A stretch of DNA of 64,000 nucleotides, taken from positions 4,497,501 to 4,561,500 of the forward strand of contig CP070233.1 in the NCBI GenBank assembly GCA_017355425.1, written 5' to 3'. This DNA is from Dolichospermum sp. DET69 (GTDB lineage: Bacteria; Cyanobacteriota; Cyanobacteriia; Cyanobacteriales; Nostocaceae). The translations under genes were made by a program, and so were the position numbers. Numbering within the stretch: the stretch's first letter is position 1; each line of letters begins with the position of its first letter. Under the pieces are notes generated by a model. That model was not told the DNA's origin. It searched no databases and saw only the letters and a program-made list of their open reading frames with translations. Below, in pieces: positions 1-64,000 of the stretch.

Positions 1-1203
<1,203 letters not shown>

Positions 1204-1493
1204 ACATTTCTTTTTGTTTGCTTTCACAAAACACTCTCATGTCTGTGTCTGCCTGCTAATTCTCTTTCTCTTATGCAGTTTTCAAGGTTCTGGCTGGAAT
1301 TCAACCCAGCATTCTAACTTAATTTGTTAGGTGCTGACTTTGATTCAGTTATGATCTAAAATTTAGTTTTTGACCTAAGGCAAATAATACTTTGAAAGAT
1401 TTATCCCAATCTCGACCGACCTAGGTTAGACCAATTTAGTTTCTGTTGATAACTTTCATTACCTTCGATTTCTAAATGGATTAGGTCTCCCTA
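1204..1493 (-). other. 16S-23S internal transcribed spacer without tRNA genes
   Basis: This is a 290-base spacer. Read leftward it begins with a D1-D1' type helix (GACCTAATCC pairing back to the region around 1420-1440). It then has a boxB-like hairpin (CAGCACCTAAC ... TTAGAATGCTG, about 1308-1340) and a boxA antitermination element (GAACCTTGAAAACTGC, about 1275-1292). No tRNA-Ile or tRNA-Ala cloverleaf is present, so this is the short spacer type; cyanobacteria often carry both types in different rRNA operons. Bases 1382-1399 pair with the 16S leader. Confidence 0.85.
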
Positions 1494-2980
<1,487 letters not shown>

Positions 2981-3163
2981 GTTTCTTCGAGTTTGTTGGC
3001 TCCGACATTAGTTAAAATCTCGGAATCCTCTACAATTATCTAGGAACTAATTCCTAGTAATTTAAATTATCTTACGACGAGGATTGGTTTAATCTATTCT
3101 TTCAAAGTATTATTTTTTCTCGGTTCAGTTGCCGGGAGTTGTTTCTCTCTTCGGCACTTAACT
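2981..3163 (-). other. rRNA operon leader with 16S processing-stem arm
   Basis: This is transcribed leader between the rRNA promoter and 16S. Bases 3098-3115 are an exact 18-base inverted match to 1382-1399 in the spacer. The precursor can therefore form a perfect stem that loops out 16S, as expected for RNase III-type processing. The stem is seen directly; the processing role is inferred from rRNA operons in general. Confidence 0.75.
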
Positions 3164-3192
3164 AATATATCAATCCTTCCTAGTTCTGTCAA
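3164..3192 (-). promoter_or_regulatory. rRNA operon promoter (-35/-10)
   Basis: Read leftward there is a perfect -35 hexamer TTGACA (reverse complement at 3187-3192), a 17-base spacer, and a -10 hexamer TATATT (reverse complement at 3164-3169). It lies about 185 bases upstream of 16S. Spacing and sequence fit a strong housekeeping-sigma promoter for the rRNA operon. Confidence 0.8.
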
Positions 3193-3240
3193 GGGGTTTT
3201 GGCAATCTTTTTTTAGGGATGGTTAATTTGTTGGGGGTGA

Positions 3241-3261
3241 AAAGCTCAAAAAGCTTGAGCA
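3241..3261 (-). terminator. Rho-independent terminator of the S8 protease gene
   Basis: Leftward, GCTCAA-GCTTT-TTGAGC forms a 6-bp stem directly followed by TTTT. It sits 83 bases downstream of the protease stop and upstream of the rRNA promoter, so it should insulate the two transcription units. Confidence 0.55.
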
Positions 3262-3343
3262 GAAGGGATTTACTCTAGTTATTTTTTTTCTGAGTGGTTA
3301 AGCTTTGAAGAATGAAACTGTATTTTTTGTGGTGTGGGTTGGA

Positions 3344-4825
3344 TTATTGCCAATAGTCTTTATGATCTTGGCTATCAAAACTATCTTTACTGTTGTTGAT
3401 TGGGGTTTGGTCGTCATAGTAGTGTGGCGTGGATTGAGTGAAGGTGTATGTTAGGCTCTGACTTTGGTAGCTGGACTGCTGTGCGGGCGATGTTTCTAGA
3501 CCACCAACACGCAACTTTAACGAATTTTCGCTAATGGAGACGACAATGGGAGGAAGGGGAATAGAGTTTGATGATTGAGATTGCAGGCTAAAAGGTAATT
3601 GTGATCCTATATTAATCAGATTAATAAATTGCAAGGGAAAAAAGGAGTCTAGCGGGGGGAATAAAGATGGCATTTGCAACCCCGGTGAAGGTGTTGGTGT
3701 TGTCGGCTGTGGATTAGTGCTATTTTCGGAGGCGCTGATGATGAGTTGCCGGACTTGGCTTTCTGTTAGATTAGGCATAGCACTAAGGATGAGAGCGACA
3801 ACACCGGCAATGTGAGGAGCTGCCATAGAAGTGCCGTTGTAAAGGGCATATTGATTATTGGGTATTGTAGAGTAAACATCAACACCTGGCGCGGTAACAT
3901 AGGTAATTTCTTGAGAACCAGAACGGTTGGAAAAGTCAGCCAGGTTATTATTTTTATCTACTGCACCTACGGCAATGCCTGAATTATAGGCGTAGCGAGC
4001 GGGATAAGATGGTATTGGGTTGCCATCATTACCTGCTGCCATGACAACAATTACGCCTTTTTTGCCGGCATATTCGATAGCTGACTTGAGAGTATCATTA
4101 GAGGAATTGCCTCCTAAACTAAGATTAATGACATTTGCGCCATTATCAACTGCATAATAAATGCCTTTGGCAATATTTGAGTAAGAACCTGAGCCATTTG
4201 CATCTAGGACTTTGACTGGCATAATTCTGGAATTATAGGCAATGCCAGTAACACCAATACCGTTATTTTCTGCGGCTATAGTTCCAGAAACATGAGTACC
4301 ATGACCATTATTGTCTAGAACATTGTTATTGCTAGTATCAAAGTTCCAGCCTTGAACATCGTCAATATAACCGTTAGCATCATCATCTATGCCATTACCA
4401 GCTACTTCTTTGCTATTACTCCAAATATTGTTTTTTAAGTCTTCATGGTTATAGTCTACGCCTGTATCTATTACAGCAACGACAACACCTTTGCCTGTAT
4501 ATCCATGTTGCCAAGCTTCCGGAGCTTTGATCAAATCTGCTCCCCAATTATTGCCACCCATGTCAGGAACATCCGCATAGGGACTTTCACCAGCGGCTTT
4601 ACTGACTGCTAATCCAGCATTTACTAAGCCATAGCCATTGCTTGAGTTATAACTACTATTACTAGCAATAGATGGGTTTGTTTCTAGATTATCTGGGCTA
4701 GAGGAACTATGTTTACCCCAATTGATACTATTATCAATTGGATTTTGAAAAGAATTAATTAGTGAAATAGGAGTGTAATTGATTTCTTTTTGAGATGAAA
4801 GGTTTTGAGAAATATCAAATGACAT
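3344..4825 (-). CDS. subtilisin-like serine protease (S8 family)
   Basis: This is a 493-residue subtilase. The catalytic triad is visible as Asp120 (AVIDTGVDYNHEDL), His175 (NGHGTHVSG) and Ser333 (NGTSMAAPHIAG), with the oxyanion Asn266 in AAGNDG. The catalytic domain spans about residues 95-365. Residues 1-90 are a low-complexity Asn/Ser-rich stretch, and the last 120 residues are Pro/Ser-rich. No signal peptide or membrane segment is visible, so export is uncertain. The family resembles cyanobacterial Ca-dependent or intracellular subtilases, but this assignment is only to S8. It has its own terminator and stands alone. The protease function is secure; the substrate is unknown. Confidence 0.92.
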   Translation of the reverse strand: MSFDISQNLSSQKEINYTPISLINSFQNPIDNSINWGKHSSSSPDNLETNPSIASNSSYNSSNGYGLVNAGLAVSKAAGESPYADVPDMGGNNWGADLIKAPEAWQHGYTGKGVVVAVIDTGVDYNHEDLKNNIWSNSKEVAGNGIDDDANGYIDDVQGWNFDTSNNNVLDNNGHGTHVSGTIAAENNGIGVTGIAYNSRIMPVKVLDANGSGSYSNIAKGIYYAVDNGANVINLSLGGNSSNDTLKSAIEYAGKKGVIVVMAAGNDGNPIPSYPARYAYNSGIAVGAVDKNNNLADFSNRSGSQEITYVTAPGVDVYSTIPNNQYALYNGTSMAAPHIAGVVALILSAMPNLTESQVRQLIISASENSTNPQPTTPTPSPGLQMPSLFPPLDSFFPLQFINLINIGSQLPFSLQSQSSNSIPLPPIVVSISENSLKLRVGGLETSPAQQSSYQSQSLTYTFTQSTPHYYDDQTPINNSKDSFDSQDHKDYWQ

Positions 4826-5329
4826 AAGTATTTAATCCCTAAAAATAGCAATATTTTCTCTGACAAGATAATTTTGTCAAAATCTGCAAATACAATAATT
4901 TGAAATTGAAATTACCAGTTATTCCCTTTTGTTAATTATTACTATGAGTTAGTTGTACAAAAAGATGTTTTAATTACGAATAAATTTTTATTTAATAAAT
5001 GATGCTAATAAGAAAAATAAATTAATATTTGATGACAATAAAAGATATGATTTCATGACAAAATCATGATTATTTTATATTACGGATAGTGATCTGTTAT
5101 TGTCTATAAATACCAAAATCCCCAACTTTTTCAAAAAGCTGGGGATCTAAAAAATGATCAGCTAAAACGCACCTAATTTAAATATTTGGGCGGGCAGGGA
5201 TGCCCACCCCACAATATTTACACTCTTAACAGGTTATACAATGTAAATGCAGAATAGCTTACTTTGAAATAATTTTGGTTCTGACGTTACTTTTATGGAG
5301 AATTAAGTAGGTAGATATAAAATATCCTC
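4826..5329. other. 504-base intergenic stretch with two dispersed hairpin repeats
   Basis: No gene is seen. It holds two palindromes. One at 5118-5146 (ATCCCCAACTTTTTC paired with AAAAAGCTGGGGAT) could terminate the leftward metallochaperone gene. One at 5188-5209 (GGGCGGGCA ... TGCCCACCC) belongs to a family also found near 42120, 43855 and 56400. The rest is AT-rich and probably carries the protease promoter. Confidence 0.5.
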
Positions 5330-5524
5330 TTATGAAGGAGGATAACCAGCAGCAATCAAAGCTTCTTTAATTGCAGTTTCTGAAGCTTGAGTTTCTATAT
5401 TGACAAACTTGGTTTTAGGATCAGCTTCCACAATAGCATTAGCGTCAATAGCTTTAACTGCATTGGTAATATTATTAGCACAAGTAGCACAAGCCATTCC
5501 GGGAACAGTGAGTTTAATTGTCAT
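5330..5524 (-). CDS. Atx1-like heavy-metal (copper) chaperone
   Basis: This 64-residue protein is a single HMA domain with the metal-binding motif GMACATCANN near residue 10. The two Cys of CxxC normally bind Cu(I) and hand it to P-type ATPases. Length and overall pattern match the 64-residue cyanobacterial Atx1 that delivers copper to thylakoid ATPases. No ATPase gene is adjacent, so the partner is elsewhere. A purine-rich stretch (AAAAAGGAG) precedes the start. Copper rather than another soft metal is inferred from the family. Confidence 0.85.
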   Translation of the reverse strand: MTIKLTVPGMACATCANNITNAVKAIDANAIVEADPKTKFVNIETQASETAIKEALIAAGYPPS

Positions 5525-5723
5525 AGGTAAAAAGGAGTGAAAACTCTATTAAAAGTCAAAAAAATACGCGTCTTAAGTAACTGCATTATGCCTGAAAAGA
5601 AAGTATATCCTAAATTTTCTAGATTAATTAGTCAAGGTAGAACAATTGTTGATTGTTGGTACCAAAAAACTAATCTCACTGCGCGGATTTTAACCTGTTA
5701 CCTGTGGTAGTTGACAGCCAAAC

Positions 5724-5753
5724 ATTAATATAGTAGTTTTGTACTATATTAAT
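5724..5753. promoter_or_regulatory. 12-bp perfect inverted repeat upstream of the KTSC gene
   Basis: ATTAATATAGTA, a 6-base loop (GTTTTG) and TACTATATTAAT form a perfect palindrome ending 38 bases before the downstream start codon. It could be an operator or an RNA hairpin. There is no T-tract, and the next gene to the left ends its own unit about 200 bases away, so a terminator is less likely. Confidence 0.45.
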
Positions 5754-5791
5754 CTGGTTCTCACTGTCATCTACCTATCGGGAATAAAGCA

Positions 5792-6211
5792 ATGAAGCTA
5801 TCTAAAATGGATTTAAGCAGTTTGTTGGCTATTTCTCACTCTGAGGGATATTTGCAATTATTACTCGACAGAGGCAACGAGTTTGAATTAATGCAAATTG
5901 CTGCCCCAGTAGAGGCTTATGAAGGTTTAAAACAACTAAATGAGGTAATTTCTGATACTGTACACGATGAAGAAGAAATTCCCATGCTACAGGTTAATTC
6001 ATCTGTGGCTTATGCAATTGGTTATGATGCTGATTCACAAATTTTGCAAGTAGAATTCCAAAGTGGTGAACTTTATCAATATTTTGATGTAGCAGCAGAA
6101 ACTTGGGAAGATTTTCATTCAGCAGATTCTATTGGTGAATTTTTTAATCAAGAAATCAAAGGTAATTATGAATGCGATTGCATAGATAATATGTATGATG
6201 AAGATTATTAA
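5792..6211 (+). CDS. KTSC domain-containing protein
   Basis: This is a 139-residue acidic protein. Residues about 70-128 match the KTSC pattern: SSVAYAIGYD, then a hydrophobic strand ending in the FQSGELYQYFDV turn, then a helix with FFNQEIKGNYEC. KTSC domains occur at the C-terminus of some lysyl-tRNA synthetases and as small stand-alone proteins; their function is not established. The first 65 residues are a helical extension I do not recognise. A perfect palindrome lies just upstream. Expression alone or with a partner cannot be told from the sequence. Confidence 0.7.
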   Translation: MKLSKMDLSSLLAISHSEGYLQLLLDRGNEFELMQIAAPVEAYEGLKQLNEVISDTVHDEEEIPMLQVNSSVAYAIGYDADSQILQVEFQSGELYQYFDVAAETWEDFHSADSIGEFFNQEIKGNYECDCIDNMYDEDY

Positions 6212-6266
6212 ATTCAAAAAACTTATCTTACCCAACAAAAATTTTAACAATTTTGGTTTTCTCTCA

Positions 6267-8792
6267 TTAACTCTGAATTAATGTTTGGAAACCCGGCTCA
6301 TTTTTAATCTCATCAAAATCAATGTCACTTGCAGCATCTTCTCGATAAATGGGATTAAATTCAATGGCTTTTTGCAGATTTTCTAAAGCTAATTCCACCT
6401 TTCTTTGTAGTGCATAACAAGCAGCTTTGTTATAATAGGCACTAGGATAATCAAATTTAATTTCTAGTGCTTTATCGAAACTGGTAATTGCTTCATCATC
6501 TTCTCCCAACATTACCAATGTGTAACCTCGTTTATCCCAAACTTTAGGAGAATTGGGTTGAAATTCTAAAGCTTTATCAAAAGAAGCAACTGCATCTTCA
6601 TAACGTTCTAATTCTACCAAAGATAAACCACGATTTACCCAAGCAACTCCATCATCAGGTTTAATTTTAGTGACTTTATCAAAACAGTTAAAAGCCTCTT
6701 GATGTTTGCCTAAATTTCCACAAGCTACACCAATATCACACCAAGCTTGATGATATTCAGGATTGATTTTGATAGCTTGATTGTAGGAAGCTATAGCATC
6801 TTTATAGCGTTTTAGACGATTAAGGATTATGCCACGTTTTAGCCAATTTTCTGGATTTTCTGGTTGAATTTTAATAAGTTGTTCATAAATAGCTAAAGCA
6901 TCTTCATGACGTTTTTCTAAAAATAGCATTTCTGCTCGTTTGATATAATCATCAATAGAAACTTGTGGTTGTAATGCTGCTGGTGCTTTTTCTGGCGCTG
7001 GAGTTGGTGTAATTTCGGCTAACTCTTTGAGAATTATCTCTTTACGTTGTTGAGCATCAATTTCTAACTTTTGCAAATTTTCCAGAACAGTAGTTTGCTG
7101 TTTTTGCACGTCAGTTTGTAAATCTGAGAATTGAGATGTAAATTCTCCTCCAGATTTTTCTAAATTCTCAATAATTTGCTGTTGTCGTTGAATAGCTGTA
7201 TTTTGTAATTCTCCAACTTGGTGAGAAAATTCAGCTTCTAATTTTTGCAAATTTTCTAGAACAGTAGTTTGCTGTTTTTGCACGTCAGTTTGTAAATCTG
7301 AAAATTGAGATGTAAATTCTCCTCCAGATTTTTCTAAATTATCAATAATTTGCTGTTGTCGTTGAATAGCTGTATTTTGTAATTCTCCAACTTGATGAGA
7401 AAATTCAGCTTCTAACTTTTGCAAATTTTCCAAAACAGTATTTTGCTGTTTTTGCACGTCAGTCTGTAAATCTGAGAATTGAGATGTAAATTCTCCTCCA
7501 GATTTTTGTAAATTATTAATAATTTGCTGTTGTCGTTGAATAGCTGTATTTTGTAATTCTCGAACTTGATGAGAAAATTCAGCTTCTAATTTTTGCAAAT
7601 TTTCCAGAACAGTAGTTTGCTGTTTGTTCACGTCAGTTTGTAAATCTGAAAATTGAGATGTAAATTCTCCTCCAGATTTTTCTAAATTCTCAATAATTTG
7701 CCGTTGTCGTTGAATAGCTGTATTTTGTAACTCTCCAACTTGATGAGAAAATTCGTCTTGTATTTTAGCTAAACCATCAAGCAATTGATATTTTTGAACT
7801 TGAGCATCAGTTTTTAATTCAGTAACATCTGACTTAAATATATTATTAAGAGTTTCGATATTTTCTGTAACTATATCTTTTTGATTTTTAACATCTAATT
7901 GAAATTGTGATAATTCATGAGTAAATTCTGATTGTAATTTTGCCAAACTTTCTAAAGCATGATATTTTTGTTCTTGAGTCTCTGACTCCAAACTCTGAAC
8001 TAATCCCTGAGACTGAGATATCAAATCAGCGCGAGATTGTTCAATACTATTAACAGCAATATCTTTTTGGGTTTCTACTTCTGATTTAAGTTGGGTAAAT
8101 TGAGAGAATAACTCTATCTCTAATTTTTTAACATTGTCAATTGCAATTCTTTGTTGTTGAGCAGATAAACTTAATTGTTCTAGTTGAGTATTTAATCTAA
8201 ATTCTAAATTACTAATATTCTCTTGAGCAGATTTAACTTCAAGTTCCAAAGCTGTTAAAAACTCTTGTTTTGATTTGGGTAAATCAGATAAAAGAATAGA
8301 TAAATTTTGTTCCTCCCCTTGAATCTTTTGTTTCAGATTATTAACTTCCTGTGCTAATTCTTGAGTAGTATTTTTAGATTCTTGAATTAGTTGTTTTGCT
8401 TCTGATTGAACTGTAGTTAATTGAGTTTGTAAATTTTTAATACCTTGGATTTGCTGCATTGCTCGTTCTCCAATTTCTCGAATTACGGCTCGACGAAAAA
8501 ACCATAATATAGCAATTAAAGCCACAGGAAATAAACTTAAAATAGTCAACCAAATATTAAGTAAAGTGTTGGTGCGAGTAAAAGCTCGTTCAAAATTCGA
8601 TTGAACTTGTTTTTGAGCTTTAGTTTCCTCTCGTAGTCGCGCTAATTCTTCTCGTTCCTGATTTGATAGTATCTGAGCCGTAGCAGATGGTACAAGATAG
8701 CTACTGATAAAAGCCGTTGATAGCAGTAAGGGTGACAAGAAAATGGCGCTTTTTAAAGCTAGATCTGAGAATATGGGGTTTTTGTTTTTCAT
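6267..8792 (-). CDS. membrane-anchored coiled-coil/TPR repeat protein
   Basis: This is an 841-residue protein. Residues about 15-38 are a hydrophobic signal or anchor segment, and residues about 74-97 form a second membrane helix (LTILSLFPVALIAILWFF). Residues about 100-590 are one long coiled coil rich in Gln, Glu and Leu. Within it, residues about 350-580 consist of four nearly identical 58-residue units (each with SGGEFTSQFSDLQTD). A short Pro/Ala linker follows. Residues about 610-841 hold about six TPR units. The architecture suggests a scaffold reaching from the membrane to a TPR protein-binding head. No enzymatic motif is seen. The gene stands alone, with a divergent toxin gene upstream. 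Function is unknown. Confidence 0.85.
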   Translation of the reverse strand: MKNKNPIFSDLALKSAIFLSPLLLSTAFISSYLVPSATAQILSNQEREELARLREETKAQKQVQSNFERAFTRTNTLLNIWLTILSLFPVALIAILWFFRRAVIREIGERAMQQIQGIKNLQTQLTTVQSEAKQLIQESKNTTQELAQEVNNLKQKIQGEEQNLSILLSDLPKSKQEFLTALELEVKSAQENISNLEFRLNTQLEQLSLSAQQQRIAIDNVKKLEIELFSQFTQLKSEVETQKDIAVNSIEQSRADLISQSQGLVQSLESETQEQKYHALESLAKLQSEFTHELSQFQLDVKNQKDIVTENIETLNNIFKSDVTELKTDAQVQKYQLLDGLAKIQDEFSHQVGELQNTAIQRQRQIIENLEKSGGEFTSQFSDLQTDVNKQQTTVLENLQKLEAEFSHQVRELQNTAIQRQQQIINNLQKSGGEFTSQFSDLQTDVQKQQNTVLENLQKLEAEFSHQVGELQNTAIQRQQQIIDNLEKSGGEFTSQFSDLQTDVQKQQTTVLENLQKLEAEFSHQVGELQNTAIQRQQQIIENLEKSGGEFTSQFSDLQTDVQKQQTTVLENLQKLEIDAQQRKEIILKELAEITPTPAPEKAPAALQPQVSIDDYIKRAEMLFLEKRHEDALAIYEQLIKIQPENPENWLKRGIILNRLKRYKDAIASYNQAIKINPEYHQAWCDIGVACGNLGKHQEAFNCFDKVTKIKPDDGVAWVNRGLSLVELERYEDAVASFDKALEFQPNSPKVWDKRGYTLVMLGEDDEAITSFDKALEIKFDYPSAYYNKAACYALQRKVELALENLQKAIEFNPIYREDAASDIDFDEIKNEPGFQTLIQS
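7050..7750 (-). repeat. four tandem 174-bp coding repeats (58 residues each)
   Basis: The coiled-coil part of the TPR protein contains four direct repeats of 174 bp, nearly identical in DNA as well as protein; only a few positions differ (NKQQ/QKQQ, IENLEK/INNLQK). A diverged older unit precedes them. This indicates recent expansion and possible length variation between strains or assembly collapse. Confidence 0.8.
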
Positions 8793-8959
8793 GACTATTT
8801 TCCCTATCCGGTGGTTAGTTTTTGCAGGAGCGTGACTGGATGTTAGGGTAGCTGTTTGATATTAGCAGATTATTTAGAGAGATATCCCCCATTTTAGAAT
8901 GGAAGTATGGAAAATTAAAAGCTATTAAAGTTTTGTATTTTTCAATTTATGTGCAAAAA

Positions 8960-8978
8960 TATATCAGATTTGATATAA
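8960..8978 (+). promoter_or_regulatory. operator-like palindrome overlapping a -10 box of the toxin-antitoxin genes
   Basis: TATATCA-GATT-TGATATA is a 7-bp inverted repeat at 8960-8977. It overlaps a TATAAT hexamer at 8973-8978, only 7 bases before the toxin ATG. Position and symmetry fit autorepression by the Xre antitoxin. That is inference; no matching -35 box is obvious. Confidence 0.4.
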
Positions 8979-8985
8979 TAAAAAT

Positions 8986-9318
8986 ATGGAGCAAGCTGAT
9001 AAACCTCTAGTTTGGCTACATGGGGAAGTTAAAACTCCGCCATTTACTGAAGCAGCACGAATAGAGGTTGGTGTATTACTGAGGCGTTTACAGCAAGGTG
9101 AAAATCTCGAAATGCCTCATTCTCGACAAATGCCAAGTATGGGAACACACTGTCACGAGTTAAGGGTGAGAGATGCAGATAAGAATTGGAGAATCATTTA
9201 CAGAATTGATGATGATGCGATATTAATTGTGGAAGTATTCAACAAAAGTTCCAGAGAAACACCAGATAGTGTGATTGATATCTGTAAAAAACGGTTAGGT
9301 AAATATGACAGAGATTGA
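8986..9318 (+). CDS. RelE/HigB-superfamily toxin (Gp49-like)
   Basis: This is a 110-residue protein of the phage Gp49/HigB-like family, the toxin half of type II addiction modules. The body shows the pattern of these ribosome-dependent mRNA interferases: LLRRLQQGENLEMPHSRQM, then HELRVRDADKNWRIIYRID, then ILIVEVFNKSSRETP. It is followed at once by an Xre-type antitoxin, with the toxin gene first as in higBA-type pairs. The toxin stop (9316-9318) lies inside the ribosome-binding region of the next gene, which suggests translational coupling. Activity is inferred from the family. Confidence 0.82.
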   Translation: MEQADKPLVWLHGEVKTPPFTEAARIEVGVLLRRLQQGENLEMPHSRQMPSMGTHCHELRVRDADKNWRIIYRIDDDAILIVEVFNKSSRETPDSVIDICKKRLGKYDRD

Positions 9319-9332
9319 AAGGATTATATTTT

Positions 9333-9650
9333 ATGGATAAATCAAAGAGAGAACGTCTAGAAGCTAAAGGTTGGAAAGTTGGAACAGTCGCAGAATTTCT
9401 GGAACTAACCCCAGAGGAAGCAGCGTTAGTAGAAATTAAATTAGCTCTCAGTCGCAGTTTGAAAGAACGAAGACAAAATTTAATGACTCAGGCTGATTTA
9501 GCAGCGAAACTTCATTCTAGTCAACCCAGAATTGCTAATGCTGAAAATGGAGATGCTTCTGTTTCAATTGAGTTATTGATCCGGGCGATGTTAGCTACTG
9601 GTGCAACTCCCCAAGATATCGGTAAAGTCATTGCTAGTATTAGGGAGTGA
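9333..9650 (+). CDS. Xre-family HTH antitoxin
   Basis: This 105-residue protein has a helix-turn-helix of the Cro/C1 type in its second half (MTQADLAAKLHSSQPRIANAE). The N-terminal helical part (KRERLEAKGWKVGTVAEFLEL) is typical of antitoxins paired with Gp49-like toxins. I chose the ATG at 9333 because AAAGGA lies 9 bases before it; an upstream TTG at 9315 in the same frame overlaps the toxin stop and has no such site. It probably neutralises the upstream toxin and represses the operon. Confidence 0.85.
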   Translation: MDKSKRERLEAKGWKVGTVAEFLELTPEEAALVEIKLALSRSLKERRQNLMTQADLAAKLHSSQPRIANAENGDASVSIELLIRAMLATGATPQDIGKVIASIRE

Positions 9651-10012
9651 GATTATTAGAACTTACTTACAAGTAATGGAAAAACTAACCACGAAGACAC
9701 GAAGTACACGAAGAAATAAGAGTTTCAGAGAGTTTTTGTATAAGTGCTAAAAATCAAGAAATAAAAGAATGAGCCGAACAAAGTCGCTCATTAAATAGAA
9801 GAATATAGAAATTTAGTATTTCCTGATTTCCTTAATGCTACGCTTCGCAATTTGTTACTAACTAATTTTAATGGTTAAATCTTGCTATTGTCAATACAGT
9901 TTTTGTCTAACTTATACTCATTCCCCCACTATCCTACCCAACCTTGTCAAGAACCTTTCCCCAATGCTACCGTCTATAATTTGACGTAGTAGTTGTACAG
10001 AGTGCAGAAACC
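9651..10012. other. 362-base intergenic stretch
   Basis: No gene is seen. It contains a dispersed cyanobacterial repeat, ACCACGAAGACACGAAG at about 9688, related to sequences at 38084 and 38898, and a GCTACGCTTCGC motif near 9838. The 3' half probably holds the promoter of the oxidoreductase, but no clear box pair stands out. Confidence 0.4.
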
Positions 10013-12037
10013 ATGAACCGTAGACCAAAAAAAGGCTTGCAAACAGTTATCAGCTTCAGCTTATTTACCACCTTCCTCACCCCCTACGCGGTTAGTTATA
10101 CCCCCCCACGCACCCCAGATAAAACTGTCAACTGTGAGATTCTGATTGTGGGTGGTGGACTGTCTGGAGTAGCTACAGCTTATGAAGGTTTACTTGCAGG
10201 ACGCACAGTTTGTTTAACAGAAATAACCGACTGGTTGGGGGGACAAATCTCTTCTCAAGGGACATCTGCATTAGATGAAAGACCAACTCAACGAGATAAA
10301 CAATTCTATTCTCGCGGATATTTGGAATTGCGCGATCGCATTGAACGGAAATATGGCAAACTGAATCCTGGTGATTGTTGGGTAAGTGATTCCTGCTTTC
10401 TTCCCCATGATGCTCACGATATCATGGCACAAATGCTCAAGGATGCCGAAAAAAAGGGAAAAGGAAAGTTACAATGGTTTCCGAATACAGTAATTAAAGA
10501 TTTAGAAATTAGTAAAGATGGCAAAATTATTAATAACGCCATAGCTATTCAACATCAACCAGCAGAAAATCAACCACCTCTAAATACTAATCCTTTATCT
10601 CAAACAATTGAAGATGCGTATAGTTATAAAAATTCATCTCTTTTAAATAAAACTATTATTCGTTTTCTGCCGAAACCTGAACAAAACAATTTAGGAAAAT
10701 GGTATGTTGTAGATGCAAGTGAAACTGGAGAAATTATAGCTTTAGCCGATGTTCCTTATCGTTTGGGAATTGATGCCCGTTCTTATCTAGAACCTTCATC
10801 TTCTAGCACTACAAATGATCCTTACTGTACCCAGGGTTTCACTTATACCTTTGCAATGGAGGCAACAAACGAACCGCAAAAACAAATAATGCCACCATTT
10901 TATTTACAATATTCACCATATTTCAGTTATGAATTAAAGCGATTAGCAAATTTTGATTTAGTATTTACATATCGGCGGATTTGGAGTCCCCAAAAAGGAC
11001 AACCAACTAATTTCAATGGTGTTAAGTTTACCGCACCTACACCAGGGGATATTTCCATGCAAAACTGGACTTGGGGCAATGATTACCGTCCAGGAACAGC
11101 CGCAGATAATTTAGTTTATACTCGGCAACAATTGCAAGCAAAGGGACAGTTAAAACCAGGAGGTTGGCAAGGAGGACTACGCACAGAAACTCTCCGTAAA
11201 GCTGAGGAAAAGGCATTTTCTTTTTTTTATTGGTTATATGGAGGAACTACAGATTCTCAGTTAGGTAATGGTGTTAAAAAACCGCAAACAAATATCCGTT
11301 TCTTAACAGGTTTAGATTCGCCAATGGGGACAGTTCATGGTTTATCTAAATACCCTTATATGCGGGAAGGAAGAAGGATAATTGGCCGTCCTAGTTGGGG
11401 ACAACCAGAGGGTTTTGGCATTTGGGAAGTTGATATTTCTCGACGTAATTATAATGATGAATATTATCGTCAAACTCTACCAGCAAATATGTATCGCAAT
11501 TTAAAAGCAACAGTAGCTGGTTTTGAAGCGACTTCTGTAATTAGGGGGGAAATTCCTCCAGAAAAAGCTATCCGCAGAAGTCGTTCGACAATTTACCCTG
11601 ACGCTGTGGGTATTGGTCATTATGCTATAGATTTTCATCCTTGCATGGCAAAAAGCCCGGTGGAAGCACCTGGTAATAAGGAACGCGCGGGAGAAAGACG
11701 GGGTGCCGGTCAATCTTATCCTTTCCAAATTGCGCTCAGAGCCATGATTCCTCAAAAAATAGATAATTTATTGGTAGGGGGAAAAAGTATTGCTACGAGC
11801 CATATAGCTGCGGCTGCTTATCGAGTTCATTCTTTTGAATGGTCTTCTGGTGCGGCTGCGGGAACTGTGGCTAGTTTTGCACTCAAACAGGGAATTGACC
11901 CCTATCAATTAATTGATGATTTACCTCAACAAGAACCGCAATTACAAAATTTAAGAAAGCTGTTAGAACAAAATGGTAATCCTACGGCTTTTCCTAATAC
12001 TTCTATTTTTAATGAAAGTTGGGACGATTGGCGGTAG
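10013..12037 (+). CDS. FAD-dependent oxidoreductase, exported
   Basis: This is a 674-residue flavoprotein of the FAD_oxidored family. Residues 1-30 look like a signal peptide (basic start, then a hydrophobic stretch ending near AVSYT). The dinucleotide-binding motif VGGGLSGVATAYEGLLAG lies at about residues 46-63. A second FAD-binding patch near the C-terminus reads LLVGGKSIATSHIAAAAYR. The middle part contains long insertions usual for this cyanobacterial family. The substrate is unknown. No redox partner gene is adjacent. The start is the first ATG and gives a sensible signal peptide. Confidence 0.82.
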   Translation: MNRRPKKGLQTVISFSLFTTFLTPYAVSYTPPRTPDKTVNCEILIVGGGLSGVATAYEGLLAGRTVCLTEITDWLGGQISSQGTSALDERPTQRDKQFYSRGYLELRDRIERKYGKLNPGDCWVSDSCFLPHDAHDIMAQMLKDAEKKGKGKLQWFPNTVIKDLEISKDGKIINNAIAIQHQPAENQPPLNTNPLSQTIEDAYSYKNSSLLNKTIIRFLPKPEQNNLGKWYVVDASETGEIIALADVPYRLGIDARSYLEPSSSSTTNDPYCTQGFTYTFAMEATNEPQKQIMPPFYLQYSPYFSYELKRLANFDLVFTYRRIWSPQKGQPTNFNGVKFTAPTPGDISMQNWTWGNDYRPGTAADNLVYTRQQLQAKGQLKPGGWQGGLRTETLRKAEEKAFSFFYWLYGGTTDSQLGNGVKKPQTNIRFLTGLDSPMGTVHGLSKYPYMREGRRIIGRPSWGQPEGFGIWEVDISRRNYNDEYYRQTLPANMYRNLKATVAGFEATSVIRGEIPPEKAIRRSRSTIYPDAVGIGHYAIDFHPCMAKSPVEAPGNKERAGERRGAGQSYPFQIALRAMIPQKIDNLLVGGKSIATSHIAAAAYRVHSFEWSSGAAAGTVASFALKQGIDPYQLIDDLPQQEPQLQNLRKLLEQNGNPTAFPNTSIFNESWDDWR

Positions 12038-12379
12038 GTTTGATATGTTTGGGGGCGACTAGAAGTCGCGGCTACACAGACAAAACCCACCTGCGTGGGT
12101 TTAAAATCCTTGATTGTTAAATTTGATACTGTAATTGAGAGGGCGGGGAAACCCTACAAGAGGGCGGGGAAACCCCGCCCCTACAGGCTTTGCGATTTAC
12201 TGGCTGTATCTCACAAAGAGTGCATACCGCTATATTCTTTTTAATTTAGATCAGATTTTTCAACTTTTAACTGGAAAGTAAAGAAGTTAAACTGTAGCTT
12301 ATTATATTAGTCGAGTCTATGGCTATCTAATTTTTGATATGTATATAAAATAAAATTGTCAACCAATTATTATCTTGGT
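12038..12379. other. 342-base intergenic stretch with hairpin repeats
   Basis: No gene is seen. The hairpin AAACCCAC-CTGC-GTGGGTTT at 12083-12102 follows the oxidoreductase stop by about 45 bases. It may terminate it, and it belongs to a dispersed family with another copy at 17039-17056. Next comes a GC-rich repeat (GAGGGCGGGGAAACCC, twice, around 12139-12180). The remaining AT-rich part precedes the next gene. Confidence 0.5.
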
Positions 12380-13600
12380 ATGTCACAACAAAAAAAAGAA
12401 CCAAATGGATGTGGATGTGCAAATATTCCATTTTCTCTAGTTATAGTTATTTTCGGAGGTGGTTATTGGTGGTTTAGTCAGCCAGGAAATTTAGATATTA
12501 GCAAATTTCTACCTCAGATACAAAAATTGAATATTCCTATTTTTAATCCTCCTCCGATTGCTTCTACAATTCCTAATTCTTCTTCATCAACAATTGTTAA
12601 TATCCCTTCTCATTCTCAGCCAATTGTTTCTAAAATTCCTACTTCTGCTATTTCTAAAAATCAGCAAGTTATCAGCAAAACAATTATCCCCAAAACTCCT
12701 TGGCAGAAAAAAGTAATTAGAGGCATTTATTTAAGTCGTTATCAAGTTACTAATAATGCCGATGAAAAAACAATTCGTGAGAGAGTTCGTTACTATCACT
12801 CTCAAGGTTTTAATACTATTATTCATGGTGTTTGGGGTAATGCTTGTACTATGTATAACAGTAAGGTTATGCAGCAAACTTTAGGCTATAAAAGTTGTCC
12901 AAATCTATTTCAAGATCAATGGCTAGATTGGCTGATTGATGAGGCACATAAACAGGGTATGCAGGTTCATGCTTATTTTGAGAAAGGGATTAAAATAGAT
13001 AAAAATAGCCCAATTTTTAATTTAGCGATCGCTAAAAAATGGATTGTTCCTGGTGTAGACAAAACTTATTCTGGCATTGATCATTATGTTCTTGATGTAG
13101 AAATTCCTGAAGTTGCTAATTTCTTTAAAAATATCTTGGTAGAATTCGTCCAAAGGTATCCCAAAATTGATGCTGTGCAATGGGATGATTATCTTGGTTA
13201 TCATGCTGAATTACCAGGAAAGGTAGATCGCACTGCTAAGTTAACGACTTTTGTGCAACAAATGATTAAGGGGATGAAACAAGCTAATCCGACCGTTAGT
13301 TTTGATATTTGTCATCATAACCCCTATTGGGCTAAACGATATTTCGCGGCTGATTGGCAAAAATGGAATGTAGATAGAGTGTTTATTCAAGTTTATAATG
13401 ATGCTAATTTTAAAGAAGAACTAAATTATGTGAAAAATTCAGCGGGAATTGCTATTAGTGAGCAACAATTCCATCGTTTAAAAGAATTAGTAAATAACCC
13501 TGCTGTTAAAAGTGTTTTAGTTTTTCCCTCATCTGGAAAACCAGAGGAAACAGCTTCTAGCTTAAACAGTTTTATGATGAAATCAGGTGGCTTTCAGTAA
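12380..13600 (+). CDS. membrane-anchored glycoside hydrolase-like protein (GHL10/DUF4015-type)
   Basis: About 406 residues from the ATG at 12380; a TTG eight codons upstream is an alternative. A short cytoplasmic start is followed by a membrane helix (SLVIVIFGGGYWWF), then a Ser/Pro/Thr-rich linker to about residue 105. A TIM-barrel-like domain follows, beginning GIYLSRYQVTN. Features of the family include GFNTIIHGVWG, LIDEAHKQGMQVHAYFE, IDAVQWDDYLGYH and VSFDICHH. This resembles the putative glycosyl hydrolases of the GHL10/DUF4015 group. The acidic residues in QWDDY are candidates for catalysis. Substrate and activity are unproven; a cell-envelope polysaccharide is a guess. Confidence 0.62.
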   Translation: MSQQKKEPNGCGCANIPFSLVIVIFGGGYWWFSQPGNLDISKFLPQIQKLNIPIFNPPPIASTIPNSSSSTIVNIPSHSQPIVSKIPTSAISKNQQVISKTIIPKTPWQKKVIRGIYLSRYQVTNNADEKTIRERVRYYHSQGFNTIIHGVWGNACTMYNSKVMQQTLGYKSCPNLFQDQWLDWLIDEAHKQGMQVHAYFEKGIKIDKNSPIFNLAIAKKWIVPGVDKTYSGIDHYVLDVEIPEVANFFKNILVEFVQRYPKIDAVQWDDYLGYHAELPGKVDRTAKLTTFVQQMIKGMKQANPTVSFDICHHNPYWAKRYFAADWQKWNVDRVFIQVYNDANFKEELNYVKNSAGIAISEQQFHRLKELVNNPAVKSVLVFPSSGKPEETASSLNSFMMKSGGFQ

Positions 13601-13607
13601 GTACAAA

Positions 13608-14045
13608 TTAATCTGGTAGAAATTCAGAACTGAGGGTTTGTTCGCAAGTATAAGGACATATCTCAGGAAATACCTGTTGACCTAATTGAGTTTCTCGCAT
13701 TGCTAATGCTAAACCTAATTCATAAGCTGTGAGAAAAACTTCCTCTAAATACGGTTTTAAACTGGGACTATCTTGTAAAAGTAGTTTGATTTGAATCCGT
13801 TGTTCTCGAATTGTACTCAACCAACTACTACTTCGTTTTTCTGCTTGAAATTGCCACTTTAATAAATGTCCTAGCAACACGGCTAATCTGTTTCTAAATT
13901 CTTGTCTTTCTTTTCTTCCCAAAGTTTCTAGTTCTTCAATAATGTTAATAGTATCTAATGTATCCCATTGTTGAGTTTTAAGTAAATTAACCTGTTCTTG
14001 AGTCCAAGAGTGGAAGTCATTTGTATAAAGTGGAAATGTGTTCAT
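13608..14045 (-). CDS. DUF29 family protein
   Basis: This 145-residue protein has the DUF29 signature: LYTNDFHSWTQEQVNLL at the start, NIIEELETLGRKERQEF in the middle, and EICPYTCEQTLSSEFLP at the end. DUF29 proteins are small, helical, very numerous in cyanobacteria, and of unknown function. I start at the ATG at 14045, which matches the usual family start; an in-frame ATG three codons upstream is possible. It converges with the preceding gene with only 7 bases between the stops. A diverged paralogue lies at 61541-61984. Confidence 0.85.
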   Translation of the reverse strand: MNTFPLYTNDFHSWTQEQVNLLKTQQWDTLDTINIIEELETLGRKERQEFRNRLAVLLGHLLKWQFQAEKRSSSWLSTIREQRIQIKLLLQDSPSLKPYLEEVFLTAYELGLALAMRETQLGQQVFPEICPYTCEQTLSSEFLPD

Positions 14046-14275
14046 TTTGTGCATCTGTTATTAAGTTTATATATTCTTCGTTCAATTGTATTCTGGATCT
14101 TATAAATAAAGTCCTGAAAAGATAAAGTATTAATTACATTTCATGTGTTTACAAATTATAGCCTGGTAGTTTAGTTATGTTGAACTTCAGTCTGACTACT
14201 AACCCAGCCAGCAATAGATTAAACTAGTTATTTGTAGCGTCAGTTTGTACAACGTCGTTTTTGACTTATTTTCCT

Positions 14276-14599
14276 ATGGTAACAAGAATTGCAGATATGT
14301 ACAGTATGGCTTCAGCACCAACTGTGACACCTGACCGAGTTAATCAAGTGACTCGGAAAACCTATCCTAATTATAAGGTGATTGTATTGAATGATGATTT
14401 CAATACTTTTCAGCACGTGTCTGAGTGTTTAATGAAGTATATTCCAGGGATGTCGGGCGATCGCGCTTGGGATCTCACAAATCAGGTCCACTATGAAGGA
14501 CAAGCTATTGTCTGGACTGGACCCCAAGAACAAGCGGAATTATATCATCAACAACTGCGTCGGGCTGGGTTGACAATGGCTCCTCTGGAAGCTGCTTAA
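14276..14599 (+). CDS. clpS: ATP-dependent Clp protease adaptor ClpS
   Basis: This 107-residue protein has the ClpS core: YKVIVLNDDFNTFQHVSECL (the NDD binding region), then HYEGQAIVWTGPQEQAELYHQQLRRAGLTMAPLE. ClpS binds N-degron substrates and the ClpC/ClpA N-domain and steers degradation by Clp. The sequence differs from the short ClpS1 type and looks like the second cyanobacterial paralogue (ClpS2-like). I start at the ATG at 14276 rather than the TTG five codons earlier. Only 5 bases separate its stop from the DUF2103 gene, so the two are probably one operon. Confidence 0.88.
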   Translation: MVTRIADMYSMASAPTVTPDRVNQVTRKTYPNYKVIVLNDDFNTFQHVSECLMKYIPGMSGDRAWDLTNQVHYEGQAIVWTGPQEQAELYHQQLRRAGLTMAPLEAA

Positions 14600-14604
14600 C
14601 CATT

Positions 14605-14901
14605 ATGTCTAAACCCACTGATGGTAGGCTAGTTTGGAATCATTCTACCCATATTCCTGGTCTTATTCCCATTTTAGAACGTTTGTGCAGACAGGATGGG
14701 ATTGGGACTGTCACACCTGCGGTCATTGGTAGAGCCAGAGGTCATGCACCAAAAATGCAGTTGCGTGTGTCCGTACCCATTCGCGGTGGTTATAAAATCA
14801 TTGCTCGTCAAGGTAAGACGGTGCAAGAAGTGTTTATCCTCACAACTTTACTACAGGATGAACTTGAAGGTGCGATCGCTATTGCTATGAGAATTGCTTA
14901 A
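14605..14901 (+). CDS. DUF2103 family protein
   Basis: This is a 98-residue protein of the DUF2103 family (COG4031-like, annotated as predicted metal-binding). It contains RLVWNHSTHIPGLIPILERL, RARGHAPKMQLRVSVPIRGGYK and a C-terminal helix. It has two N-terminal His residues (NHSTH) and one Cys. It starts 5 bases after clpS, and the pair ends at a strong hairpin, so a link to protein turnover is suggested by context only. The function of the family is not established. Confidence 0.72.
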   Translation: MSKPTDGRLVWNHSTHIPGLIPILERLCRQDGIGTVTPAVIGRARGHAPKMQLRVSVPIRGGYKIIARQGKTVQEVFILTTLLQDELEGAIAIAMRIA

Positions 14902-14920
14902 ACTATGAATTCAGAAATAG

Positions 14921-14952
14921 CAAGGTTGGAACTAAATTCAGTTCTAACCTTG
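14921..14952. terminator. bidirectional terminator between DUF2103 and a membrane protein gene
   Basis: CAAGGTTGGAACT (14921-14933) pairs with AGTTCTAACCTTG (14940-14952) around a 6-base loop, giving a 13-bp stem with one G-U pair. It is followed by ACTTTTG on the plus strand. It lies between convergent genes and can serve both. Confidence 0.65.
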
Positions 14953-14960
14953 ACTTTTGA

Positions 14961-15281
14961 TTATTCCTCAATTTTGTGAACTGCAAATTTATGTAACGGT
15001 AAACTGAGAATACAAGAAAATGTTAAGAAATATGACAAAGCTATAGTAATTCTCAAGCTGATAATAATAACTTCCCAGTCCAATAAAAATACTTTCTCAA
15101 TCCCAAAGGCGATGCAATAAACTAACCAGTAAGCAAAGCTCATTCTCAAGAGACTTTCTTCTGTTTGCTGAAAATCATTTATTGATTGATTGCAATCCTT
15201 TAGTAACCATAGACCAAGAATACAAGCAATTGAAGAAATAGTAACTACAAACTCATGGCAACACAAATTTACCGTAGGCAT
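14961..15281 (-). CDS. small membrane protein, unknown function
   Basis: This is a 106-residue protein with about three hydrophobic helices: VVTISSIACILGLWLL, then SFAYWLVYCIAFGI, then VIIISLRITIALSYFLTFSCILSL. I recognise no family. It converges on the clpS-DUF2103 operon across a shared terminator. A GGAG lies about 13 bases before the ATG. It is probably real because of its hydrophobic pattern and position, but it could be lineage-specific. Confidence 0.5.
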   Translation of the reverse strand: MPTVNLCCHEFVVTISSIACILGLWLLKDCNQSINDFQQTEESLLRMSFAYWLVYCIAFGIEKVFLLDWEVIIISLRITIALSYFLTFSCILSLPLHKFAVHKIEE

Positions 15282-15382
15282 TTGTCCAAAGTCTCCATTT
15301 TCAATGTTGGATATTTCTATGGAAACCTAGTCTAAAGGAATATGCCAGAGAGTTGTCCAAAATAGTTACAAACCGAAATCCC

Positions 15383-15844
15383 TCAACAACTTTCTTCACA
15401 TATACCAATACTTACCCAACTAGTAGAACCATTTTGCCAATGTTCTTTTTTCCAAATCGGCGCATTGTGTTTTAATGTATTAATAGCATACTCACAAGCT
15501 GCAAAAGCTTCACCACGATGGGGACAACCTACAGCCACAACTACACTAATTTCTCCAACAGATAATCTGCCAACGCGGTGATATATCACTACCCGACTCA
15601 CAATCGGCCATTGATCACGAATATCATTAGCAATTTGATAAAATACCTGTAACGCCATCGGTTCATAAGCTTGATATTCCAATGCTACTACAGGCTTACC
15701 ATCGGTTTGATTACGAACCATGCCACTCATCACTACTACAGCACCATTAGCAGGATTATCTGCCTTTGTGTATACCTCTTCTACAGACAATGGTGCTAAT
15801 GTTACCCCAAAGCTATCTTCAATTCTTGGTTTAGTTATGATCAT
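15383..15844 (-). CDS. moaE: molybdopterin synthase catalytic subunit MoaE
   Basis: This is a 153-residue MoaE. Characteristic stretches are GAVVVMSGMVRNQTDGK, LEYQAYEPMALQ, YHRVGRLSVGEISVVVAVG with PHRGEAF, and the active-site region NAPIWKKEHW holding the conserved lysines. With MoaD it inserts the dithiolene sulfurs into precursor Z to form molybdopterin, needed for example for nitrate reductase. No moaD or other cofactor gene is adjacent. The assignment is secure. Confidence 0.95.
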   Translation of the reverse strand: MIITKPRIEDSFGVTLAPLSVEEVYTKADNPANGAVVVMSGMVRNQTDGKPVVALEYQAYEPMALQVFYQIANDIRDQWPIVSRVVIYHRVGRLSVGEISVVVAVGCPHRGEAFAACEYAINTLKHNAPIWKKEHWQNGSTSWVSIGICEESC

Positions 15845-15991
15845 TTCCCCTATCCTTAAATATAAAATTTAACAAAAAATAGACAAACACACCTAATAAA
15901 TGTAGAGACGTTCCATGTAACCTCTCTACAACTACTGTAAAATCATGTAAACTTATGTTTCCATCTATTCACCAAAAACTACAATCATCCC

Positions 15992-17017
15992 ATGCAAGTG
16001 CAACTCAGTGGATCTAAAAATCCCCTAGCTTATCTACTATTAATTGCTCCTTTTTTCCTTTGGGGTACAGCAATGGTAGCCATGAAAGGAGTAATTCCCC
16101 ACACCACACCCCTATTTATGGCCGGAGTCAGGTTAATACCTGCGGGGGTGTTAATTCTCATGGTGGCTGCATTTATGGGGAAGCCCCAACCTAAAAGTTG
16201 GTTAGCATGGTTGTGGATTATTATATTTGCTTTAGTTGATGGCACTTTATTTCAAGGCTTTTTAGCAGAAGGTTTAGTCAGAACCAATGCTGGCTTAGGT
16301 TCGGTGATGATAGACTCCCAACCGCTTGCAGTGGCTTTACTTTCCCTCTGGCTATTTCAAGAACATATTGGTGTATGGGGATGGTTAGGGTTAGGTTTGG
16401 GAATCGCAGGAATTAGTCTGATTGGTTTACCCCAAGAGTGGATTTTTCATGTTCTGAACTCAGGAATCACAATCTCCATGGATAATTGGCAACAGTTATT
16501 TAATAATGGTGAGTGGTTAATGTTACTAGCTGCTTTATCAATGGCTGTGGGAACAGTGATGATTCGATTTGTCTGCCGATATGTAGATCCAGTAACAGCT
16601 ACAGGATGGCACATGATTATCGGAGGCTTGCCTTTGTGGGGAATTTCTTCAGGATTAGAATCCCAACAGTGGCAAAATCTTATCCCATTGGATTGGATAG
16701 CGTTAAGTTATGCTACTGTTTTTGGCAGTGCGATCGCTTATGGTTTATTTTTCTATTTTGCTTCTAGTGGAAATCTCACCAGTTTAAGTTCTCTGACTTT
16801 TCTTACACCCATTTTCGCTTTAATATTCGGTTATATTTTTCTTTCAGAAATCCTCACAACTATCCAATGGTTAGGAGTTTTTCTCACCTTAATCAGTATT
16901 TATTTAATTAACCAGCGAGAAAATATCGGGGGAACAAATCAGACAATAACTATCCCGGAAACAACTACTACAGAACAATCATTAACTTTAGAAGTATCCG
17001 CCAAAAAAGGCGAATAG
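15992..17017 (+). CDS. EamA/DMT-superfamily transporter
   Basis: This is a 341-residue membrane protein with ten hydrophobic helices in two EamA halves (residues about 15-150 and 180-310). The first half contains PFFLWGTAMVAMKGVIPHTTP, the second SYATVFGSAIAYGLFFYFAS and a final LGVFLTLISIYLINQ. EamA proteins export small metabolites or amino acids; the substrate cannot be told here. The last 30 residues are a soluble Thr-rich tail. The stop is followed by a dispersed hairpin repeat. Confidence 0.88.
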   Translation: MQVQLSGSKNPLAYLLLIAPFFLWGTAMVAMKGVIPHTTPLFMAGVRLIPAGVLILMVAAFMGKPQPKSWLAWLWIIIFALVDGTLFQGFLAEGLVRTNAGLGSVMIDSQPLAVALLSLWLFQEHIGVWGWLGLGLGIAGISLIGLPQEWIFHVLNSGITISMDNWQQLFNNGEWLMLLAALSMAVGTVMIRFVCRYVDPVTATGWHMIIGGLPLWGISSGLESQQWQNLIPLDWIALSYATVFGSAIAYGLFFYFASSGNLTSLSSLTFLTPIFALIFGYIFLSEILTTIQWLGVFLTLISIYLINQRENIGGTNQTITIPETTTTEQSLTLEVSAKKGE

Positions 17018-17110
17018 AATTCGCGTCTACACAAACAAAGTCCACCTGCGTGGACTAAAAAATCTCTTATTCCCCTCCTCGCTTGCGGGGAGGGGCTAGG
17101 GGTGGGGTGT
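17018..17110. repeat. dispersed hairpin repeats between EamA and LD-carboxypeptidase genes
   Basis: AGTCCACCTGCGTGGACT at 17039-17056 is a perfect short hairpin of the same family as 12083-12102, with the shared upstream motif GCGTCTACACAAACAAA. It is followed by CCCCTCC ... GGAGGGG at about 17073-17096. These probably act as transcriptional ends or are inert repeats. Confidence 0.6.
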
Positions 17111-17145
17111 TATTTTCAATGTCAAATTACTTACATTTTTTGCTG

Positions 17146-18039
17146 ATGTCACTTCCTATCTTACCTCCAGCCCTCAAACCAGGTGATTTACTGCGCGTCA
17201 TTGCCCCCAGTGGTGCATTACGAGAATTTGAGGCCTTTAATCAGGGTGTGGAAATTTGGAAAGCGCATGGCTACCGCATTGGAATCAGTGATAACATAGA
17301 TAGCAGACATGGTTATCTAGCTGGTACGGATGCCCAACGTCGTCAGCAATTAGCCACAGCATGGCAAGATCCTGAATGCAAGGGTATTCTCTGCGCGAGA
17401 GGGGGTTTTGGTAGCGCTCGCATTTTAGAAAATTGGACTTGGCAAGAAAATGAAATTACACCTAAATGGTTAATCGGCTTTTCTGACATCACAGCCTTGC
17501 TTTGGAGTCTTCATGATGCCGGGATTGTCGGTGTACATGGTCCCGTGATGACTACCCTAGCCAATGAGCCAGAATGGTCAATACAGAGGCTATTTGACAT
17601 AGTAGAAGGTCGTCCCCTTGCACCTTTAAAAGGTTGTGGTTGGGGTGGTGGTGAGGTGACAGGGTTGTTGCTTCCGGGTAATCTCACAGTAGCAACTCAT
17701 CTTTTAGGAACACCGATTTTGCCTAATCTTGATGGTGTCATCTTAGCCTGGGAGGATGTGACAGAAACACCTTATCGCATTGATAGGATGTTAACTCAAT
17801 GGCTTGCTAGTGGGGTTTTATCCAAAATTCGTGGTATTGCCTTGGGAGGGTTTACACAGTGTGAAGCCCCACCAAATATCCCTAGTTTTACTGTAGAAGA
17901 AGTATTAAGAGAACGCCTTGGTAATTTAGGAATTCCCATAGTTTCGGATTTACCATTTGGTCATGATAGCCCTAATGCTGCTTTACCTGCGGGAGTTATG
18001 GCAACATTGGACGCTAAGGAAGGAATCCTGCATTTTTGA
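17146..18039 (+). CDS. LD-carboxypeptidase (S66 family)
   Basis: About 297 residues, homologous to muramoyltetrapeptide LD-carboxypeptidase LdcA, which removes the terminal D-Ala from tetrapeptides during murein recycling. Family features are LKPGDLLRVIAPSG, ARGGFGSARIL, the nucleophile region IGFSDITALLW with VHGPVMT, the Glu in EDVTETPYRIDR, and the catalytic His in LPFGHDSPN. The ATG at 17146 fits the family N-terminus; an in-frame ATG nine codons earlier is possible. The frame reaches further upstream only through a hairpin repeat. It is a single gene between repeats and the IS-split kinase. Confidence 0.85.
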   Translation: MSLPILPPALKPGDLLRVIAPSGALREFEAFNQGVEIWKAHGYRIGISDNIDSRHGYLAGTDAQRRQQLATAWQDPECKGILCARGGFGSARILENWTWQENEITPKWLIGFSDITALLWSLHDAGIVGVHGPVMTTLANEPEWSIQRLFDIVEGRPLAPLKGCGWGGGEVTGLLLPGNLTVATHLLGTPILPNLDGVILAWEDVTETPYRIDRMLTQWLASGVLSKIRGIALGGFTQCEAPPNIPSFTVEEVLRERLGNLGIPIVSDLPFGHDSPNAALPAGVMATLDAKEGILHF

Positions 18040-18082
18040 ACGTCAGTCTTTAGAGTTAAGCTGTCTGAGAGTCTTCTGTCAG

Positions 18083-18418
18083 TCAAGATAGCACTTGCCT
18101 GCTCAGTAAACTAACGATCGCCACCACCAATTTATCGGGTTCAATGGGCTTGACAATGTGTTTCTGAAAGCCTGCGGCGATCGCTTGTTGCCGATCAATT
18201 TCGCCAGCGTAGGCAGTCAGAGCGATCGCCGGAACCTGCCCTCCCTGATCTGGGGACAGAGACCGCACCTGTCTGAGCAGCGTATAGCCATCTACTTCTG
18301 GCATTCCAATATCACTCACTACCACATCGGGCTGAAATGACTCCAGGACATTGAGAAATTCAGCGGCAGAGGCGACGGTTGTTGCTTCGGCTCCAGCCAC
18401 ACTCTCTAATCTCAAAAT
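18083..18418 (-). pseudogene. 3' fragment of hybrid histidine kinase (C-terminal half of receiver domain)
   Basis: About 110 residues carry the back half of a response-regulator receiver: the phosphoacceptor Asp in VVVSDIGMPEVDGY, the Thr/Ala switch in AIALTAY and the Lys in HIVKPIEP. The front half (LIIDDDPDSRELIS) lies on the same strand at the end of the kinase gene at 20.6 kb. The two parts are separated only by the IS607 element. Joining near residues ISMV and LESVAGAE restores one continuous domain. Translation would need a start inside the IS end, so I treat it as the broken tail of the kinase gene. Confidence 0.88.
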
Positions 18419-18456
18419 AACGTAGTATACTGGGGTTAATCGTATTTAACCGAAAG

Positions 18457-19065
18457 ATGAAATACCTAACCCCAGAACAAGTTTATAAACAGTTCGGCTA
18501 TCACCCTAAGACGACGGCAGAATGGGCTGACTTAGGGAAAATAGAATGTATCCGTTCCCCTGGTGGACATCGAAGATATCCAGAATCAGCGTTTATAAAA
18601 ACAGTCTCAACGGATAAAGAGCGGGTTCTTTACGCCCGTGTCAGCACAAAAACCCAGTTGTTAGACCTTGACACACAAATAGAATTTTTAGGTAAAACCT
18701 ACCCAGGATGTCGAGTCGTCAAGGATGTGGCTAGTGGCATGAATTGGAAGCGGAAAAACTTTCTTAAATTAATGACTCAAGTTGCCCAGAATCAAATCTC
18801 TGAAATTGTCGTAGGGCATAAAGACAGATTATGCAGATTTGGATTTGAGTTCGTTGAGTGGTTTTGCAACCTTCACAGCTGCAAAATTGTTGTGGTAAAC
18901 AATGCCAAGTTATCACCACACGAAGAGTTAATGCAGGACTTTATGGCTATCATGCACTGCTTTTCCTCCAAACTTTACTTCCTTCGGGCTTACAAGAAAA
19001 AAATAGCCGAAGAGCAAAATATTCATGAAACAAATAGTAGTCAATACGAGTCAATGGGTGTATAG
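18457..19065 (+). CDS. tnpA: IS607-family transposase TnpA (serine recombinase)
   Basis: This 202-residue protein has the IS607 layout. An N-terminal MerR-like helix-turn-helix (residues about 1-48, with YLTPEQVYKQFGYHPKTTAEW and SPGGHRRYP) precedes the serine-recombinase catalytic domain. Nucleophile Ser63 lies in LYARVSTKTQ, and an Arg/Asp cluster lies in VVGHKDRLCRFGFE. The C-terminal oligomerisation helix is present. The ATG is preceded by GAAAG. tnpB starts 27 bases after its stop. It appears full length and intact, so the element may still be mobile. Confidence 0.93.
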   Translation: MKYLTPEQVYKQFGYHPKTTAEWADLGKIECIRSPGGHRRYPESAFIKTVSTDKERVLYARVSTKTQLLDLDTQIEFLGKTYPGCRVVKDVASGMNWKRKNFLKLMTQVAQNQISEIVVGHKDRLCRFGFEFVEWFCNLHSCKIVVVNNAKLSPHEELMQDFMAIMHCFSSKLYFLRAYKKKIAEEQNIHETNSSQYESMGV

Positions 19066-19092
19066 TAGTAAAAGACGTAGTAAGCCAAACTC

Positions 19093-20574
19093 ATGAAACT
19101 CAAGGTAAAGAATCAGTTAACCGTTACGAGAATCGCTATTTTAGGAACTGAAAAACTAAATAACTGGAAATCTAACGAGCTTGATTTGATCGCTTTGAGC
19201 TTGGGTAAACTACGCTCTGACCTGTGGAACGAGTTCGGGTCGTTGAAAGCCTGGGGTGTTTCTAAATTTGAGATTGACAAACAGCTACGCACCTTAAAAG
19301 ACAAATATCAATTACCTGCTAAGTTATGGGAAGCGACTCTCTATGACGTAATTGATGATATTCATTTAGTTCAGGCTGCTTGTGTTGAGAAGGTGATAAA
19401 ATCTTTGGGGCAATCGTTCCAGTCTTTTCAGGCTAAAAAAGGAGTTTTACAACTTACCTTAGAAAGTCGGGAATGGTTGGAACATCCCAAACTTTGCACC
19501 TTAGTTAGAAAGTTTTGGTATCGAGGACACACGAAAGTTTGTAACCAAATTATTGTAAAGGCTTATGATACTAAAACAGATGATAAAGGTGTGGTGTGGT
19601 TGCGTTTTGGAGGTTTAACTCCATGTAAAACTCTCAAACTACCAACGACTTTACCAACAGAAATCAAGTGTCAGATAAGGCTAATTAAGCGTAATAGTAG
19701 ATGGCAAATACATTACACAACTGACATCCAAAAAGCTGAAAAAAAGACCGAGGGTAAAATAATTGGATGTGATAGAGGTTACACCGAAGTTTATGCCACA
19801 TCTTCTAACGATGGCGCTAGATTTTTAGGTAATGACTTTGGTAAAATCCAAACTCAAGAAACCGATTACAGAACAGCGAAACAAGTTAAACGTAATAAAA
19901 TCAAGTCAGTTTTTAACAAGTCTACAGCTAAAGGAAATGGTGCTAAGGCTGATAGAATTAAACGGAATAATCTTGGTAGAATCAAGTGGGACAATCGGGA
20001 AACATCCTTTAAAGGTAGGATTCAAACAATAGTTTTTACAGCTACGCATGACTTGATGACAGATGCGATCAAGGTAGCTTTTGAAGATTTGACGGAGCAA
20101 ATAAAAGGCAAAAAGCCCATGAGAAAGCGCATGAAGAGAAATGTTTCTTCATGGTGCAAGGGGATAGTTGCGGATGCCCTCAAACAAGTTTCAACCCGTG
20201 TAGGTTGCACGGTTGTTAGTGTTAATTGTGCGTATACGTCACAACTTGACTCCAGATTTAGTACCTTAACGGGGACTAGAAATGGTGACAAGTTTACCGG
20301 ACATGATGGGGTCGTGATGCACTCAGATACTAACGCTGCTGATAACGTTCTAGTAAGAATGGGTGACGTTGAAATCACTCGTTACATGAAACATTCAAAC
20401 GTAAAAGTAATATTACTAGAACGAACTCAGAAGTTTCGGGAATCCCTAATAGTGGAGACTGAAGCGAAACCGGGCAAGGATAAGCCCCAGACTCTAGAAC
20501 CTAAAAGCAAACTTGCGAACAAGGTCAATCAGAGAGCGAACTATAAGCAATTGACGTTGTTTGACCTTGGTTAA
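19093..20574 (+). CDS. tnpB: TnpB-family protein of the IS607 element, lacking the zinc ribbon
   Basis: This is a 493-residue TnpB/OrfB. The three RuvC acidic residues are present: Asp at about 226 (IIGCDRGYTE), Glu at about 330 (VAFEDLTEQ) and Asp at about 412 (HSDTNAADN). Between RuvC-II and III, where most TnpBs have a four-Cys zinc finger, this one reads YTSQLDSRFSTLTG with no CxxC pair. TnpB proteins are RNA-guided nucleases that help keep the element at its donor site; the guide (omega) RNA normally overlaps the 3' end of the gene and the right end of the element. Its last 50 bases overlap the truncated kinase frame on the opposite strand. Confidence 0.9.
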   Translation: MKLKVKNQLTVTRIAILGTEKLNNWKSNELDLIALSLGKLRSDLWNEFGSLKAWGVSKFEIDKQLRTLKDKYQLPAKLWEATLYDVIDDIHLVQAACVEKVIKSLGQSFQSFQAKKGVLQLTLESREWLEHPKLCTLVRKFWYRGHTKVCNQIIVKAYDTKTDDKGVVWLRFGGLTPCKTLKLPTTLPTEIKCQIRLIKRNSRWQIHYTTDIQKAEKKTEGKIIGCDRGYTEVYATSSNDGARFLGNDFGKIQTQETDYRTAKQVKRNKIKSVFNKSTAKGNGAKADRIKRNNLGRIKWDNRETSFKGRIQTIVFTATHDLMTDAIKVAFEDLTEQIKGKKPMRKRMKRNVSSWCKGIVADALKQVSTRVGCTVVSVNCAYTSQLDSRFSTLTGTRNGDKFTGHDGVVMHSDTNAADNVLVRMGDVEITRYMKHSNVKVILLERTQKFRESLIVETEAKPGKDKPQTLEPKSKLANKVNQRANYKQLTLFDLG

Positions 20575-22804
20575 CTACGTTATTTGTGTATCCCTGAGCA
20601 ATGACCATCGAAATGAGTTCGCGGCTATCTGGATCGTCGTCAATGATCAGCACGCGGATGCCAGTTAGATCCAGGTTTTGCTCTGGCCATGGGCTAGATT
20701 GATCTGCCTTTGAGTTGACGTTGAGTAAGGGTAGCCTGACAGTAAAAGTAGCTCCTTTCCCTTCCCCAGGGCTGTCAGCGGTGACAGTGCCGCCGTGGGC
20801 TTCGACCAATTGATAGACAATTGCCATGCCCAACCCTAGCCCACCGTGTTTACGAGTTATGGAAGCATCTTCCTGGCGGAACGACTCAAAGATGTGGGGC
20901 AGAAAGTCTAGACTGATGCCTTTGCCCGTGTCTGTGATGGTGATCTGTGCCTGGTCGTTGATTTGCTCTAGCCGAATGTCAATGCGTCCGCCGCTGGGAG
21001 TGAACTTAACTGCGTTCGTGAGCAAGTTCCAAATAATCTGCTGGAGCCGAACGTCATCTCCCAAAACTTGCCCGATATCCCATAGCACGGGATTAATTTG
21101 CATGGATTTGGCGATCGCCGCAGTCTGCACAGTATCAATCGCAGATTTAATCACCAATAACAGATTGACAGAAGCAGGATTCAGACTTAGCTTGCCGTGC
21201 AACACGCGAGCCATATCCAGCAGGTCATCAATCAATTTACATTGCGCTTTAACATTTCGCTCTATCGTCTCCAATGCGGCGATGGTTTTGGTTTCATCGA
21301 GTCTGCGAGTTTGCAGCAGTTTTGTCCAGCCTAAGATCGGGCTGAGAGGCGATCGCAATTCGTGAGATAGCACGGTTAGAAACTCGTCTTTGATGTGGTT
21401 GATTCGTTCTGATTCCGCTAAGGCAGCTTGTTTATGTTGTAGGATCAGCTCACGATCATGTTCAAGTTGAACGCGATCGGTAATGTCTCGGGAAGTCGCT
21501 AATAGTTGACTGACTTGTCCTTCCTGATCCAACATCGGAGTCACAATCACATCCCACCATTTTGGTGTCCCTTTTGCAGTCAGACAAAAGCCCCGAAATC
21601 TACTTGTCTCTTTTGACTTTGCCAGCGCAATCGCTGCTTCTACCTTTTGCCGAGATTCGTCTTGCCAAAAATTGACCCAATTTGTGTTTAGATAGGGAGT
21701 TGAATCGTCGATCTCCAGCAGGCACAGCCCTCCCGCATTTATATATATAATTTGTGCATCGAGATCAAGGACTTTGATGCAGTCACGACTGCTCTCTAAC
21801 ACCTGTTTTCTAAACTCCTCACTCTGACGCAGTACCTCCTCTGTGCGTTTGCGCTCCGCGAGTTCGTTTTTGACTTGCTGATAAAGCTCTGCTTGGCGGA
21901 TGGCAACGCTGACCTGTATGGACAACTGCTGAAGTAAATCAATCTCTAACGATCGCCACTGACGAGGGGCAGCACAGTGATGAGCAATCAGCACACCCCA
22001 AAAATAGTTGTCGTGCAAAATAGGCACCACTATATTCGCTCTGACTTGAAGCCCCTCCAAGAGTTTAACGTAGCATGGATTGATGCTGCTATCGTAAATA
22101 TCGGCTTTGACACTCACCCTTCCTTGAAGCTGGGGATCAACATAGCTCTCGACAAAACAGGGATCATATATCTGCTCTGACAGAATCGATCGCCAGTCTG
22201 CGCCCACAGATTCTGCTACTACCCTGCCGTTGTCGTTGTCGTCTGGATCTACCTGGAACACGATCACGCGATCAGTCTGAAGAAATTGCCGCACTTCTGT
22301 GACGGTAGTGTGTAAAATCTCGTTTAAGTCGAGCAAGCGAGAGACTTTTTGCGAAATCTGGGCGATGACCCGCTCTCGATCAATGCGCTCTTGGAGTTGA
22401 GTTTGGATCTGTACCGTCTTAATCGTTGCGTCCAACGCCAGTTTCAGACCCTCTGAAGTGATTTGTTCCTTAACCAGATAATCTTGTACACCCGCCTTGA
22501 TCGCCTGGACGGCGATCGCTTCGCTGCCAACGCCTGTCATCATCACAATTGACATAGGCGTTTGCGGTTGCTGAGTTTGCAGGGAAACGAGAAATTCTAG
22601 CCCGTCCATGTCGGGAAGTTGATAATCGAGCAACACTACATCTGGCTTGTGCTGTCGCCAAAGATTCAATCCTTCTTTACCCAGACTTGCCTCTATGATC
22701 GTGTAGTCATAGTCGTGATCGCGCAGCAAATATCGTCTGTACGTCTCGCGGTCTTCTGGGCTGTCTTCTACAATCAAGATAGTGCGATGAAGTTGAGTGT
22801 TCAT
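20525..22804 (-). pseudogene. hybrid histidine kinase, truncated by IS607 (REC-GAF-PAS-HisKA-HATPase-partial REC)
   Basis: The first 735 or so residues are intact. Order: receiver (about 8-125; Asp60 in DVVLLDYQLPD, Lys112), GAF (about 155-310), PAS (about 330-450), HisKA with phosphorylated His481 (TVLSHELRSPLSP), HATPase (about 590-705; NLLTNAVKFTPSGG, TDTGKGI, GGLGLGMAIV), then the start of a second receiver (VLIIDDDPDSRELISMV). That second receiver is cut by the IS; the last codons and the stop at 20525 come from IS sequence. The GAF has Cys216 in DPCF and Cys244 in NPCY, 28 residues apart, as in DXCF cyanobacteriochromes. The kinase core could still be made without its output receiver. 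Confidence 0.9.
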
Positions 22805-22827
22805 ACGTAATTTTTGTTAATTACAAG

Positions 22828-22850
22828 CCCCATCCTTCTTCAAGGTGGGG
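22828..22850 (-). terminator. hairpin between response regulator and hybrid kinase genes
   Basis: CCCCATCCTT and AAGGTGGGG form a 9-bp stem with one bulge, located 8 bases after the response-regulator stop and 24 bases before the kinase start. The following T-tract is poor, so it may only attenuate transcription into the kinase gene or stabilise the mRNA. Confidence 0.4.
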
Positions 22851-22857
22851 TTATTGA

Positions 22858-23337
22858 CTAGCGTGGTTTTACCACATCAGTGGGAAGAATCGTAGTATCA
22901 AACCAGTAGTCTATTAAAATTTGAATACTATGCTTTAATCGGTTAAAATCCATAGGTTTGACAATATAGCTATTAACACCCTGTCTATAACAGGCTTCAA
23001 TATCTTTGGGATTGTTAGAAGTTGTAAATATAACAACCGGAATTAACTTCATATTCTCATCTTGTTTAATTTTTTGCAATACTTCTCGTCCGTCCGTTCC
23101 GGGTAAGTTGAGATCGAGCAAAATCAGTCCTAGACGCGGGGCGATTTGGGCATCAGCGTAGCGACCTGTGCGATACAGAAATGCTAGAGCGTCATCGCCA
23201 TCCACACAGCGATAAATCGGGATTGTCAACGGCGATCGCCGGACACAGCGTTGGAATGCTTCAAAATCTTCATTGCTGTCTTCAACGACTAATAAGAGCG
23301 GGGGTTTCTGGATCGCGGTAACAGATAATTCACTCAT
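22858..23337 (-). CDS. Rcp1-like response regulator (receiver only)
   Basis: This 159-residue single-domain receiver has the acidic pair and Asp in [14 protein letters not shown] and [15 protein letters not shown], the Thr in [17 protein letters not shown] and the Lys in SYIVKPMDF. The C-terminal extension ([19 protein letters not shown]) is that of Rcp1, the partner of cyanobacterial phytochromes. Its start codon overlaps the stop of the upstream phytochrome gene (bases 23334-23337, ATGA). The pair is therefore translationally coupled and almost surely a phosphotransfer pair. No DNA-binding domain is present. Confidence 0.93.
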
Positions 23338-25595
23338 GATTGCCCTCTTGCTCCCAGCGTGAAGTAAAACGTGCTACCTTCATCGAGAGTTGATTTCACC
23401 CAGATTTTTCCCTCATGTCGCTCGACGATCTTTTTCACAATTGTCAAACCTGCCCCCGTTCCACCGCCATACTGGTCTTGAGCATGCAGCCGTTTGAAAA
23501 TTTGAAACACTCGCTCCAAATGCTGAGGCGGAATGCCAATGCCATTGTCACGGATATAAAAGGTGTAGAGTAACGGGTTTTGAGGATCGCCTCCGTCTGA
23601 CTCAATGAAACCAATTTCCACCCATTTCTCAGATTTGTCATTGTATTTAATGGCATTGGTAAGCAGGTTGGTGAATAACTCACTCATTTGGCCGCGATCG
23701 CAGCAGATCGTTGGCAAGGGACGAGGAAACAGGAACTTGATCAAGCTCTGCGGCTGACTGATTCCCAAGGTATCTATCGCTTGTTGCGCCACTTCATTGA
23801 GGTTGGTGAATTGGCGAGAGAGTTCGGCGCGTCCGAGTTGAGAATAGTGCAGCAGTGAATTAATCAGATCTTCCATTCGCTGAGTCAGCCGCACGACGGT
23901 ATGCAGTTTGGCAACTCCATCAGCATCCAACACTTCTGCATAATCCTCCATCAAGAAATTGGAGTAATTGTGAATCCCTCGGAGTGGTTCCTTGAGATCA
24001 TGAGACGCAATGTAGGCAAACGAATCGAGTTCAATGTTGCTGCGCTCTAGCTCCAGGTTGATTTTTGCCAAATTGTCCGCCTGCTTGAGAATCACGCCCA
24101 CAATCAGGCTCCGCAGTTCGTCTACCACTTCGATTTCACAAGCTTTCCAAGGTAATGAGCAACCCTGTACCGTTTCTTGCCATTTTTCAAATGATTTGCG
24201 CGGTAATAGCCGTTTTTCTCCGCTGTCTGTCACTTCTACAGGGTTGTTGGGGTTGCCAGCCCAATTCACGGTTTGAATCACCTCTGGGCGAAACCAGAAA
24301 ATGTAATTTTGGTGGAACCCAGAGAGTTTTAGCGCCAATAGCCCACTGGCAACTGCCTTAAAAGATGCTGCTGCGGGGTAAAGCTGAAAGAGCGATCGCG
24401 TCTGAAACAGGTTGTGTTGAATCTGAGTTTTGACCCAATCTCGTAGGGCTGTCAATTCAGTTTCTGGTGGCGTTTGACCGATGCGAATAATTTGATCTAC
24501 CGTACAAATTGCCGCTCCTGATGCACTAACGAGATCAAGCAAATTTGAGTCTAGTTGGAGCAACCCATCCAAAAAGCGTTCTGACTGAGACAGTGATTCG
24601 ACTAGTTTGCCTTGCAATGACTTCAAGGTTATTTTGTAGTCTAAGTCTTCACGAGCTTCCTTGTTAGACAGTTCCACCGACATCACTTGCCCCACAAACT
24701 CACACATCGTCCGCACACCATAAGGCACATAGCGAGGAGTTGAATGATGACAGACAATCAGCCCCCACATCTTTTGCTCTTGAATCAGAGAAATTGACAT
24801 GGAAGCCCCAACTCCCATGTTGCTGAGGTATTCCAGATGACCATGAGACACACTCCGCAGCACGGATAAACTTAAATCTGTGGGGCGATCGTCCACTGGA
24901 TTGTGCGCCGGAACTAACGCGCTCGGCTGATAGGTAACATCAGGAATTAACCGCAGCCAGTTGAGGGTGTAAAGCTTTTTTGCTTGGTCAGGAATGTCAC
25001 TCTGAGGGTAGTATAAGCCTAGATAAGAAGTCAGATCGTCTGCCCGAGTTTCTGCGATTACTTGCCCGGCTCCTTCTGCATCAAACCGATAGACCATGAC
25101 GCGATCAAACCCCGTAACCATCCGCACTTCTTTCACTACCGCTTCGGACATTTTTAGCAAGGTGGGAGCCTTTTGAATCTTGGTAATCATGCCTTTAACA
25201 CGCTGGTAAAACTCAAAAAAATCTGCCTTCTGGCTTTCCTGTTTGGGTTCTAATTCCAAAAAAATTAGCGCATTCTGGCGATGTAAAATTCCATCAAACA
25301 GTAACACTTTGGTTGCACTTTCGATGGAGATATCCAACGGATTCACATGATCAAAATCTTCGCTTAAGCATTGCCGAATTGCAGCAATCTGCTTGGGAGC
25401 GAGTAAGGTTAATAACGGTTTACCTAATAATTCATCAGGAGAAATACGGATTAACTCAAGCGTGTTGCTACTAACCTGGATGATAGTCAAGTCAGTTTCT
25501 TGCAACACCAATAGCACGCCGTGGGGCTGAATTAGTCCCGGAATATGAATCGGTTCGTGGTTGCAATCGGTTAAGTCAACATTTTGATGGGTCAT
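23334..25595 (-). CDS. bacteriophytochrome-type sensor histidine kinase (biliverdin type)
   Basis: This is a 753-residue phytochrome: PAS (about 15-120), GAF (about 145-310), PHY (about 325-510), HisKA ([19 protein letters not shown]) and HATPase ([27 protein letters not shown]). Cys11, in [12 protein letters not shown], is where bacteriophytochromes bind biliverdin. At the Cph1 GAF cysteine position this protein has Gly252 ([13 protein letters not shown]). The PQSDIP and PRKSF motifs support a photoactive core. It therefore resembles the CphB/BphP branch rather than Cph1. It heads an operon with the Rcp1-like regulator (ATGA overlap) and the hybrid kinase. Red/far-red sensing is inferred from the family. 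Confidence 0.93.
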
Positions 25596-25719
25596 GAATA
25601 ATTATGGGTACGAAACCAAAGCTCAAAAGCGGGGAACAAAAGGGGGCATACAACAAACAATACATACCCTTGGGGATCTCTAAAAGAGATTGCGTGAGTG
25701 GTGATTTTAGGTACTTACT

Positions 25720-25884
25720 TGTAGCGACCTGCAATTATAAATGCCCAAACCTGCAATCAAGGGATTTTCAAACCAGGATTAAATGCAACTATAATTACAC
25801 TTCAACCAGAATTAATTGCAACTGAACCAGGATTAATTGCAACCAACCTGCAATCATCGCTTTCAACCAGGATTAATTGCAACT
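25720..25884 (+). repeat. transposon left end with four transposase-binding-type repeats
   Basis: Four direct copies of a 20-bp motif (consensus AACCAGGATTAATTGCAACT) lie at 25771-25790, 25804-25823, 25825-25844 and 25865-25884. Three shorter ACCTGCAAT boxes lie at about 25727, 25750 and 25846. Arrays like this are the TnsB/MuA-type binding sites of this transposon group. The role here is inferred from position and from the mirrored array at the other end. Confidence 0.85.
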
Positions 25885-25920
25885 ATAAATATTAACATTT
25901 TTATCGCAGTTTCAATCCGC

Positions 25921-26892
25921 TCAAAGTGGCAGTCCCGCCGCCAACATTTGCTCGTGTAATTCACGAGATCGCGCTGGGTCAAGTTGTCGGCGAAACAGCA
26001 ATTTAATTTCCGCTGGTTTGGCATTAAACTGTTCTGCCAAGCCTCTTACATCGTAGCCATGCCGGGTTAAGGTGGGTTCCAAATCGTCAATTTGCTTAGA
26101 TAAAACCGACTCAATAATCGCTGTGGTAACTGTTTTTTCTCCAAAAAGGTATGCAGCCTCGAAAGCTAGTGTCAAATGTTGCTCAATTTGCAATGGTGTC
26201 CTCAACCGCGTGGCAAGTAAGTCAATGGCATCCGGCTCCAATATGTCACTTATTTGGGTATCTTCAGTAGTACATTTAGATACCAACCATTCAATATATT
26301 CTTTTTGGCTACCAACAATACCCTCCAAGGAAAAGACAGTTGCCCGATAGCCAATTTCTTCCATAGTTGGACGGCGCAAATCATTTTTCAGCTTCGGATG
26401 ACCAGCTAACACTACTGAGAGCGTACCACCACCGTCTTCAACTACCTCAATTAAACGTTTGAGTCCTGTAAGCGTACTGTAATGTAAGTCGTGAGCCTCA
26501 TCTACAAACAACGCCACAGGCTTTTTACCTTTTCTAATCAGGTCACGCAGTTCTCGTTCCCTTTTTTCCCCAAGTGCAGGAATTTTAATTTCCTTATCTG
26601 TTGATAAATCGTAAAATAAGGCAGCAATCAGTGTTGGCAGCGTCGCTCGGTTTTTATCAACAGAAAGCGATTTCGAGACTAAAATCTTGCCTTCTTTCTC
26701 CAAAACCTCAAACAAACGTCGTAAAGTCGTTGTCTTGCCACATCCGATAATTCCCGTAATGGCAACCAGCTTTCCTGAATGGATTGCGACTTTAATATCC
26801 TTAAACAATTGTTTTTGGTGTTCTGTCTCGTAGTAGCCAGCCTTGCGGAACTCCCTGAGTAACCGAAAGTGTTCCATGACTTCAGTGAGCAT
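25921..26892 (-). CDS. transposition AAA+ ATPase (TnsC/TniB-like)
   Basis: About 323 residues from the ATG at 26892, chosen because GGGAGAGG lies just upstream; the frame stays open 16 codons further. Walker A is GIIGCGKTTT (residues about 47-56) and Walker B is VALFVDEAHDL (about 126-136). TnsC/TniB proteins select target DNA and activate the transposase. The start overlaps the end of the transposase gene by 11 bases, so the two are translationally coupled. It is longer than the TnsC of type V-K CRISPR transposons and has a C-terminal region of unknown role (residues about 250-323). Confidence 0.9.
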   Translation of the reverse strand: MLTEVMEHFRLLREFRKAGYYETEHQKQLFKDIKVAIHSGKLVAITGIIGCGKTTTLRRLFEVLEKEGKILVSKSLSVDKNRATLPTLIAALFYDLSTDKEIKIPALGEKRERELRDLIRKGKKPVALFVDEAHDLHYSTLTGLKRLIEVVEDGGGTLSVVLAGHPKLKNDLRRPTMEEIGYRATVFSLEGIVGSQKEYIEWLVSKCTTEDTQISDILEPDAIDLLATRLRTPLQIEQHLTLAFEAAYLFGEKTVTTAIIESVLSKQIDDLEPTLTRHGYDVRGLAEQFNAKPAEIKLLFRRQLDPARSRELHEQMLAAGLPL

Positions 26893-28543
26893 TTTGTTCC
26901 TCTCCCTTATTTGAGCGGAAATATTGTCGCACTCGTTCAATAATCGCTTTTTTATTCAGAGTCTCAGCCAGCAGCGCATCAATGAATGCCAATTGTTCGG
27001 GAGACAATTTAGCCAAAGGTTTGGCCAGTTGTTCAGAAATCGCCCTCTTAGCAAACAATACAGTCGGATAAGTAAATTCTTGGTATGGGTCGGGGTCATT
27101 AAAAGGTGTAACAGTTGGCTCCAATTCCTTATATTTATCCACCAGAAATTGTAAGTCCGCGTTTTTATCCAAGGCAGTCCGTGGCAAACCCAACTTTTTA
27201 GCTAAATTGGCAATTTTATCTGCCCGTTCTTCAGTTTTAGTTTTCTTAAATTTACGGTAGCGGTGTAAGGGGATAGGTCCGTCAACTGGATAAAATGGTC
27301 CGTAACGACGGTCTTCTTTCTCTACGTACAGTTCGTTGTCAAACAAACCCCACCATAGCACGACAGTTTCTCCTGCTAAGTCCGGTTCTACCTCATAAGC
27401 CACACCCTCTACCGATACCCTAGCATCTGTTCCCACTTTTCTGCGTTGTGGCTCGCGGGCAAAGGTACAAAATCGCTCCCAACTACACATCGAACGTAAG
27501 CCAGACTTAGGTATATTACGCAACCAATCTTCCATCCGAGAATGCGGTTCTATGCGGTGTGGTTTGTCGTTGTAATGCAACAAATATTGGCGCAACCATA
27601 AGTTAGCTTCAATGTCGCTTTCCGGTTCATGAAAGTGATACAGAGTTTCGTGGGCTTCTTTGACTGTCCGAAAAGGTCTTTCCACTTTACCCTTGGATCG
27701 AGCTGTTACCCGGCGACCATCTTTACCCGCAGGCATATGGGTAACAAGATTGATTCTCAGACAATCCATCACGTTTTGAAATACGTGGCTTTTAGCAATG
27801 GGCCCGTTGTCGGTATAAATCATCTCTGGAATCCCCTGAAAGGCAAATCCGTCGGTTGTTTTCGCTGTCATCGCATTAAATAAGAACCGCAATGCAGCTT
27901 CCACATCCTCCCCATAAACACAGTGATATTCCTGATAACATAAACCACTACGGTCATCAACAATACTATAAAGCATCAGTAATGGATTCCCTCTCCCTGG
28001 TTCTACCCACGATGGCTGTTTTACGTGTTTTAAATCAGATGGGCTGAGGTCGAAATGCCAACATTCGTTGCTGTACTCCGCTTGAAAACGCACAGCAGGC
28101 GGTTGCCTAGTCATGCGTTGTTGGTCATACCCCCACGTTTTTAAGTAATAATTGACAGTGCTTCTAGTTAACGCACCTTTATCTGGTTGGACAAAACCAT
28201 CGGGTGTTTCCATCCCAAACTCCTCCAACAGTTCAATCGCTCGGACTGTGGAGATATGTCGCCCTTTCTTGTTACTAGTACGGATTTTCATGGCCGCGAT
28301 TATCTCGCAGTAACGTTCCATTTCCTCCAGCGAAAGTTTTCTAGGGGTTCCGCTATCTGAGCGATTTATGGATTTTGGGCGTGATGAGTTACGCAAAGCA
28401 CGATATAGTGTATCTGTTGACACTCCATACAATGCTGCTGTCTCTTCGATGAGAATTCGCCGCTCTTGACAACGGCTGGGCAATCCGTCGAGGCGGTGGC
28501 GTAAATTAATAAGTGCCTCTACAGGGATTTGCTTATGTACCAT
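26882..28543 (-). CDS. DDE transposase, TnsB/TniA/Mu-type
   Basis: This 553-residue transposase has an N-terminal helix-turn-helix (RILIEETAALYGVSTDTLYRAL). The retroviral-integrase fold follows, with catalytic Asp165 (CWHFDLSPSD), Asp245 (MIYTDNGPIAKS) and Glu288 (RSKGKVERPFRTVKE). After it come a Mu-type C-terminal beta domain (VGTDARVSVEGVAYEVEP) and a tail (residues about 490-553) that probably contacts the ATPase. It catalyses DNA cleavage and strand transfer of the element. It overlaps the resolvase gene by 11 bases at its start and the ATPase gene at its end. Confidence 0.93.
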   Translation of the reverse strand: MVHKQIPVEALINLRHRLDGLPSRCQERRILIEETAALYGVSTDTLYRALRNSSRPKSINRSDSGTPRKLSLEEMERYCEIIAAMKIRTSNKKGRHISTVRAIELLEEFGMETPDGFVQPDKGALTRSTVNYYLKTWGYDQQRMTRQPPAVRFQAEYSNECWHFDLSPSDLKHVKQPSWVEPGRGNPLLMLYSIVDDRSGLCYQEYHCVYGEDVEAALRFLFNAMTAKTTDGFAFQGIPEMIYTDNGPIAKSHVFQNVMDCLRINLVTHMPAGKDGRRVTARSKGKVERPFRTVKEAHETLYHFHEPESDIEANLWLRQYLLHYNDKPHRIEPHSRMEDWLRNIPKSGLRSMCSWERFCTFAREPQRRKVGTDARVSVEGVAYEVEPDLAGETVVLWWGLFDNELYVEKEDRRYGPFYPVDGPIPLHRYRKFKKTKTEERADKIANLAKKLGLPRTALDKNADLQFLVDKYKELEPTVTPFNDPDPYQEFTYPTVLFAKRAISEQLAKPLAKLSPEQLAFIDALLAETLNKKAIIERVRQYFRSNKGEEQNAH

Positions 28544-29102
28544 GTTCAGTTTTTATCTCTGCAATATAGTTGTAGAGCGTTGGTTTGGAAATTCCCATTA
28601 ACTTACATATTTCAATAATTGTGTATTGTTTTTCCGTATAAAGTCTTACTGCTAATTGACGTTTAGTTGGATCAAGGGCTTTTGGTCTACCTCCCCTATG
28701 ACCACGCACTCGTGCTGCTACAAGTCCAGCCGTCGTGCGTTCACGGATGAGGTTGCGCTCAAATTCAGCCAATGCACCGAATAAATGGAAAATCAATCTA
28801 CCACTGTTATTTGTGGTGGTGATGGATTCTTGCAAGCTAGAAAGCCCAATTCCTCGCTTATCCAAGGTTTCCATCATTGAAATCAGATCTTTGAGTGACC
28901 TTCCCAAGCGGTCTAGTCTCCATACAACCAAAACATCACCAGTCCTTGCTACTTCCAATGCCAAGGAGAGTCCAGGTCGTTCTGCTTTTGCACCGCTGAT
29001 TCGGTCGGAGTAAATTTTCTCGCAACCAGCCTGCTGCAAAGCATCCTTTTGCAGATTCAGATTTTGGTCATCTGTTGAAATGCGGGCATAGCCTATCAAC
29101 AT
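28533..29102 (-). CDS. serine resolvase/invertase (transposon resolvase)
   Basis: This 189-residue protein is a small serine recombinase: nucleophile Ser9 in GYARISTDDQNLNLQ, the conserved block VVWRLDRLGRSLKDL, the long E-helix (LAEFERNLIRERT) and a C-terminal helix-turn-helix (TIIEICKLMGISKPTLYNYI). In Tn3, Tn552 and Tn5053-like elements this enzyme resolves cointegrates at a res site beside its own gene. Its stop overlaps the transposase start, and a candidate res region lies just upstream. Confidence 0.93.
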   Translation of the reverse strand: MLIGYARISTDDQNLNLQKDALQQAGCEKIYSDRISGAKAERPGLSLALEVARTGDVLVVWRLDRLGRSLKDLISMMETLDKRGIGLSSLQESITTTNNSGRLIFHLFGALAEFERNLIRERTTAGLVAARVRGHRGGRPKALDPTKRQLAVRLYTEKQYTIIEICKLMGISKPTLYNYIAEIKTEHGT

Positions 29103-29125
29103 ACTTTGAACCCCAACAAGTAAAT

Positions 29126-29200
29126 AAACTCGTTACCTAACAGCATATATTGCCTTTGATATAATTACCGAGTTTCGTTACTAAACTTGATTCAGTTTTG
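29126..29200. other. candidate res (resolution) site
   Basis: The stretch directly upstream of the resolvase gene contains AAACTCG (29126-29132) and its inverse CGAGTTT (29169-29175), plus repeated GTTAC/GTTACT motifs. It lies between the resolvase start and the right-end repeat array, where res sites normally sit. The call rests on position and weak symmetry only. Confidence 0.35.
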
Positions 29201-29257
29201 GTTTTGTTTGATGGAAGTAATAGCGGTAAAAGAAACGACCGTTTTTTTTACCTTTAT

Positions 29258-29522
29258 AGTTGCATTTAATCCTGGCTGAAGTTCAAATAGTTTTGTTGAT
29301 AAATTGGGGTGTTTTTTGAGCAAACTGGACAACTACCGTTTGACGGGACTTTCGGTCAGTTGCAATTAATCCTGGTTGAAAGCGATGATTGCAGGTTGGT
29401 TGCATTTAATCCTGGTTCAGTTGCAGTTAATTCTGGTTCAAATGAAATTATAGTTGCAAATAATCCCGGTTTGAAAATGTCTTGATTGCAGGTTTGGGCA
29501 TTTATAATTGCAGGTCGCTACA
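29258..29522 (-). repeat. transposon right end with five transposase-binding-type repeats
   Basis: Five copies of the end motif, inverted relative to the left end, lie at 29258-29277, 29358-29377, 29398-29417, 29419-29438 and 29452-29471. The last 160 bases mirror the left end closely, including the terminal TATAATTGCAGGTCGCTACA. The innermost copy (29258) is 80 bases away from the others, so the two ends are asymmetric (four sites versus five), as in Tn7-like elements. Confidence 0.85.
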
Positions 29523-29573
29523 CTTACTGATAGCTTGCGTGGCGAAGCCATTCCCCACTAACCCCCTTAAAAA

Positions 29574-29720
29574 GCTCCGGTGTACACACAAGTGATTGAA
29601 TCGCCCCCTAACCCCCAAAATTGGGGGAACAAGAATTTTCAAAGTCCCCCAGAATTGGGGGATTTAGGGGGCGAAATAGGCCGAAACTAAGACAGGTAGG
29701 ACTTGTGTGTACACCGTAGC
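29574..29720. repeat. palindromic MITE-like element, copy A
   Basis: The 147-bp element has terminal inverted repeats GCTCCGGTGTACACACAAGT (29574) and ACTTGTGTGTACACCGTAGC (29701-29720). Its interior is made of CCCCCTAA/TTAGGGGG palindromes. The same ends bound a 168-bp copy at 40689-40856. No coding capacity is present. Both copies sit inside a CCCCCTTTTTAAGGGGG-rich context. Confidence 0.7.
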
Positions 29721-29834
29721 CTTAAAACGGGGGGAACTAGAGTCAAAGTCCCCCTTTTTAAGGGGGATTTATGAGGATCTGAAAATATTTGATACACCAT
29801 GAGAGACTTTTAAAATATCCTCTAAGACAAAAAC

Positions 29835-30944
29835 CTAAAACGTGACCACAGTCCGAATAGATTCCCCTTTGTGCATCAAATCAAAAGCATCATTAATCCT
29901 TTCAATCGGCATTACATGAGTAATTAAATCGTCAATATTAATTTTCCCATCCATATACCAATCTACAATTTTTGGTACATCTGTCCGTCCTCTTGCACCA
30001 CCAAAAGCCGAACCTTTCCAAACCCTTCCTGTGACTAATTGAAACGGACGAGTGCTGATTTCTTTACCCGCACCAGCCACACCAATAATCACACTTACAC
30101 CCCAACCTTTATGACAACATTCCAAAGCCTGACGCATGGTATTGACATTACCAATACATTCAAACGAATAGTCAGCACCACCTTTTGTTAAATCTACTAA
30201 ATAGGGAACTAAATCACCTGCAACTTCTTGGGGATTTACAAAATGTGTCATCCCCATTTTTTCAGCCAAAGCCCGTTTATTAGGATTAATATCTACTCCA
30301 ATAATCTTATTTGCGCCCACCATTCGCGCCCCTTGGATCACATTTAATCCTATTCCCCCCAAACCAAAAACTACCACATTTGCGCCTGCTTCTACCTTGG
30401 CTGTGTAAATGACTGCACCAATACCTGTAGTCACACCACAACCGATATAACAAACTTTGTCAAAGGGCGCATCTTCCCGAATTTTAGCAACGGCGATTTC
30501 TGGCAATACCGTATAATTAGCGAAAGTGGATGTACCCATATAATGGTGAATCATGTCACCACCGATCCTAAAACGGCTCGTACCATCGGGCATCAACCCC
30601 CGTCCTTGTGTACCGCGAATGGCTTGACAGAGATTAGTTTTGAAGCTTAAGCAATAATCACACTGCCGACATTCAGGCGTGTATAAAGGAATTACATGAT
30701 CTCCAGGTTTGAGACTTTTGACATTAGCCCCCACTTCGACAACTATACCCGCCCCTTCATGTCCTAAAATAGCCGGAAATAAACCTTCAGGATCATTACC
30801 AGAAAGAGTAAAAGCATCAGTATGACAAACCCCACTGGCTTTAATCTCAATTAATACTTCTCCGGCTTGTGGGGGTGCTAATTCTACGGTTTCAATCGTG
30901 AGAGGTTTACCTGCGCTGTACGCTACTGCTGCTTTAACTTTCAT
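29835..30944 (-). CDS. frmA: S-(hydroxymethyl)glutathione dehydrogenase / class III alcohol dehydrogenase
   Basis: This 369-residue zinc dehydrogenase oxidises the glutathione adduct of formaldehyde with NAD. Catalytic zinc ligands lie in [13 protein letters not shown] and [10 protein letters not shown]. The structural zinc site has four Cys in [18 protein letters not shown], and the nucleotide fold is [16 protein letters not shown]. The segment [15 protein letters not shown] is typical of the class III enzyme. AGGAG lies 6 bases before the ATG. No S-formylglutathione hydrolase gene is next to it. The assignment is firm. Confidence 0.95.
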
Positions 30945-30997
30945 TAAATTCTCCTGTCTTGTATTGATAAATAGTAATTATCTAATTGGGACTTTTA

Positions 30998-31640
30998 GTG
31001 CGATTCGTTGTTAGCTGAATCACGGTATTCAGTCCGTACATAAGCTAACCAACCCAATCCAACCATGGAGAAAGGTTGAACTCTCGGTCTGATATGGGTG
31101 TAAGTCCCATCTGCCAGACTCAGGCATGACTCCCTATCTGCCCACACTGACCAGACTCGGTATCTGGAGGGTGAAGCTGGAAGGCATAATCAGACATCCG
31201 TTGTGGGGTGACACTGGTGCTAATGGGGAGTTCCTATGGTAAAACAGAGCCTAGAAAAGCAACCTACCCATAAGCAGGACACAACATCTATACCTGACTT
31301 CACTGGAGCTAATTCCCGCCGCACATTAGAAGGGTAGCGGCAAGAGTCCAGGGAATCCAGTGGTTGAATTGGCTACACCTAACGGAACTATCAATCTAAC
31401 CGAGGGAACGAATAAAAACGGATTGAAGGTCTAAGGGCGGTCGAACCCTAGGTAGGCTGGACGAGCAGCGGAACTCCTTCAATTCGGGTAGGACAAACCG
31501 TAATTGGTTTGAGGTGTTCAGAATACACAAACGGTCGCAGAGCATGATTAGACACAGAGACAACTAAGCGTGAATCCTGGAAGACTTTACCTTGGAAGAA
31601 ATTCCGCCGTAACTTAACTATTGCCAAATTACGAGGTTGA
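30998..31640 (+). mobile_element. truncated group II intron (5' ribozyme part and start of the maturase frame)
   Basis: The segment starts with GTGCG, the bacterial group II intron 5' end, and runs into a structured domain I-like region (GAGAAAGGTTGAACTC, GGTGTAAGTCCC and similar blocks). Near 31603-31640 the plus strand encodes SWKTLPWKKFRRNL, which matches the N-terminus of intron-encoded reverse transcriptases, but the frame is broken before and soon after it. No domain V or VI and no catalytic RT motifs follow. It is read as a 5' remnant. Domain assignments come from memory of chloroplast-like introns and are tentative. Confidence 0.6.
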
Positions 31641-31687
31641 GATAATAATACTTTAAGCATTGCTAGTAATTACATAGAGTAAATTTG

Positions 31688-34600
31688 ATGAATACTATAA
31701 GAACATATTACATAAGCGCAGGTACTGCTGGTAACGATAGCAATGATGGACTCTCTACCTCATCGCCCTTCAAAACGATTCAAAAAGCGGCAAATCTCAC
31801 CAATCCGGGAGATACGGTATTCATTATGGATGGAGTATATGCAAATACTGATCCTCTTGGTGGAATAGTATCAATTACACGCTCTGGAACCTCAAATGCA
31901 CCCATTACTTATAAAGCATATCCTGGTCATTCCCCGAAGCTTCAGAGTAATGGCTGGAATGCGATCTCAATTACCAATGGAGCTTCTTATATCGAGATTA
32001 ACGGATTGGAGCTGATCGGGAACAATAGCAATATTACTTTTGCTTATGCACTTAGTCAAAAAGACAACCCTTACAATCCGACAACAAACGGCAACGGTAT
32101 CATTATTGATGGAAGGAAAAATGGTCATCCTCATCATATAAGTATTATTAATAATAAAATTCATGATTTCGGAGGGGGAGGTATTGCTACAATTCAAGCC
32201 GACTATGTGACTATAAATCGTAATGAAGTGTATAATAATGCTTGGTACTCTGTCTACGCTAACAGTGGTATTACTAATTACCAAAATTGGCGACTTGATA
32301 GTAGTCAGGGATATAAGATGATTATCTCAAACAATAAAGTTTACAATAATCGTCAATACATTCCCTGGTTTTATGGTGGTGGAAAAATTACTGATGGCAA
32401 TGGTATTAGTATTGATGATTCCAGAAATACGCAAAATGGGTCTACATTAGGTGCATATAGTGGACGGACTTTGGTAAAAAACAATATCGTGTTTCAAAAT
32501 GGAGGTTCGGGGATTCACACCTATCAGAGCGATCATGTTGATATTGTTAATAACACCGCTTATTTAAATAGTCAAAGTCCAGAAATAGACTATGGAGAAA
32601 TATTTGCCAATTCCTCATCTGATGTCAAAATTATTAATAACATTCTCTACGCTATTTCTGGAAATAAGGTTAACAGCAATTATAATAATACAAACGTTAC
32701 ATATAACTATAACCTATACGCTAACAGTACCATTATACCAGTTAAAGGTACTAATGATATTGTCGCCAACCCTCAGTTTGTAAATGCCTCAATTGGGGAT
32801 TTTCAACTTCACTCCACTAGTCCAGCAATTGACAAGGGTTTTGTGTGGACAGTTTTAACAACCGATTTTGCAGGTAACCCTCGTCCATCTGGCGCTGGGT
32901 ATGATATTGGTGCATTTGAGGCAAATATTCTCACAGGTGGAGCAGGTAATGATACCCTTACAGGTGGAGCAGGTAATGATACGCTCGATGGTAAAGCAGG
33001 TGCAGATACCATGATTGGTGGGGGTGGTAATGATTCCTACTATGTTGATAATATCGGGGATATTATCACAGAAAATCTGAATGAAGGAACTGATACAGTT
33101 TTCAGTCCAGTTAATTACACCTTAGGAAGTAACCTAGAAAACCTAATTTTACAAGGTACATCTGCTATTAATGGGACTGGTAACGCCCTAAATAATCTCA
33201 TTACAGGTAACACTGCTGATAATATTCTCATAGGCGGAGCAGGTACAGATACCATGATTGGTGGGGGTGGTAATGATTCCTACTATGTTGATAATTCCGG
33301 TGATATTATCACAGAAAATCTGAATGAAGGAACTGATAAAGTTTTCAGTCCAGTTAATTACACCTTAGGAAGTAACCTAGAAAACCTAATTTTACAAGGT
33401 ACATCTGCTATTAATGGGACTGGTAACGCCCTAAATAATCTCATTACAGGTAACACTGCTGATAATATTCTCATAGGCGGAGCAGGTACAGATACCATGA
33501 TTGGTGGTGCTGGTAATGATTCCTACTATGTTGATAATTCCGGTGATATTATCACAGAAAATCTGAATGAAGGAACTGATAAAGTTTTCAGTCCAGTTAA
33601 TTACACCTTAAGTAGTAACCTAGAAAATCTAACTTTACAAGGCACATCTGCTATTAATGGGACTGGTAACGCCCTAAATAATCTCATTATAGGTAACACT
33701 GCTGATAATATTCTCATAGGCGGAGCAGGTACAGATACCATGATTGGTGGGGGTGGTAATGATTCCTACTATGTTGATAATTCCGGTGATATTATCACAG
33801 AAAATCTGAATGAAGGAACTGATATAGTTTTCAGTCCAGTTAATTACACCTTAAGTAGTAACCTAGAAAATCTAACTTTACAAGGCACATCTGCTATTAA
33901 TGGGACTGGTAACGCCCTAAATAATCTCATTACAGGTAACACTGCTGATAATATTCTCATAGGCGGAGCAGGTACAGATACCATGATTGGTGGGGGTGGT
34001 AATGATTCCTACTATGTTGATAATTCCGGTGATATTATCACAGAAAATCTGAATGAAGGAACTGATATAGTTTTCAGTCCAGTTAATTACACCTTAAGTA
34101 GTAACCTAGAAAATCTAACTTTACAAGGCACATCTGCTATTAATGGGACTGGTAACGCCCTAAATAATCTCATTACAGGTAACACTGCTGATAATATTCT
34201 CATAGGCGGAGCAGGTACAGATACCATGATTGGTGGGGGTGGTAATGATTCCTACTATGTTGATAATTCCGGTGATATTATCACAGAAAATCTGAATGAA
34301 GGAACTGATATAGTTTTCAGCACAGTTAGCTACACATTAGGAAATAACCTAGAAAATCTAACTTTACAAGGCACATCTGCTATTAATGCTACTGGTAATG
34401 CCCTTAATAATCTCATTATAGGTAATACTGCTGCTAATATTCTCATAGGTGGAGAAGGTGCAGATACCATGATTGGTGGGGGTGGTAATGATTCCTACTA
34501 TGTTGATAATTCCGGTGATATTATCACAGAAAATCTGAATGAAGGAACTGATACAGTTTTCAGCACAGTTAGCTACACATTAGGAAATAACCTAGAAAAT

Positions 34601-36511
34601 CTAACTTTACAAGGCACATCTGCTATTAATGCTACTGGTAATGCCCTTAATAATCTCATTATAGGTAATACTGCTGCTAATATTCTCATAGGTGGAGAAG
34701 GTGCAGATACCATGATTGGTGGCGCTGGTAATGATATTATGATTGGTGGGGGTGGTAATGATTCCTACTATGTTGATAATTCCGGTGATATTATCACAGA
34801 AAATCTGAATGAAGGAACTGATACAGTTTTCAGCACAGTTAGCTACACATTAGGAAATAACCTAGAAAATCTAACTTTACAAGGCACATCTGCTATTAAT
34901 GGGACTGGTAACGCCCTAAATAATCTCATTACAGGTAACACTGCTGATAATATTCTCATAGGCGGAGCAGGTACAGATACCATGATTGGTGGTGCTGGTA
35001 ATGATTCCTACTATGTTGATAATTCCGGTGATATTATCACAGAAAATCTGAATGAAGGAACTGATACAGTTTTCAGCACAGTTAGCTACACCTTAAGTAG
35101 TAACCTAGAAAATCTAACTTTACAAGGCACATCTGCTATTAATGGTACTGGTAATGCCCTAAATAATCTCATTATAGGTAACACTGCTGATAATATTCTC
35201 ATAGGCGGAGCAGGTACAGATACCATGATTGGTGGTGCTGGTAATGATTCCTACTATGTTGATAATTCCGGTGATATTATCACAGAAAATCTGAATGAAG
35301 GAACTGATAAAGTTTTCAGTCCAGTTAATTACACCTTAAGTAGTAACCTAGAAAATCTAACTTTACAAGGCACATCTGCTATTAATGGGACTGGTAACGC
35401 CCTAAATAATCTCATTATAGGTAACACTGCTGATAATATTCTCATAGGCGGAGCAGGTACAGATACCATAATTGGTGGTGCTGGTAATGATTCCTACTAT
35501 GTTGATAATTCCGGTGATATTATCACAGAAAATCTGAATGAAGGAACTGATAAAGTTTTCAGTCCAGTTAATTACACCTTAAGTAGTAACCTAGAAAATC
35601 TAACTTTACAAGGCACATCTGCTATTAATGGGACTGGTAACGCCCTAAATAATCTCATTATAGGTAACACTGCTGATAATATTCTCATAGGCGGAGCAGG
35701 TACAGATACCATGATTGGTGGGGGTGGTAATGATTCCTACTATGTTGATAATTCCGGTGATATTATCACAGAAAATCTGAATGAAGGAACTGATAAAGTT
35801 TTCAGTCCAGTTAATTACACCTTAAGTAGTAACCTAGAAAATCTAACTTTACAAGGCACATCTGCTATTAATGGGACTGGTAACGCCCTAAATAATCTCA
35901 TTATAGGTAACACTGCTGATAATATTCTCATAGGCGGAGCAGGTACAGATACCATGATTGGTGGTGCTGGTAATGATTCCTACTATGTTGATAATTCCGG
36001 TGATATTATCACAGAAAATCTGAATGAAGGAACTGATAAAGTTTTCAGTCCAGTTAATTACACCTTAAGTAGTAACCTAGAAAATCTAACTTTACAAGGC
36101 ACATCTGCTATTAATGGGACTGGTAACGCCCTAAATAATCTCATTATAGGTAACACTGCTGCTAATATTCTCACAGGTGGTGTAGGTAATGATACGATCT
36201 ATTTAGGTTTAAACGATGGTTCTGTAGATATTGTTAATTATGCTTTAAATGTAAATGATGGGTCAGATTTGGTTTATCAGTTTGTGCGCGGTGTTGGTGG
36301 TGATAAAATTCAGTTTACAGGGGTTGCTAATATTGATGTTGTAACATCAGGTGCTAATACTATGCTACGCATTGGTGATGGTATTATGAGTAATACTGGT
36401 TTTGGAACTGGTCAGTTATTAGTTACTTTATCAGGTATAACTGGCTTTACTGCTACTGATATTAATGTCAACCTGTTTGGTAGTGTTGGTACTAACTTCT
36501 TGTTTAGTTAA
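31688..36511 (+). CDS. giant RTX calcium-binding protein with right-handed beta-helix domain
   Basis: About 1607 residues. Residues 1-410 form a right-handed beta-helix domain of the polysaccharide-lyase-like type (YYISAGTAGNDSNDGLS start, FKTIQKAANLTNPGDTVFI, ending SPAIDKGFVW and PSGAGYDIGAFE). Then come RTX nonapeptides (GGAGNDTLTGGAGND) and thirteen 81-residue units, each with GGxGxDTMIGG, NDSYYVDN and LENL blocks. A C-terminal cap of about 110 residues follows. There is no N-terminal signal peptide; RTX proteins leave through type I secretion using a C-terminal signal, which fits. ATG at 31688 is preferred over an upstream TTG. A surface or matrix polysaccharide role is inference. Confidence 0.88.
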   Translation: MNTIRTYYISAGTAGNDSNDGLSTSSPFKTIQKAANLTNPGDTVFIMDGVYANTDPLGGIVSITRSGTSNAPITYKAYPGHSPKLQSNGWNAISITNGASYIEINGLELIGNNSNITFAYALSQKDNPYNPTTNGNGIIIDGRKNGHPHHISIINNKIHDFGGGGIATIQADYVTINRNEVYNNAWYSVYANSGITNYQNWRLDSSQGYKMIISNNKVYNNRQYIPWFYGGGKITDGNGISIDDSRNTQNGSTLGAYSGRTLVKNNIVFQNGGSGIHTYQSDHVDIVNNTAYLNSQSPEIDYGEIFANSSSDVKIINNILYAISGNKVNSNYNNTNVTYNYNLYANSTIIPVKGTNDIVANPQFVNASIGDFQLHSTSPAIDKGFVWTVLTTDFAGNPRPSGAGYDIGAFEANILTGGAGNDTLTGGAGNDTLDGKAGADTMIGGGGNDSYYVDNIGDIITENLNEGTDTVFSPVNYTLGSNLENLILQGTSAINGTGNALNNLITGNTADNILIGGAGTDTMIGGGGNDSYYVDNSGDIITENLNEGTDKVFSPVNYTLGSNLENLILQGTSAINGTGNALNNLITGNTADNILIGGAGTDTMIGGAGNDSYYVDNSGDIITENLNEGTDKVFSPVNYTLSSNLENLTLQGTSAINGTGNALNNLIIGNTADNILIGGAGTDTMIGGGGNDSYYVDNSGDIITENLNEGTDIVFSPVNYTLSSNLENLTLQGTSAINGTGNALNNLITGNTADNILIGGAGTDTMIGGGGNDSYYVDNSGDIITENLNEGTDIVFSPVNYTLSSNLENLTLQGTSAINGTGNALNNLITGNTADNILIGGAGTDTMIGGGGNDSYYVDNSGDIITENLNEGTDIVFSTVSYTLGNNLENLTLQGTSAINATGNALNNLIIGNTAANILIGGEGADTMIGGGGNDSYYVDNSGDIITENLNEGTDTVFSTVSYTLGNNLENLTLQGTSAINATGNALNNLIIGNTAANILIGGEGADTMIGGAGNDIMIGGGGNDSYYVDNSGDIITENLNEGTDTVFSTVSYTLGNNLENLTLQGTSAINGTGNALNNLITGNTADNILIGGAGTDTMIGGAGNDSYYVDNSGDIITENLNEGTDTVFSTVSYTLSSNLENLTLQGTSAINGTGNALNNLIIGNTADNILIGGAGTDTMIGGAGNDSYYVDNSGDIITENLNEGTDKVFSPVNYTLSSNLENLTLQGTSAINGTGNALNNLIIGNTADNILIGGAGTDTIIGGAGNDSYYVDNSGDIITENLNEGTDKVFSPVNYTLSSNLENLTLQGTSAINGTGNALNNLIIGNTADNILIGGAGTDTMIGGGGNDSYYVDNSGDIITENLNEGTDKVFSPVNYTLSSNLENLTLQGTSAINGTGNALNNLIIGNTADNILIGGAGTDTMIGGAGNDSYYVDNSGDIITENLNEGTDKVFSPVNYTLSSNLENLTLQGTSAINGTGNALNNLIIGNTAANILTGGVGNDTIYLGLNDGSVDIVNYALNVNDGSDLVYQFVRGVGGDKIQFTGVANIDVVTSGANTMLRIGDGIMSNTGFGTGQLLVTLSGITGFTATDINVNLFGSVGTNFLFS
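33000..36180 (+). repeat. thirteen tandem 243-bp coding repeats in the RTX gene
   Basis: Each unit encodes 81 residues and units differ at few bases. Three unit types can be told apart (FSPVNYTLGS, FSPVNYTLSS and FSTVSYTLGN). The eighth unit carries a 27-bp insertion that adds one RTX nonapeptide (GAGNDIMIG). Type patches next to each other suggest unequal crossing over and gene conversion. An array this uniform is prone to assembly error. Confidence 0.9.
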
Positions 36512-36618
36512 CATAACACTCCTATGATGCGATTAGGAAGGTGGGGCGGAATATTTTCCATAATTGCTTGTCAAGTGATTTTTTATATAGTATATTAGTA
36601 CGTATCACAAGAGAAACC

Positions 36619-36638
36619 CCCCACTTTCAATAGTGGGG
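36619..36638 (+). terminator. terminator of the RTX gene
   Basis: CCCCACT-TTCAAT-AGTGGGG forms a 7-bp GC-rich stem followed by CTTTATT, 108 bases after the RTX stop. The position fits a Rho-independent terminator. Confidence 0.6.
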
Positions 36639-36790
36639 CTTTATTAACTGCCATATTTTGTTAAAATCGCATTCACTGGTTTAGATTAATTAAAGGCAGT
36701 GGCTGTTTTGGCAACTATAATAAATTTTGTCTTAGCTGCAACTACCCAATCATCTGTCCACTTTGGCGATTAATTCAGTCTGTAACAAAC

Positions 36791-38077
36791 ATGATAAAAC
36801 CTGCCCTTACTAAAATTGGCGCTCAAATGTCCAACTTGACTGGCGTAAGAGCGATTATGAAAGATATTAACGAAACCCTCAGAGCTAGTAAGGGACAGGA
36901 ATTATATAATTTAAGTGCTGGCAATCCGTTGATTTTACTAGAGGTAGAACAGTTATGGCGCGATTGTACGGCAGATTTATTAGCTAGTTCTGAATATGGT
37001 GAAGTTGTTTGTCGTTATGGTTCTAGTCAAGGTTATGCACCATTAATTAACGCAATTGTCAATGATTTTAACCAGCGTTATGGGTTAAATTTAACTGAAC
37101 GTAACATTTTAATTACTGCGGGTAGTCAAACTATCTATTTCTACGCTGCTAATGCTTTTGGTGGCGATATGGGTAATGGCGAGTTTAAAGAAATTGTCCT
37201 GCCTTTAAGCCCAGACTATACTGGTTATGGTGGTGTTTGTCTATTTCCAGAAGCGTTAGTTGCATATAAACCTACTCTGGATATTGATGCAACTGCACAC
37301 AGATTTAAATATCGTCCTGATTTTAACCAACTTTCCATTACAGAAAAAACAGGTTGCGTGATTTTCTCCCGTCCTTGTAATCCTACAGGTAATGTTTTAA
37401 CTAATGATGAGGTGAACAAAATCACTGATTTAGCTTCACCTTATAACGTACCTGTATTGATTGATTCCGCTTATGCACCTCCTTTCCCGGCGTTGAATTT
37501 TACAGAAATGACTCCAGTATTTGGGGAAAATATTCTCCATTGTATGAGTTTATCAAAAGCGGGATTGCCTGGAGAACGGATTGGGGTAGCAATTGGAGAT
37601 GAAAACCTGATTCAAGTTTTGGAATGTTTCCAAACTAATGTGGGAATTCATTCTTCTCGATATGGTCAAGCGATCGCTGCTCGCGCGATAGAATCAGGGA
37701 CATTAGCAAATATTGCCGAAAATGTGATTCGTCCTTTCTATCAGAAAAAGTTTGATGTCTTAGAAAGTACCCTAGAAGCAGCTATGCCTAAGAATATACC
37801 TTGGTTTTTACATCGCGGTGAAGGGGCGATTTTTGGCTGGTTGTGGTTGCAAGATTTACCCATGACTGATTGGGAATTTTACCAGGAATTAAAGAAAGTG
37901 GGTGTAATTCTTGTCCCTGGTAGTAGTTTCTTCCCTGGTTTAAAGGAGGACTGGGAACACAAACACCAATGTCTGCGAATTAGTTTAACTGGTAGTGACC
38001 AGGAAATTACTGTTGGTATGCAGCGTTTGGCTAAGGTTGCTGAACGGATTTATCGAAGTACGGCTGTAAGTGTGTAA
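36791..38077 (+). CDS. avtA: valine--pyruvate aminotransferase (AvtA-like, PLP fold type I)
   Basis: This 428-residue aminotransferase has the PLP lysine in CMSLSKAGLPGERIGVAIG, the Asn/Pro motif in FSRPCNPTGNVLTNDE, the Asp/Tyr pair in PVLIDSAYAPPFP and a C-terminal substrate Arg in CLRISLTGSD. Length and the N-terminal LSAGNPLILLEVEQLW match AvtA, which transfers the amino group between alanine and 2-ketoisovalerate. In cyanobacteria the true substrate has not always been tested, so a related keto acid is possible. It ends at a strong shared terminator. Confidence 0.88.
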   Translation: MIKPALTKIGAQMSNLTGVRAIMKDINETLRASKGQELYNLSAGNPLILLEVEQLWRDCTADLLASSEYGEVVCRYGSSQGYAPLINAIVNDFNQRYGLNLTERNILITAGSQTIYFYAANAFGGDMGNGEFKEIVLPLSPDYTGYGGVCLFPEALVAYKPTLDIDATAHRFKYRPDFNQLSITEKTGCVIFSRPCNPTGNVLTNDEVNKITDLASPYNVPVLIDSAYAPPFPALNFTEMTPVFGENILHCMSLSKAGLPGERIGVAIGDENLIQVLECFQTNVGIHSSRYGQAIAARAIESGTLANIAENVIRPFYQKKFDVLESTLEAAMPKNIPWFLHRGEGAIFGWLWLQDLPMTDWEFYQELKKVGVILVPGSSFFPGLKEDWEHKHQCLRISLTGSDQEITVGMQRLAKVAERIYRSTAVSV

Positions 38078-38134
38078 GAGATAATGAACCACGAAGACGC
38101 AAAAAATGTTGATTATCTTCAACAATATTGTTAA

Positions 38135-38191
38135 AATACAACATACCCCCGCTATAGTCGTTAGATTGACATAGCGGGGGTATGTTGTATT
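38135..38191. terminator. bidirectional terminator with 21-bp perfect stem
   Basis: Bases 38135-38155 pair perfectly with 38171-38191 (core ACATACCCCCGCTAT and ATAGCGGGGGTATGT) around a 15-base loop. It lies between the convergent avtA and secreted-protein genes. AT runs flank both sides, so it can terminate both. Confidence 0.75.
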
Positions 38192-38192
38192 A

Positions 38193-38522
38193 TTACTGTT
38201 TAGCTAGTAAAGCTTTCTTATCTTGAATCAGAGCATTAATTTCGGAATTAATGTTTTTCAACTGTTCTTTTTTTTGCTCTATTGATAGTTCGGTGTTTTG
38301 AGAAATACCGTTTTTTTGGTCTCTATAATATGCAATTAGTTCGTCAATGTCTGCAACGGTTTGGGTGGGGGCCGGCGCAGTTGCAGCAGCAGCATATAGT
38401 ACAGGAGCGGTATATACTGAAGCAGCAAGAGCGGTAGGCACGTTTAACAGCAAACTACAGAACGCGAATAATAACACGATTGAATGTAAAAACACGCGTT
38501 TGGCAGAAGTGAAAAGTTTCAT
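38193..38522 (-). CDS. small secreted coiled-coil protein, unknown function
   Basis: This is a 109-residue protein from the ATG at 38522. An ATG six codons earlier is possible but gives an odd N-terminus. Residues about 1-35 are a signal peptide (basic start, hydrophobic FLHSIVLLFAFCSLLL, cleavage after PTALAA). An Ala/Pro linker and a C-terminal helical segment follow (IDELIAYYRDQKNGI, EQKKEQLKNINSEINALI). I recognise no family. It is probably periplasmic and dimerises through the helix. The stop lies just outside a long terminator hairpin. Confidence 0.62.
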   Translation of the reverse strand: MKLFTSAKRVFLHSIVLLFAFCSLLLNVPTALAASVYTAPVLYAAAATAPAPTQTVADIDELIAYYRDQKNGISQNTELSIEQKKEQLKNINSEINALIQDKKALLAKQ

Positions 38523-38540
38523 TTTTTCTTGGATGATCAT

Positions 38541-38895
38541 AAATTTTCAGTTTGCATACTATTATATTGTCAGTGATATTACGTCGAATTTTAAAATAAT
38601 TTAACAATTGAGATGTTTTTACGCAATTCCTGTATTTTATATTAGAAGTAGTCTAACAAAATTAAATTCACTCATTGAGAGAGGGAACAGAGAACTAAGT
38701 AGGTTAGCATTAAAAATTGTCGTTATGGCAAGGCAAGAAGCACTCATGCAAGAGTGAAGAGGGTTTGGGCGATTTTACTTTTCTTTACACAGATTGGTTT
38801 TATTGTGTTCACCTACTTAAAAAATTAGTGTTATTTAACCTAATCTACAAACGTGAAGTGGTAAAATGGAGACAAAGTGAGCAATTAACTAATTA
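38541..38895. other. 355-base intergenic stretch upstream of rimM
   Basis: No gene is seen. It is AT-rich and should contain promoters for the divergent small secreted protein and rimM genes. No confident box pair or hairpin stands out. Confidence 0.35.
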
Positions 38896-39552
38896 ATGAA
38901 CCACGAAGACGCGAAAAAGAAGCAGGGGAGCAAAGAACCGGGAGTAGGGGGAAAAGTTAAAAACTCTCCAGTCCCCAATCTTGATGATTGGTTGGAAATT
39001 GGGAAGATTGTCTCACCCCAAGGTTTAACTGGGGAGTTGCGGGTTTATCCTAATACTGACTTTCCTGAACGCTTTGAAGAACCGGGAAAACGCTGGTTAT
39101 TACGTCCAGGGGAAACGGAACTTCAATCTGTGGAGTTATTAAATGGGCGGTATATTGAGAATAAGAATCTTTATGTGATTAAATTGAAAGGAGTATGCGA
39201 TCGCTTTCAAGCTGAAAATATGCGTGATTGTCGGTTTTTTGTGCCTGTTAGCGATCGCCCAAAATTAGCAAAAGGTGAATTTCATGTGATAGATTTGCTA
39301 GGGTTACAAGTCTTCATGCAATCATCTGGGGAATTAGTGGGAACGGTGGTAGATATATTACCGTCAGGTCATGATTTATTAGAAGTTCAATTTGATCCTG
39401 CTTTTGTGACTAATAATGAAGAACTGACAACTGATAAAGCCCAAAAAACAGTTTTAATTCCTTTTGTGATGGAAATTGTGCCTATTGTTGATTTAGAAAC
39501 CCGTCGAGTAGAAATTACTCCTCCCCCCGGTTTATTGTCAGTTAATAATTAG
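38896..39552 (+). CDS. rimM: ribosome maturation factor RimM
   Basis: This is a 218-residue RimM, which binds ribosomal protein S19 and helps mature the 3' domain of 16S rRNA. The N-terminal beta-barrel starts LEIGKIVSPQGLTGELRVYPNTDFPERF. The PRC-barrel half starts GEFHVIDLLGLQVF and ends LIPFVMEIVPIVDLETRRVEI with PPPGLL. The first 28 residues are not part of the family and are encoded by a dispersed repeat (MNHEDAKKK from ATGAACCACGAAGACGC). They are either a lineage-specific tail or the real start is a non-ATG codon further in. No trmD or rpsP gene is adjacent. Confidence 0.9.
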   Translation: MNHEDAKKKQGSKEPGVGGKVKNSPVPNLDDWLEIGKIVSPQGLTGELRVYPNTDFPERFEEPGKRWLLRPGETELQSVELLNGRYIENKNLYVIKLKGVCDRFQAENMRDCRFFVPVSDRPKLAKGEFHVIDLLGLQVFMQSSGELVGTVVDILPSGHDLLEVQFDPAFVTNNEELTTDKAQKTVLIPFVMEIVPIVDLETRRVEITPPPGLLSVNN

Positions 39553-39650
39553 AACCATTTCAGGAAACCTGATAGTGTTTTGGGGCAAGCACGGGGGCAT
39601 TGCCCCTACAAAAAATCCTACTTTACAGATTATTAAATCGGTGTTCTAGA

Positions 39651-40502
39651 CTATAAATCATCATCAGATTCATCAGGATTAACACCTAATTGACGTAACT
39701 TTTCAGCTAATATTTCCATTTTCCGTTTTGCTTCAATCACTTCTTGTTCAGCTACAATAGCTCGTTTTGTTGCCACAGCAGCTTCTTCAACGGCAGCAGC
39801 AGCTTCTTCAATTGCAGTAATAGCTTCTTCACTCGGTTCAGGAATTAATTCTCCTGCGAGAGTAAACCACCTTAACCACAATTTAGAAATACCTCGAAAT
39901 GAACCTTGCCATAATCCTAAACTTAACTCTAATTCAGGCATTGGTAATCGCCCTGTAGTCAAATTCATTGGTTCATAATGACCACCAACTAAATGAAATG
40001 CGCGGAGTTCATTGGTATAGCGACTAAAAACAATATAATAGGGAATTCGCAAAATACTTTCATAAACTTCCCATTTTGTAGGAGGTTTACCTTTAGCAGT
40101 TTTTGTGTTTCCTAAATCTTCATCTTCTGTACCAGGAGATAATAATTCTACTACCACAAAAGGATTTACTGGTTCTTGCCAAGTCACATAACTTAAACGC
40201 AAATCTTGACCATGATATAATCTTGATCCTCCAACAACACCAAACCAATCTGAACGTTTATACCATAAAGGATGCTGAAGATCATAATAAAGATTCATAT
40301 CAGCAGCACTAAAAATGAGTTCTGGACTCCAATTTAGAGGTTGAAAGGTCAGATATAAAAGTAAAGGTTGTAAAAAATGAAATTCGTCTGGCAAACCTTT
40401 TTCCTCTGGATTTTCACTAGGTAAATCATACATTGTCGGCAGATTTTCCCAAGGAGGAAGGGGAGGATCTGATTGAGAAATCAACGGAGGGGAGAAAGTC
40501 AT
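39651..40502 (-). CDS. Uma2 family endonuclease-like protein (DUF820)
   Basis: This 283-residue protein carries a Uma2 PD-(D/E)XK-like fold (residues about 60-210): LIFSAADMNLYYDL, FVVVELLSPGTEDEDLG, KWEVYESILRIPYYIVF and ELRAFHLVGGHYEPM. Residues about 215-275 form a coiled coil rich in Ala, Glu and Lys. Uma2 proteins are abundant in cyanobacteria; nuclease activity is predicted but mostly untested. The N-terminal 50 residues are Pro-rich. It is a single gene. Confidence 0.85.
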   Translation of the reverse strand: MTFSPPLISQSDPPLPPWENLPTMYDLPSENPEEKGLPDEFHFLQPLLLYLTFQPLNWSPELIFSAADMNLYYDLQHPLWYKRSDWFGVVGGSRLYHGQDLRLSYVTWQEPVNPFVVVELLSPGTEDEDLGNTKTAKGKPPTKWEVYESILRIPYYIVFSRYTNELRAFHLVGGHYEPMNLTTGRLPMPELELSLGLWQGSFRGISKLWLRWFTLAGELIPEPSEEAITAIEEAAAAVEEAAVATKRAIVAEQEVIEAKRKMEILAEKLRQLGVNPDESDDDL

Positions 40503-40975
40503 AAATAAATTAAATAAATTTTGCTTTTCTCAATCTTAGTTTAACAAATATTATGGTCTACCAACGACAAAATCCCCGACTTGTTTTAGAGGATGTTTGA
40601 AAAGTCCTTTTCTCGGTATCAAAAGTTTTAGATCCCTCTAAATCTCCCTTAAAAAGGGAGACTTTGATGACCGTTCCCCCTTTTTTAAGCTACGGTGTAC
40701 ACACAAGTCTTCTAGAGTTGCCCCACAACGTTTAGATCCCCCCAACCCCCCTTAAAAAGGGGGGGCTAAATTCTTCAAAGTCCCCCTTTTTAAGGGGGAT
40801 TTAGGGGGATCGGATAACGTTTAGCATCCTGTCTAGAGATGTGTTTACACCGTAGCTTTTTTAAGGGGGGTTAGGGGGGATCTAAAAGTGCCTAAAGTCA
40901 CAGCGAAACACTTTATGGCTACGCCACGCTTCGCTATCAAACAACCTCTGAGAAATGGGGGATATATGTTGATAA
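40503..40975. other. 473-base intergenic stretch holding repeats
   Basis: No gene is seen. It consists largely of repeats: AAAGGGAGACTTTGA-type palindromes from about 40630, the MITE-like copy B at 40689-40856, and TTTTTTAAGGGGGGTTAGGGG at about 40856-40880. The short GCTACGCCACGCTTCGC motif at about 40918 also recurs elsewhere. Confidence 0.5.
40689..40856. repeat. palindromic MITE-like element, copy B
   Basis: The 168-bp element has ends GCTACGGTGTACACACAAGT (40689-40708) and GATGTGTTTACACCGTAGC (to 40856), the same as copy A at 29574-29720. The interior differs and holds CCCCCTTAAAAAGGGGG palindromes. It has no coding capacity. Confidence 0.7.
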
Positions 40976-41716
40976 TTATCTTCTAAATTTCCGTTCTAAA
41001 AAAGCAATAATTTGTGACCAAGCAGAGGTAGCTGCAACAGCATCATAACGATAACCATCATCTCTCATAAAAGTATGTTCTGCTTCATAAGCGAAAAATT
41101 GATGATGGACTTTAGCATTTTCTAAAGCATTAATTATAGTATGTCTATCCTGTTCAGAAATATGTGGATCTTCAGTTCCAAAAATTAACAACATTTCTCC
41201 CTTAATTTCCTCAAATCTTTGAATAGTCTCTGCTACACCTTTACCTAATTTACCGCTAGGAATCCCAGTAGGATAACAACAAACAGCCGCAGCAATTTCA
41301 CTTTCAAAAGCAGTGCGAACAGCCAAATGTCCACCAATACAAAAACCCACAGTTCCGATTTTCTCAGCAATAACTGAACTATCATTTTTGAGAAAATCAA
41401 TTACTGCACGAGTATCAGCATCATATTCAGAAATTAAGGTTCTTCGGGCATCATCATTACCGCGCATTCTGCCAATATCATTCGGTTCAATTACAGAACC
41501 CACAGGTTCAATGCGGTGAAAAATCTCTGGTGCTACAACCACATAACCAAAACTAGCTAAATAATTAACTAACCGAATTATGGCATCACCTAATTGATAG
41601 ATATCACTATAAAAAACAATTCCTGGATATTTACCTGCTGGTTTAGGAGAAGCAACATAAACCCGCATTAAACTATCATCAACTCTTAAATCAATATTGC
41701 GTTTAACGATTTGCAT
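40976..41716 (-). CDS. dienelactone hydrolase family protein
   Basis: This 246-residue alpha/beta hydrolase has the triad nucleophile Cys in VGFCIGGHLAV, Asp in IFGTEDPHI and His in EAEHTFMRD. Other family blocks are YPGIVFYSDIYQL and GYVVVAPEIFHR. Dienelactone hydrolases open carboxymethylene-butenolide-type lactones; in cyanobacteria the true substrate is unknown. It is a single gene with repeats on both sides. Confidence 0.9.
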   Translation of the reverse strand: MQIVKRNIDLRVDDSLMRVYVASPKPAGKYPGIVFYSDIYQLGDAIIRLVNYLASFGYVVVAPEIFHRIEPVGSVIEPNDIGRMRGNDDARRTLISEYDADTRAVIDFLKNDSSVIAEKIGTVGFCIGGHLAVRTAFESEIAAAVCCYPTGIPSGKLGKGVAETIQRFEEIKGEMLLIFGTEDPHISEQDRHTIINALENAKVHHQFFAYEAEHTFMRDDGYRYDAVAATSAWSQIIAFLERKFRR

Positions 41717-41864
41717 TTTTCATATTTTGGTAATGTGTTAATTTGTAATTCCCAAAATTTAATAATAATCAGCATATTTTAATCAAAAAACATAATTATC
41801 TAAGCCTCTTTTCTCTTACCTTATAATTTTTAACGCCAACTTAACTTAGACTACTACTTATACC

Positions 41865-42000
41865 AATTTGATGTAAGGCTGCACAGAACCCTGAAATCAA
41901 TTGATTGATACATCTTCATCTGCGTTCATCTGCGTTCATCTGCATTTATCTGCGTTTAATGTTCTTGAGATTTTATTGTATGCAGCTTCATATTAATTTA
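41865..42000. repeat. dispersed repeat with tandem ATCTGCGTTC units
   Basis: AAGGCTGCACAGAA ... TTGATTGATACATCTTCATCTGCG is repeated, inverted, at about 59413-59490. Within it ATCTGCGTTC-like decamers occur four times in tandem (41928-41967). The ends (ATGTAAGGCTGCA and TGTATGCAGCTTCAT) are roughly inverted, so it looks like a small non-coding palindromic element. Confidence 0.55.
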
Positions 42001-42065
42001 GTTTTACTGATAAAAAAGCAGAAAATAGTAGACATTCCCTCAATAAAATCTTTCATTTTGTCATA

Positions 42066-42212
42066 GAGAACTCCACAAAAAAGATGAACTGCTTGCAGCA
42101 GCGCTTCGCTATCCAATTTTGTGGGATGGGCATCTTGCCCGTCCCTGTATTATTAGGGGACCAGATGCCCGCACCACAAGAAATTTTGGATATTTCTTTA
42201 ATTGGAAGTCTC
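42066..42212. repeat. second MITE-like family, copy 1
   Basis: The element runs from GAGAACTCCACAAAAAA to TTAATTGGAAGTCTC. Its core palindrome is GTGGGATGGGCATCTTGCCCG ending in GCACCACAAG (written here without the middle). A 123-bp relative lies at 43821-43943. It ends directly against the remains of a DUF4258 gene, which it probably disrupted. Confidence 0.6.
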
Positions 42213-42360
42213 ATATATGACGAAATTATAGAAAAATACTCCAATCACTAATCCTATTCTCGTTATTTAATTTACCGAGAAAATATTGCCCATCAACCTA
42301 TTCACAAAATTTGAGGCTATGATCAAGATAGAGGAATTGCAATTGTAGTCAATGTTGATT
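42213..42360 (+). pseudogene. decayed DUF4258 toxin-like gene fragment
   Basis: Read on the plus strand with two stops ignored, this stretch encodes YDEIIEKYSNH, SYSRYLIYREN, PIHKI and GYDQDRGIAIVVNV. This is the order seen in DUF4258 proteins (EIIEEYP, PYP-L-YG, PIHVV, ITVY). Such genes usually precede YgiT-type zinc-finger genes, exactly as here. The 5' end is replaced by a MITE-like element and the body has stop codons, so the gene is dead. Assignment rests on remembered family patterns. Confidence 0.55.
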
Positions 42361-42406
42361 GTTTCCAGTCTCAAGACTGAATTAATTAACACATAGGGAA
42401 ATAAGT

Positions 42407-42649
42407 ATGAAAAATCAAAAATGTCCGACTTGTCAAGGTGAGTTAGAAACTAAGCAAATCGAAAAAATGTTAAAAGGAGGGAATAACACCGCCGTTATCC
42501 AAGTAGAAGCAGAAGTTTGTGCAAAATGTGGAGAAAAGCTCTATAAACCAGACGTTGTTAGCCAATTTACTCAAATTCGTGCCAAACTTAGAAACCAACA
42601 AACAGAAGATTTTCAAGTTATTGGTCAATCTTTCCGCATTTCTGTTTAA
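42407..42649 (+). CDS. YgiT-type zinc finger protein (antitoxin-like)
   Basis: This 80-residue protein has two CxxC pairs (KCPTCQGELE and EVCAKCGEKLY) that bind one zinc, as in the N-terminal half of the MqsA antitoxin. No helix-turn-helix is present. These small proteins normally sit after a DUF4258 gene and are taken as its antitoxin. The partner here is decayed, so this gene may be an orphan. GGGAAATAAGT precedes the ATG. Confidence 0.82.
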   Translation: MKNQKCPTCQGELETKQIEKMLKGGNNTAVIQVEAEVCAKCGEKLYKPDVVSQFTQIRAKLRNQQTEDFQVIGQSFRISV

Positions 42650-42775
42650 TTAATTAATCAAGGAAAGCCGAAAAATCCTATCCTAAGTTTGATAACTGTG
42701 AAGATATCACTGAGTTTTCACTAGATGTCTGTTGATAATCTCACATCCCATGGAATTATGCTTTACTTTCAAAAA

Positions 42776-42847
<72 letters not shown>

Positions 42848-42914
42848 TTTTGCTGTTTTGTTTTTCCAACTTTATCAATATACCATCAACAGCTATGGTT
42901 TTGTCAAGGGGTTT

Positions 42915-43784
42915 TTAGAAAAGATTTGCCGTTAACCCAAAAGAAGCAGTACAACTAGCTCCTGGAGCTAACACCGTCAGGTTTTCACCAGTGTTGAAAG
43001 CATTGCGGGTGGCACTCCAAGGCTCTAGACAGTAAAATTCTTTGCCCTTAACAGTCCAGAAAACCAACCAGGTAGAGAAATCATCGTAGTCCAGGGTTAG
43101 CTTCAACTTGCGGCTGTTATCTGTCACAGAAGCAGATTTACTGGTAAGTCCCCCAAAGGCAAAATCAATTTCATCTTGGTTAAAATCGAATTTGCCGTTA
43201 AAGGTGTTAAATTCCTTAGTTTTGTTATCTTGATATCGTGTAGAAGGAAGTTCCACTTCTAGCTGATTTTTATCACCGCAGAGGAAGTAAGGGTGGAAAC
43301 CAGCGGAAAATGGCATGGGTGTAGATGACAGATTTTTATATTCCTGACGCACCGTTAAAGTATTACCTTGGAGTTCGTAGGTAAAAGCCAATTGAAAATC
43401 AAAAGGATAAACTGCCTTTGTTTCCTCATTGCTGGTGAGAACTACAGTCAGACTAGCTTTATCTTCTGTGTGTTGTTGTGTTGCTGTCCAAGGCAATTCA
43501 CGAGCAAAGCCATGTTGTTTAATAGTATACTCTTTTCCATCAACGCTGTAAGTATTATCAGGTAAGTTACCGCAAAGTGGAAACAAAATTGGATTGCCAC
43601 CCCTGACGCTCAAATCAGGATGAGTAAAGCGTTCAGCGTCTAGGTAAAATATTTCTTGACCTTGCACCAGCCAACGAGTGATGATACCGCCTCTTTCTGG
43701 GACAACTTCTATTTGTGTACCAGCGGTTTTATCAGACAGGATGTAGGTTTTGTATTGTTGTTCTTGAATGTCAATGGTAAACAT
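42915..43784 (-). CDS. aldose 1-epimerase family protein (mutarotase-like)
   Basis: This 289-residue protein has the galactose-mutarotase fold: VPERGGIITRWLVQGQEIFYL, GNPILFPLCGNLPDN, the conserved His in IKQHGFARELPW and the second His in SAGFHPYFL, with a C-terminal LEPWSATRNA. These residues are the general acid/base pair that interconverts sugar anomers. It could act on glucose or on a hexose phosphate (YeaD-like); the sequence does not decide. It ends 68 bases from tRNA-Lys and is not clearly in an operon. Confidence 0.85.
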   Translation of the reverse strand: MFTIDIQEQQYKTYILSDKTAGTQIEVVPERGGIITRWLVQGQEIFYLDAERFTHPDLSVRGGNPILFPLCGNLPDNTYSVDGKEYTIKQHGFARELPWTATQQHTEDKASLTVVLTSNEETKAVYPFDFQLAFTYELQGNTLTVRQEYKNLSSTPMPFSAGFHPYFLCGDKNQLEVELPSTRYQDNKTKEFNTFNGKFDFNQDEIDFAFGGLTSKSASVTDNSRKLKLTLDYDDFSTWLVFWTVKGKEFYCLEPWSATRNAFNTGENLTVLAPGASCTASFGLTANLF

Positions 43785-43789
43785 AGTTT

Positions 43790-43821
43790 TTAGTCATTAG
43801 TTATTAGTCATTAGTCATTAG
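43790..43821. repeat. heptameric short tandem repeat (TTAGTCA)
   Basis: TTAGTCA occurs as four tandem heptads (one variant TTAGTTA) plus a partial unit. Such STRR heptads are a known feature of heterocystous cyanobacterial genomes. Confidence 0.8.
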
Positions 43822-43943
43822 ATAACTCCACAAAAAAAATGCTCCAATCTTGTGGGATGGGCATTTGGCCCCTCCTTGGATTATTAGCAGGCAAGATGCC
43901 TGCACCACAAGAGAATTTGGGATATTTTTTATTTGGAAGTCTC
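43821..43943. repeat. second MITE-like family, copy 2
   Basis: The 123-bp element runs from GATAACTCCACAAAAAA to TTATTTGGAAGTCTC, related to 42066-42212. The core is TTGTGGGATGGGCATTTGG with its inverse GATGCCTGCACCACAAG. It adjoins the STRR heptads and lies upstream of the mutarotase-like gene. Confidence 0.6.
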
Positions 43944-43980
43944 TTAGTAATTGGGAATTGGTGATTGATAAAATTTACTT

Positions 43981-44022
43981 CTGTCACCTGTCACCTGTCA
44001 ACTGTCAACTGTCAACTGTCAC
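43981..44022. repeat. heptameric short tandem repeat (CTGTCAM)
   Basis: Six tandem heptads, CTGTCAC or CTGTCAA, directly precede the pdhA stop codon region. They belong to the same repeat class as the arrays at 43790 and 46668. Confidence 0.85.
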
Positions 44023-44026
44023 CTAA

Positions 44027-45064
44027 TTACACGTCTTCGGCAAAAATGAAGCGATATAACTCACTAGGGTCTGGTTCAGGGCTACTTTCAGCAAATCTAA
44101 CTGATTCGTCAATTACAGCCTGAATTTTCTTTTCCACATCTTTGAGTTCTGCTTCTGTGGCTAGATTTTGTTCTAGCAAATAAGCAGCTAACTTTTTAAT
44201 GGGGTCACGAGCAAACCAAAATTCTTTTTCTTCTTTGCTTCGCATTTCGTCTGGGTCAGCCAGGGAATGACCCCGGAAGCGATAGGTCATAGCTTCAATC
44301 AGGGTTGGACCTTCTCCAGCACGAGCGCGGGCTACGGCTTCTTGAGCCACTTGTCGCACTGCTAAAACATCCATTCCATCTACTTCCACGCCCACCATGT
44401 TAAACACACTGGCTTTTTTGTAAATTTCTGGTTGGGAAGTTGCCCGTTCGTGAGACATACCAATTGCCCATTTATTATTTTCTACCACAAATAGAATTGG
44501 CAGTTTCCATAAAGCCGCCATATTCAATGTCTCGAAAAATTGACCGTTGTTAGCAGCCCCGTCACCAAAGAAGCAAGCGGTTACTTGGTCAGCGTTTTTA
44601 TCTCCGAGAACTTCCCGACGGTATTTAGATTGAAAAGCAGCACCAGCAGCCACAGGAATACCTTCAGCTACGAAAGCATAACCACCTAATAATCGGTGTT
44701 CGGCGGAAAACATATGCATTGAACCACCGCGCCCTTTACTGCAACCTGTGGCTTTCCCAAATAATTCTGCCATTACCTCTCGTGCTGGGACTCCTGCACT
44801 CAAAGCATGAACGTGGTCACGGTAGGTACTGGAAACGAAGTCTTCACCGGGACGCATTGCACCTTTGACAATGCCACTACAAACTGCTTCCTGTCCATTG
44901 TATAAGTGGACAAAACCAAACATTTTCCCTCTATAGTACATTTCGGCACATTTATCTTCAAACAAACGCCCTAATGTCATGTCTTCGTATAAGCCTAGTC
45001 CTTCTTCTTTGGTGATTTGGACTGTGGCAGTATTAAATGTGGGTAATGCGCGCTCTTGAGCCAT
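44027..45064 (-). CDS. pdhA: pyruvate dehydrogenase E1 component, alpha subunit
   Basis: This 345-residue E1 alpha has the thiamine-diphosphate motif [20 protein letters not shown] ending in VENN. Other family blocks are [29 protein letters not shown], and the loop [16 protein letters not shown]. It decarboxylates pyruvate with the beta subunit and feeds acetyl-CoA synthesis. pdhB is not adjacent, as is common in cyanobacteria, where these genes are dispersed. The stop is next to a heptad repeat. Confidence 0.97.
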
Positions 45065-45229
45065 GCTGGTGAAGTATCCCTATTGTAAAAGTTAAAGTTA
45101 AGTTGGTCTTAGGTAAAGTTAGCTATAAATCAGCCACCATTAACAAGGGTCATTTATCAAACCTTATTTTAATATGTTAGCAATCAGGATTACTGGCTTT
45201 CTGCATAGCTATTAACAATTAACGTAATT

Positions 45230-46024
45230 TTATTTGCCGATGAGTTTGACTAGTCCAATCCCCCCAAAATATAGTCCTAAAACTGCACCTGCTAAAAGAC
45301 TTTGGGTAAGAGGGTCTGTAGAAGGTGTCAGCACTGCTCCTAAAATTACTGCTGCCATAATTACATAACGCCAACCTTTTAACATCATCTGTGAAGAGAC
45401 TATTCCCAAAATAGCCAGCAAAATTTGAATCACTGGAACTTGAAATGCTAGTCCTGTGGTGAATAACAATAACAGCACAAATTCAAAATACTTATCAATT
45501 GACCAAATCTGCTCAACAACATCAGCACCATAGTTAATGAAGAATTGCAAAGCGGCAGGGATGAGTGCTAGATATGAAAAAGCCAAACCAGCTACAAATA
45601 GGAAACTTGACCCCAGTACCACAGGAATGACTAACCGCCGTTCTCGCACTGTGAGACCGGGAAGTACAAACTGGATAATTTGATAAAGAATGAAGGGAGT
45701 AGCCAAGATTAAACCACCGTAAGCGGCGACTTTCATAGAGACAAAGAAAAATTCTCCTGGAGCTAATTGCAGAAATTTAACACCTTTTGCGGGAACTTCT
45801 AGTAACTGCACTAGGGGTTTAACTACGATAAAACAACCGACAACGCCCACTACTACCACTATGAGGGAGTAGAAAATTCTCTGCCGCAATTCCTCCAGGT
45901 GGTCAAAAATGGACATTTCTACTTCACCGGGTAATTCATCAAGCGGGTTAATAGATGGTTCGCTAGATGCTTCGGGGTCTAAATCAGGGGAATTTATGGT
46001 ATCTACGTCTTGTGAAGAGGTCAT
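45230..46024 (-). CDS. tatC: Sec-independent protein translocase TatC
   Basis: This 264-residue protein has six membrane helices. Its N-terminal block [20 protein letters not shown] binds the twin-arginine signal peptide. [15 protein letters not shown] and [20 protein letters not shown]-type helices follow the family pattern. With TatA and TatB it exports folded proteins across the thylakoid or cytoplasmic membrane. A 40-residue acidic N-terminal extension precedes the core. tatA is not adjacent. Confidence 0.96.
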
Positions 46025-46326
46025 GAGTTAGCAGGTGGGAAACATTTGTTAGGCAATCTTCGTTAACCATTTTATAAGGAATACGTCTGAAAACTCTTGA
46101 AGTTCTAATTAACTCAGGAAAATAGCTGTATTTATTTTTGGTAGTATTTGTACCTTTGTTTTTATTTTTACATTTGCAATTTGATTTTAAGAAAGTATTA
46201 ATTAGCACGGAATTGATTTTAGCGTTGCTAAATTATTACTACTTCATAAATAAGTATTAATTCCAGACTAAGTATGACCTTATGAATTCTCAACTAACTA
46301 TATAGCTTATTAAAGCTGGGTTTATT
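46025..46326. other. 302-base intergenic stretch between tatC and the WD40 remnant
   Basis: No gene is seen. The sequence is AT-rich, with no strong hairpin or repeat. It should contain the tatC promoter. Confidence 0.3.
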
Positions 46327-46623
46327 ATGATCAGAAAAATACATTATATAGTTTTAAATCAAAAAGGTGTTTTACTGATGGTTTTAAAAGGTGATGCAGA
46401 AGAGTTAAGCAGTGTTAGTTTTAGTCCAGATGGTAAAATATTGGCTGCTGGTAGTGGTCAAGGTCATGTAATTTTACGGAAGTTGTCAGATATTAAATTA
46501 GAAAGTTTACTAAGAAATAATTGCAATATATTAAAAGATTATCTACAATATAATCCCAACATAACCAGAAGTGATGCCTACAGAGAGCAAAGTTATCAGG
46601 CTCTGTGTGATTATAACAGGTAA
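46327..46623 (+). pseudogene. C-terminal remnant of a WD40-repeat protein
   Basis: About 98 residues. Residues about 20-50 are one WD40 blade (LKGDAEELSSVSFSPDGKIL and GSGQGHVILRKL). The following NCNILKDYLQYNPNITRSD is the usual C-terminal tail of large cyanobacterial WD40 proteins. The final WD of the blade has changed to RK. All upstream blades are missing, so it is most likely a leftover of a longer gene. It runs directly into a heptad repeat array. Confidence 0.6.
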
Positions 46624-46737
46624 CAGGTGACAGGTGACAGGGAATAGGTGACAGGGAACAGGTGACAGGGAACAGGGAACAGGGAACAGGGAACAGGGAA
46701 CAGGGAACAGGGAACAGGGAACAGGGAACAGGGAACA
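46621..46737. repeat. heptameric short tandem repeat (GGGAACA)
   Basis: Ten uninterrupted GGGAACA heptads occupy 46668-46737, preceded by degenerate AGGTGAC/AGGGAAT units from 46624. It is the longest heptad array in the window. Copy number probably varies between strains. Confidence 0.9.
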
Positions 46738-46766
46738 GATAACAGAATTGAAGGTCTTATAGTGTT

Positions 46767-47000
46767 ATGCAAATTAATTTTTTACCAGATAATATTACTG
46801 TTAATGCCGAAGTAGGAGAACCGTTGTTAGATGTCGCGGAACGGGCTGGAGTATCAATTCCTACGGGCTGCCTGATGGGAACTTGTCACGCTTGTACAGT
46901 AGAATTAGATGATGGAGAAATTATCCGGGCTTGCATTACCGCAGTTCCATTGAGACAAGATAAACTAATAGTACATCTTTTTAGTGATCCAACTTGGTAA
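46767..47000 (+). CDS. short plant-type [2Fe-2S] ferredoxin
   Basis: This 77-residue ferredoxin-fold protein has ligands in CLMGTCHACTVELDDGEIIRAC, that is C-x4-C-x2-C and a fourth Cys 13 residues later (split here: first three in GCLMGTCHAC, the last in IIRACITAVP). It is shorter than photosynthetic PetF (about 98 residues), lacking the first strand region. It is followed after 6 bases by a TspO-like gene, which implies co-transcription. An electron-transfer role is secure; the partner is unknown. Confidence 0.87.
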   Translation: MQINFLPDNITVNAEVGEPLLDVAERAGVSIPTGCLMGTCHACTVELDDGEIIRACITAVPLRQDKLIVHLFSDPTW

Positions 47001-47006
47001 TTATCT

Positions 47007-47780
47007 ATGCAGCAATCTGATTCTCGAAATCACCACGATTTTATCCGTCAACTGATAACTTTAGTCGCTATTGTCGGTTCTTTCGTGGTAAATGTAGCAT
47101 CAAATATTTTTCCCCTCAATGGACTCAGTATAGGGGCAATTTCTAATACTTTATTTAAAGATGTGCTGATTATCCCTGCTAACTATGCTTTTGTGGTGTG
47201 GGGACTGATTTATTTAGGTTTATTCGTTTTAGGAGGTTATCAATTTCTCCCCCAGAAGAAAAAGGATAAAGATTTACGTAAGATAGGATATTTACTGGTT
47301 ATTGCCTGTGTTGCTCAAAGTATTTGGGTATATTTATTTTTATCTAGACTTTTTGCCCTTTCTGTCATAGCAATGTTAGCTATTTTAGTGCCGCTGATCA
47401 TTATTTATCGTGTTTTAGGCAGTAGCAAAAAGCGTGCATCTTCCAGAAAAAAGTTATGTTTACATACTCCTGTGAGTATTTATTTGAGTTGGATTAGTGT
47501 CGCTACTGTAGTTAATGTAGCTTGCGCGCTCTATTTTCATGGTTGGAATGGTTGGGGGATTAATAGTCAGGTATGGACTATGATCATGTTGGTGGTAGCT
47601 ACAACAATTGCTACTGTGATTGTCATCAGCTATCGGGATTTTGCTTATACTGGGGTGACAATTTGGGCATTAATAGCGATCGCTATTAAACACAGTAATA
47701 TTGAAATATTGATGAATCTATCTATATTTTTGGCAGCTATACTGATGTTTATAGTGATAATTCAAAGTTGGCGTAATTAA
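47007..47780 (+). CDS. TspO/MBR-like tryptophan-rich membrane protein
   Basis: This 257-residue protein has seven or eight hydrophobic helices. Blocks that recall TspO relatives are IPANYAFVVWGLIYLGLF, CVAQSIWVYLF, VSIYLSWISVATVVNVA and DFAYTGVTIWALIAIA. It is longer than classical TspO (about 160 residues). TspO proteins bind tetrapyrroles or related ligands; that role here is inference. The gene starts 6 bases after a ferredoxin gene. GC-rich repeats follow the stop. Confidence 0.65.
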   Translation: MQQSDSRNHHDFIRQLITLVAIVGSFVVNVASNIFPLNGLSIGAISNTLFKDVLIIPANYAFVVWGLIYLGLFVLGGYQFLPQKKKDKDLRKIGYLLVIACVAQSIWVYLFLSRLFALSVIAMLAILVPLIIIYRVLGSSKKRASSRKKLCLHTPVSIYLSWISVATVVNVACALYFHGWNGWGINSQVWTMIMLVVATTIATVIVISYRDFAYTGVTIWALIAIAIKHSNIEILMNLSIFLAAILMFIVIIQSWRN

Positions 47781-47927
47781 AAATTATCATATAATCCGTA
47801 TTATGCCATTTAAGAGGTTGTTTGAAAAGTATTAGATGAAACCGATAATCTCCAAAAACCTAACCCCCCTGCCCCCCTTCCCTACGTTAGCGCAGCGTGC
47901 CGAAGGCTGGGAAAGGGGGTTTTAAAG

Positions 47928-47950
47928 CCTCTCCCCGAAGCGGGGAGAGG
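47928..47950. repeat. GC-rich hairpin repeat
   Basis: CCTCTCCCC-GAAGC-GGGGAGAGG is a perfect 9-bp stem, part of a dispersed family of CCCCTCCC palindromes (others near 17073 and 56140). It lies 148 bases after the TspO-like gene and may terminate it. The neighbouring CGTTAGCGCAGCGTGCC is also a recurrent short repeat. Confidence 0.6.
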
Positions 47951-48032
47951 TTTACAAGAGGGGTTTATTTATACATTAAAAACTTGTTCATTCATCCTCT
48001 AATACAAACATTAAAGACTAAAAATCCACTTA

Positions 48033-48383
48033 ATGGACAAAACACCAATTACACTTTATAGACAAGGAAATGCCAACTCTCCTAGAATTGATAATGTCCG
48101 CCCTAATAAAGATATAGCTTGCTATGATAAAGATGGGCAAGTGTGGGTTATGACTACTTTAGCAGATGGGGAATCAACAGGCGGAATATCAACATTTGCT
48201 AATCCAGGATATGGTAAAAATTGGTGGCAATTAGAAGCAAACACAAAAATACCAGAACAGCTAGAATTAGTTAATGACTATGATAATCATTGGCTGTGGA
48301 AACCCATTCAAGATATGCCATTGGAGGATTATCAAGAAGCATTGCAACAGATAGGCACATACTTCTCTAAAGTTAATGAATAG
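48033..48383 (+). CDS. Tse2-like ADP-ribosyltransferase toxin candidate
   Basis: This is a 116-residue protein. It starts ITLYRQGNANSPRIDNVRP and contains GGISTFANPGYGKNWWQLE, IPEQLELVNDYDNHW and MPLEDYQEALQQIG. The LYR start, the GGxSTF strand and the helix ending resemble the Tse2 group of ADP-ribosyltransferase-fold toxins. This is pattern recognition, not a search. It is followed after 31 bases by a small gene on the same strand that could encode an antitoxin or immunity partner. GC-rich repeats lie upstream, as often around accessory genes. Confidence 0.5.
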   Translation: MDKTPITLYRQGNANSPRIDNVRPNKDIACYDKDGQVWVMTTLADGESTGGISTFANPGYGKNWWQLEANTKIPEQLELVNDYDNHWLWKPIQDMPLEDYQEALQQIGTYFSKVNE

Positions 48384-48414
48384 TAGTGACAATCATCTCT
48401 AGAAGGAATTAGCT

Positions 48415-48798
48415 ATGGATTTATCATTTAAAGACATCAAATTTATGATCGAAGCTGTTGATAATTTGATGGTAAAATATCAAGAAAGAATCAATCAAAT
48501 TGAAGACTCGGATGAATATGAAGATGAAGTTTCTGATCTAGGGAATGATATAATGTTTTTATCATCACTTCGCAAAAAAATAGATGAAAGTTTAAACGAT
48601 AGCGTTAGTCCGCAATCAAATACTTCTATTTTCAAACTACTTTCTATTTCTCTTTTCAGATCCCTTTCTATTGGGACGAGAAAATATAGTAAAGAGGAAA
48701 TCACAAAACCCAAATTAAAGCACTTAGAAGCAAGAATAAAGGCGTTAACCAATCACCCCAACGGACATATAAAGTCTGGGTTTGACGAGGATAAATAG
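48415..48798 (+). CDS. small acidic protein next to the Tse2-like gene (possible antitoxin)
   Basis: This is a 127-residue frame. Residues 1-62 are helical and acidic (FKDIKFMIEAVDNLMVKY, DSDEYEDEVSDLGND, MFLSSLRKKIDES) and look like a real small protein. AGAAGGAA lies a few bases before its ATG. The last 33 residues run antisense over the 3' end of lnt (48701-48798), which suggests the original stop was lost and the tail is run-on. I recognise no family. Its place 31 bases after the toxin-like gene makes it the obvious partner candidate. Confidence 0.5.
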   Translation: MDLSFKDIKFMIEAVDNLMVKYQERINQIEDSDEYEDEVSDLGNDIMFLSSLRKKIDESLNDSVSPQSNTSIFKLLSISLFRSLSIGTRKYSKEEITKPKLKHLEARIKALTNHPNGHIKSGFDEDK

Positions 48799-50248
48799 TT
48801 TCTGCGTGGATTTGATAGGTATCATAAGCCGATTTCCAGAGAGTTTGCCCATGAGGATTAATAAATCCTGAATAACCTGTATTTGTTGCCCTCACAGCCC
48901 ATCGATCAGTTTCAATTGCCCGCATGATATCCTGGGCATGATGTTGATCTGCCATTGCAGCAGTATAATGGGCATCATTGGAAGAACTGAGAATAAATTT
49001 TCCACCCTTATTGGCTTGATAACGGAAGTTTTCCGCAAACGCAGATTCATAACAAATACCAATAATTGCCCTGCCAAAAGGGGTATCAAAAGTTTGATTA
49101 GCCTTACCCGGAACTTGATGTGCTTCTAGTGGTGATAAACGTTGAATAATTCCCCCTAAAATATTTTCAAAAGGAATATATTCTCCTAAGGGTACAAGTT
49201 TAGATTTATCGTAACGGCTGGTAATTTCTCCATTCCCAAGAACAGTAAATAAACTATTTGTATAACTACTTCCTTTTTCACCAAAAGCACCTATCCAACC
49301 TATGACACCCTTTTCTTTAATAGCAGCCAGTAAAGGAGTTTGTGATAAATCACGGGAAAAAATAGGGATAGCGGCTTCCGGGATCAGAACGGCTTGAGCA
49401 TCTTGATTAGTTAAACTTAAATATCCTTGAGTGTAACCCGTAATCGCTTGACGCAAACCTTGAGGAAGAACCTTAATTTTATTAGGAATATTTCCTTGAA
49501 TAATCCCGATTTTTAAAGCTGTGCTGGGGATGGGATTTAGGGGGTTACTGTAGAGAATGAAGCCGATAAAATGGGAAGTGATTAATAGTGTGATTGCTAG
49601 TATTAGGTAAGAGTTAACAAACCGCCCAGACGCAGAGGTTTTTGAGGTCTGTTGGGTGAGAAATTCCGCAATTAAGCCATTAAATGCCACAATTACCGCA
49701 GTGACAGTATTAGGACCAGAAAGTTGTCCTAAATGAAGAATTACGAGATTTTGCGGTGATTGAGTGTAAGCCAAAGCACTCCACCAAAGAGGACTGGCAC
49801 TCCAAAGACTTTCTAAACCACACCAAAGGGCTGTACCAATGAGGATACGTAACAAAGGGTTTCCCTTGTCTAGACGCACCATTAAAGCTGCCCAAATAGA
49901 GACTAAGATTCCACCCCAGAGGCTAATAAATGCCCAACATAATAAGGTGATAGTTAAACTGGGCAACCAAGGTACACCCAACCAATCCATAGGGTGAATA
50001 CCAGTGATCCACGATAAGGCTACTCCGTGATAACCGATACCCCAAAGCAGGGCAGGGAGCAGGGGGTGGGGGGCAGGGGGATCTGTTTTGGATGTATATT
50101 TAATAATTAGTATCCATAGGGGTACATGGGCAATCCAGGCTAAGAACCATGCACCAATAGGGGCGACGGTTGCACCCATTAACATCCCACTGATAAATGA
50201 TACTGTATAACAGGTGACAGGGCTGAAAGTCTTTTTAAATTTTGTCAT
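48701..50248 (-). CDS. lnt: apolipoprotein N-acyltransferase
   Basis: This is a 515-residue Lnt. Six or so N-terminal membrane helices (residues about 10-230) are followed by a nitrilase domain. Catalytic residues are visible as Glu in AVLIPEAAIPIF, Lys in RYDKSKLVPLGEYIPFE and Cys in IIGICYESAF. It adds the third acyl chain to lipoproteins. A C-terminal helix (WLTPLFLLLSALIWVL) ends the protein. Its 3' end overlaps a convergent small gene by 98 bases. Confidence 0.94.
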   Translation of the reverse strand: MTKFKKTFSPVTCYTVSFISGMLMGATVAPIGAWFLAWIAHVPLWILIIKYTSKTDPPAPHPLLPALLWGIGYHGVALSWITGIHPMDWLGVPWLPSLTITLLCWAFISLWGGILVSIWAALMVRLDKGNPLLRILIGTALWCGLESLWSASPLWWSALAYTQSPQNLVILHLGQLSGPNTVTAVIVAFNGLIAEFLTQQTSKTSASGRFVNSYLILAITLLITSHFIGFILYSNPLNPIPSTALKIGIIQGNIPNKIKVLPQGLRQAITGYTQGYLSLTNQDAQAVLIPEAAIPIFSRDLSQTPLLAAIKEKGVIGWIGAFGEKGSSYTNSLFTVLGNGEITSRYDKSKLVPLGEYIPFENILGGIIQRLSPLEAHQVPGKANQTFDTPFGRAIIGICYESAFAENFRYQANKGGKFILSSSNDAHYTAAMADQHHAQDIMRAIETDRWAVRATNTGYSGFINPHGQTLWKSAYDTYQIHAETIYPRQTQTLYVRWGDWLTPLFLLLSALIWVL

Positions 50249-50385
50249 GTAAAGTTGCGATCGCTAATTACTCATCAATTAATGCAGAATGATAAAAGTT
50301 TAACTACTGTTCTAGATTTATATATTACTGACATACTCTAATAATTGTTTTTTGCTACCATTTAAACACAAAGACTCAAAAATAT

Positions 50386-51018
50386 ATGATGCAAACAATA
50401 GCTGTTACTGATGCTATCACGACGATTGCTGAGGCTGAAAAAAGATTTGGGTTAAGTCGTAGTGAATCCCACGATTTTTTTACAGAATGGAATCACAAAC
50501 TACCTGAAATCAATTCTGATGACCAGACTAACTTAGAAATTTTATGGAAACGTTATATTTATCATCGCTCTGGTGGACATCTATTAGAAGCTACAGTAAT
50601 GTTATTACTGGTTTCTCCATTACTAACCGTCGCTGGTTTGTATGATCCACCCTTTTGGATTAAAGCTGAAGAATCAGTCCAGATAATAATCGCTGATAGT
50701 GAAGAAACTCTACAAGGTAGAATAGATATTTTAATATTACGCGATCAGTTATGGATAATTGTTTTAGAGTCCAAAAAAACTATGTTATCTGTGTGGTCAG
50801 CATTACCACAGACTCTAGCTTATCTTATGGCTAATCCTCATCGAAATTATCCCATGTTTGGAATGTTAACTAATGGTGATGATATTGTTTTTGTAAAAAT
50901 AGAAAATCAAAAATATGGAATTTCTAGAGTATTTGCACCTTTAACTGCCCAAGGTGAATTAGAAATTGCTTGTAGAGTTCTACGTAAGATAGCAGAAATT
51001 TGTAAACAGAGTATCTAA
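50386..51018 (+). CDS. restriction endonuclease-like protein (type I R-subunit N-terminal type)
   Basis: This 210-residue protein has a PD-(D/E)XK-type core in GRIDILILRDQLWIIVLESKK, with Asp and the ExK pair. Around it are AYLMANPHRNYPMFGMLTNGDD and DIVFVKIENQKYGIS. This matches small cyanobacterial proteins labelled restriction endonuclease subunit R, which lack helicase and specificity parts. No modification methylase is adjacent. It may be a stand-alone nuclease or defence protein; activity is untested. Confidence 0.68.
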   Translation: MMQTIAVTDAITTIAEAEKRFGLSRSESHDFFTEWNHKLPEINSDDQTNLEILWKRYIYHRSGGHLLEATVMLLLVSPLLTVAGLYDPPFWIKAEESVQIIIADSEETLQGRIDILILRDQLWIIVLESKKTMLSVWSALPQTLAYLMANPHRNYPMFGMLTNGDDIVFVKIENQKYGISRVFAPLTAQGELEIACRVLRKIAEICKQSI

Positions 51019-51060
51019 ACACTGATACAGGCAGGATGCCTGTACCACAATGGTAATAAT

Positions 51061-53751
51061 TTACCCCTCTGCTTCTTCTAGTTCACCATTATCACCTGTG
51101 TCAGGGGGAACAATTGCCACTCCGGTAATGGCATCATCTTCGTCTAGACGTTGGACTCTGACTCCAGTGGCTGATCTTGATTGGATAGAAATTGCATTCA
51201 CCGCTTGACGAATAATGATACCGCGATTGGTGGCCATCATGATTTCTTCGTCGCTGTTGACAATTCGCAAGGTGGCTAATTTGTCTTTGGTCTTGCGGTT
51301 TTTGAATTTGGTAGCCATTAAACCTTGACCGGCACGGTTTTGCAGTCGGAATTGGGAAACAGGAACACGTTTACCATAACCAGCCATTGTAATGACTAAT
51401 ACCCAAGGTCCCGTACTGTTGGCATTGCCGACTTCAACGATTTCTTCGGCATTTTCGATTTCCGCAATTTCTGCGGTTTCTACGATTTCTGTGGTTTCTT
51501 CAAGTTCTGCGGTTTCCGCAATTTCTGCGGTTTCTACAATTTCTGTGGTTTCTTCAAGTTCTGCGGTTTCTTCTATTTCCCCTTCTATGACAATATCCAA
51601 GGTATCGAGAATAGCCGCAGGCAAGATATCCATGCCTATGAGTTCATCTTTACCCTTGAGTTTCATGGATTTCACACCACGAGTTGCTCTACCCAGGGGA
51701 CGCAGTTGGGAGTGAGTACAGCGGAAGTGAATGGCCATACCTTGACGAGAACCAATGATGATGCTGTCTTCTACTCTAGCTCTTCTCACCCAGCGCAGTT
51801 GGTCGCCTTCTTCTAAAGATATGGCAATTAATCCGTTGGCGCGAATATGGCTAAATGCTTCTAAGACGGTTTTTTTGATGTTACCGCCTTTGGTGAGCAT
51901 AACGAGATATTCCTCGCTGCTAAATTCGTCTACGGGGACAATGGAAGTAATTTTCTCTTCTTTGGGAATAGGCAACATTTGCACAATCGGTGTGCCGCGA
52001 CTGGTGCGAGAACTCACGGGAATTTGATATGCTCTGAGACAGTAAACGACTCCGCGATCGCTAAAGAATAAGATACTATCGTGATCACAGCAGGTTAGGA
52101 AATGCTCAATGGTATCATCATCTTTGACTTTAGCCCCGGCTTTGCCTCTAGTAGCCCGGCTTTGGGATTCAAAGGTGTTAACGGGCATCCGTTTGATGTA
52201 ACCTTGTTCAGTGACCAGAATAATTGCTTTTTCATTGGCAATTAAGTCAATATCATCTATGTCTCCTTCCCCATGGGTAATTACTGTGCGTCGGGGTGTG
52301 GCAAAGCTGGTTTTGATTTGGCTGATTTCGGTTTGAATGATTTCTAGCACCCGTTCCCGGTTAGCTAAAATATCCAATAAGTCGGTAATTTTAACTTGTA
52401 AGTCGTCATGTTCGAGGCGAATTTTATCGGCTTCTAAGGCCGTTAATCGGCGTAGCTGCATTTGCAGAATTGCGTCTGCTTGCACTTCCGACAGTCCATA
52501 GGTGGTAATTAACTCACCTTTGGCTGTGGGTGCATCTGGTGCATGACGAATTAAAACAATAATTGAATCTAATCGTGATAGGGCAATTAATAATCCCTGT
52601 AAGAGGTGATCTCGTTCCTGTGCCTTGCGAAGTTCGTAGCGAGTCCGGCGTTCAATGGAGAGAATACGGAAATCTAGGAAAACACTGAGGAATTGTTTGA
52701 GACGGAGGGTTTGGGGTTCACTGTTGACTAATGCCAACATATTCGCCCCAAAGTTAGACTGTAAAGGGGTTTGTTTATAAAGGTTGTTTAAAACGACCCG
52801 GGGATAGGCATCACGTTTTAATTCTATAACGATTCTCATGCCGTCGCGATCGCTCTCGTCCCGAATATCGGAAATACCATCAATGCGTTTATCATTCACC
52901 AACTCGGCAATTTTTTCAATTAAGGCCGCTTTGTTGGTTTGGTAAGGCAATTCGGTGATGATAATTGCTTCCTTGTCTGGACGGTTGCGTTGTTGAAGGG
53001 TTTCAATATTGGCAACACCGCGCATGGTAATGGAACCCCGTCCAGTGGTGTAAGCATCTTTAATGCCACTGACTCCCAAAATCTGCGCCCCAGTTGGGAA
53101 GTCGGGTCCGTGAATATGCTGCATTAACTGAAGATCAGTTATTTCGGGATTGTGAATCAGGGCCACTAACCCATCAATCAATTCTCCCAAGTTGTGAGGA
53201 GGAATATTTGTGGCCATTCCCACTGCAATTCCTGAAGAACCATTCAGGAGAAGTTGGGGAATGCGGGAAGGTAAAACTGTGGGTTCTTGTTGAGAACCAT
53301 CGAAGTTATCGGCAAAGTCTACGGTTTCGGCTTCAATATCTTGGAGGAGGGCTACACTGGTTAGGGCGTGTAGACGACATTCTGTGTACCGCATTGCCGC
53401 CGGCGGATCATTGTCTACTGAACCAAAGTTACCATGTCCACTGATGAGAGGTGATCGCATGGAGAAATCCTGCGCCATCCGCACCAAAGCATCATATATT
53501 GACGTGTCACCGTGAGGGTGATATTTACCCAATACGTCCCCGACTACACGGGCGCACTTTCTAAAGGGGCGATCATGTAGTAAACCCAGTTCGTGCATGG
53601 CATAGAGGATGCGACGATGCACAGGTTTAAGACCATCCCTAGCATCTGGCAGCGCCCGACCTACAATGACGCTCATGGCGTATTCTAGATAAGATCGCGA
53701 CATTTCACCTCGCAAATCCGTCGGGATAATCCTCTCCTGTGAGGTTGTCAT
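51061..53751 (-). CDS. gyrA: DNA gyrase subunit A with acidic repeat insertion
   Basis: This is an 896-residue GyrA. The N-terminal breakage-reunion domain has [20 protein letters not shown] and the catalytic Tyr in [10 protein letters not shown]. The C-terminal pinwheel contains the GyrA box QNRAGQG, which supports gyrase rather than ParC. Between blades, at residues about 722-778, an acidic segment made of repeated [13 protein letters not shown] units is inserted; it is absent from most GyrA proteins. The ATG at 53751 is preceded by GGAG; an in-frame TTG lies three codons upstream. With GyrB it introduces negative supercoils. Confidence 0.95.
51471..51578 (-). repeat. two tandem 54-bp coding repeats in gyrA
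   Basis: Two direct 54-bp units (starting CTGCGGTTTCTACGATTTC at 51471 and CTGCGGTTTCTACAATTTC at 51525) encode the acidic [12 protein letters not shown]-type insertion. They differ at a few bases only, so the duplication is recent. Confidence 0.85.
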
Positions 53752-54039
53752 AAACTCCAAAACTCCAAAAAATGTAGATTTTAGCTTTCAACTTGACAAA
53801 AGACAAAATTATGTCAAATTAACTTTGAATAGTTGTCATATTTTGCTTCAATTCTAACATATTGTCACCCAATTAGCAAAATACCATGCAATCTCCCAAA
53901 ATACTCAGTAAGTCAGCTTACACCGATTTTTAGCTCAATTAACTACCTTGAACAAAGTTTCGCGCAAAGAGACAAAGTAGCAAAGGCATAAAGATAGAAA
54001 AGATCAAAAATCTCGTCGCATATTTATAAAAAAATGTTG

Positions 54040-54702
54040 TTAATTACTAGAGGATATTTTATCTAAAAAAGTTTTAGTAATACTATCTTCTGTCCTATTA
54101 TAAATATAGGTTTCTGGCTGTTTGATTTTTGCAGTTTTAAAAGTTTTTTCCGCACGATTCCACAAATCTACATCCTCTCCATAAGTAATATAATTAAATC
54201 CCTTTAATTCAAAAAATATGTGTCTTTTCCCAAAAAATGTTCCACCAGCAATACACTCTCTAATACTAATTACTTGATCGGGTTGAAAATAATCAGCAAC
54301 GAAAAATTCTTCTTTAATTTCCCATCCACCTTCAATCAAGTCAATTTCCGGATGACATTTCATAAATTCTATTCGTGATTCTAGATGATTAGGTTTATAT
54401 GTATCATCACTGTCAATAAATGTGATATAACTGCCGAAGGATGCTTGAATACCTGCATTTCTGGCATAAGCCAATTTACGATTTTGATGTTTAAGATAAC
54501 GAATATTATTAAATTTTTGTAAGTAACCATTGACAATTTCAAAAGTATTATCTTGGCTACCATCGTCAACTATGACTAATTCAAAATCCTGAAAGGTTTG
54601 TTGCAATACACTATTTATGCAATCGGTTAAGTATTTTGCCCGATTGTAGGTAGATAGCACAATGGAGATCGTGGGTTTTGGAAAAAAATTTATACTAGGC
54701 AT
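54040..54702 (-). CDS. family 2 glycosyltransferase
   Basis: This is a 220-residue GT-A-type glycosyltransferase: ISIVLSTYNRAKYLTDCI, FELVIVDDGSQDNT and the metal-binding FIDSDDTYKPNHLE. A later Gly/Asp-rich segment (YGEDVDLWNRAEK) matches the acceptor side. It is short for the family and has no membrane helix. It lies divergent to another GT2 gene, 104 bases apart, so they may serve one surface-glycan pathway. Donor and acceptor are unknown. Confidence 0.88.
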   Translation of the reverse strand: MPSINFFPKPTISIVLSTYNRAKYLTDCINSVLQQTFQDFELVIVDDGSQDNTFEIVNGYLQKFNNIRYLKHQNRKLAYARNAGIQASFGSYITFIDSDDTYKPNHLESRIEFMKCHPEIDLIEGGWEIKEEFFVADYFQPDQVISIRECIAGGTFFGKRHIFFELKGFNYITYGEDVDLWNRAEKTFKTAKIKQPETYIYNRTEDSITKTFLDKISSSN

Positions 54703-54806
54703 TTACTGAAATAGAACAAAGTTTTCTGAAATTAGGTATAACTTGCATATTATACGTTATTTATGGATTAGTATAAAAAACATACGTTTTTTCAACATCC
54801 TTCAAC

Positions 54807-55784
54807 ATGATTAATCAAAATCAGCTTATTCAGCGAGAGTTAAATCAGGACATAAGAAGTACAGAATTATATCCTAAAATTACAGTTGTTATGCCAGTAT
54901 ACAATAGTGAAAAATATCTTGACACAGCCATAAAAAGTATTTTAAATCAAACTTTTACGAATTTTGAATTTATCATTGTAGATGATGCTTCAACAGATAG
55001 CAGCGTAGAAATTATCAATTCTTATCAAGATCAACGGATTAAATTAATTCAAAATAATGTCAATCAAGGGATTCCAATCAGTAGAAATAAATCTTTAGCA
55101 GCATCATCAGGTGAATACATTGCTATTCTAGATAGTGATGATTATGCTTATCCATCTAGGTTAGCAGAACAGCTTGAGTTTATGGAAAACAACCCAGACT
55201 TTGGTATGGTTGGTTCTTGGGTGGAATTAATGGATGAAAATGGTGATTTGACTGGTGAAGTATGGAATGAAGAAGAACCTAATCAAAAAATTCCCTGTAG
55301 GTTGCTATTCCATAACTATTTTGCTCAGTCAGCGGTTTTTCTCAGAAGAAGTGCTTTAGATGCGGTGGAAATCAATGGAGAGTTTTACAGAAAAGATTAT
55401 CCCAATGCTCAAGATTACGATCTATGGGTAAGAATATCCAGAAAATTCAAAGTTTGGAATCTGCCCAAAGTTTTGATTAAGTACCGTGTACATTCTAATT
55501 GTATAAGTCTCAAAGCAGCAAATTTAGTTGAAAGCTTGACCTGTAAAATAGTTACTGATCAAATTAATCAGTTAGGTATTCAACCTACGGCTAAAGAATT
55601 AGCATTACATAGACAGATAGGAGCATACGATCCAAAAGAAATTGATCCATCTATAGAGTACATGAAAGAAGTAGCAAATTGGTTGACCATGCTCAGAAAT
55701 GCTAATCACAAAATTGGGTTATATGATCATCATCACTTTAATCAAGTTCTAGACGATTTACGATTAAAGAATCTCCGCGTCTAA
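54807..55784 (+). CDS. family 2 glycosyltransferase
   Basis: This is a 325-residue GT2 enzyme: ITVVMPVYNSEKYLDTAI, FEFIIVDDASTDSSVE, the DxD motif in IAILDSDDYAYPSRL and the acceptor-site block NAQDYDLWVRISRKF. The last 90 residues are helical. It faces away from the 54040-54702 glycosyltransferase and shares its promoter region. No polymerase or flippase gene is near. A role in polysaccharide or glycolipid synthesis is inferred. Confidence 0.9.
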   Translation: MINQNQLIQRELNQDIRSTELYPKITVVMPVYNSEKYLDTAIKSILNQTFTNFEFIIVDDASTDSSVEIINSYQDQRIKLIQNNVNQGIPISRNKSLAASSGEYIAILDSDDYAYPSRLAEQLEFMENNPDFGMVGSWVELMDENGDLTGEVWNEEEPNQKIPCRLLFHNYFAQSAVFLRRSALDAVEINGEFYRKDYPNAQDYDLWVRISRKFKVWNLPKVLIKYRVHSNCISLKAANLVESLTCKIVTDQINQLGIQPTAKELALHRQIGAYDPKEIDPSIEYMKEVANWLTMLRNANHKIGLYDHHHFNQVLDDLRLKNLRV

Positions 55785-55814
55785 AGACTCCGAGAATGTC
55801 AATTGGATAATTTT

Positions 55815-56086
55815 TAAGTAGGTAGGCATAATTAAATATAATATGGGCAGGCTAGAAGCCCACATGAGGAAAAGACTCGGGGGACAAGGCAGACAAGGTG
55901 ACAAGGGAGAAAACACGTATAAAGGAATGTATGATCAGTAAAAAAGTAAACCGTAGTCCGAGTATTTTGTGGATAAAATCCTCCTTGTCTACTATCCTTC
56001 CTTCTCTTCCTGGTCTTGCCTTTACGGGGTGGGCTTGGTGGACTTCCAAGAGTTAACAATATTATTTTGATATTATTTCAGCCCAT
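55815..56086 (-). repeat. 272-bp inverted repeat, copy 1
   Basis: Nearly identical to the inverse of 62074-62345, with the same length. It runs from TAAGTAGGTAGGCATAATTA to TATTATTTCAGCCCAT. Differences cluster in a short patch near 56041-56053. Each copy contains a 75-codon open frame, but the pattern of substitutions and the low-complexity translation do not look like a protein. It is taken as a non-autonomous mobile or structural repeat. Confidence 0.85.
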
Positions 56087-56090
56087 CTAC

Positions 56091-56200
56091 ATTACAGCAA
56101 TTCCGGGTGTTATGAGGTACAAGAACCCCACCCCCAACCCCCTCCCCGCAAGCGATGAGGGGGCTAAGATGTACCTCATAAGAGCGGAAACCGCTGTAAT
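56091..56200. repeat. palindromic repeat with ATTACAGC/GCTGTAAT ends
   Basis: A 110-bp element with inverted ends ATTACAGC...TTATGAGGTACA and TGTACCTCATAA...GCTGTAAT. The interior holds CCCACCCCCAACCCCCTCC. It has no coding capacity and is MITE-like. Confidence 0.55.
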
Positions 56201-56259
56201 AAGCTAAAAAACATTTAATTTACCAATACCTTAGCCAAATCAAAAAATTCCTTGATTCG

Positions 56260-56347
56260 TAGGTTGGCTTGAGTCCCGTCCACGCAGTGTATCGTAAGGC
56301 ACAATCCGACAAATAGGTTGGGTTTCTCTTCGTTCAACCTAACCTAC
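56260..56347. repeat. dispersed repeat with GTAGGTTGG/CAACCTAACCTAC ends
   Basis: An 88-bp palindromic repeat of a kind common in cyanobacterial intergenic DNA. GTAGGTTGGCTTGAG at the left pairs loosely with CAACCTAACCTAC at the right. Confidence 0.5.
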
Positions 56348-56805
56348 AAAAAAATGGCGAAGGTATTGATTTACACAATCGAATTAAACATAACTCTTGT
56401 GGGGTGGGCATCTTGCCCGCCCAGCTTATGCAACTTAAATGTTGATTAGCTTATTCTGATACTTTTAACCGAGACATTACCCGACATCTGAGATATCGTG
56501 AATATCTAGTATAACATCACCAATTTAGTCGGTGAAGGTGGTATCCCACATTGCCTTAGAACATAATTCCAAGGCTCTTGATTGTCTATCAACGAGTTCA
56601 ATACCCAAATTTTCTCTAGAACTACCAAGTTTTCTAATGAAAGGTTTATTTTCTTTGTAGCCATTCAAGTCTATTCGGAACTATTACAGTTACTCAAAAT
56701 ATTTATTGACTTTAAATTAACTACAAAACTCTCGTATATATTTAATATTATGAACCTATTGTCGGGAAATGTCAATAGATGTCTGAAGATTTGATGTCCT
56801 ATTCT
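56348..56805. other. 458-base intergenic stretch, no recognised gene
   Basis: It begins with a GGGGTGGGCATCTTGCCCGCCC palindrome (56400-56421; the same family as 5188 and 42121). The rest, about 56450-56800, is AT-rich with no convincing start, ribosome site or family match on either strand. Short open frames are present but look like chance. It could be decayed coding DNA. Confidence 0.4.
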
Positions 56806-57990
56806 TTATTCTCCCAATGTCTCAAATAACTTCGCTAACATCACATTAGAAAATATAAAACCATCGGGATCGCTAAAACGTAATCTATCTCCGACAATCT
56901 TCACCCAACCTTGAGCAAAGTATGGTTGCAAACAGCTTTGAATTTTGTCTACTTGATGGTGGCCAAATTTTACGGCTAGGGAATTTAAACTGATTCCTTC
57001 GGCTAACCGTAACCCTAACATTAAAGTTTCTAACAAGACATCTACCGCTGGTGTAACTTCGCAATCAATGACTACACCGTTTTTTAACCATTGGTAATAT
57101 TCCTGGGTTTTGCGGGGGCGGGTGAAGCGTTTACCTTCTATATAGCTGGCTGCACCCATGCCAAAGCCATAATAGGGGCGATTTTGCCAATAAACTCGAT
57201 TATGCTGGCATTGATGTCCTAGTTGGGCATAGTTGGAAATTTCGTAATGTTCGTAACCTGCATCTGTTAGGGTTTTTTGCGCGAGTTGATACATTTTGAC
57301 TGTAGTTTCATCTGTGGGTAAGGGATGATCTCCCGGTTTGTAATAACGATTGAAGGCTGTTCCTGGTTCAATTGTCAGGTCATAGATGGAAATGTGAGTT
57401 GGTGCGGCTGTTACTGCTTGGGTTAAGGAATCTTGCCATTGTTCTAAGGACTGATACGGTAAGCCGGAGATTAAATCTAAGCTAAATTCGGGAATCTCGA
57501 CTTTGTGAATTAACTCTATAGCTGTAAAAATATCTTTAAGTGTATGCGATCGCCCAGCAGCTTTTAACAATTCTTCCTGGAAGGCTTGCACACCTAAACT
57601 GACCCGATTTACGCCTGAACTGCGATAACCAGCTAGATGTGCTAAATCAAACGTCCCTGGATCAATTTCCATAGAAATTTCCACCTGAGCAGCAACCCCA
57701 AATTGCTTCTCTAAGGTTGTTAGTATACATTGCAACTGTTCAGTTGATAACAGAGAAGGAGTACCACCACCAAAAAAAATTGTTTCTAAAGGCTGACCAT
57801 AAATGGGTGCAATTCTGATTTCTTGACATAAAACTTCAACATATTCGCTAATTGTCCCCGAATTTTCGCCTCGTGAGTTATCTCCGACCACAAACACAGG
57901 AAAATCACAATAAAAACATCGTCGCCGACAAAAGGGAATATGTACATAAGCAGAACGGGGAATCCCCCAACCAATATCTTGTTGACTCAT
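56806..57990 (-). CDS. hemW: HemW-like radical SAM protein (coproporphyrinogen III oxidase-like)
   Basis: This 394-residue radical SAM protein has the cluster motif IPFCRRRCFYCDF with three Cys, FFGGGTPSLL, a SAM-binding EIDPGTF, VSLGVQAF and the YEISNYAQ block. HemW proteins resemble HemN but act in heme trafficking rather than as oxidases. The plain CxxxCxxC motif and the length of about 390 fit HemW. Its C-terminal winged-helix-like part (LRLAEGISLN) is present. The assignment to HemW over HemN is by length and motif. Confidence 0.85.
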   Translation of the reverse strand: MSQQDIGWGIPRSAYVHIPFCRRRCFYCDFPVFVVGDNSRGENSGTISEYVEVLCQEIRIAPIYGQPLETIFFGGGTPSLLSTEQLQCILTTLEKQFGVAAQVEISMEIDPGTFDLAHLAGYRSSGVNRVSLGVQAFQEELLKAAGRSHTLKDIFTAIELIHKVEIPEFSLDLISGLPYQSLEQWQDSLTQAVTAAPTHISIYDLTIEPGTAFNRYYKPGDHPLPTDETTVKMYQLAQKTLTDAGYEHYEISNYAQLGHQCQHNRVYWQNRPYYGFGMGAASYIEGKRFTRPRKTQEYYQWLKNGVVIDCEVTPAVDVLLETLMLGLRLAEGISLNSLAVKFGHHQVDKIQSCLQPYFAQGWVKIVGDRLRFSDPDGFIFSNVMLAKLFETLGE

Positions 57991-58232
57991 TTGCAGAAAT
58001 AGTGAAGTTAATTGGATTTGAAGATTAAAAATAATAAAAATGAGGAGTTTGTTGACAACTTTTTCGCCTTTTTCCCTAAAATTAAAAATAATATGCAGTA
58101 AAAACCCTTTGGTTATAATGTTGGCATATTCTGTCTGCCTGAGCAGCTAATATTATTCCATCACCAAAAAGGACTCAAGCAAGCGGACTTTACTCTATCA
58201 AATAAATATCGTTGTAGGAACACAACACAATC

Positions 58233-59309
58233 ATGCTGGATGTCATTATTATTCTCTCATTTATCTTAGCAGCGGCGGGGATAGGTTATTTCAGCACTGA
58301 TCTACTCCCCCCAGGTACTCTTGATGGAGTCACTAATTTAGATGCCTTGCGCTTAATTTTAGCTGTGTTTACGGCTATTGTCGGTGGTGCAGTCGGGCTG
58401 AGTTTCCAGATTACATACCGTCGTCTAGAGTCACAAGTTCGAGAACTACCCCTAGAAGTTATTTTAACCCGGGCCATTGGCTTAGTAATTGGGCTATTAC
58501 TCGCCAATCTCATGTTGGCACCGCTATTTTTATTACCCATTCCCACAGATTTTGGCTTTATTAAACCCCTTGTAGCTGTTGTTGGCAGTATTATCCTCTC
58601 TGTGACTGGGATGAACTTGGCAGATACTCACGGACGGGGTTTATTAAGATTAATTAACCCCAATACTGTGGAAAGTATGGTGGTGGAAGGAACTCTTAAA
58701 CCTGCTAACACCAAAGTTTTAGATACTAGCTGTATTATAGACGGACGAATTGAAACATTACTAGAAACAGGATTTTTAGAAGGGCTAATTCTTGTCCCCC
58801 AATTTGTTTTACAAGAATTACAACAAGTAGCTGATGCGAGTAAGGATATAAAACGGGTGAGGGGAAGAAGAGGACTAGAAATTCTCAACCGGATTCGAGA
58901 AACTTACCCAGATCGCATTTTAATTAATCCTGTAGATTATGAAGATACTGCGACTGTTGATGCCAAATTAGTCCGGTTTGCTCAAGAAATCAATGGCACA
59001 TTACTCACCAATGATTACAACTTATCCAAAGTTGCCAGTGTGCAAAAAGTCCCAGTTTTGAATGTTCACGACTTAGTAAATGCGGTACGTCCGACTTATT
59101 TACCTGGTGATTATCTGGATTTAAAAATTCTTAAAGCAGGTAAAGAACCAAGTCAGGGAATTGGCTATTTAGATGATGGCACAATGGTAGTAGTGGAAGA
59201 AGGAAGTCCTTATGTTGGTGGTGAATTGAGGGTAGTAGTTACCAGTGCTTTACAAACTTCAGCCGGTCGGATGATTTTTGCTAAACCCCAAGCTTCCGCA
59301 TTAGCCTAA
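58233..59309 (+). CDS. PIN/TRAM domain membrane protein (YacL-like)
   Basis: This is a 358-residue protein. Four membrane helices occupy residues about 1-130. A PIN nuclease domain follows (KVLDTSCIIDGRIETL, LVPQFVLQELQQVAD, AKLVRFAQEINGTLLTNDYNL). A C-terminal TRAM domain comes last (ILKAGKEPSQGIGYLDDGTMVVVEEG). PIN acidic residues are intact, so RNase activity is plausible; TRAM domains bind RNA. The family (YacL-like) is widespread in Firmicutes and cyanobacteria and not well characterised. A terminator follows the gene. Confidence 0.9.
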   Translation: MLDVIIILSFILAAAGIGYFSTDLLPPGTLDGVTNLDALRLILAVFTAIVGGAVGLSFQITYRRLESQVRELPLEVILTRAIGLVIGLLLANLMLAPLFLLPIPTDFGFIKPLVAVVGSIILSVTGMNLADTHGRGLLRLINPNTVESMVVEGTLKPANTKVLDTSCIIDGRIETLLETGFLEGLILVPQFVLQELQQVADASKDIKRVRGRRGLEILNRIRETYPDRILINPVDYEDTATVDAKLVRFAQEINGTLLTNDYNLSKVASVQKVPVLNVHDLVNAVRPTYLPGDYLDLKILKAGKEPSQGIGYLDDGTMVVVEEGSPYVGGELRVVVTSALQTSAGRMIFAKPQASALA

Positions 59310-59344
59310 GGAATATGGTAGGAAAAATTAGAGTTAAACTATGC

Positions 59345-59371
59345 AATCGGTGTGGGTAAACTGCACCGATT
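59345..59371 (+). terminator. terminator of the PIN/TRAM gene
   Basis: AATCGGTG and CACCGATT form an 8-bp stem around an 11-base loop, followed by TTG; it lies 36 bases after the stop. The T-tract is short, so confidence is moderate. Confidence 0.55.
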
Positions 59372-59412
59372 TTGTATAGAGTTAAAACAGTTTCAATGAT
59401 AATTGAACGCGG

Positions 59413-59490
59413 ATAAACGCTAATGGACGCAGATGAAGATGTGTCAATCAATGGATTTTAAGATTCTGTGCAGCCTCATAATGAAATTTT
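59413..59490. repeat. dispersed repeat related to 41865-42000 (inverted)
   Basis: GACGCAGATGAAGATGTGTCAATCAATGG (abbreviated here as GCAGATGAAGATGTGTCAA) and TTCTGTGCAGCCTCATAATG are the inverse of the segment around 41874-41940. It occupies most of the 305-base gap between the PIN/TRAM and VanY-type genes. A second short palindrome-like motif (AGAGACGTTCCAGGTCACGTCTCT) follows at about 59538. Confidence 0.5.
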
Positions 59491-59614
59491 GTATTAGACA
59501 TTTGGTAGAAATTAAATATGCGTGACATGAAACCTTTGTAGAGACGTTCCAGGTCACGTCTCTACATTTATTCCTGGAGATGTCTATTAGATATTTGATA
59601 TTCTCTGACTATCA

Positions 59615-60415
59615 TTATGGTGTTTTTACAGGTTTAATATTTTTAGCTTTATAAAATGTTTCTAAACTATCAGTATCACCCACAAACCGCCAATGCCAAG
59701 GTTCATAACTCACACCTTGAACATTATCTTTAGGAAAGGAAATTTCAAAACTAAACTTGGCAGCATTAGCTTGTAACCATTGATAAGCTTTAGTATTATC
59801 AAAATTGGCTTGGAGATTAGTCGCTGGGACTGTGCCATCACCAACATCCACAGCATAACCTGTATGATGTTCACTATGATTAGGAGGTGCGCTGAGGGCG
59901 GCTCTTTCCGCTGGGGTTTGATTACGCTGTGCGCCCACACCGAAAAATAACTGCTTTTGCTCTTGTACAGAACGAAAGCCAGAAATTGGGACTAAATTTA
60001 CACCCGCACTTCTAGCCGCTTGTACCATTGCTTGAAACTTGACAGCAGCAGATTTTCGCATTCTGATTCTACTGTCACCTGTAATTGGTGCTAATTCTGA
60101 TTCTGGTGCTTCTGAATATGGGAAGTGTCCTAACACCGTACCATTATCATTAATTGGTGTATTTGTAGTTGCAGGTGTAGGATTAATCGGTGCAACCGCA
60201 GAATTAGTAGTTTGTTTAGGTGTCGTCAGAGAAAACAAAAAACCACTAATAACAGCCAGCAGCAGAAATCCAGCAAATCCAGATAAGATTAAAACTTGTG
60301 GTTTTAATTCTATCTTCCTGCCAGTATCATTCGTATCGCGTAGAGCCACCGGAATATCATCACTAGAGTGAGAATTTGAATTATATGGTTTTTTAGGAAA
60401 CCCAGCTTTATTCAA
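59615..60415 (-). CDS. D,D-carboxypeptidase, VanY-type (peptidase M15B)
   Basis: This is a 266-residue protein with one N-terminal membrane anchor (residues about 40-66, VLILSGFAGFLLLAVISGFLF) after a cytoplasmic tail. A Thr/Pro-rich linker leads to an M15 peptidase domain. Zinc-binding residues are visible in NHSEHHTGYAVDVGDG and EPWHWRFVG, with the SGFRSVQEQKQLF block before them. These enzymes cleave the terminal D-Ala from peptidoglycan stems. It has no van resistance genes nearby, so a cell-wall maintenance role is likely. Confidence 0.9.
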   Translation of the reverse strand: MNKAGFPKKPYNSNSHSSDDIPVALRDTNDTGRKIELKPQVLILSGFAGFLLLAVISGFLFSLTTPKQTTNSAVAPINPTPATTNTPINDNGTVLGHFPYSEAPESELAPITGDSRIRMRKSAAVKFQAMVQAARSAGVNLVPISGFRSVQEQKQLFFGVGAQRNQTPAERAALSAPPNHSEHHTGYAVDVGDGTVPATNLQANFDNTKAYQWLQANAAKFSFEISFPKDNVQGVSYEPWHWRFVGDTDSLETFYKAKNIKPVKTP

Positions 60416-60505
60416 GTTTTTGCTCCTGTTTGTGTTTAATAATTAAGGAAAGAAAGAGTTTTTTTAATTTTTAATTCTTAATTTTGAATTGTTCTAGGTG
60501 TAATT

Positions 60506-61423
60506 TTGATAAATCTTTTAGAACTATATATCAAGTTAGTGGGATTAATCCTCGGAGGATTCATATTAGGACGTAAATTACCTGGCGATGCTTCTACTTA
60601 CGTAGGTCAGTTTCTCTTTTGGGTGGGAGTACCCATCAGTATTATTGGTTTTTTAATACAAACAGATTTATCAGGGCAGATTTGGATTGCACCAGTAATA
60701 GCACACTTAGCCATCTTTTTAGGAGCATTGTTAGCTTGGTTAAAAATCAAAGTACAAGCCTATTTGAGCAATTCAGTCCCCCAACCAGCAACTCAAGGTA
60801 GTTTGATTTTAGCAGCAATGGTAGGGAATACAGGTTATTTGGGTTTTCCCATCACTTTAGCAATGGTTGGTAAAGAATATTTTGCTTGGGCTTTATTCTA
60901 CGATATGTTGGGTTCACTTTTTGGAGCTTATGGGTTAGGAGTGGTTCTCGCTGCTAAGTTTGGTAATAATATCCAAAATCATATCCAAATAGCCAAGGTA
61001 ATTTTCATTAATCCTGCTTTGTGGAGTTTTGGATTTGGCTTATTATTACATCAATTTGCGCTTCCCTCTCCAGTGGTATTTTGTTTAGAAACATTGGCTT
61101 GGGGTGCGGTGGCTTTATCTTTAATGTTAATTGGCATGAGACTTTCACAACTGAAATCTTGGCGAAAACTGCCACAAGCTGGGAGTAGTATCTTGATCAA
61201 AATGTTACTAGTTCCGCTGATTTTGGGTAGCACTCTTTCCCTGTTTGGGGTGACAGGTAACGCTGCACAGGTGATAGTTTTGCAAATGGGAATGCCTCCA
61301 GCTTTAGCTACACTGGTAATAGCGGAAACTTTTAATCTTGATCGTGATTTAGCCGTTACCGCTTTAGCTATGGGGATTATAGTATTATTATTTACTCTGC
61401 CTGTTTGGTTATGGTTGTTTTAA
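60506..61423 (+). CDS. AEC family transporter (auxin efflux carrier type)
   Basis: This 305-residue permease has about ten membrane helices. Typical blocks are LILGGFILGRKLP, AAMVGNTGYLGFPITLAMVGKEYFAWALFYDML and QMGMPPALATLVIAETFNLD. AEC proteins export organic acids or similar small molecules; the substrate here is unknown. The start is a TTG at 60506, since no ATG fits the conserved N-terminus; CTAGGTG lies upstream. It is divergent from the VanY-type gene. Confidence 0.87.
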   Translation: MINLLELYIKLVGLILGGFILGRKLPGDASTYVGQFLFWVGVPISIIGFLIQTDLSGQIWIAPVIAHLAIFLGALLAWLKIKVQAYLSNSVPQPATQGSLILAAMVGNTGYLGFPITLAMVGKEYFAWALFYDMLGSLFGAYGLGVVLAAKFGNNIQNHIQIAKVIFINPALWSFGFGLLLHQFALPSPVVFCLETLAWGAVALSLMLIGMRLSQLKSWRKLPQAGSSILIKMLLVPLILGSTLSLFGVTGNAAQVIVLQMGMPPALATLVIAETFNLDRDLAVTALAMGIIVLLFTLPVWLWLF

Positions 61424-61540
61424 GTGAACCATTTAAGTATATATCGTGATAATTTCCAGAGTTTTTGATAAACTAAAAATAGCTCTGAAAGAAAGTATCA
61501 AGTAATAACAGTTACTAATTCATTAAAGGCCAGGTAAATT

Positions 61541-61984
61541 ATGACCGTAAACACCGATTTACAATCTTTATATGAAATAGATGAAAGCTTATGGTTAGAA
61601 GAAACAGTTATTTTATTGAAAGAAAAACGTTTCCAAGACTTAGACTTAAATAATTTAATTGAGGAGTTAGAAGCATTGGGAAAAAGAGATAAAAACGCTG
61701 TTGCTAGTTTACTAGAACAAATAATTAGGCATCTGTTATTATTGCAATATTGGACAGAAGAATATGAAACCAATGGAAATCATTGGCGAACAGAAATTAT
61801 TGGTTTTCGTAACCAACTTGAGAGATTATTAACCAATAATTTACAAAGTTATCTTCATAGTGAATTAGAAAAAATCTATAAAAGTACCTTAAAATATGTT
61901 AAACAAAAAACTAGATTTAAAATTGATTTCCCAGAACATTGTCCTTATAGTTTAGAGCAAATTTTAGATGAAACTTATTTGTAA
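61541..61984 (+). CDS. DUF29 family protein (second copy)
   Basis: This 147-residue DUF29 protein has the blocks LYEIDESLWLEETVILL, NLIEELEALGKRDKNAV and FPEHCPYSLEQILDE. It is clearly diverged from the DUF29 protein at 13608-14045 but has the same length and order. The role is unknown. It ends 89 bases before a 272-bp inverted repeat. Confidence 0.87.
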   Translation: MTVNTDLQSLYEIDESLWLEETVILLKEKRFQDLDLNNLIEELEALGKRDKNAVASLLEQIIRHLLLLQYWTEEYETNGNHWRTEIIGFRNQLERLLTNNLQSYLHSELEKIYKSTLKYVKQKTRFKIDFPEHCPYSLEQILDETYL

Positions 61985-62073
61985 ATTGAGAATAATAAAT
62001 GCGAGTATAGACGTTCCATGGAAAGTCTCTACAATATTTTTGGGTATTTTGAACTTTATCACCTGTTAAGTAA

Positions 62074-62345
62074 ATGGGCTGAAATAATATCAAAATAATA
62101 TTGTTAACTCTCGGGTGTTCACCAAGCCCACCCCGTAAAGGCAAGACCAGGAAGAGAAGGAAGGATAGTAGACAAGGAGGATTTTATCCACAAAATACTC
62201 GGACTACGGTTTACTTTTTTACTGATCATACATTCCTTTATACGTGTTTTCTCCCTTGTCACCTTGTCTGCCTTGTCCCCCGAGTCTTTTCCTCATGTGG
62301 GCTTCTAGCCTGCCCATATTATATTTAATTATGCCTACCTACTTA
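62074..62345 (+). repeat. 272-bp inverted repeat, copy 2
   Basis: This is the inverse of 55815-56086, equal in length and nearly identical. Its right end (CCTACCTACTTA) forms the last codon and the stop of the leftward phosphoribosyltransferase gene. It carries the same 75-codon open frame, read rightward here; it is not judged coding. Confidence 0.85.
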
Positions 62346-62869
62346 CCTTTGATAACGGCTAAATTTTGCTTTTCTGCCAATTCAGCAGGAGTAATATTTT
62401 CATAATGTTCAAAAGGTTGATGAATCCAGGGGTTATCAGCAAGATAATCAACCTGGTAATCAGGAACTATGGCTGAACAAGCTTTATACCAAATTACAGC
62501 GGTGCGAATTTCCTCTATAGGGGATTGGCTATAGGAGTTTAACCAAGGAATTGTTTGTTGTAGAGTGATTCCAGAGTCTACTAAATCATCTACTAGCAGA
62601 ATCCGTGAACCTAAATTTTCGCTAGTCATGGTCAATTGATGAGAAATAATTAAATTACTTCTTTCATGTTTATCCGCGTCGTTGTAAGATGAAGTAGATA
62701 AAATTGCTAATGGTTGATTATAAATGCGAGAAAGAATATCCCCTACTCGTAGTCCACCCCTAGCTAAACAGACAATTTGGTTAAATTGCCAGTCTGATTG
62801 ATAAATCTTTACAGCCAATTGTTCAATTTTGTGGTGATAATCTGACCAAGAAATGTAAAGGTCTGACAT
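62339..62869 (-). CDS. phosphoribosyltransferase (hypoxanthine/xanthine type)
   Basis: This 176-residue PRTase has the PRPP-binding loop in ILLVDDLVDSGITLQ and the N-terminal IVCLARGGLRVGDILSRIYN. The hood segment ends YLADNPWIHQPFEHYEN, as in Gpt-like purine salvage enzymes. Substrate preference is not certain. The last residues GK and the TAG stop come from the end of repeat copy 2, so the repeat either inserted at the gene end or replaced its last codons. Confidence 0.85.
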   Translation of the reverse strand: MSDLYISWSDYHHKIEQLAVKIYQSDWQFNQIVCLARGGLRVGDILSRIYNQPLAILSTSSYNDADKHERSNLIISHQLTMTSENLGSRILLVDDLVDSGITLQQTIPWLNSYSQSPIEEIRTAVIWYKACSAIVPDYQVDYLADNPWIHQPFEHYENITPAELAEKQNLAVIKGK

Positions 62870-62919
62870 AAGACTAAAATAAGTGTGTTAACAATTGTCA
62901 ATTAATATGGGTGTGATTT

Positions 62920-64000
62920 ATGGTTAAAGATGATTCTGATAATAACAATTTTCCTAAATCTCTGACAAGTGAAAAATTAAATTTTAAAACTAAACTAGCT
63001 TATGGGGCTGGAGATTTGGGACCAGCTATTACTGGAAATATTGCTGTTTTTTACTTGATGGTTTTCTTTACCAATGTAGCAGGAATTCCGGCGGGTTTGG
63101 CAGGTAGTATTTTGATGATTGGCAAAATTTGGGATGGTATCAATGATCCGATTGTGGGAATGTTGACTGATAAAACCCAATCCCGTCGTTGGGGTCGTCG
63201 TCTTCCTTGGCTTTTATATGGGGCAATTCCCTTTGGTTTTTTCTCTTTTTTGCAGTGGATTGTTCCTGAATTTAGTGCTGATAAAAATATTAATATTTGG
63301 GGTTTATTTTGGTATTATGTGATAATTGGGGTTATATCTCAGGCATTTTTTACTGTTGTTAATTTGCCTTATACAGCCATGACTCCTGAATTAACTCAGG
63401 ATTACGATGAACGCACTAGTCTGAATAGTTTTCGCTTTACGTTTTCTATTGGTGGCAGTATTTTATCATTGATTTTAGCAAAAATAATTTTTTCACAAAT
63501 TGCAGATCGTCAACAACAATATTTAGTATTAGCGGCAGTTTGTACGGTAATTGCAGTTTTGTCTTTGTATTGGTGCGTTTATGGGGTGCGCGATCGCATT
63601 TTGGCTTTTGAAGCTAAACGCATTTCTTTACCACAAGAAGCAGAAATTCCCTTTTTTGAACAGCTAAAAATTGTTTTTAGTAATAAACCTTTTCTTTTTG
63701 TCATTGCTATATATCTTTTTTCTTGGTTAGGTGTGCAAATCACAGCCAGCATTATTCCCTATTTCGTGGTTAACTGTATGCGTCTGCAAGAGGGAGATGT
63801 ACCCAATGTCATGATTGCAGTCCAGGGAACGGCTTTAGTAATGTTATTTGTTTGGAGTTATTTAAGTAAAAAAATTGGTAAAAAACTGGTTTATTTTCTA
63901 GGAATGAGTTCCTGGATTATCGCTGCTGCTGGATTATTTTTCTTGCAGCCGAATCAAGTTGGTTTAATGTATGTTATGGCTGTAATGGCAGGTGTGGGAG
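62920..64000 (+). CDS. GPH-family sugar:cation symporter (MFS), 3' end beyond window
   Basis: This frame starts at ATG 62920 and stays open to the window edge (360 codons). It opens TKLAYGAGDLGPAITGNI and has MIGKIWDGINDPIVGMLTDKT, RRWGRRLPWLLYGAIPFG, VNLPYTAMTPELTQDYDERTSLNSFR and eight or more membrane helices. This is the MelB/GPH pattern of cation-coupled glycoside or hexuronide uptake. The sugar is unknown. It is divergent to the phosphoribosyltransferase gene, 50 bases apart. Confidence 0.9.
   Translation, partial: MVKDDSDNNNFPKSLTSEKLNFKTKLAYGAGDLGPAITGNIAVFYLMVFFTNVAGIPAGLAGSILMIGKIWDGINDPIVGMLTDKTQSRRWGRRLPWLLYGAIPFGFFSFLQWIVPEFSADKNINIWGLFWYYVIIGVISQAFFTVVNLPYTAMTPELTQDYDERTSLNSFRFTFSIGGSILSLILAKIIFSQIADRQQQYLVLAAVCTVIAVLSLYWCVYGVRDRILAFEAKRISLPQEAEIPFFEQLKIVFSNKPFLFVIAIYLFSWLGVQITASIIPYFVVNCMRLQEGDVPNVMIAVQGTALVMLFVWSYLSKKIGKKLVYFLGMSSWIIAAAGLFFLQPNQVGLMYVMAVMAGVG

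Follow-up and report, generated by a model that had tools for sequence, protein, structure and literature searches.

A compact transposon with long ends

Positions 25720–29522 of the window, the whole stretch of 64,000 nucleotides that was analysed, are occupied by a single element of 3,803 bp (Table 1). The preliminary description had seen here an intact element without TniQ, flanked by a 6-bp duplication, with overlapping genes for a resolvase, a DDE transposase and an AAA ATPase and with nine copies of a 20-bp motif at its ends, and in these respects it was accurate; none of the three proteins matches a TniQ model. The matched ends, which it quoted as 10 bp, are real and much longer: the inverted arms are 94% complementary over 165 nt. 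All three genes lie on the minus strand and each neighbouring pair shares an overlap of 11 nt; the start of the ATPase gene was set by an annotated homologue from Anabaena cylindrica. Counting sites with at least 15 of 20 matching positions, the 20-bp motif occurs four times in the left 200 bp and five times in the right 300 bp, but is absent from both strands of the 3,303-bp body and from the plus strand of window positions 1–25000.

Table 1. The element, its parts and the duplicated target, in window positions
Feature	Positions	Strand	Remarks
Target duplication, left copy	25714..25719	.	CTTACT; read along the element AGTAAG, i.e. NNTANN
Left terminal inverted repeat	25720..25884	+	165 nt, starts TGTAGCGACC; holds four copies of the 20-bp motif
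AAA ATPase	25921..26892	-	323 aa; probably binds target DNA and activates the transposase
DDE transposase	26882..28543	-	553 aa
Serine resolvase	28533..29102	-	189 aa
Putative accessory part of res site	29122..29181	-	Inverted GTAACGAAACTCGGTAAT / GTAACGAGTTT motifs
Putative res site I	29226..29251	-	Palindrome, core AAACGNNCGTTT
20-bp motif, fifth copy at the right end	29256..29275	-	Adjoins res site I, beyond the 165-nt repeat
Right terminal inverted repeat	29358..29522	-	165 nt; holds four copies of the 20-bp motif
Target duplication, right copy	29523..29528	.	CTTACT

The element is present once in its own genome; this copy is chromosomal. A search with its 16-nt end, allowing up to two mismatches, finds three other genomic places (TGTTTCGACCTGCAAT), which look like another repeat because all have the same outer hexamer, AGACAT, and none has an inverted partner within about 1.5 kb. 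Is the insertion recent, as had been proposed? This is plausible, but the element is single-copy, identity to its best plasmid relative is 94.0%, and the empty site (GTACTTACTGATAGC) was not found: the two 300-nt flanks, joined into one query, were compared with 60 relatives, and no match listed spans the join. The nearest candidate (G048) follows the left flank at 97% and diverges 66 bp before the site. The right flank of the element is a dispersed repeat.

Relationship to known transposons

What kind of transposon is this? The labels ‘Tn7’ and ‘TnsC-type’ given to it earlier find no support. The top model for the transposase is IS481 (NCBIfam NF033577), with 77.6 bits far below the cut-off of 224, and across the family the closest models are IS481 in 36 of 36 members and IS21 in 34 of 36. 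The putative catalytic residues D165, D245 and E288 are invariant in all 36 relatives. For the ATPase, the closest models are AAA_22/AAA_16 and the XrtA/PEP-CTERM ATPase model. Both proteins resemble those of B3-like phages, the transposase the A protein (28% over 414 aa, E 5e-24) and the ATPase the B protein (25% over 254 aa, E 2e-10), each in a single comparison; a search of 50,697 phage records with the ATPase gave just three matches. At the level of sequence no relatedness to TnsB or TnsC was found. Solved structures matched by the transposase are retroviral integrases only (best E 0.0012), with no TnsB, MuA or IstA among 25 PDB matches at E up to 1, and those matched by the ATPase, in the best 60 of 109 matches, are generic P-loop proteins only and include no TnsC. 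The predicted model of the transposase has a pLDDT of 69.6 and a pTM of 0.39.

Tn7-like elements and Tn5053 make 5-bp duplications, and the element differs from them in its 6 bp, in having neither TniQ nor TnsA and in showing no hunting for res sites. Within its three genes there is no TniQ/TnsD selector, although the part of Benler et al. available puts such a gene in 73–97% of transposons per clade, so that it is not universal among Tn7-like elements either. Common features, in the published excerpts consulted, are end arrays, an ATPase partner and, in TnsA-less members, a resolvase.

The relatives of the element are found in cyanobacteria and proteobacteria, and some are annotated as IS481 family/ISAzs36. 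It is very probably a further member of this known, little-described ISAzs36-like group and has affinities with both IS481 and the B3-like transposable phages. ISAzs36-like elements that databases annotate as ‘IS481 family’ with an AAA/ExeA ATPase have a homologous transposase and ATPase and often a resolvase; the same res-tnp-ATPase module with homologous proteins is found in them, as set by database annotations, and several plasmid relatives of this kind are 56–64% identical. In one Nitrosomonas relative the name ISAzs36 is attached by annotation to the gene for the ATPase. It occurs in two papers, and the accessible portions of the literature searched gave no account of a mechanism for such elements.

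With the IS481 family (B. pertussis IS481, TnRErm46) the element has in common the best transposase model, the TGT/ACA ends and a TA-centred 6-bp duplication; unlike IS481, it has a longer transposase with an ATPase and a resolvase as partners, extended ends bearing arrays of sites, and a relaxed target, NNTANN. The B3-like phages (Beetrevirus PM105) contain the homologous A and B genes as an adjacent module, and one B3-like phage end begins TGTAGCG. In Mu- and B3-type systems a DDE transposase works with an ATPase, and these systems are not known to have a TniQ, so its absence would be ordinary for this lineage. Unlike these phages, whose genomes of about 38 kb include virion genes, the element has 3.8 kb, three genes, no virion genes and an added resolvase. 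In the sections of the B3 literature at hand, B3 is described as duplicating 6 bp of its target, and B3/Tn552 is the family name given to its transposase. A B3-type prophage of Leptospira is described, in the excerpt available, with the duplication AGATGG, which suggests that its lineage lacks a strict TA rule. The PM105 end, with which targets of B3-like prophages were sought, matches in none of 298 genomes drawn from the genus. Tn552, likened here by description only, has a transposase, an ATPase and a resolvase and is not known to carry TniQ, much the same gene set. Its arrays of about 20-bp end repeats, as given in part of the published description, are also alike.

A two-letter target rule

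How, then, does an element of this kind choose its target? The preliminary description had proposed looking for a common motif at the insertion sites of relatives, and there is one, NNTANN. The sample consists of 71 distinct copies, obtained from the 79 of 136 loci that could be delineated; the other 57 locus rows were dropped as not delineable, many being cut by contig ends. For counting, copies were delineated by the end consensus only, in five variants picked after results guided by the target site duplication (TSD). TSD-guided end finding was itself dropped for the counts, as it chose internal repeats at many loci and used the duplication itself in the choice.

All 30 perfect duplications read NNTANN; in copies whose two flanks differ, the same holds for 81 of 82 flanks (the sole exception is L048). 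Overall, a central TA is present in 111 of 112 targets, the background being 781 of 14,552 (5.4%). The register is fixed: TA occupies this offset on the left side of 70 of the 71 copies and on the right side of all 71, and the other offsets tested in 0–8 of 71. The rule holds in each of four identity classes (38/38, 16/16, 59/60 and 28/28). A C before or a G after the TA is favoured (80 of 112 versus 259 of 665 background TA sites), resembling the NCTAGN, once CCTAAC, that is given for IS481 in the parts of its literature consulted; the full CTAG core is present in only 11 of 112. No avoidance of genes was seen: of 19 perfect insertions, 14 fall within long open frames, versus 12.0 expected. 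The group thus appears to insert almost only where TA centres the six target letters, which would largely answer the target question of this TniQ-less element; with such a rule there is no evident need for a separate targeting protein as in Tn7-like elements. Target choice of a TniQ-less ATPase transposon becomes, in this form, a testable rule.

Resolvase and route of transposition

What might the resolvase act on? The palindrome AAACGNNCGTTT is found with at least 11 of 12 positions matching in 45 of 60 resolvase leaders and falls below this in 15, the pattern having been derived from the same sequences on which it was scored; the leaders covered are those of resolvases matching at about E 1e-20 or better. 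In 43 of the 45 it lies 128–151 bp upstream, and it looks like the crossover site. The hairpin at res site I was also called terminator-like, on the plus strand; promoter and terminator scans did no better than shuffles (9 versus 7.0, 4 versus 3.6). A resolvase is present in many relatives, and in the five plasmid copies of Nostoc ATCC 53789 a tyrosine recombinase gene adjoins the transposase in its stead. Flanks are unequal in 41 of 71 copies, 36 of which differ by at least two bases, and in draft genomes part of these may be assembly joins. Together with the lack of TnsA and the differing flanks, the res-like palindrome is consistent with copy-in transposition via cointegrates.

Proposed mechanism and its alternatives

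It seems probable, on good grounds, that this is a self-contained replicative transposon. The DDE transposase would bind the 20-bp site arrays at both ends, bring the ends together and join them to a 6-bp staggered target with an obligatory central TA, preferably with C before or G after it. The AAA ATPase would capture target DNA at no predetermined address and, in a MuB-like manner, activate strand transfer, making TniQ unnecessary. Because there is no TnsA, the donor would not be cut free and a cointegrate would form, to be resolved by the serine resolvase at the putative res site, which separates the resolvase gene from the right end.

Is it the transposase that reads the TA? An ATPase of such kind shapes target choice in Mu, and the strict TA could be set by the ATPase, or by DNA that it bends, two readings that sequence cannot separate from a transposase-set rule. 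This is rather unlikely: a register that is constant to the single base at the joint is what an enzyme cutting there would give, and the IS481 elements with the target quoted above are, in the portions of the reports available, apparently driven by a transposase alone. Cut-and-paste movement, with the resolvase as cargo or as an invertase, is less probable still. Perfect duplications by themselves fit either route, but the absence of a TnsA-like gene, the resolvase of many relatives or the tyrosine recombinase in its place, the conserved palindrome and the frequency of unequal flanks all favour the replicative one.

Could the element instead be Tn7- or Tn5053-like, having lost tniQ and borrowing that of its host? 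Three TniQ genes lie elsewhere in the genome of this copy, so that help in trans is conceivable for it. Among 21 genomes with relatives TniQ is matched in 12, and among 11 further ones in 8. It has no match, however, in 9 of the 21, several of them drafts of unstated completeness, and in 3 of the 11; among these nine genomes, five copies have perfect duplications, including a perfect NNTANN in G109, which is 99% complete. Together with a transposase whose profile match is IS481/IS21, this makes borrowing very improbable. Hardly any credence is left for a hunter of res sites like Tn5053/Tn402. A Pseudomonas putida relative (L156, not delineated and outside the count) adjoins a second resolvase gene, and L083 is flanked by a resolvase-like stretch, yet a resolvase similar to that of the window lies in only one of 104 flanks (at least 1 kb, up to 2.5 kb searched; distant resolvases would escape), and the insertions into long open frames go against such homing as well. 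The self-contained replicative transposon stays the preferred reading.

A bolder version, possible but only tentative, is an ATPase-assisted replicative lineage between IS481 and B3/Mu-type phages, in which the transposase reads the near-absolute central TA and the ATPase only captures the target, perhaps also providing immunity and a bias towards plasmids. If true, AAA-guided transposition could run on a two-letter rule with no target adaptor; systems in which TniQ or a similar adaptor was recruited later could plausibly have started from such a state. Independently of this version, the element joins an IS481-like preference for target DNA to a Mu/B3-like partner ATPase, and it offers a compact natural three-gene system for probing what the ATPase does when no adaptor directs it. 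The group also sits on clinically studied plasmids; database annotations place ISAzs36-like elements on IncHI2 and Salmonella plasmids. A preference of the group for plasmids is a lead: Nostoc CENA543, a case chosen after being seen, has one chromosomal copy and one on each of four plasmids (four of five copies on about 2.5% of the genome), and in HT-58-2 five of six copies are chromosomal.

Anatomy and classification

The element adds a new member to the ISAzs36-like group, and its target rule, NNTANN (a 6-bp target with central TA), is readable from its relatives. Its extent, duplication, three genes and end motif stand as first described. The terminal inverted repeats measure 165 nt each and are 94% complementary; between them the resolvase, transposase and ATPase genes run on the − strand with overlaps of 11 nt each, the ATPase start codon being set after an annotated Anabaena cylindrica homologue. 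A 20-bp end motif, about CCAGGATTAATTGCAACTAT, occurs four times at the left end and five at the right, and is absent from the element body and from the + strand of window positions 1–25000. Both ends also hold a recurring shorter repeat of the AACCTGCAAT type. The element is present once in the 6.04 Mb genome (two contigs). It lies close to a dispersed palindromic repeat, which has many partial matches in its own and related genomes; further right, a long open frame consists mostly of repeated GGNDSYYVDN-type units.

Features of the element and its right flank (window coordinates)
Feature	Position	Remarks
Three-gene element	25720–29522	CTTACT flanking each side
Palindrome, AAACGNNCGTTT core	29226–29251	upstream of resolvase; putative res site
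Second dyad	29122–29181	putative res site
MITE-like repeat	29560–29780	right flank
1,608-aa open frame	31685–36511	adjoins ADH gene

The resolvase matches PF00239 (E 1.9e-45), and the ATPase reaches the cut-offs of AAA_22 and AAA_16 and stays under that of TIGR03015. The transposase has no Pfam match at 0.001; among 36 relatives, Mu-transpos_C_2 is found in 32 and rve in 29 (E up to 1), while the IS481 model matches all 36 and the IS21 model 34. The element's own transposase scores under both cut-offs (IS481, 77.6 bits against 224; IS21, 26.5 against 160). Residues D165, D245 and E288 are invariant in 36/36 relatives and form a putative catalytic triad. With moderate confidence, the predicted fold suggests N-terminal helices, a mixed core (~160–300), a strand-rich part (~366–417) and C-terminal helices. 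In pairwise comparison with Beetrevirus PM105, the transposase resembles A (E 5e-24; 28% across 414 aa) and the ATPase resembles B (E 2e-10; 25% across 254 aa).

The preliminary description had called the element a TniQ-less Tn7/Tn552-like transposon with a TnsC-type ATPase; of this, the Tn7/TnsC framing is not borne out. Is TniQ supplied by the host? Three TniQ genes are present in the window's genome, the closest lying about 0.93 Mb away, and a TniQ match is found in 8 of 11 genomes with relatives and in none of the other three. One of these (G109, 99% complete) has no TniQ match, yet holds a copy with the perfect duplication TCTACG. Of another 21 genomes, 12 show a TniQ match, above the cut-off in 11 of them, and nine show none; five of the nine carry perfect duplications (L056, L067, L082, L086, L088), but TniQ absence is not proof there, because most are drafts or MAGs by title.

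Target choice

The end consensus by itself served to delineate 79 of the 136 locus rows (the other 57 were dropped), and removal of duplicates left 71 copies. Their flanking hexamers are identical in 30, differ by one base in 5 and by two or more in 36. NNTANN is found in 30/30 perfect duplications and in 81 of 82 flanks of copies with non-identical hexamers, the sole exception being the left flank of L048 (ATAAGG). A central TA in 111/112, against a background of 781/14,552 in the same flanks, gives a binomial P of about 1e-139, with copies treated as independent despite some shared hosts; at neighbouring offsets TA occurs in 0–8 of 71. The TA belongs to the target and not to the element, because the outer bases vary among copies of the same element. 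A C before or G after TA is seen in 80/112, versus 259/665 background TA sites (P about 3e-12). For IS481, PMC3053399 and PMC6794481 report NCTAGN, once CCTAAC.

Is there a further address? None was seen in open-frame and resolvase-neighbour counts: 14 of the 19 perfect insertions with enough flanking context lie within open frames of at least 150 aa (12.0 expected from random nearby TA sites), and of the 104 flanks that reach 1 kb or more, one holds a resolvase-like stretch. A Pseudomonas putida relative whose ends were not delineated (L156) adjoins another resolvase gene. The point of interest is then this: why would a MuB-like ATPase be retained if the transposase reads TA?

Resolution and mode of movement

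The element lacks a TnsA-like gene. TnsA-less relatives are described in PMC11406308 and PMC8649781 as moving by cointegrates, with serine or tyrosine resolvases. We read the palindrome and second dyad together as a candidate res site. The palindrome recurs with at least 11/12 matches in 45 of 60 non-redundant resolvase leaders, 43 of them placing it 128–151 bp from the resolvase start codon; the pattern was picked from the leaders themselves, and single-base shuffles served as control. Read on the + strand, its hairpin also resembles a terminator. In five relatives on plasmids of Nostoc ATCC 53789 (L141–L145), a divergent tyrosine recombinase gene takes the serine resolvase's place, and the resolution module appears interchangeable. 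Unequal flanks (41/71 copies) are compatible with intramolecular copy-in events; assembly joins may contribute.

Relatives and their spread

In a sample of 386 genomes from the phylum, 11 give a match with an E value of 1e-20 or lower. A contig scan confirmed 147 of 154 candidate stretches, and 80 were kept, chiefly from cyanobacteria and proteobacteria. Some proteobacterial relatives (L154, L155, L157) have a fourth gene 3′ of the ATPase, of the UPF0149 family or hypothetical. Plasmid records match in 811 cases, and 614 of these matches cover 80% or more of the query; the closest in DNA are two Anabaena cylindrica plasmids (94.0%). Relatives with about 56–58% identity (H66–H93) lie on many plasmids of Salmonella and Klebsiella, which account for 391 and 151 of the 811 records; their annotation pairs an IS481 transposase with an ExeA family protein. 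The literature reports an ISAzs36 element adjoining mcr-9 on IncHI2 plasmids. Phage records matching the transposase number 53 of 50,697 (49 from Pseudomonas), none covering 80% of its length; three match the ATPase.

Nostoc CENA543 (G338) has five copies, one chromosomal and the other four spread over four plasmids with exactly one apiece, a pattern that may point to target immunity or plasmid bias. Five copies in another genome, G042 (L009, L017, L024, L136, L161; two on C1, two on C3, one on C4), have a transposase without residues 194–254, including the putative catalytic D245. L161 nevertheless has the perfect duplication TTTACG; these copies are a defective derivative, apparently spread by help in trans.
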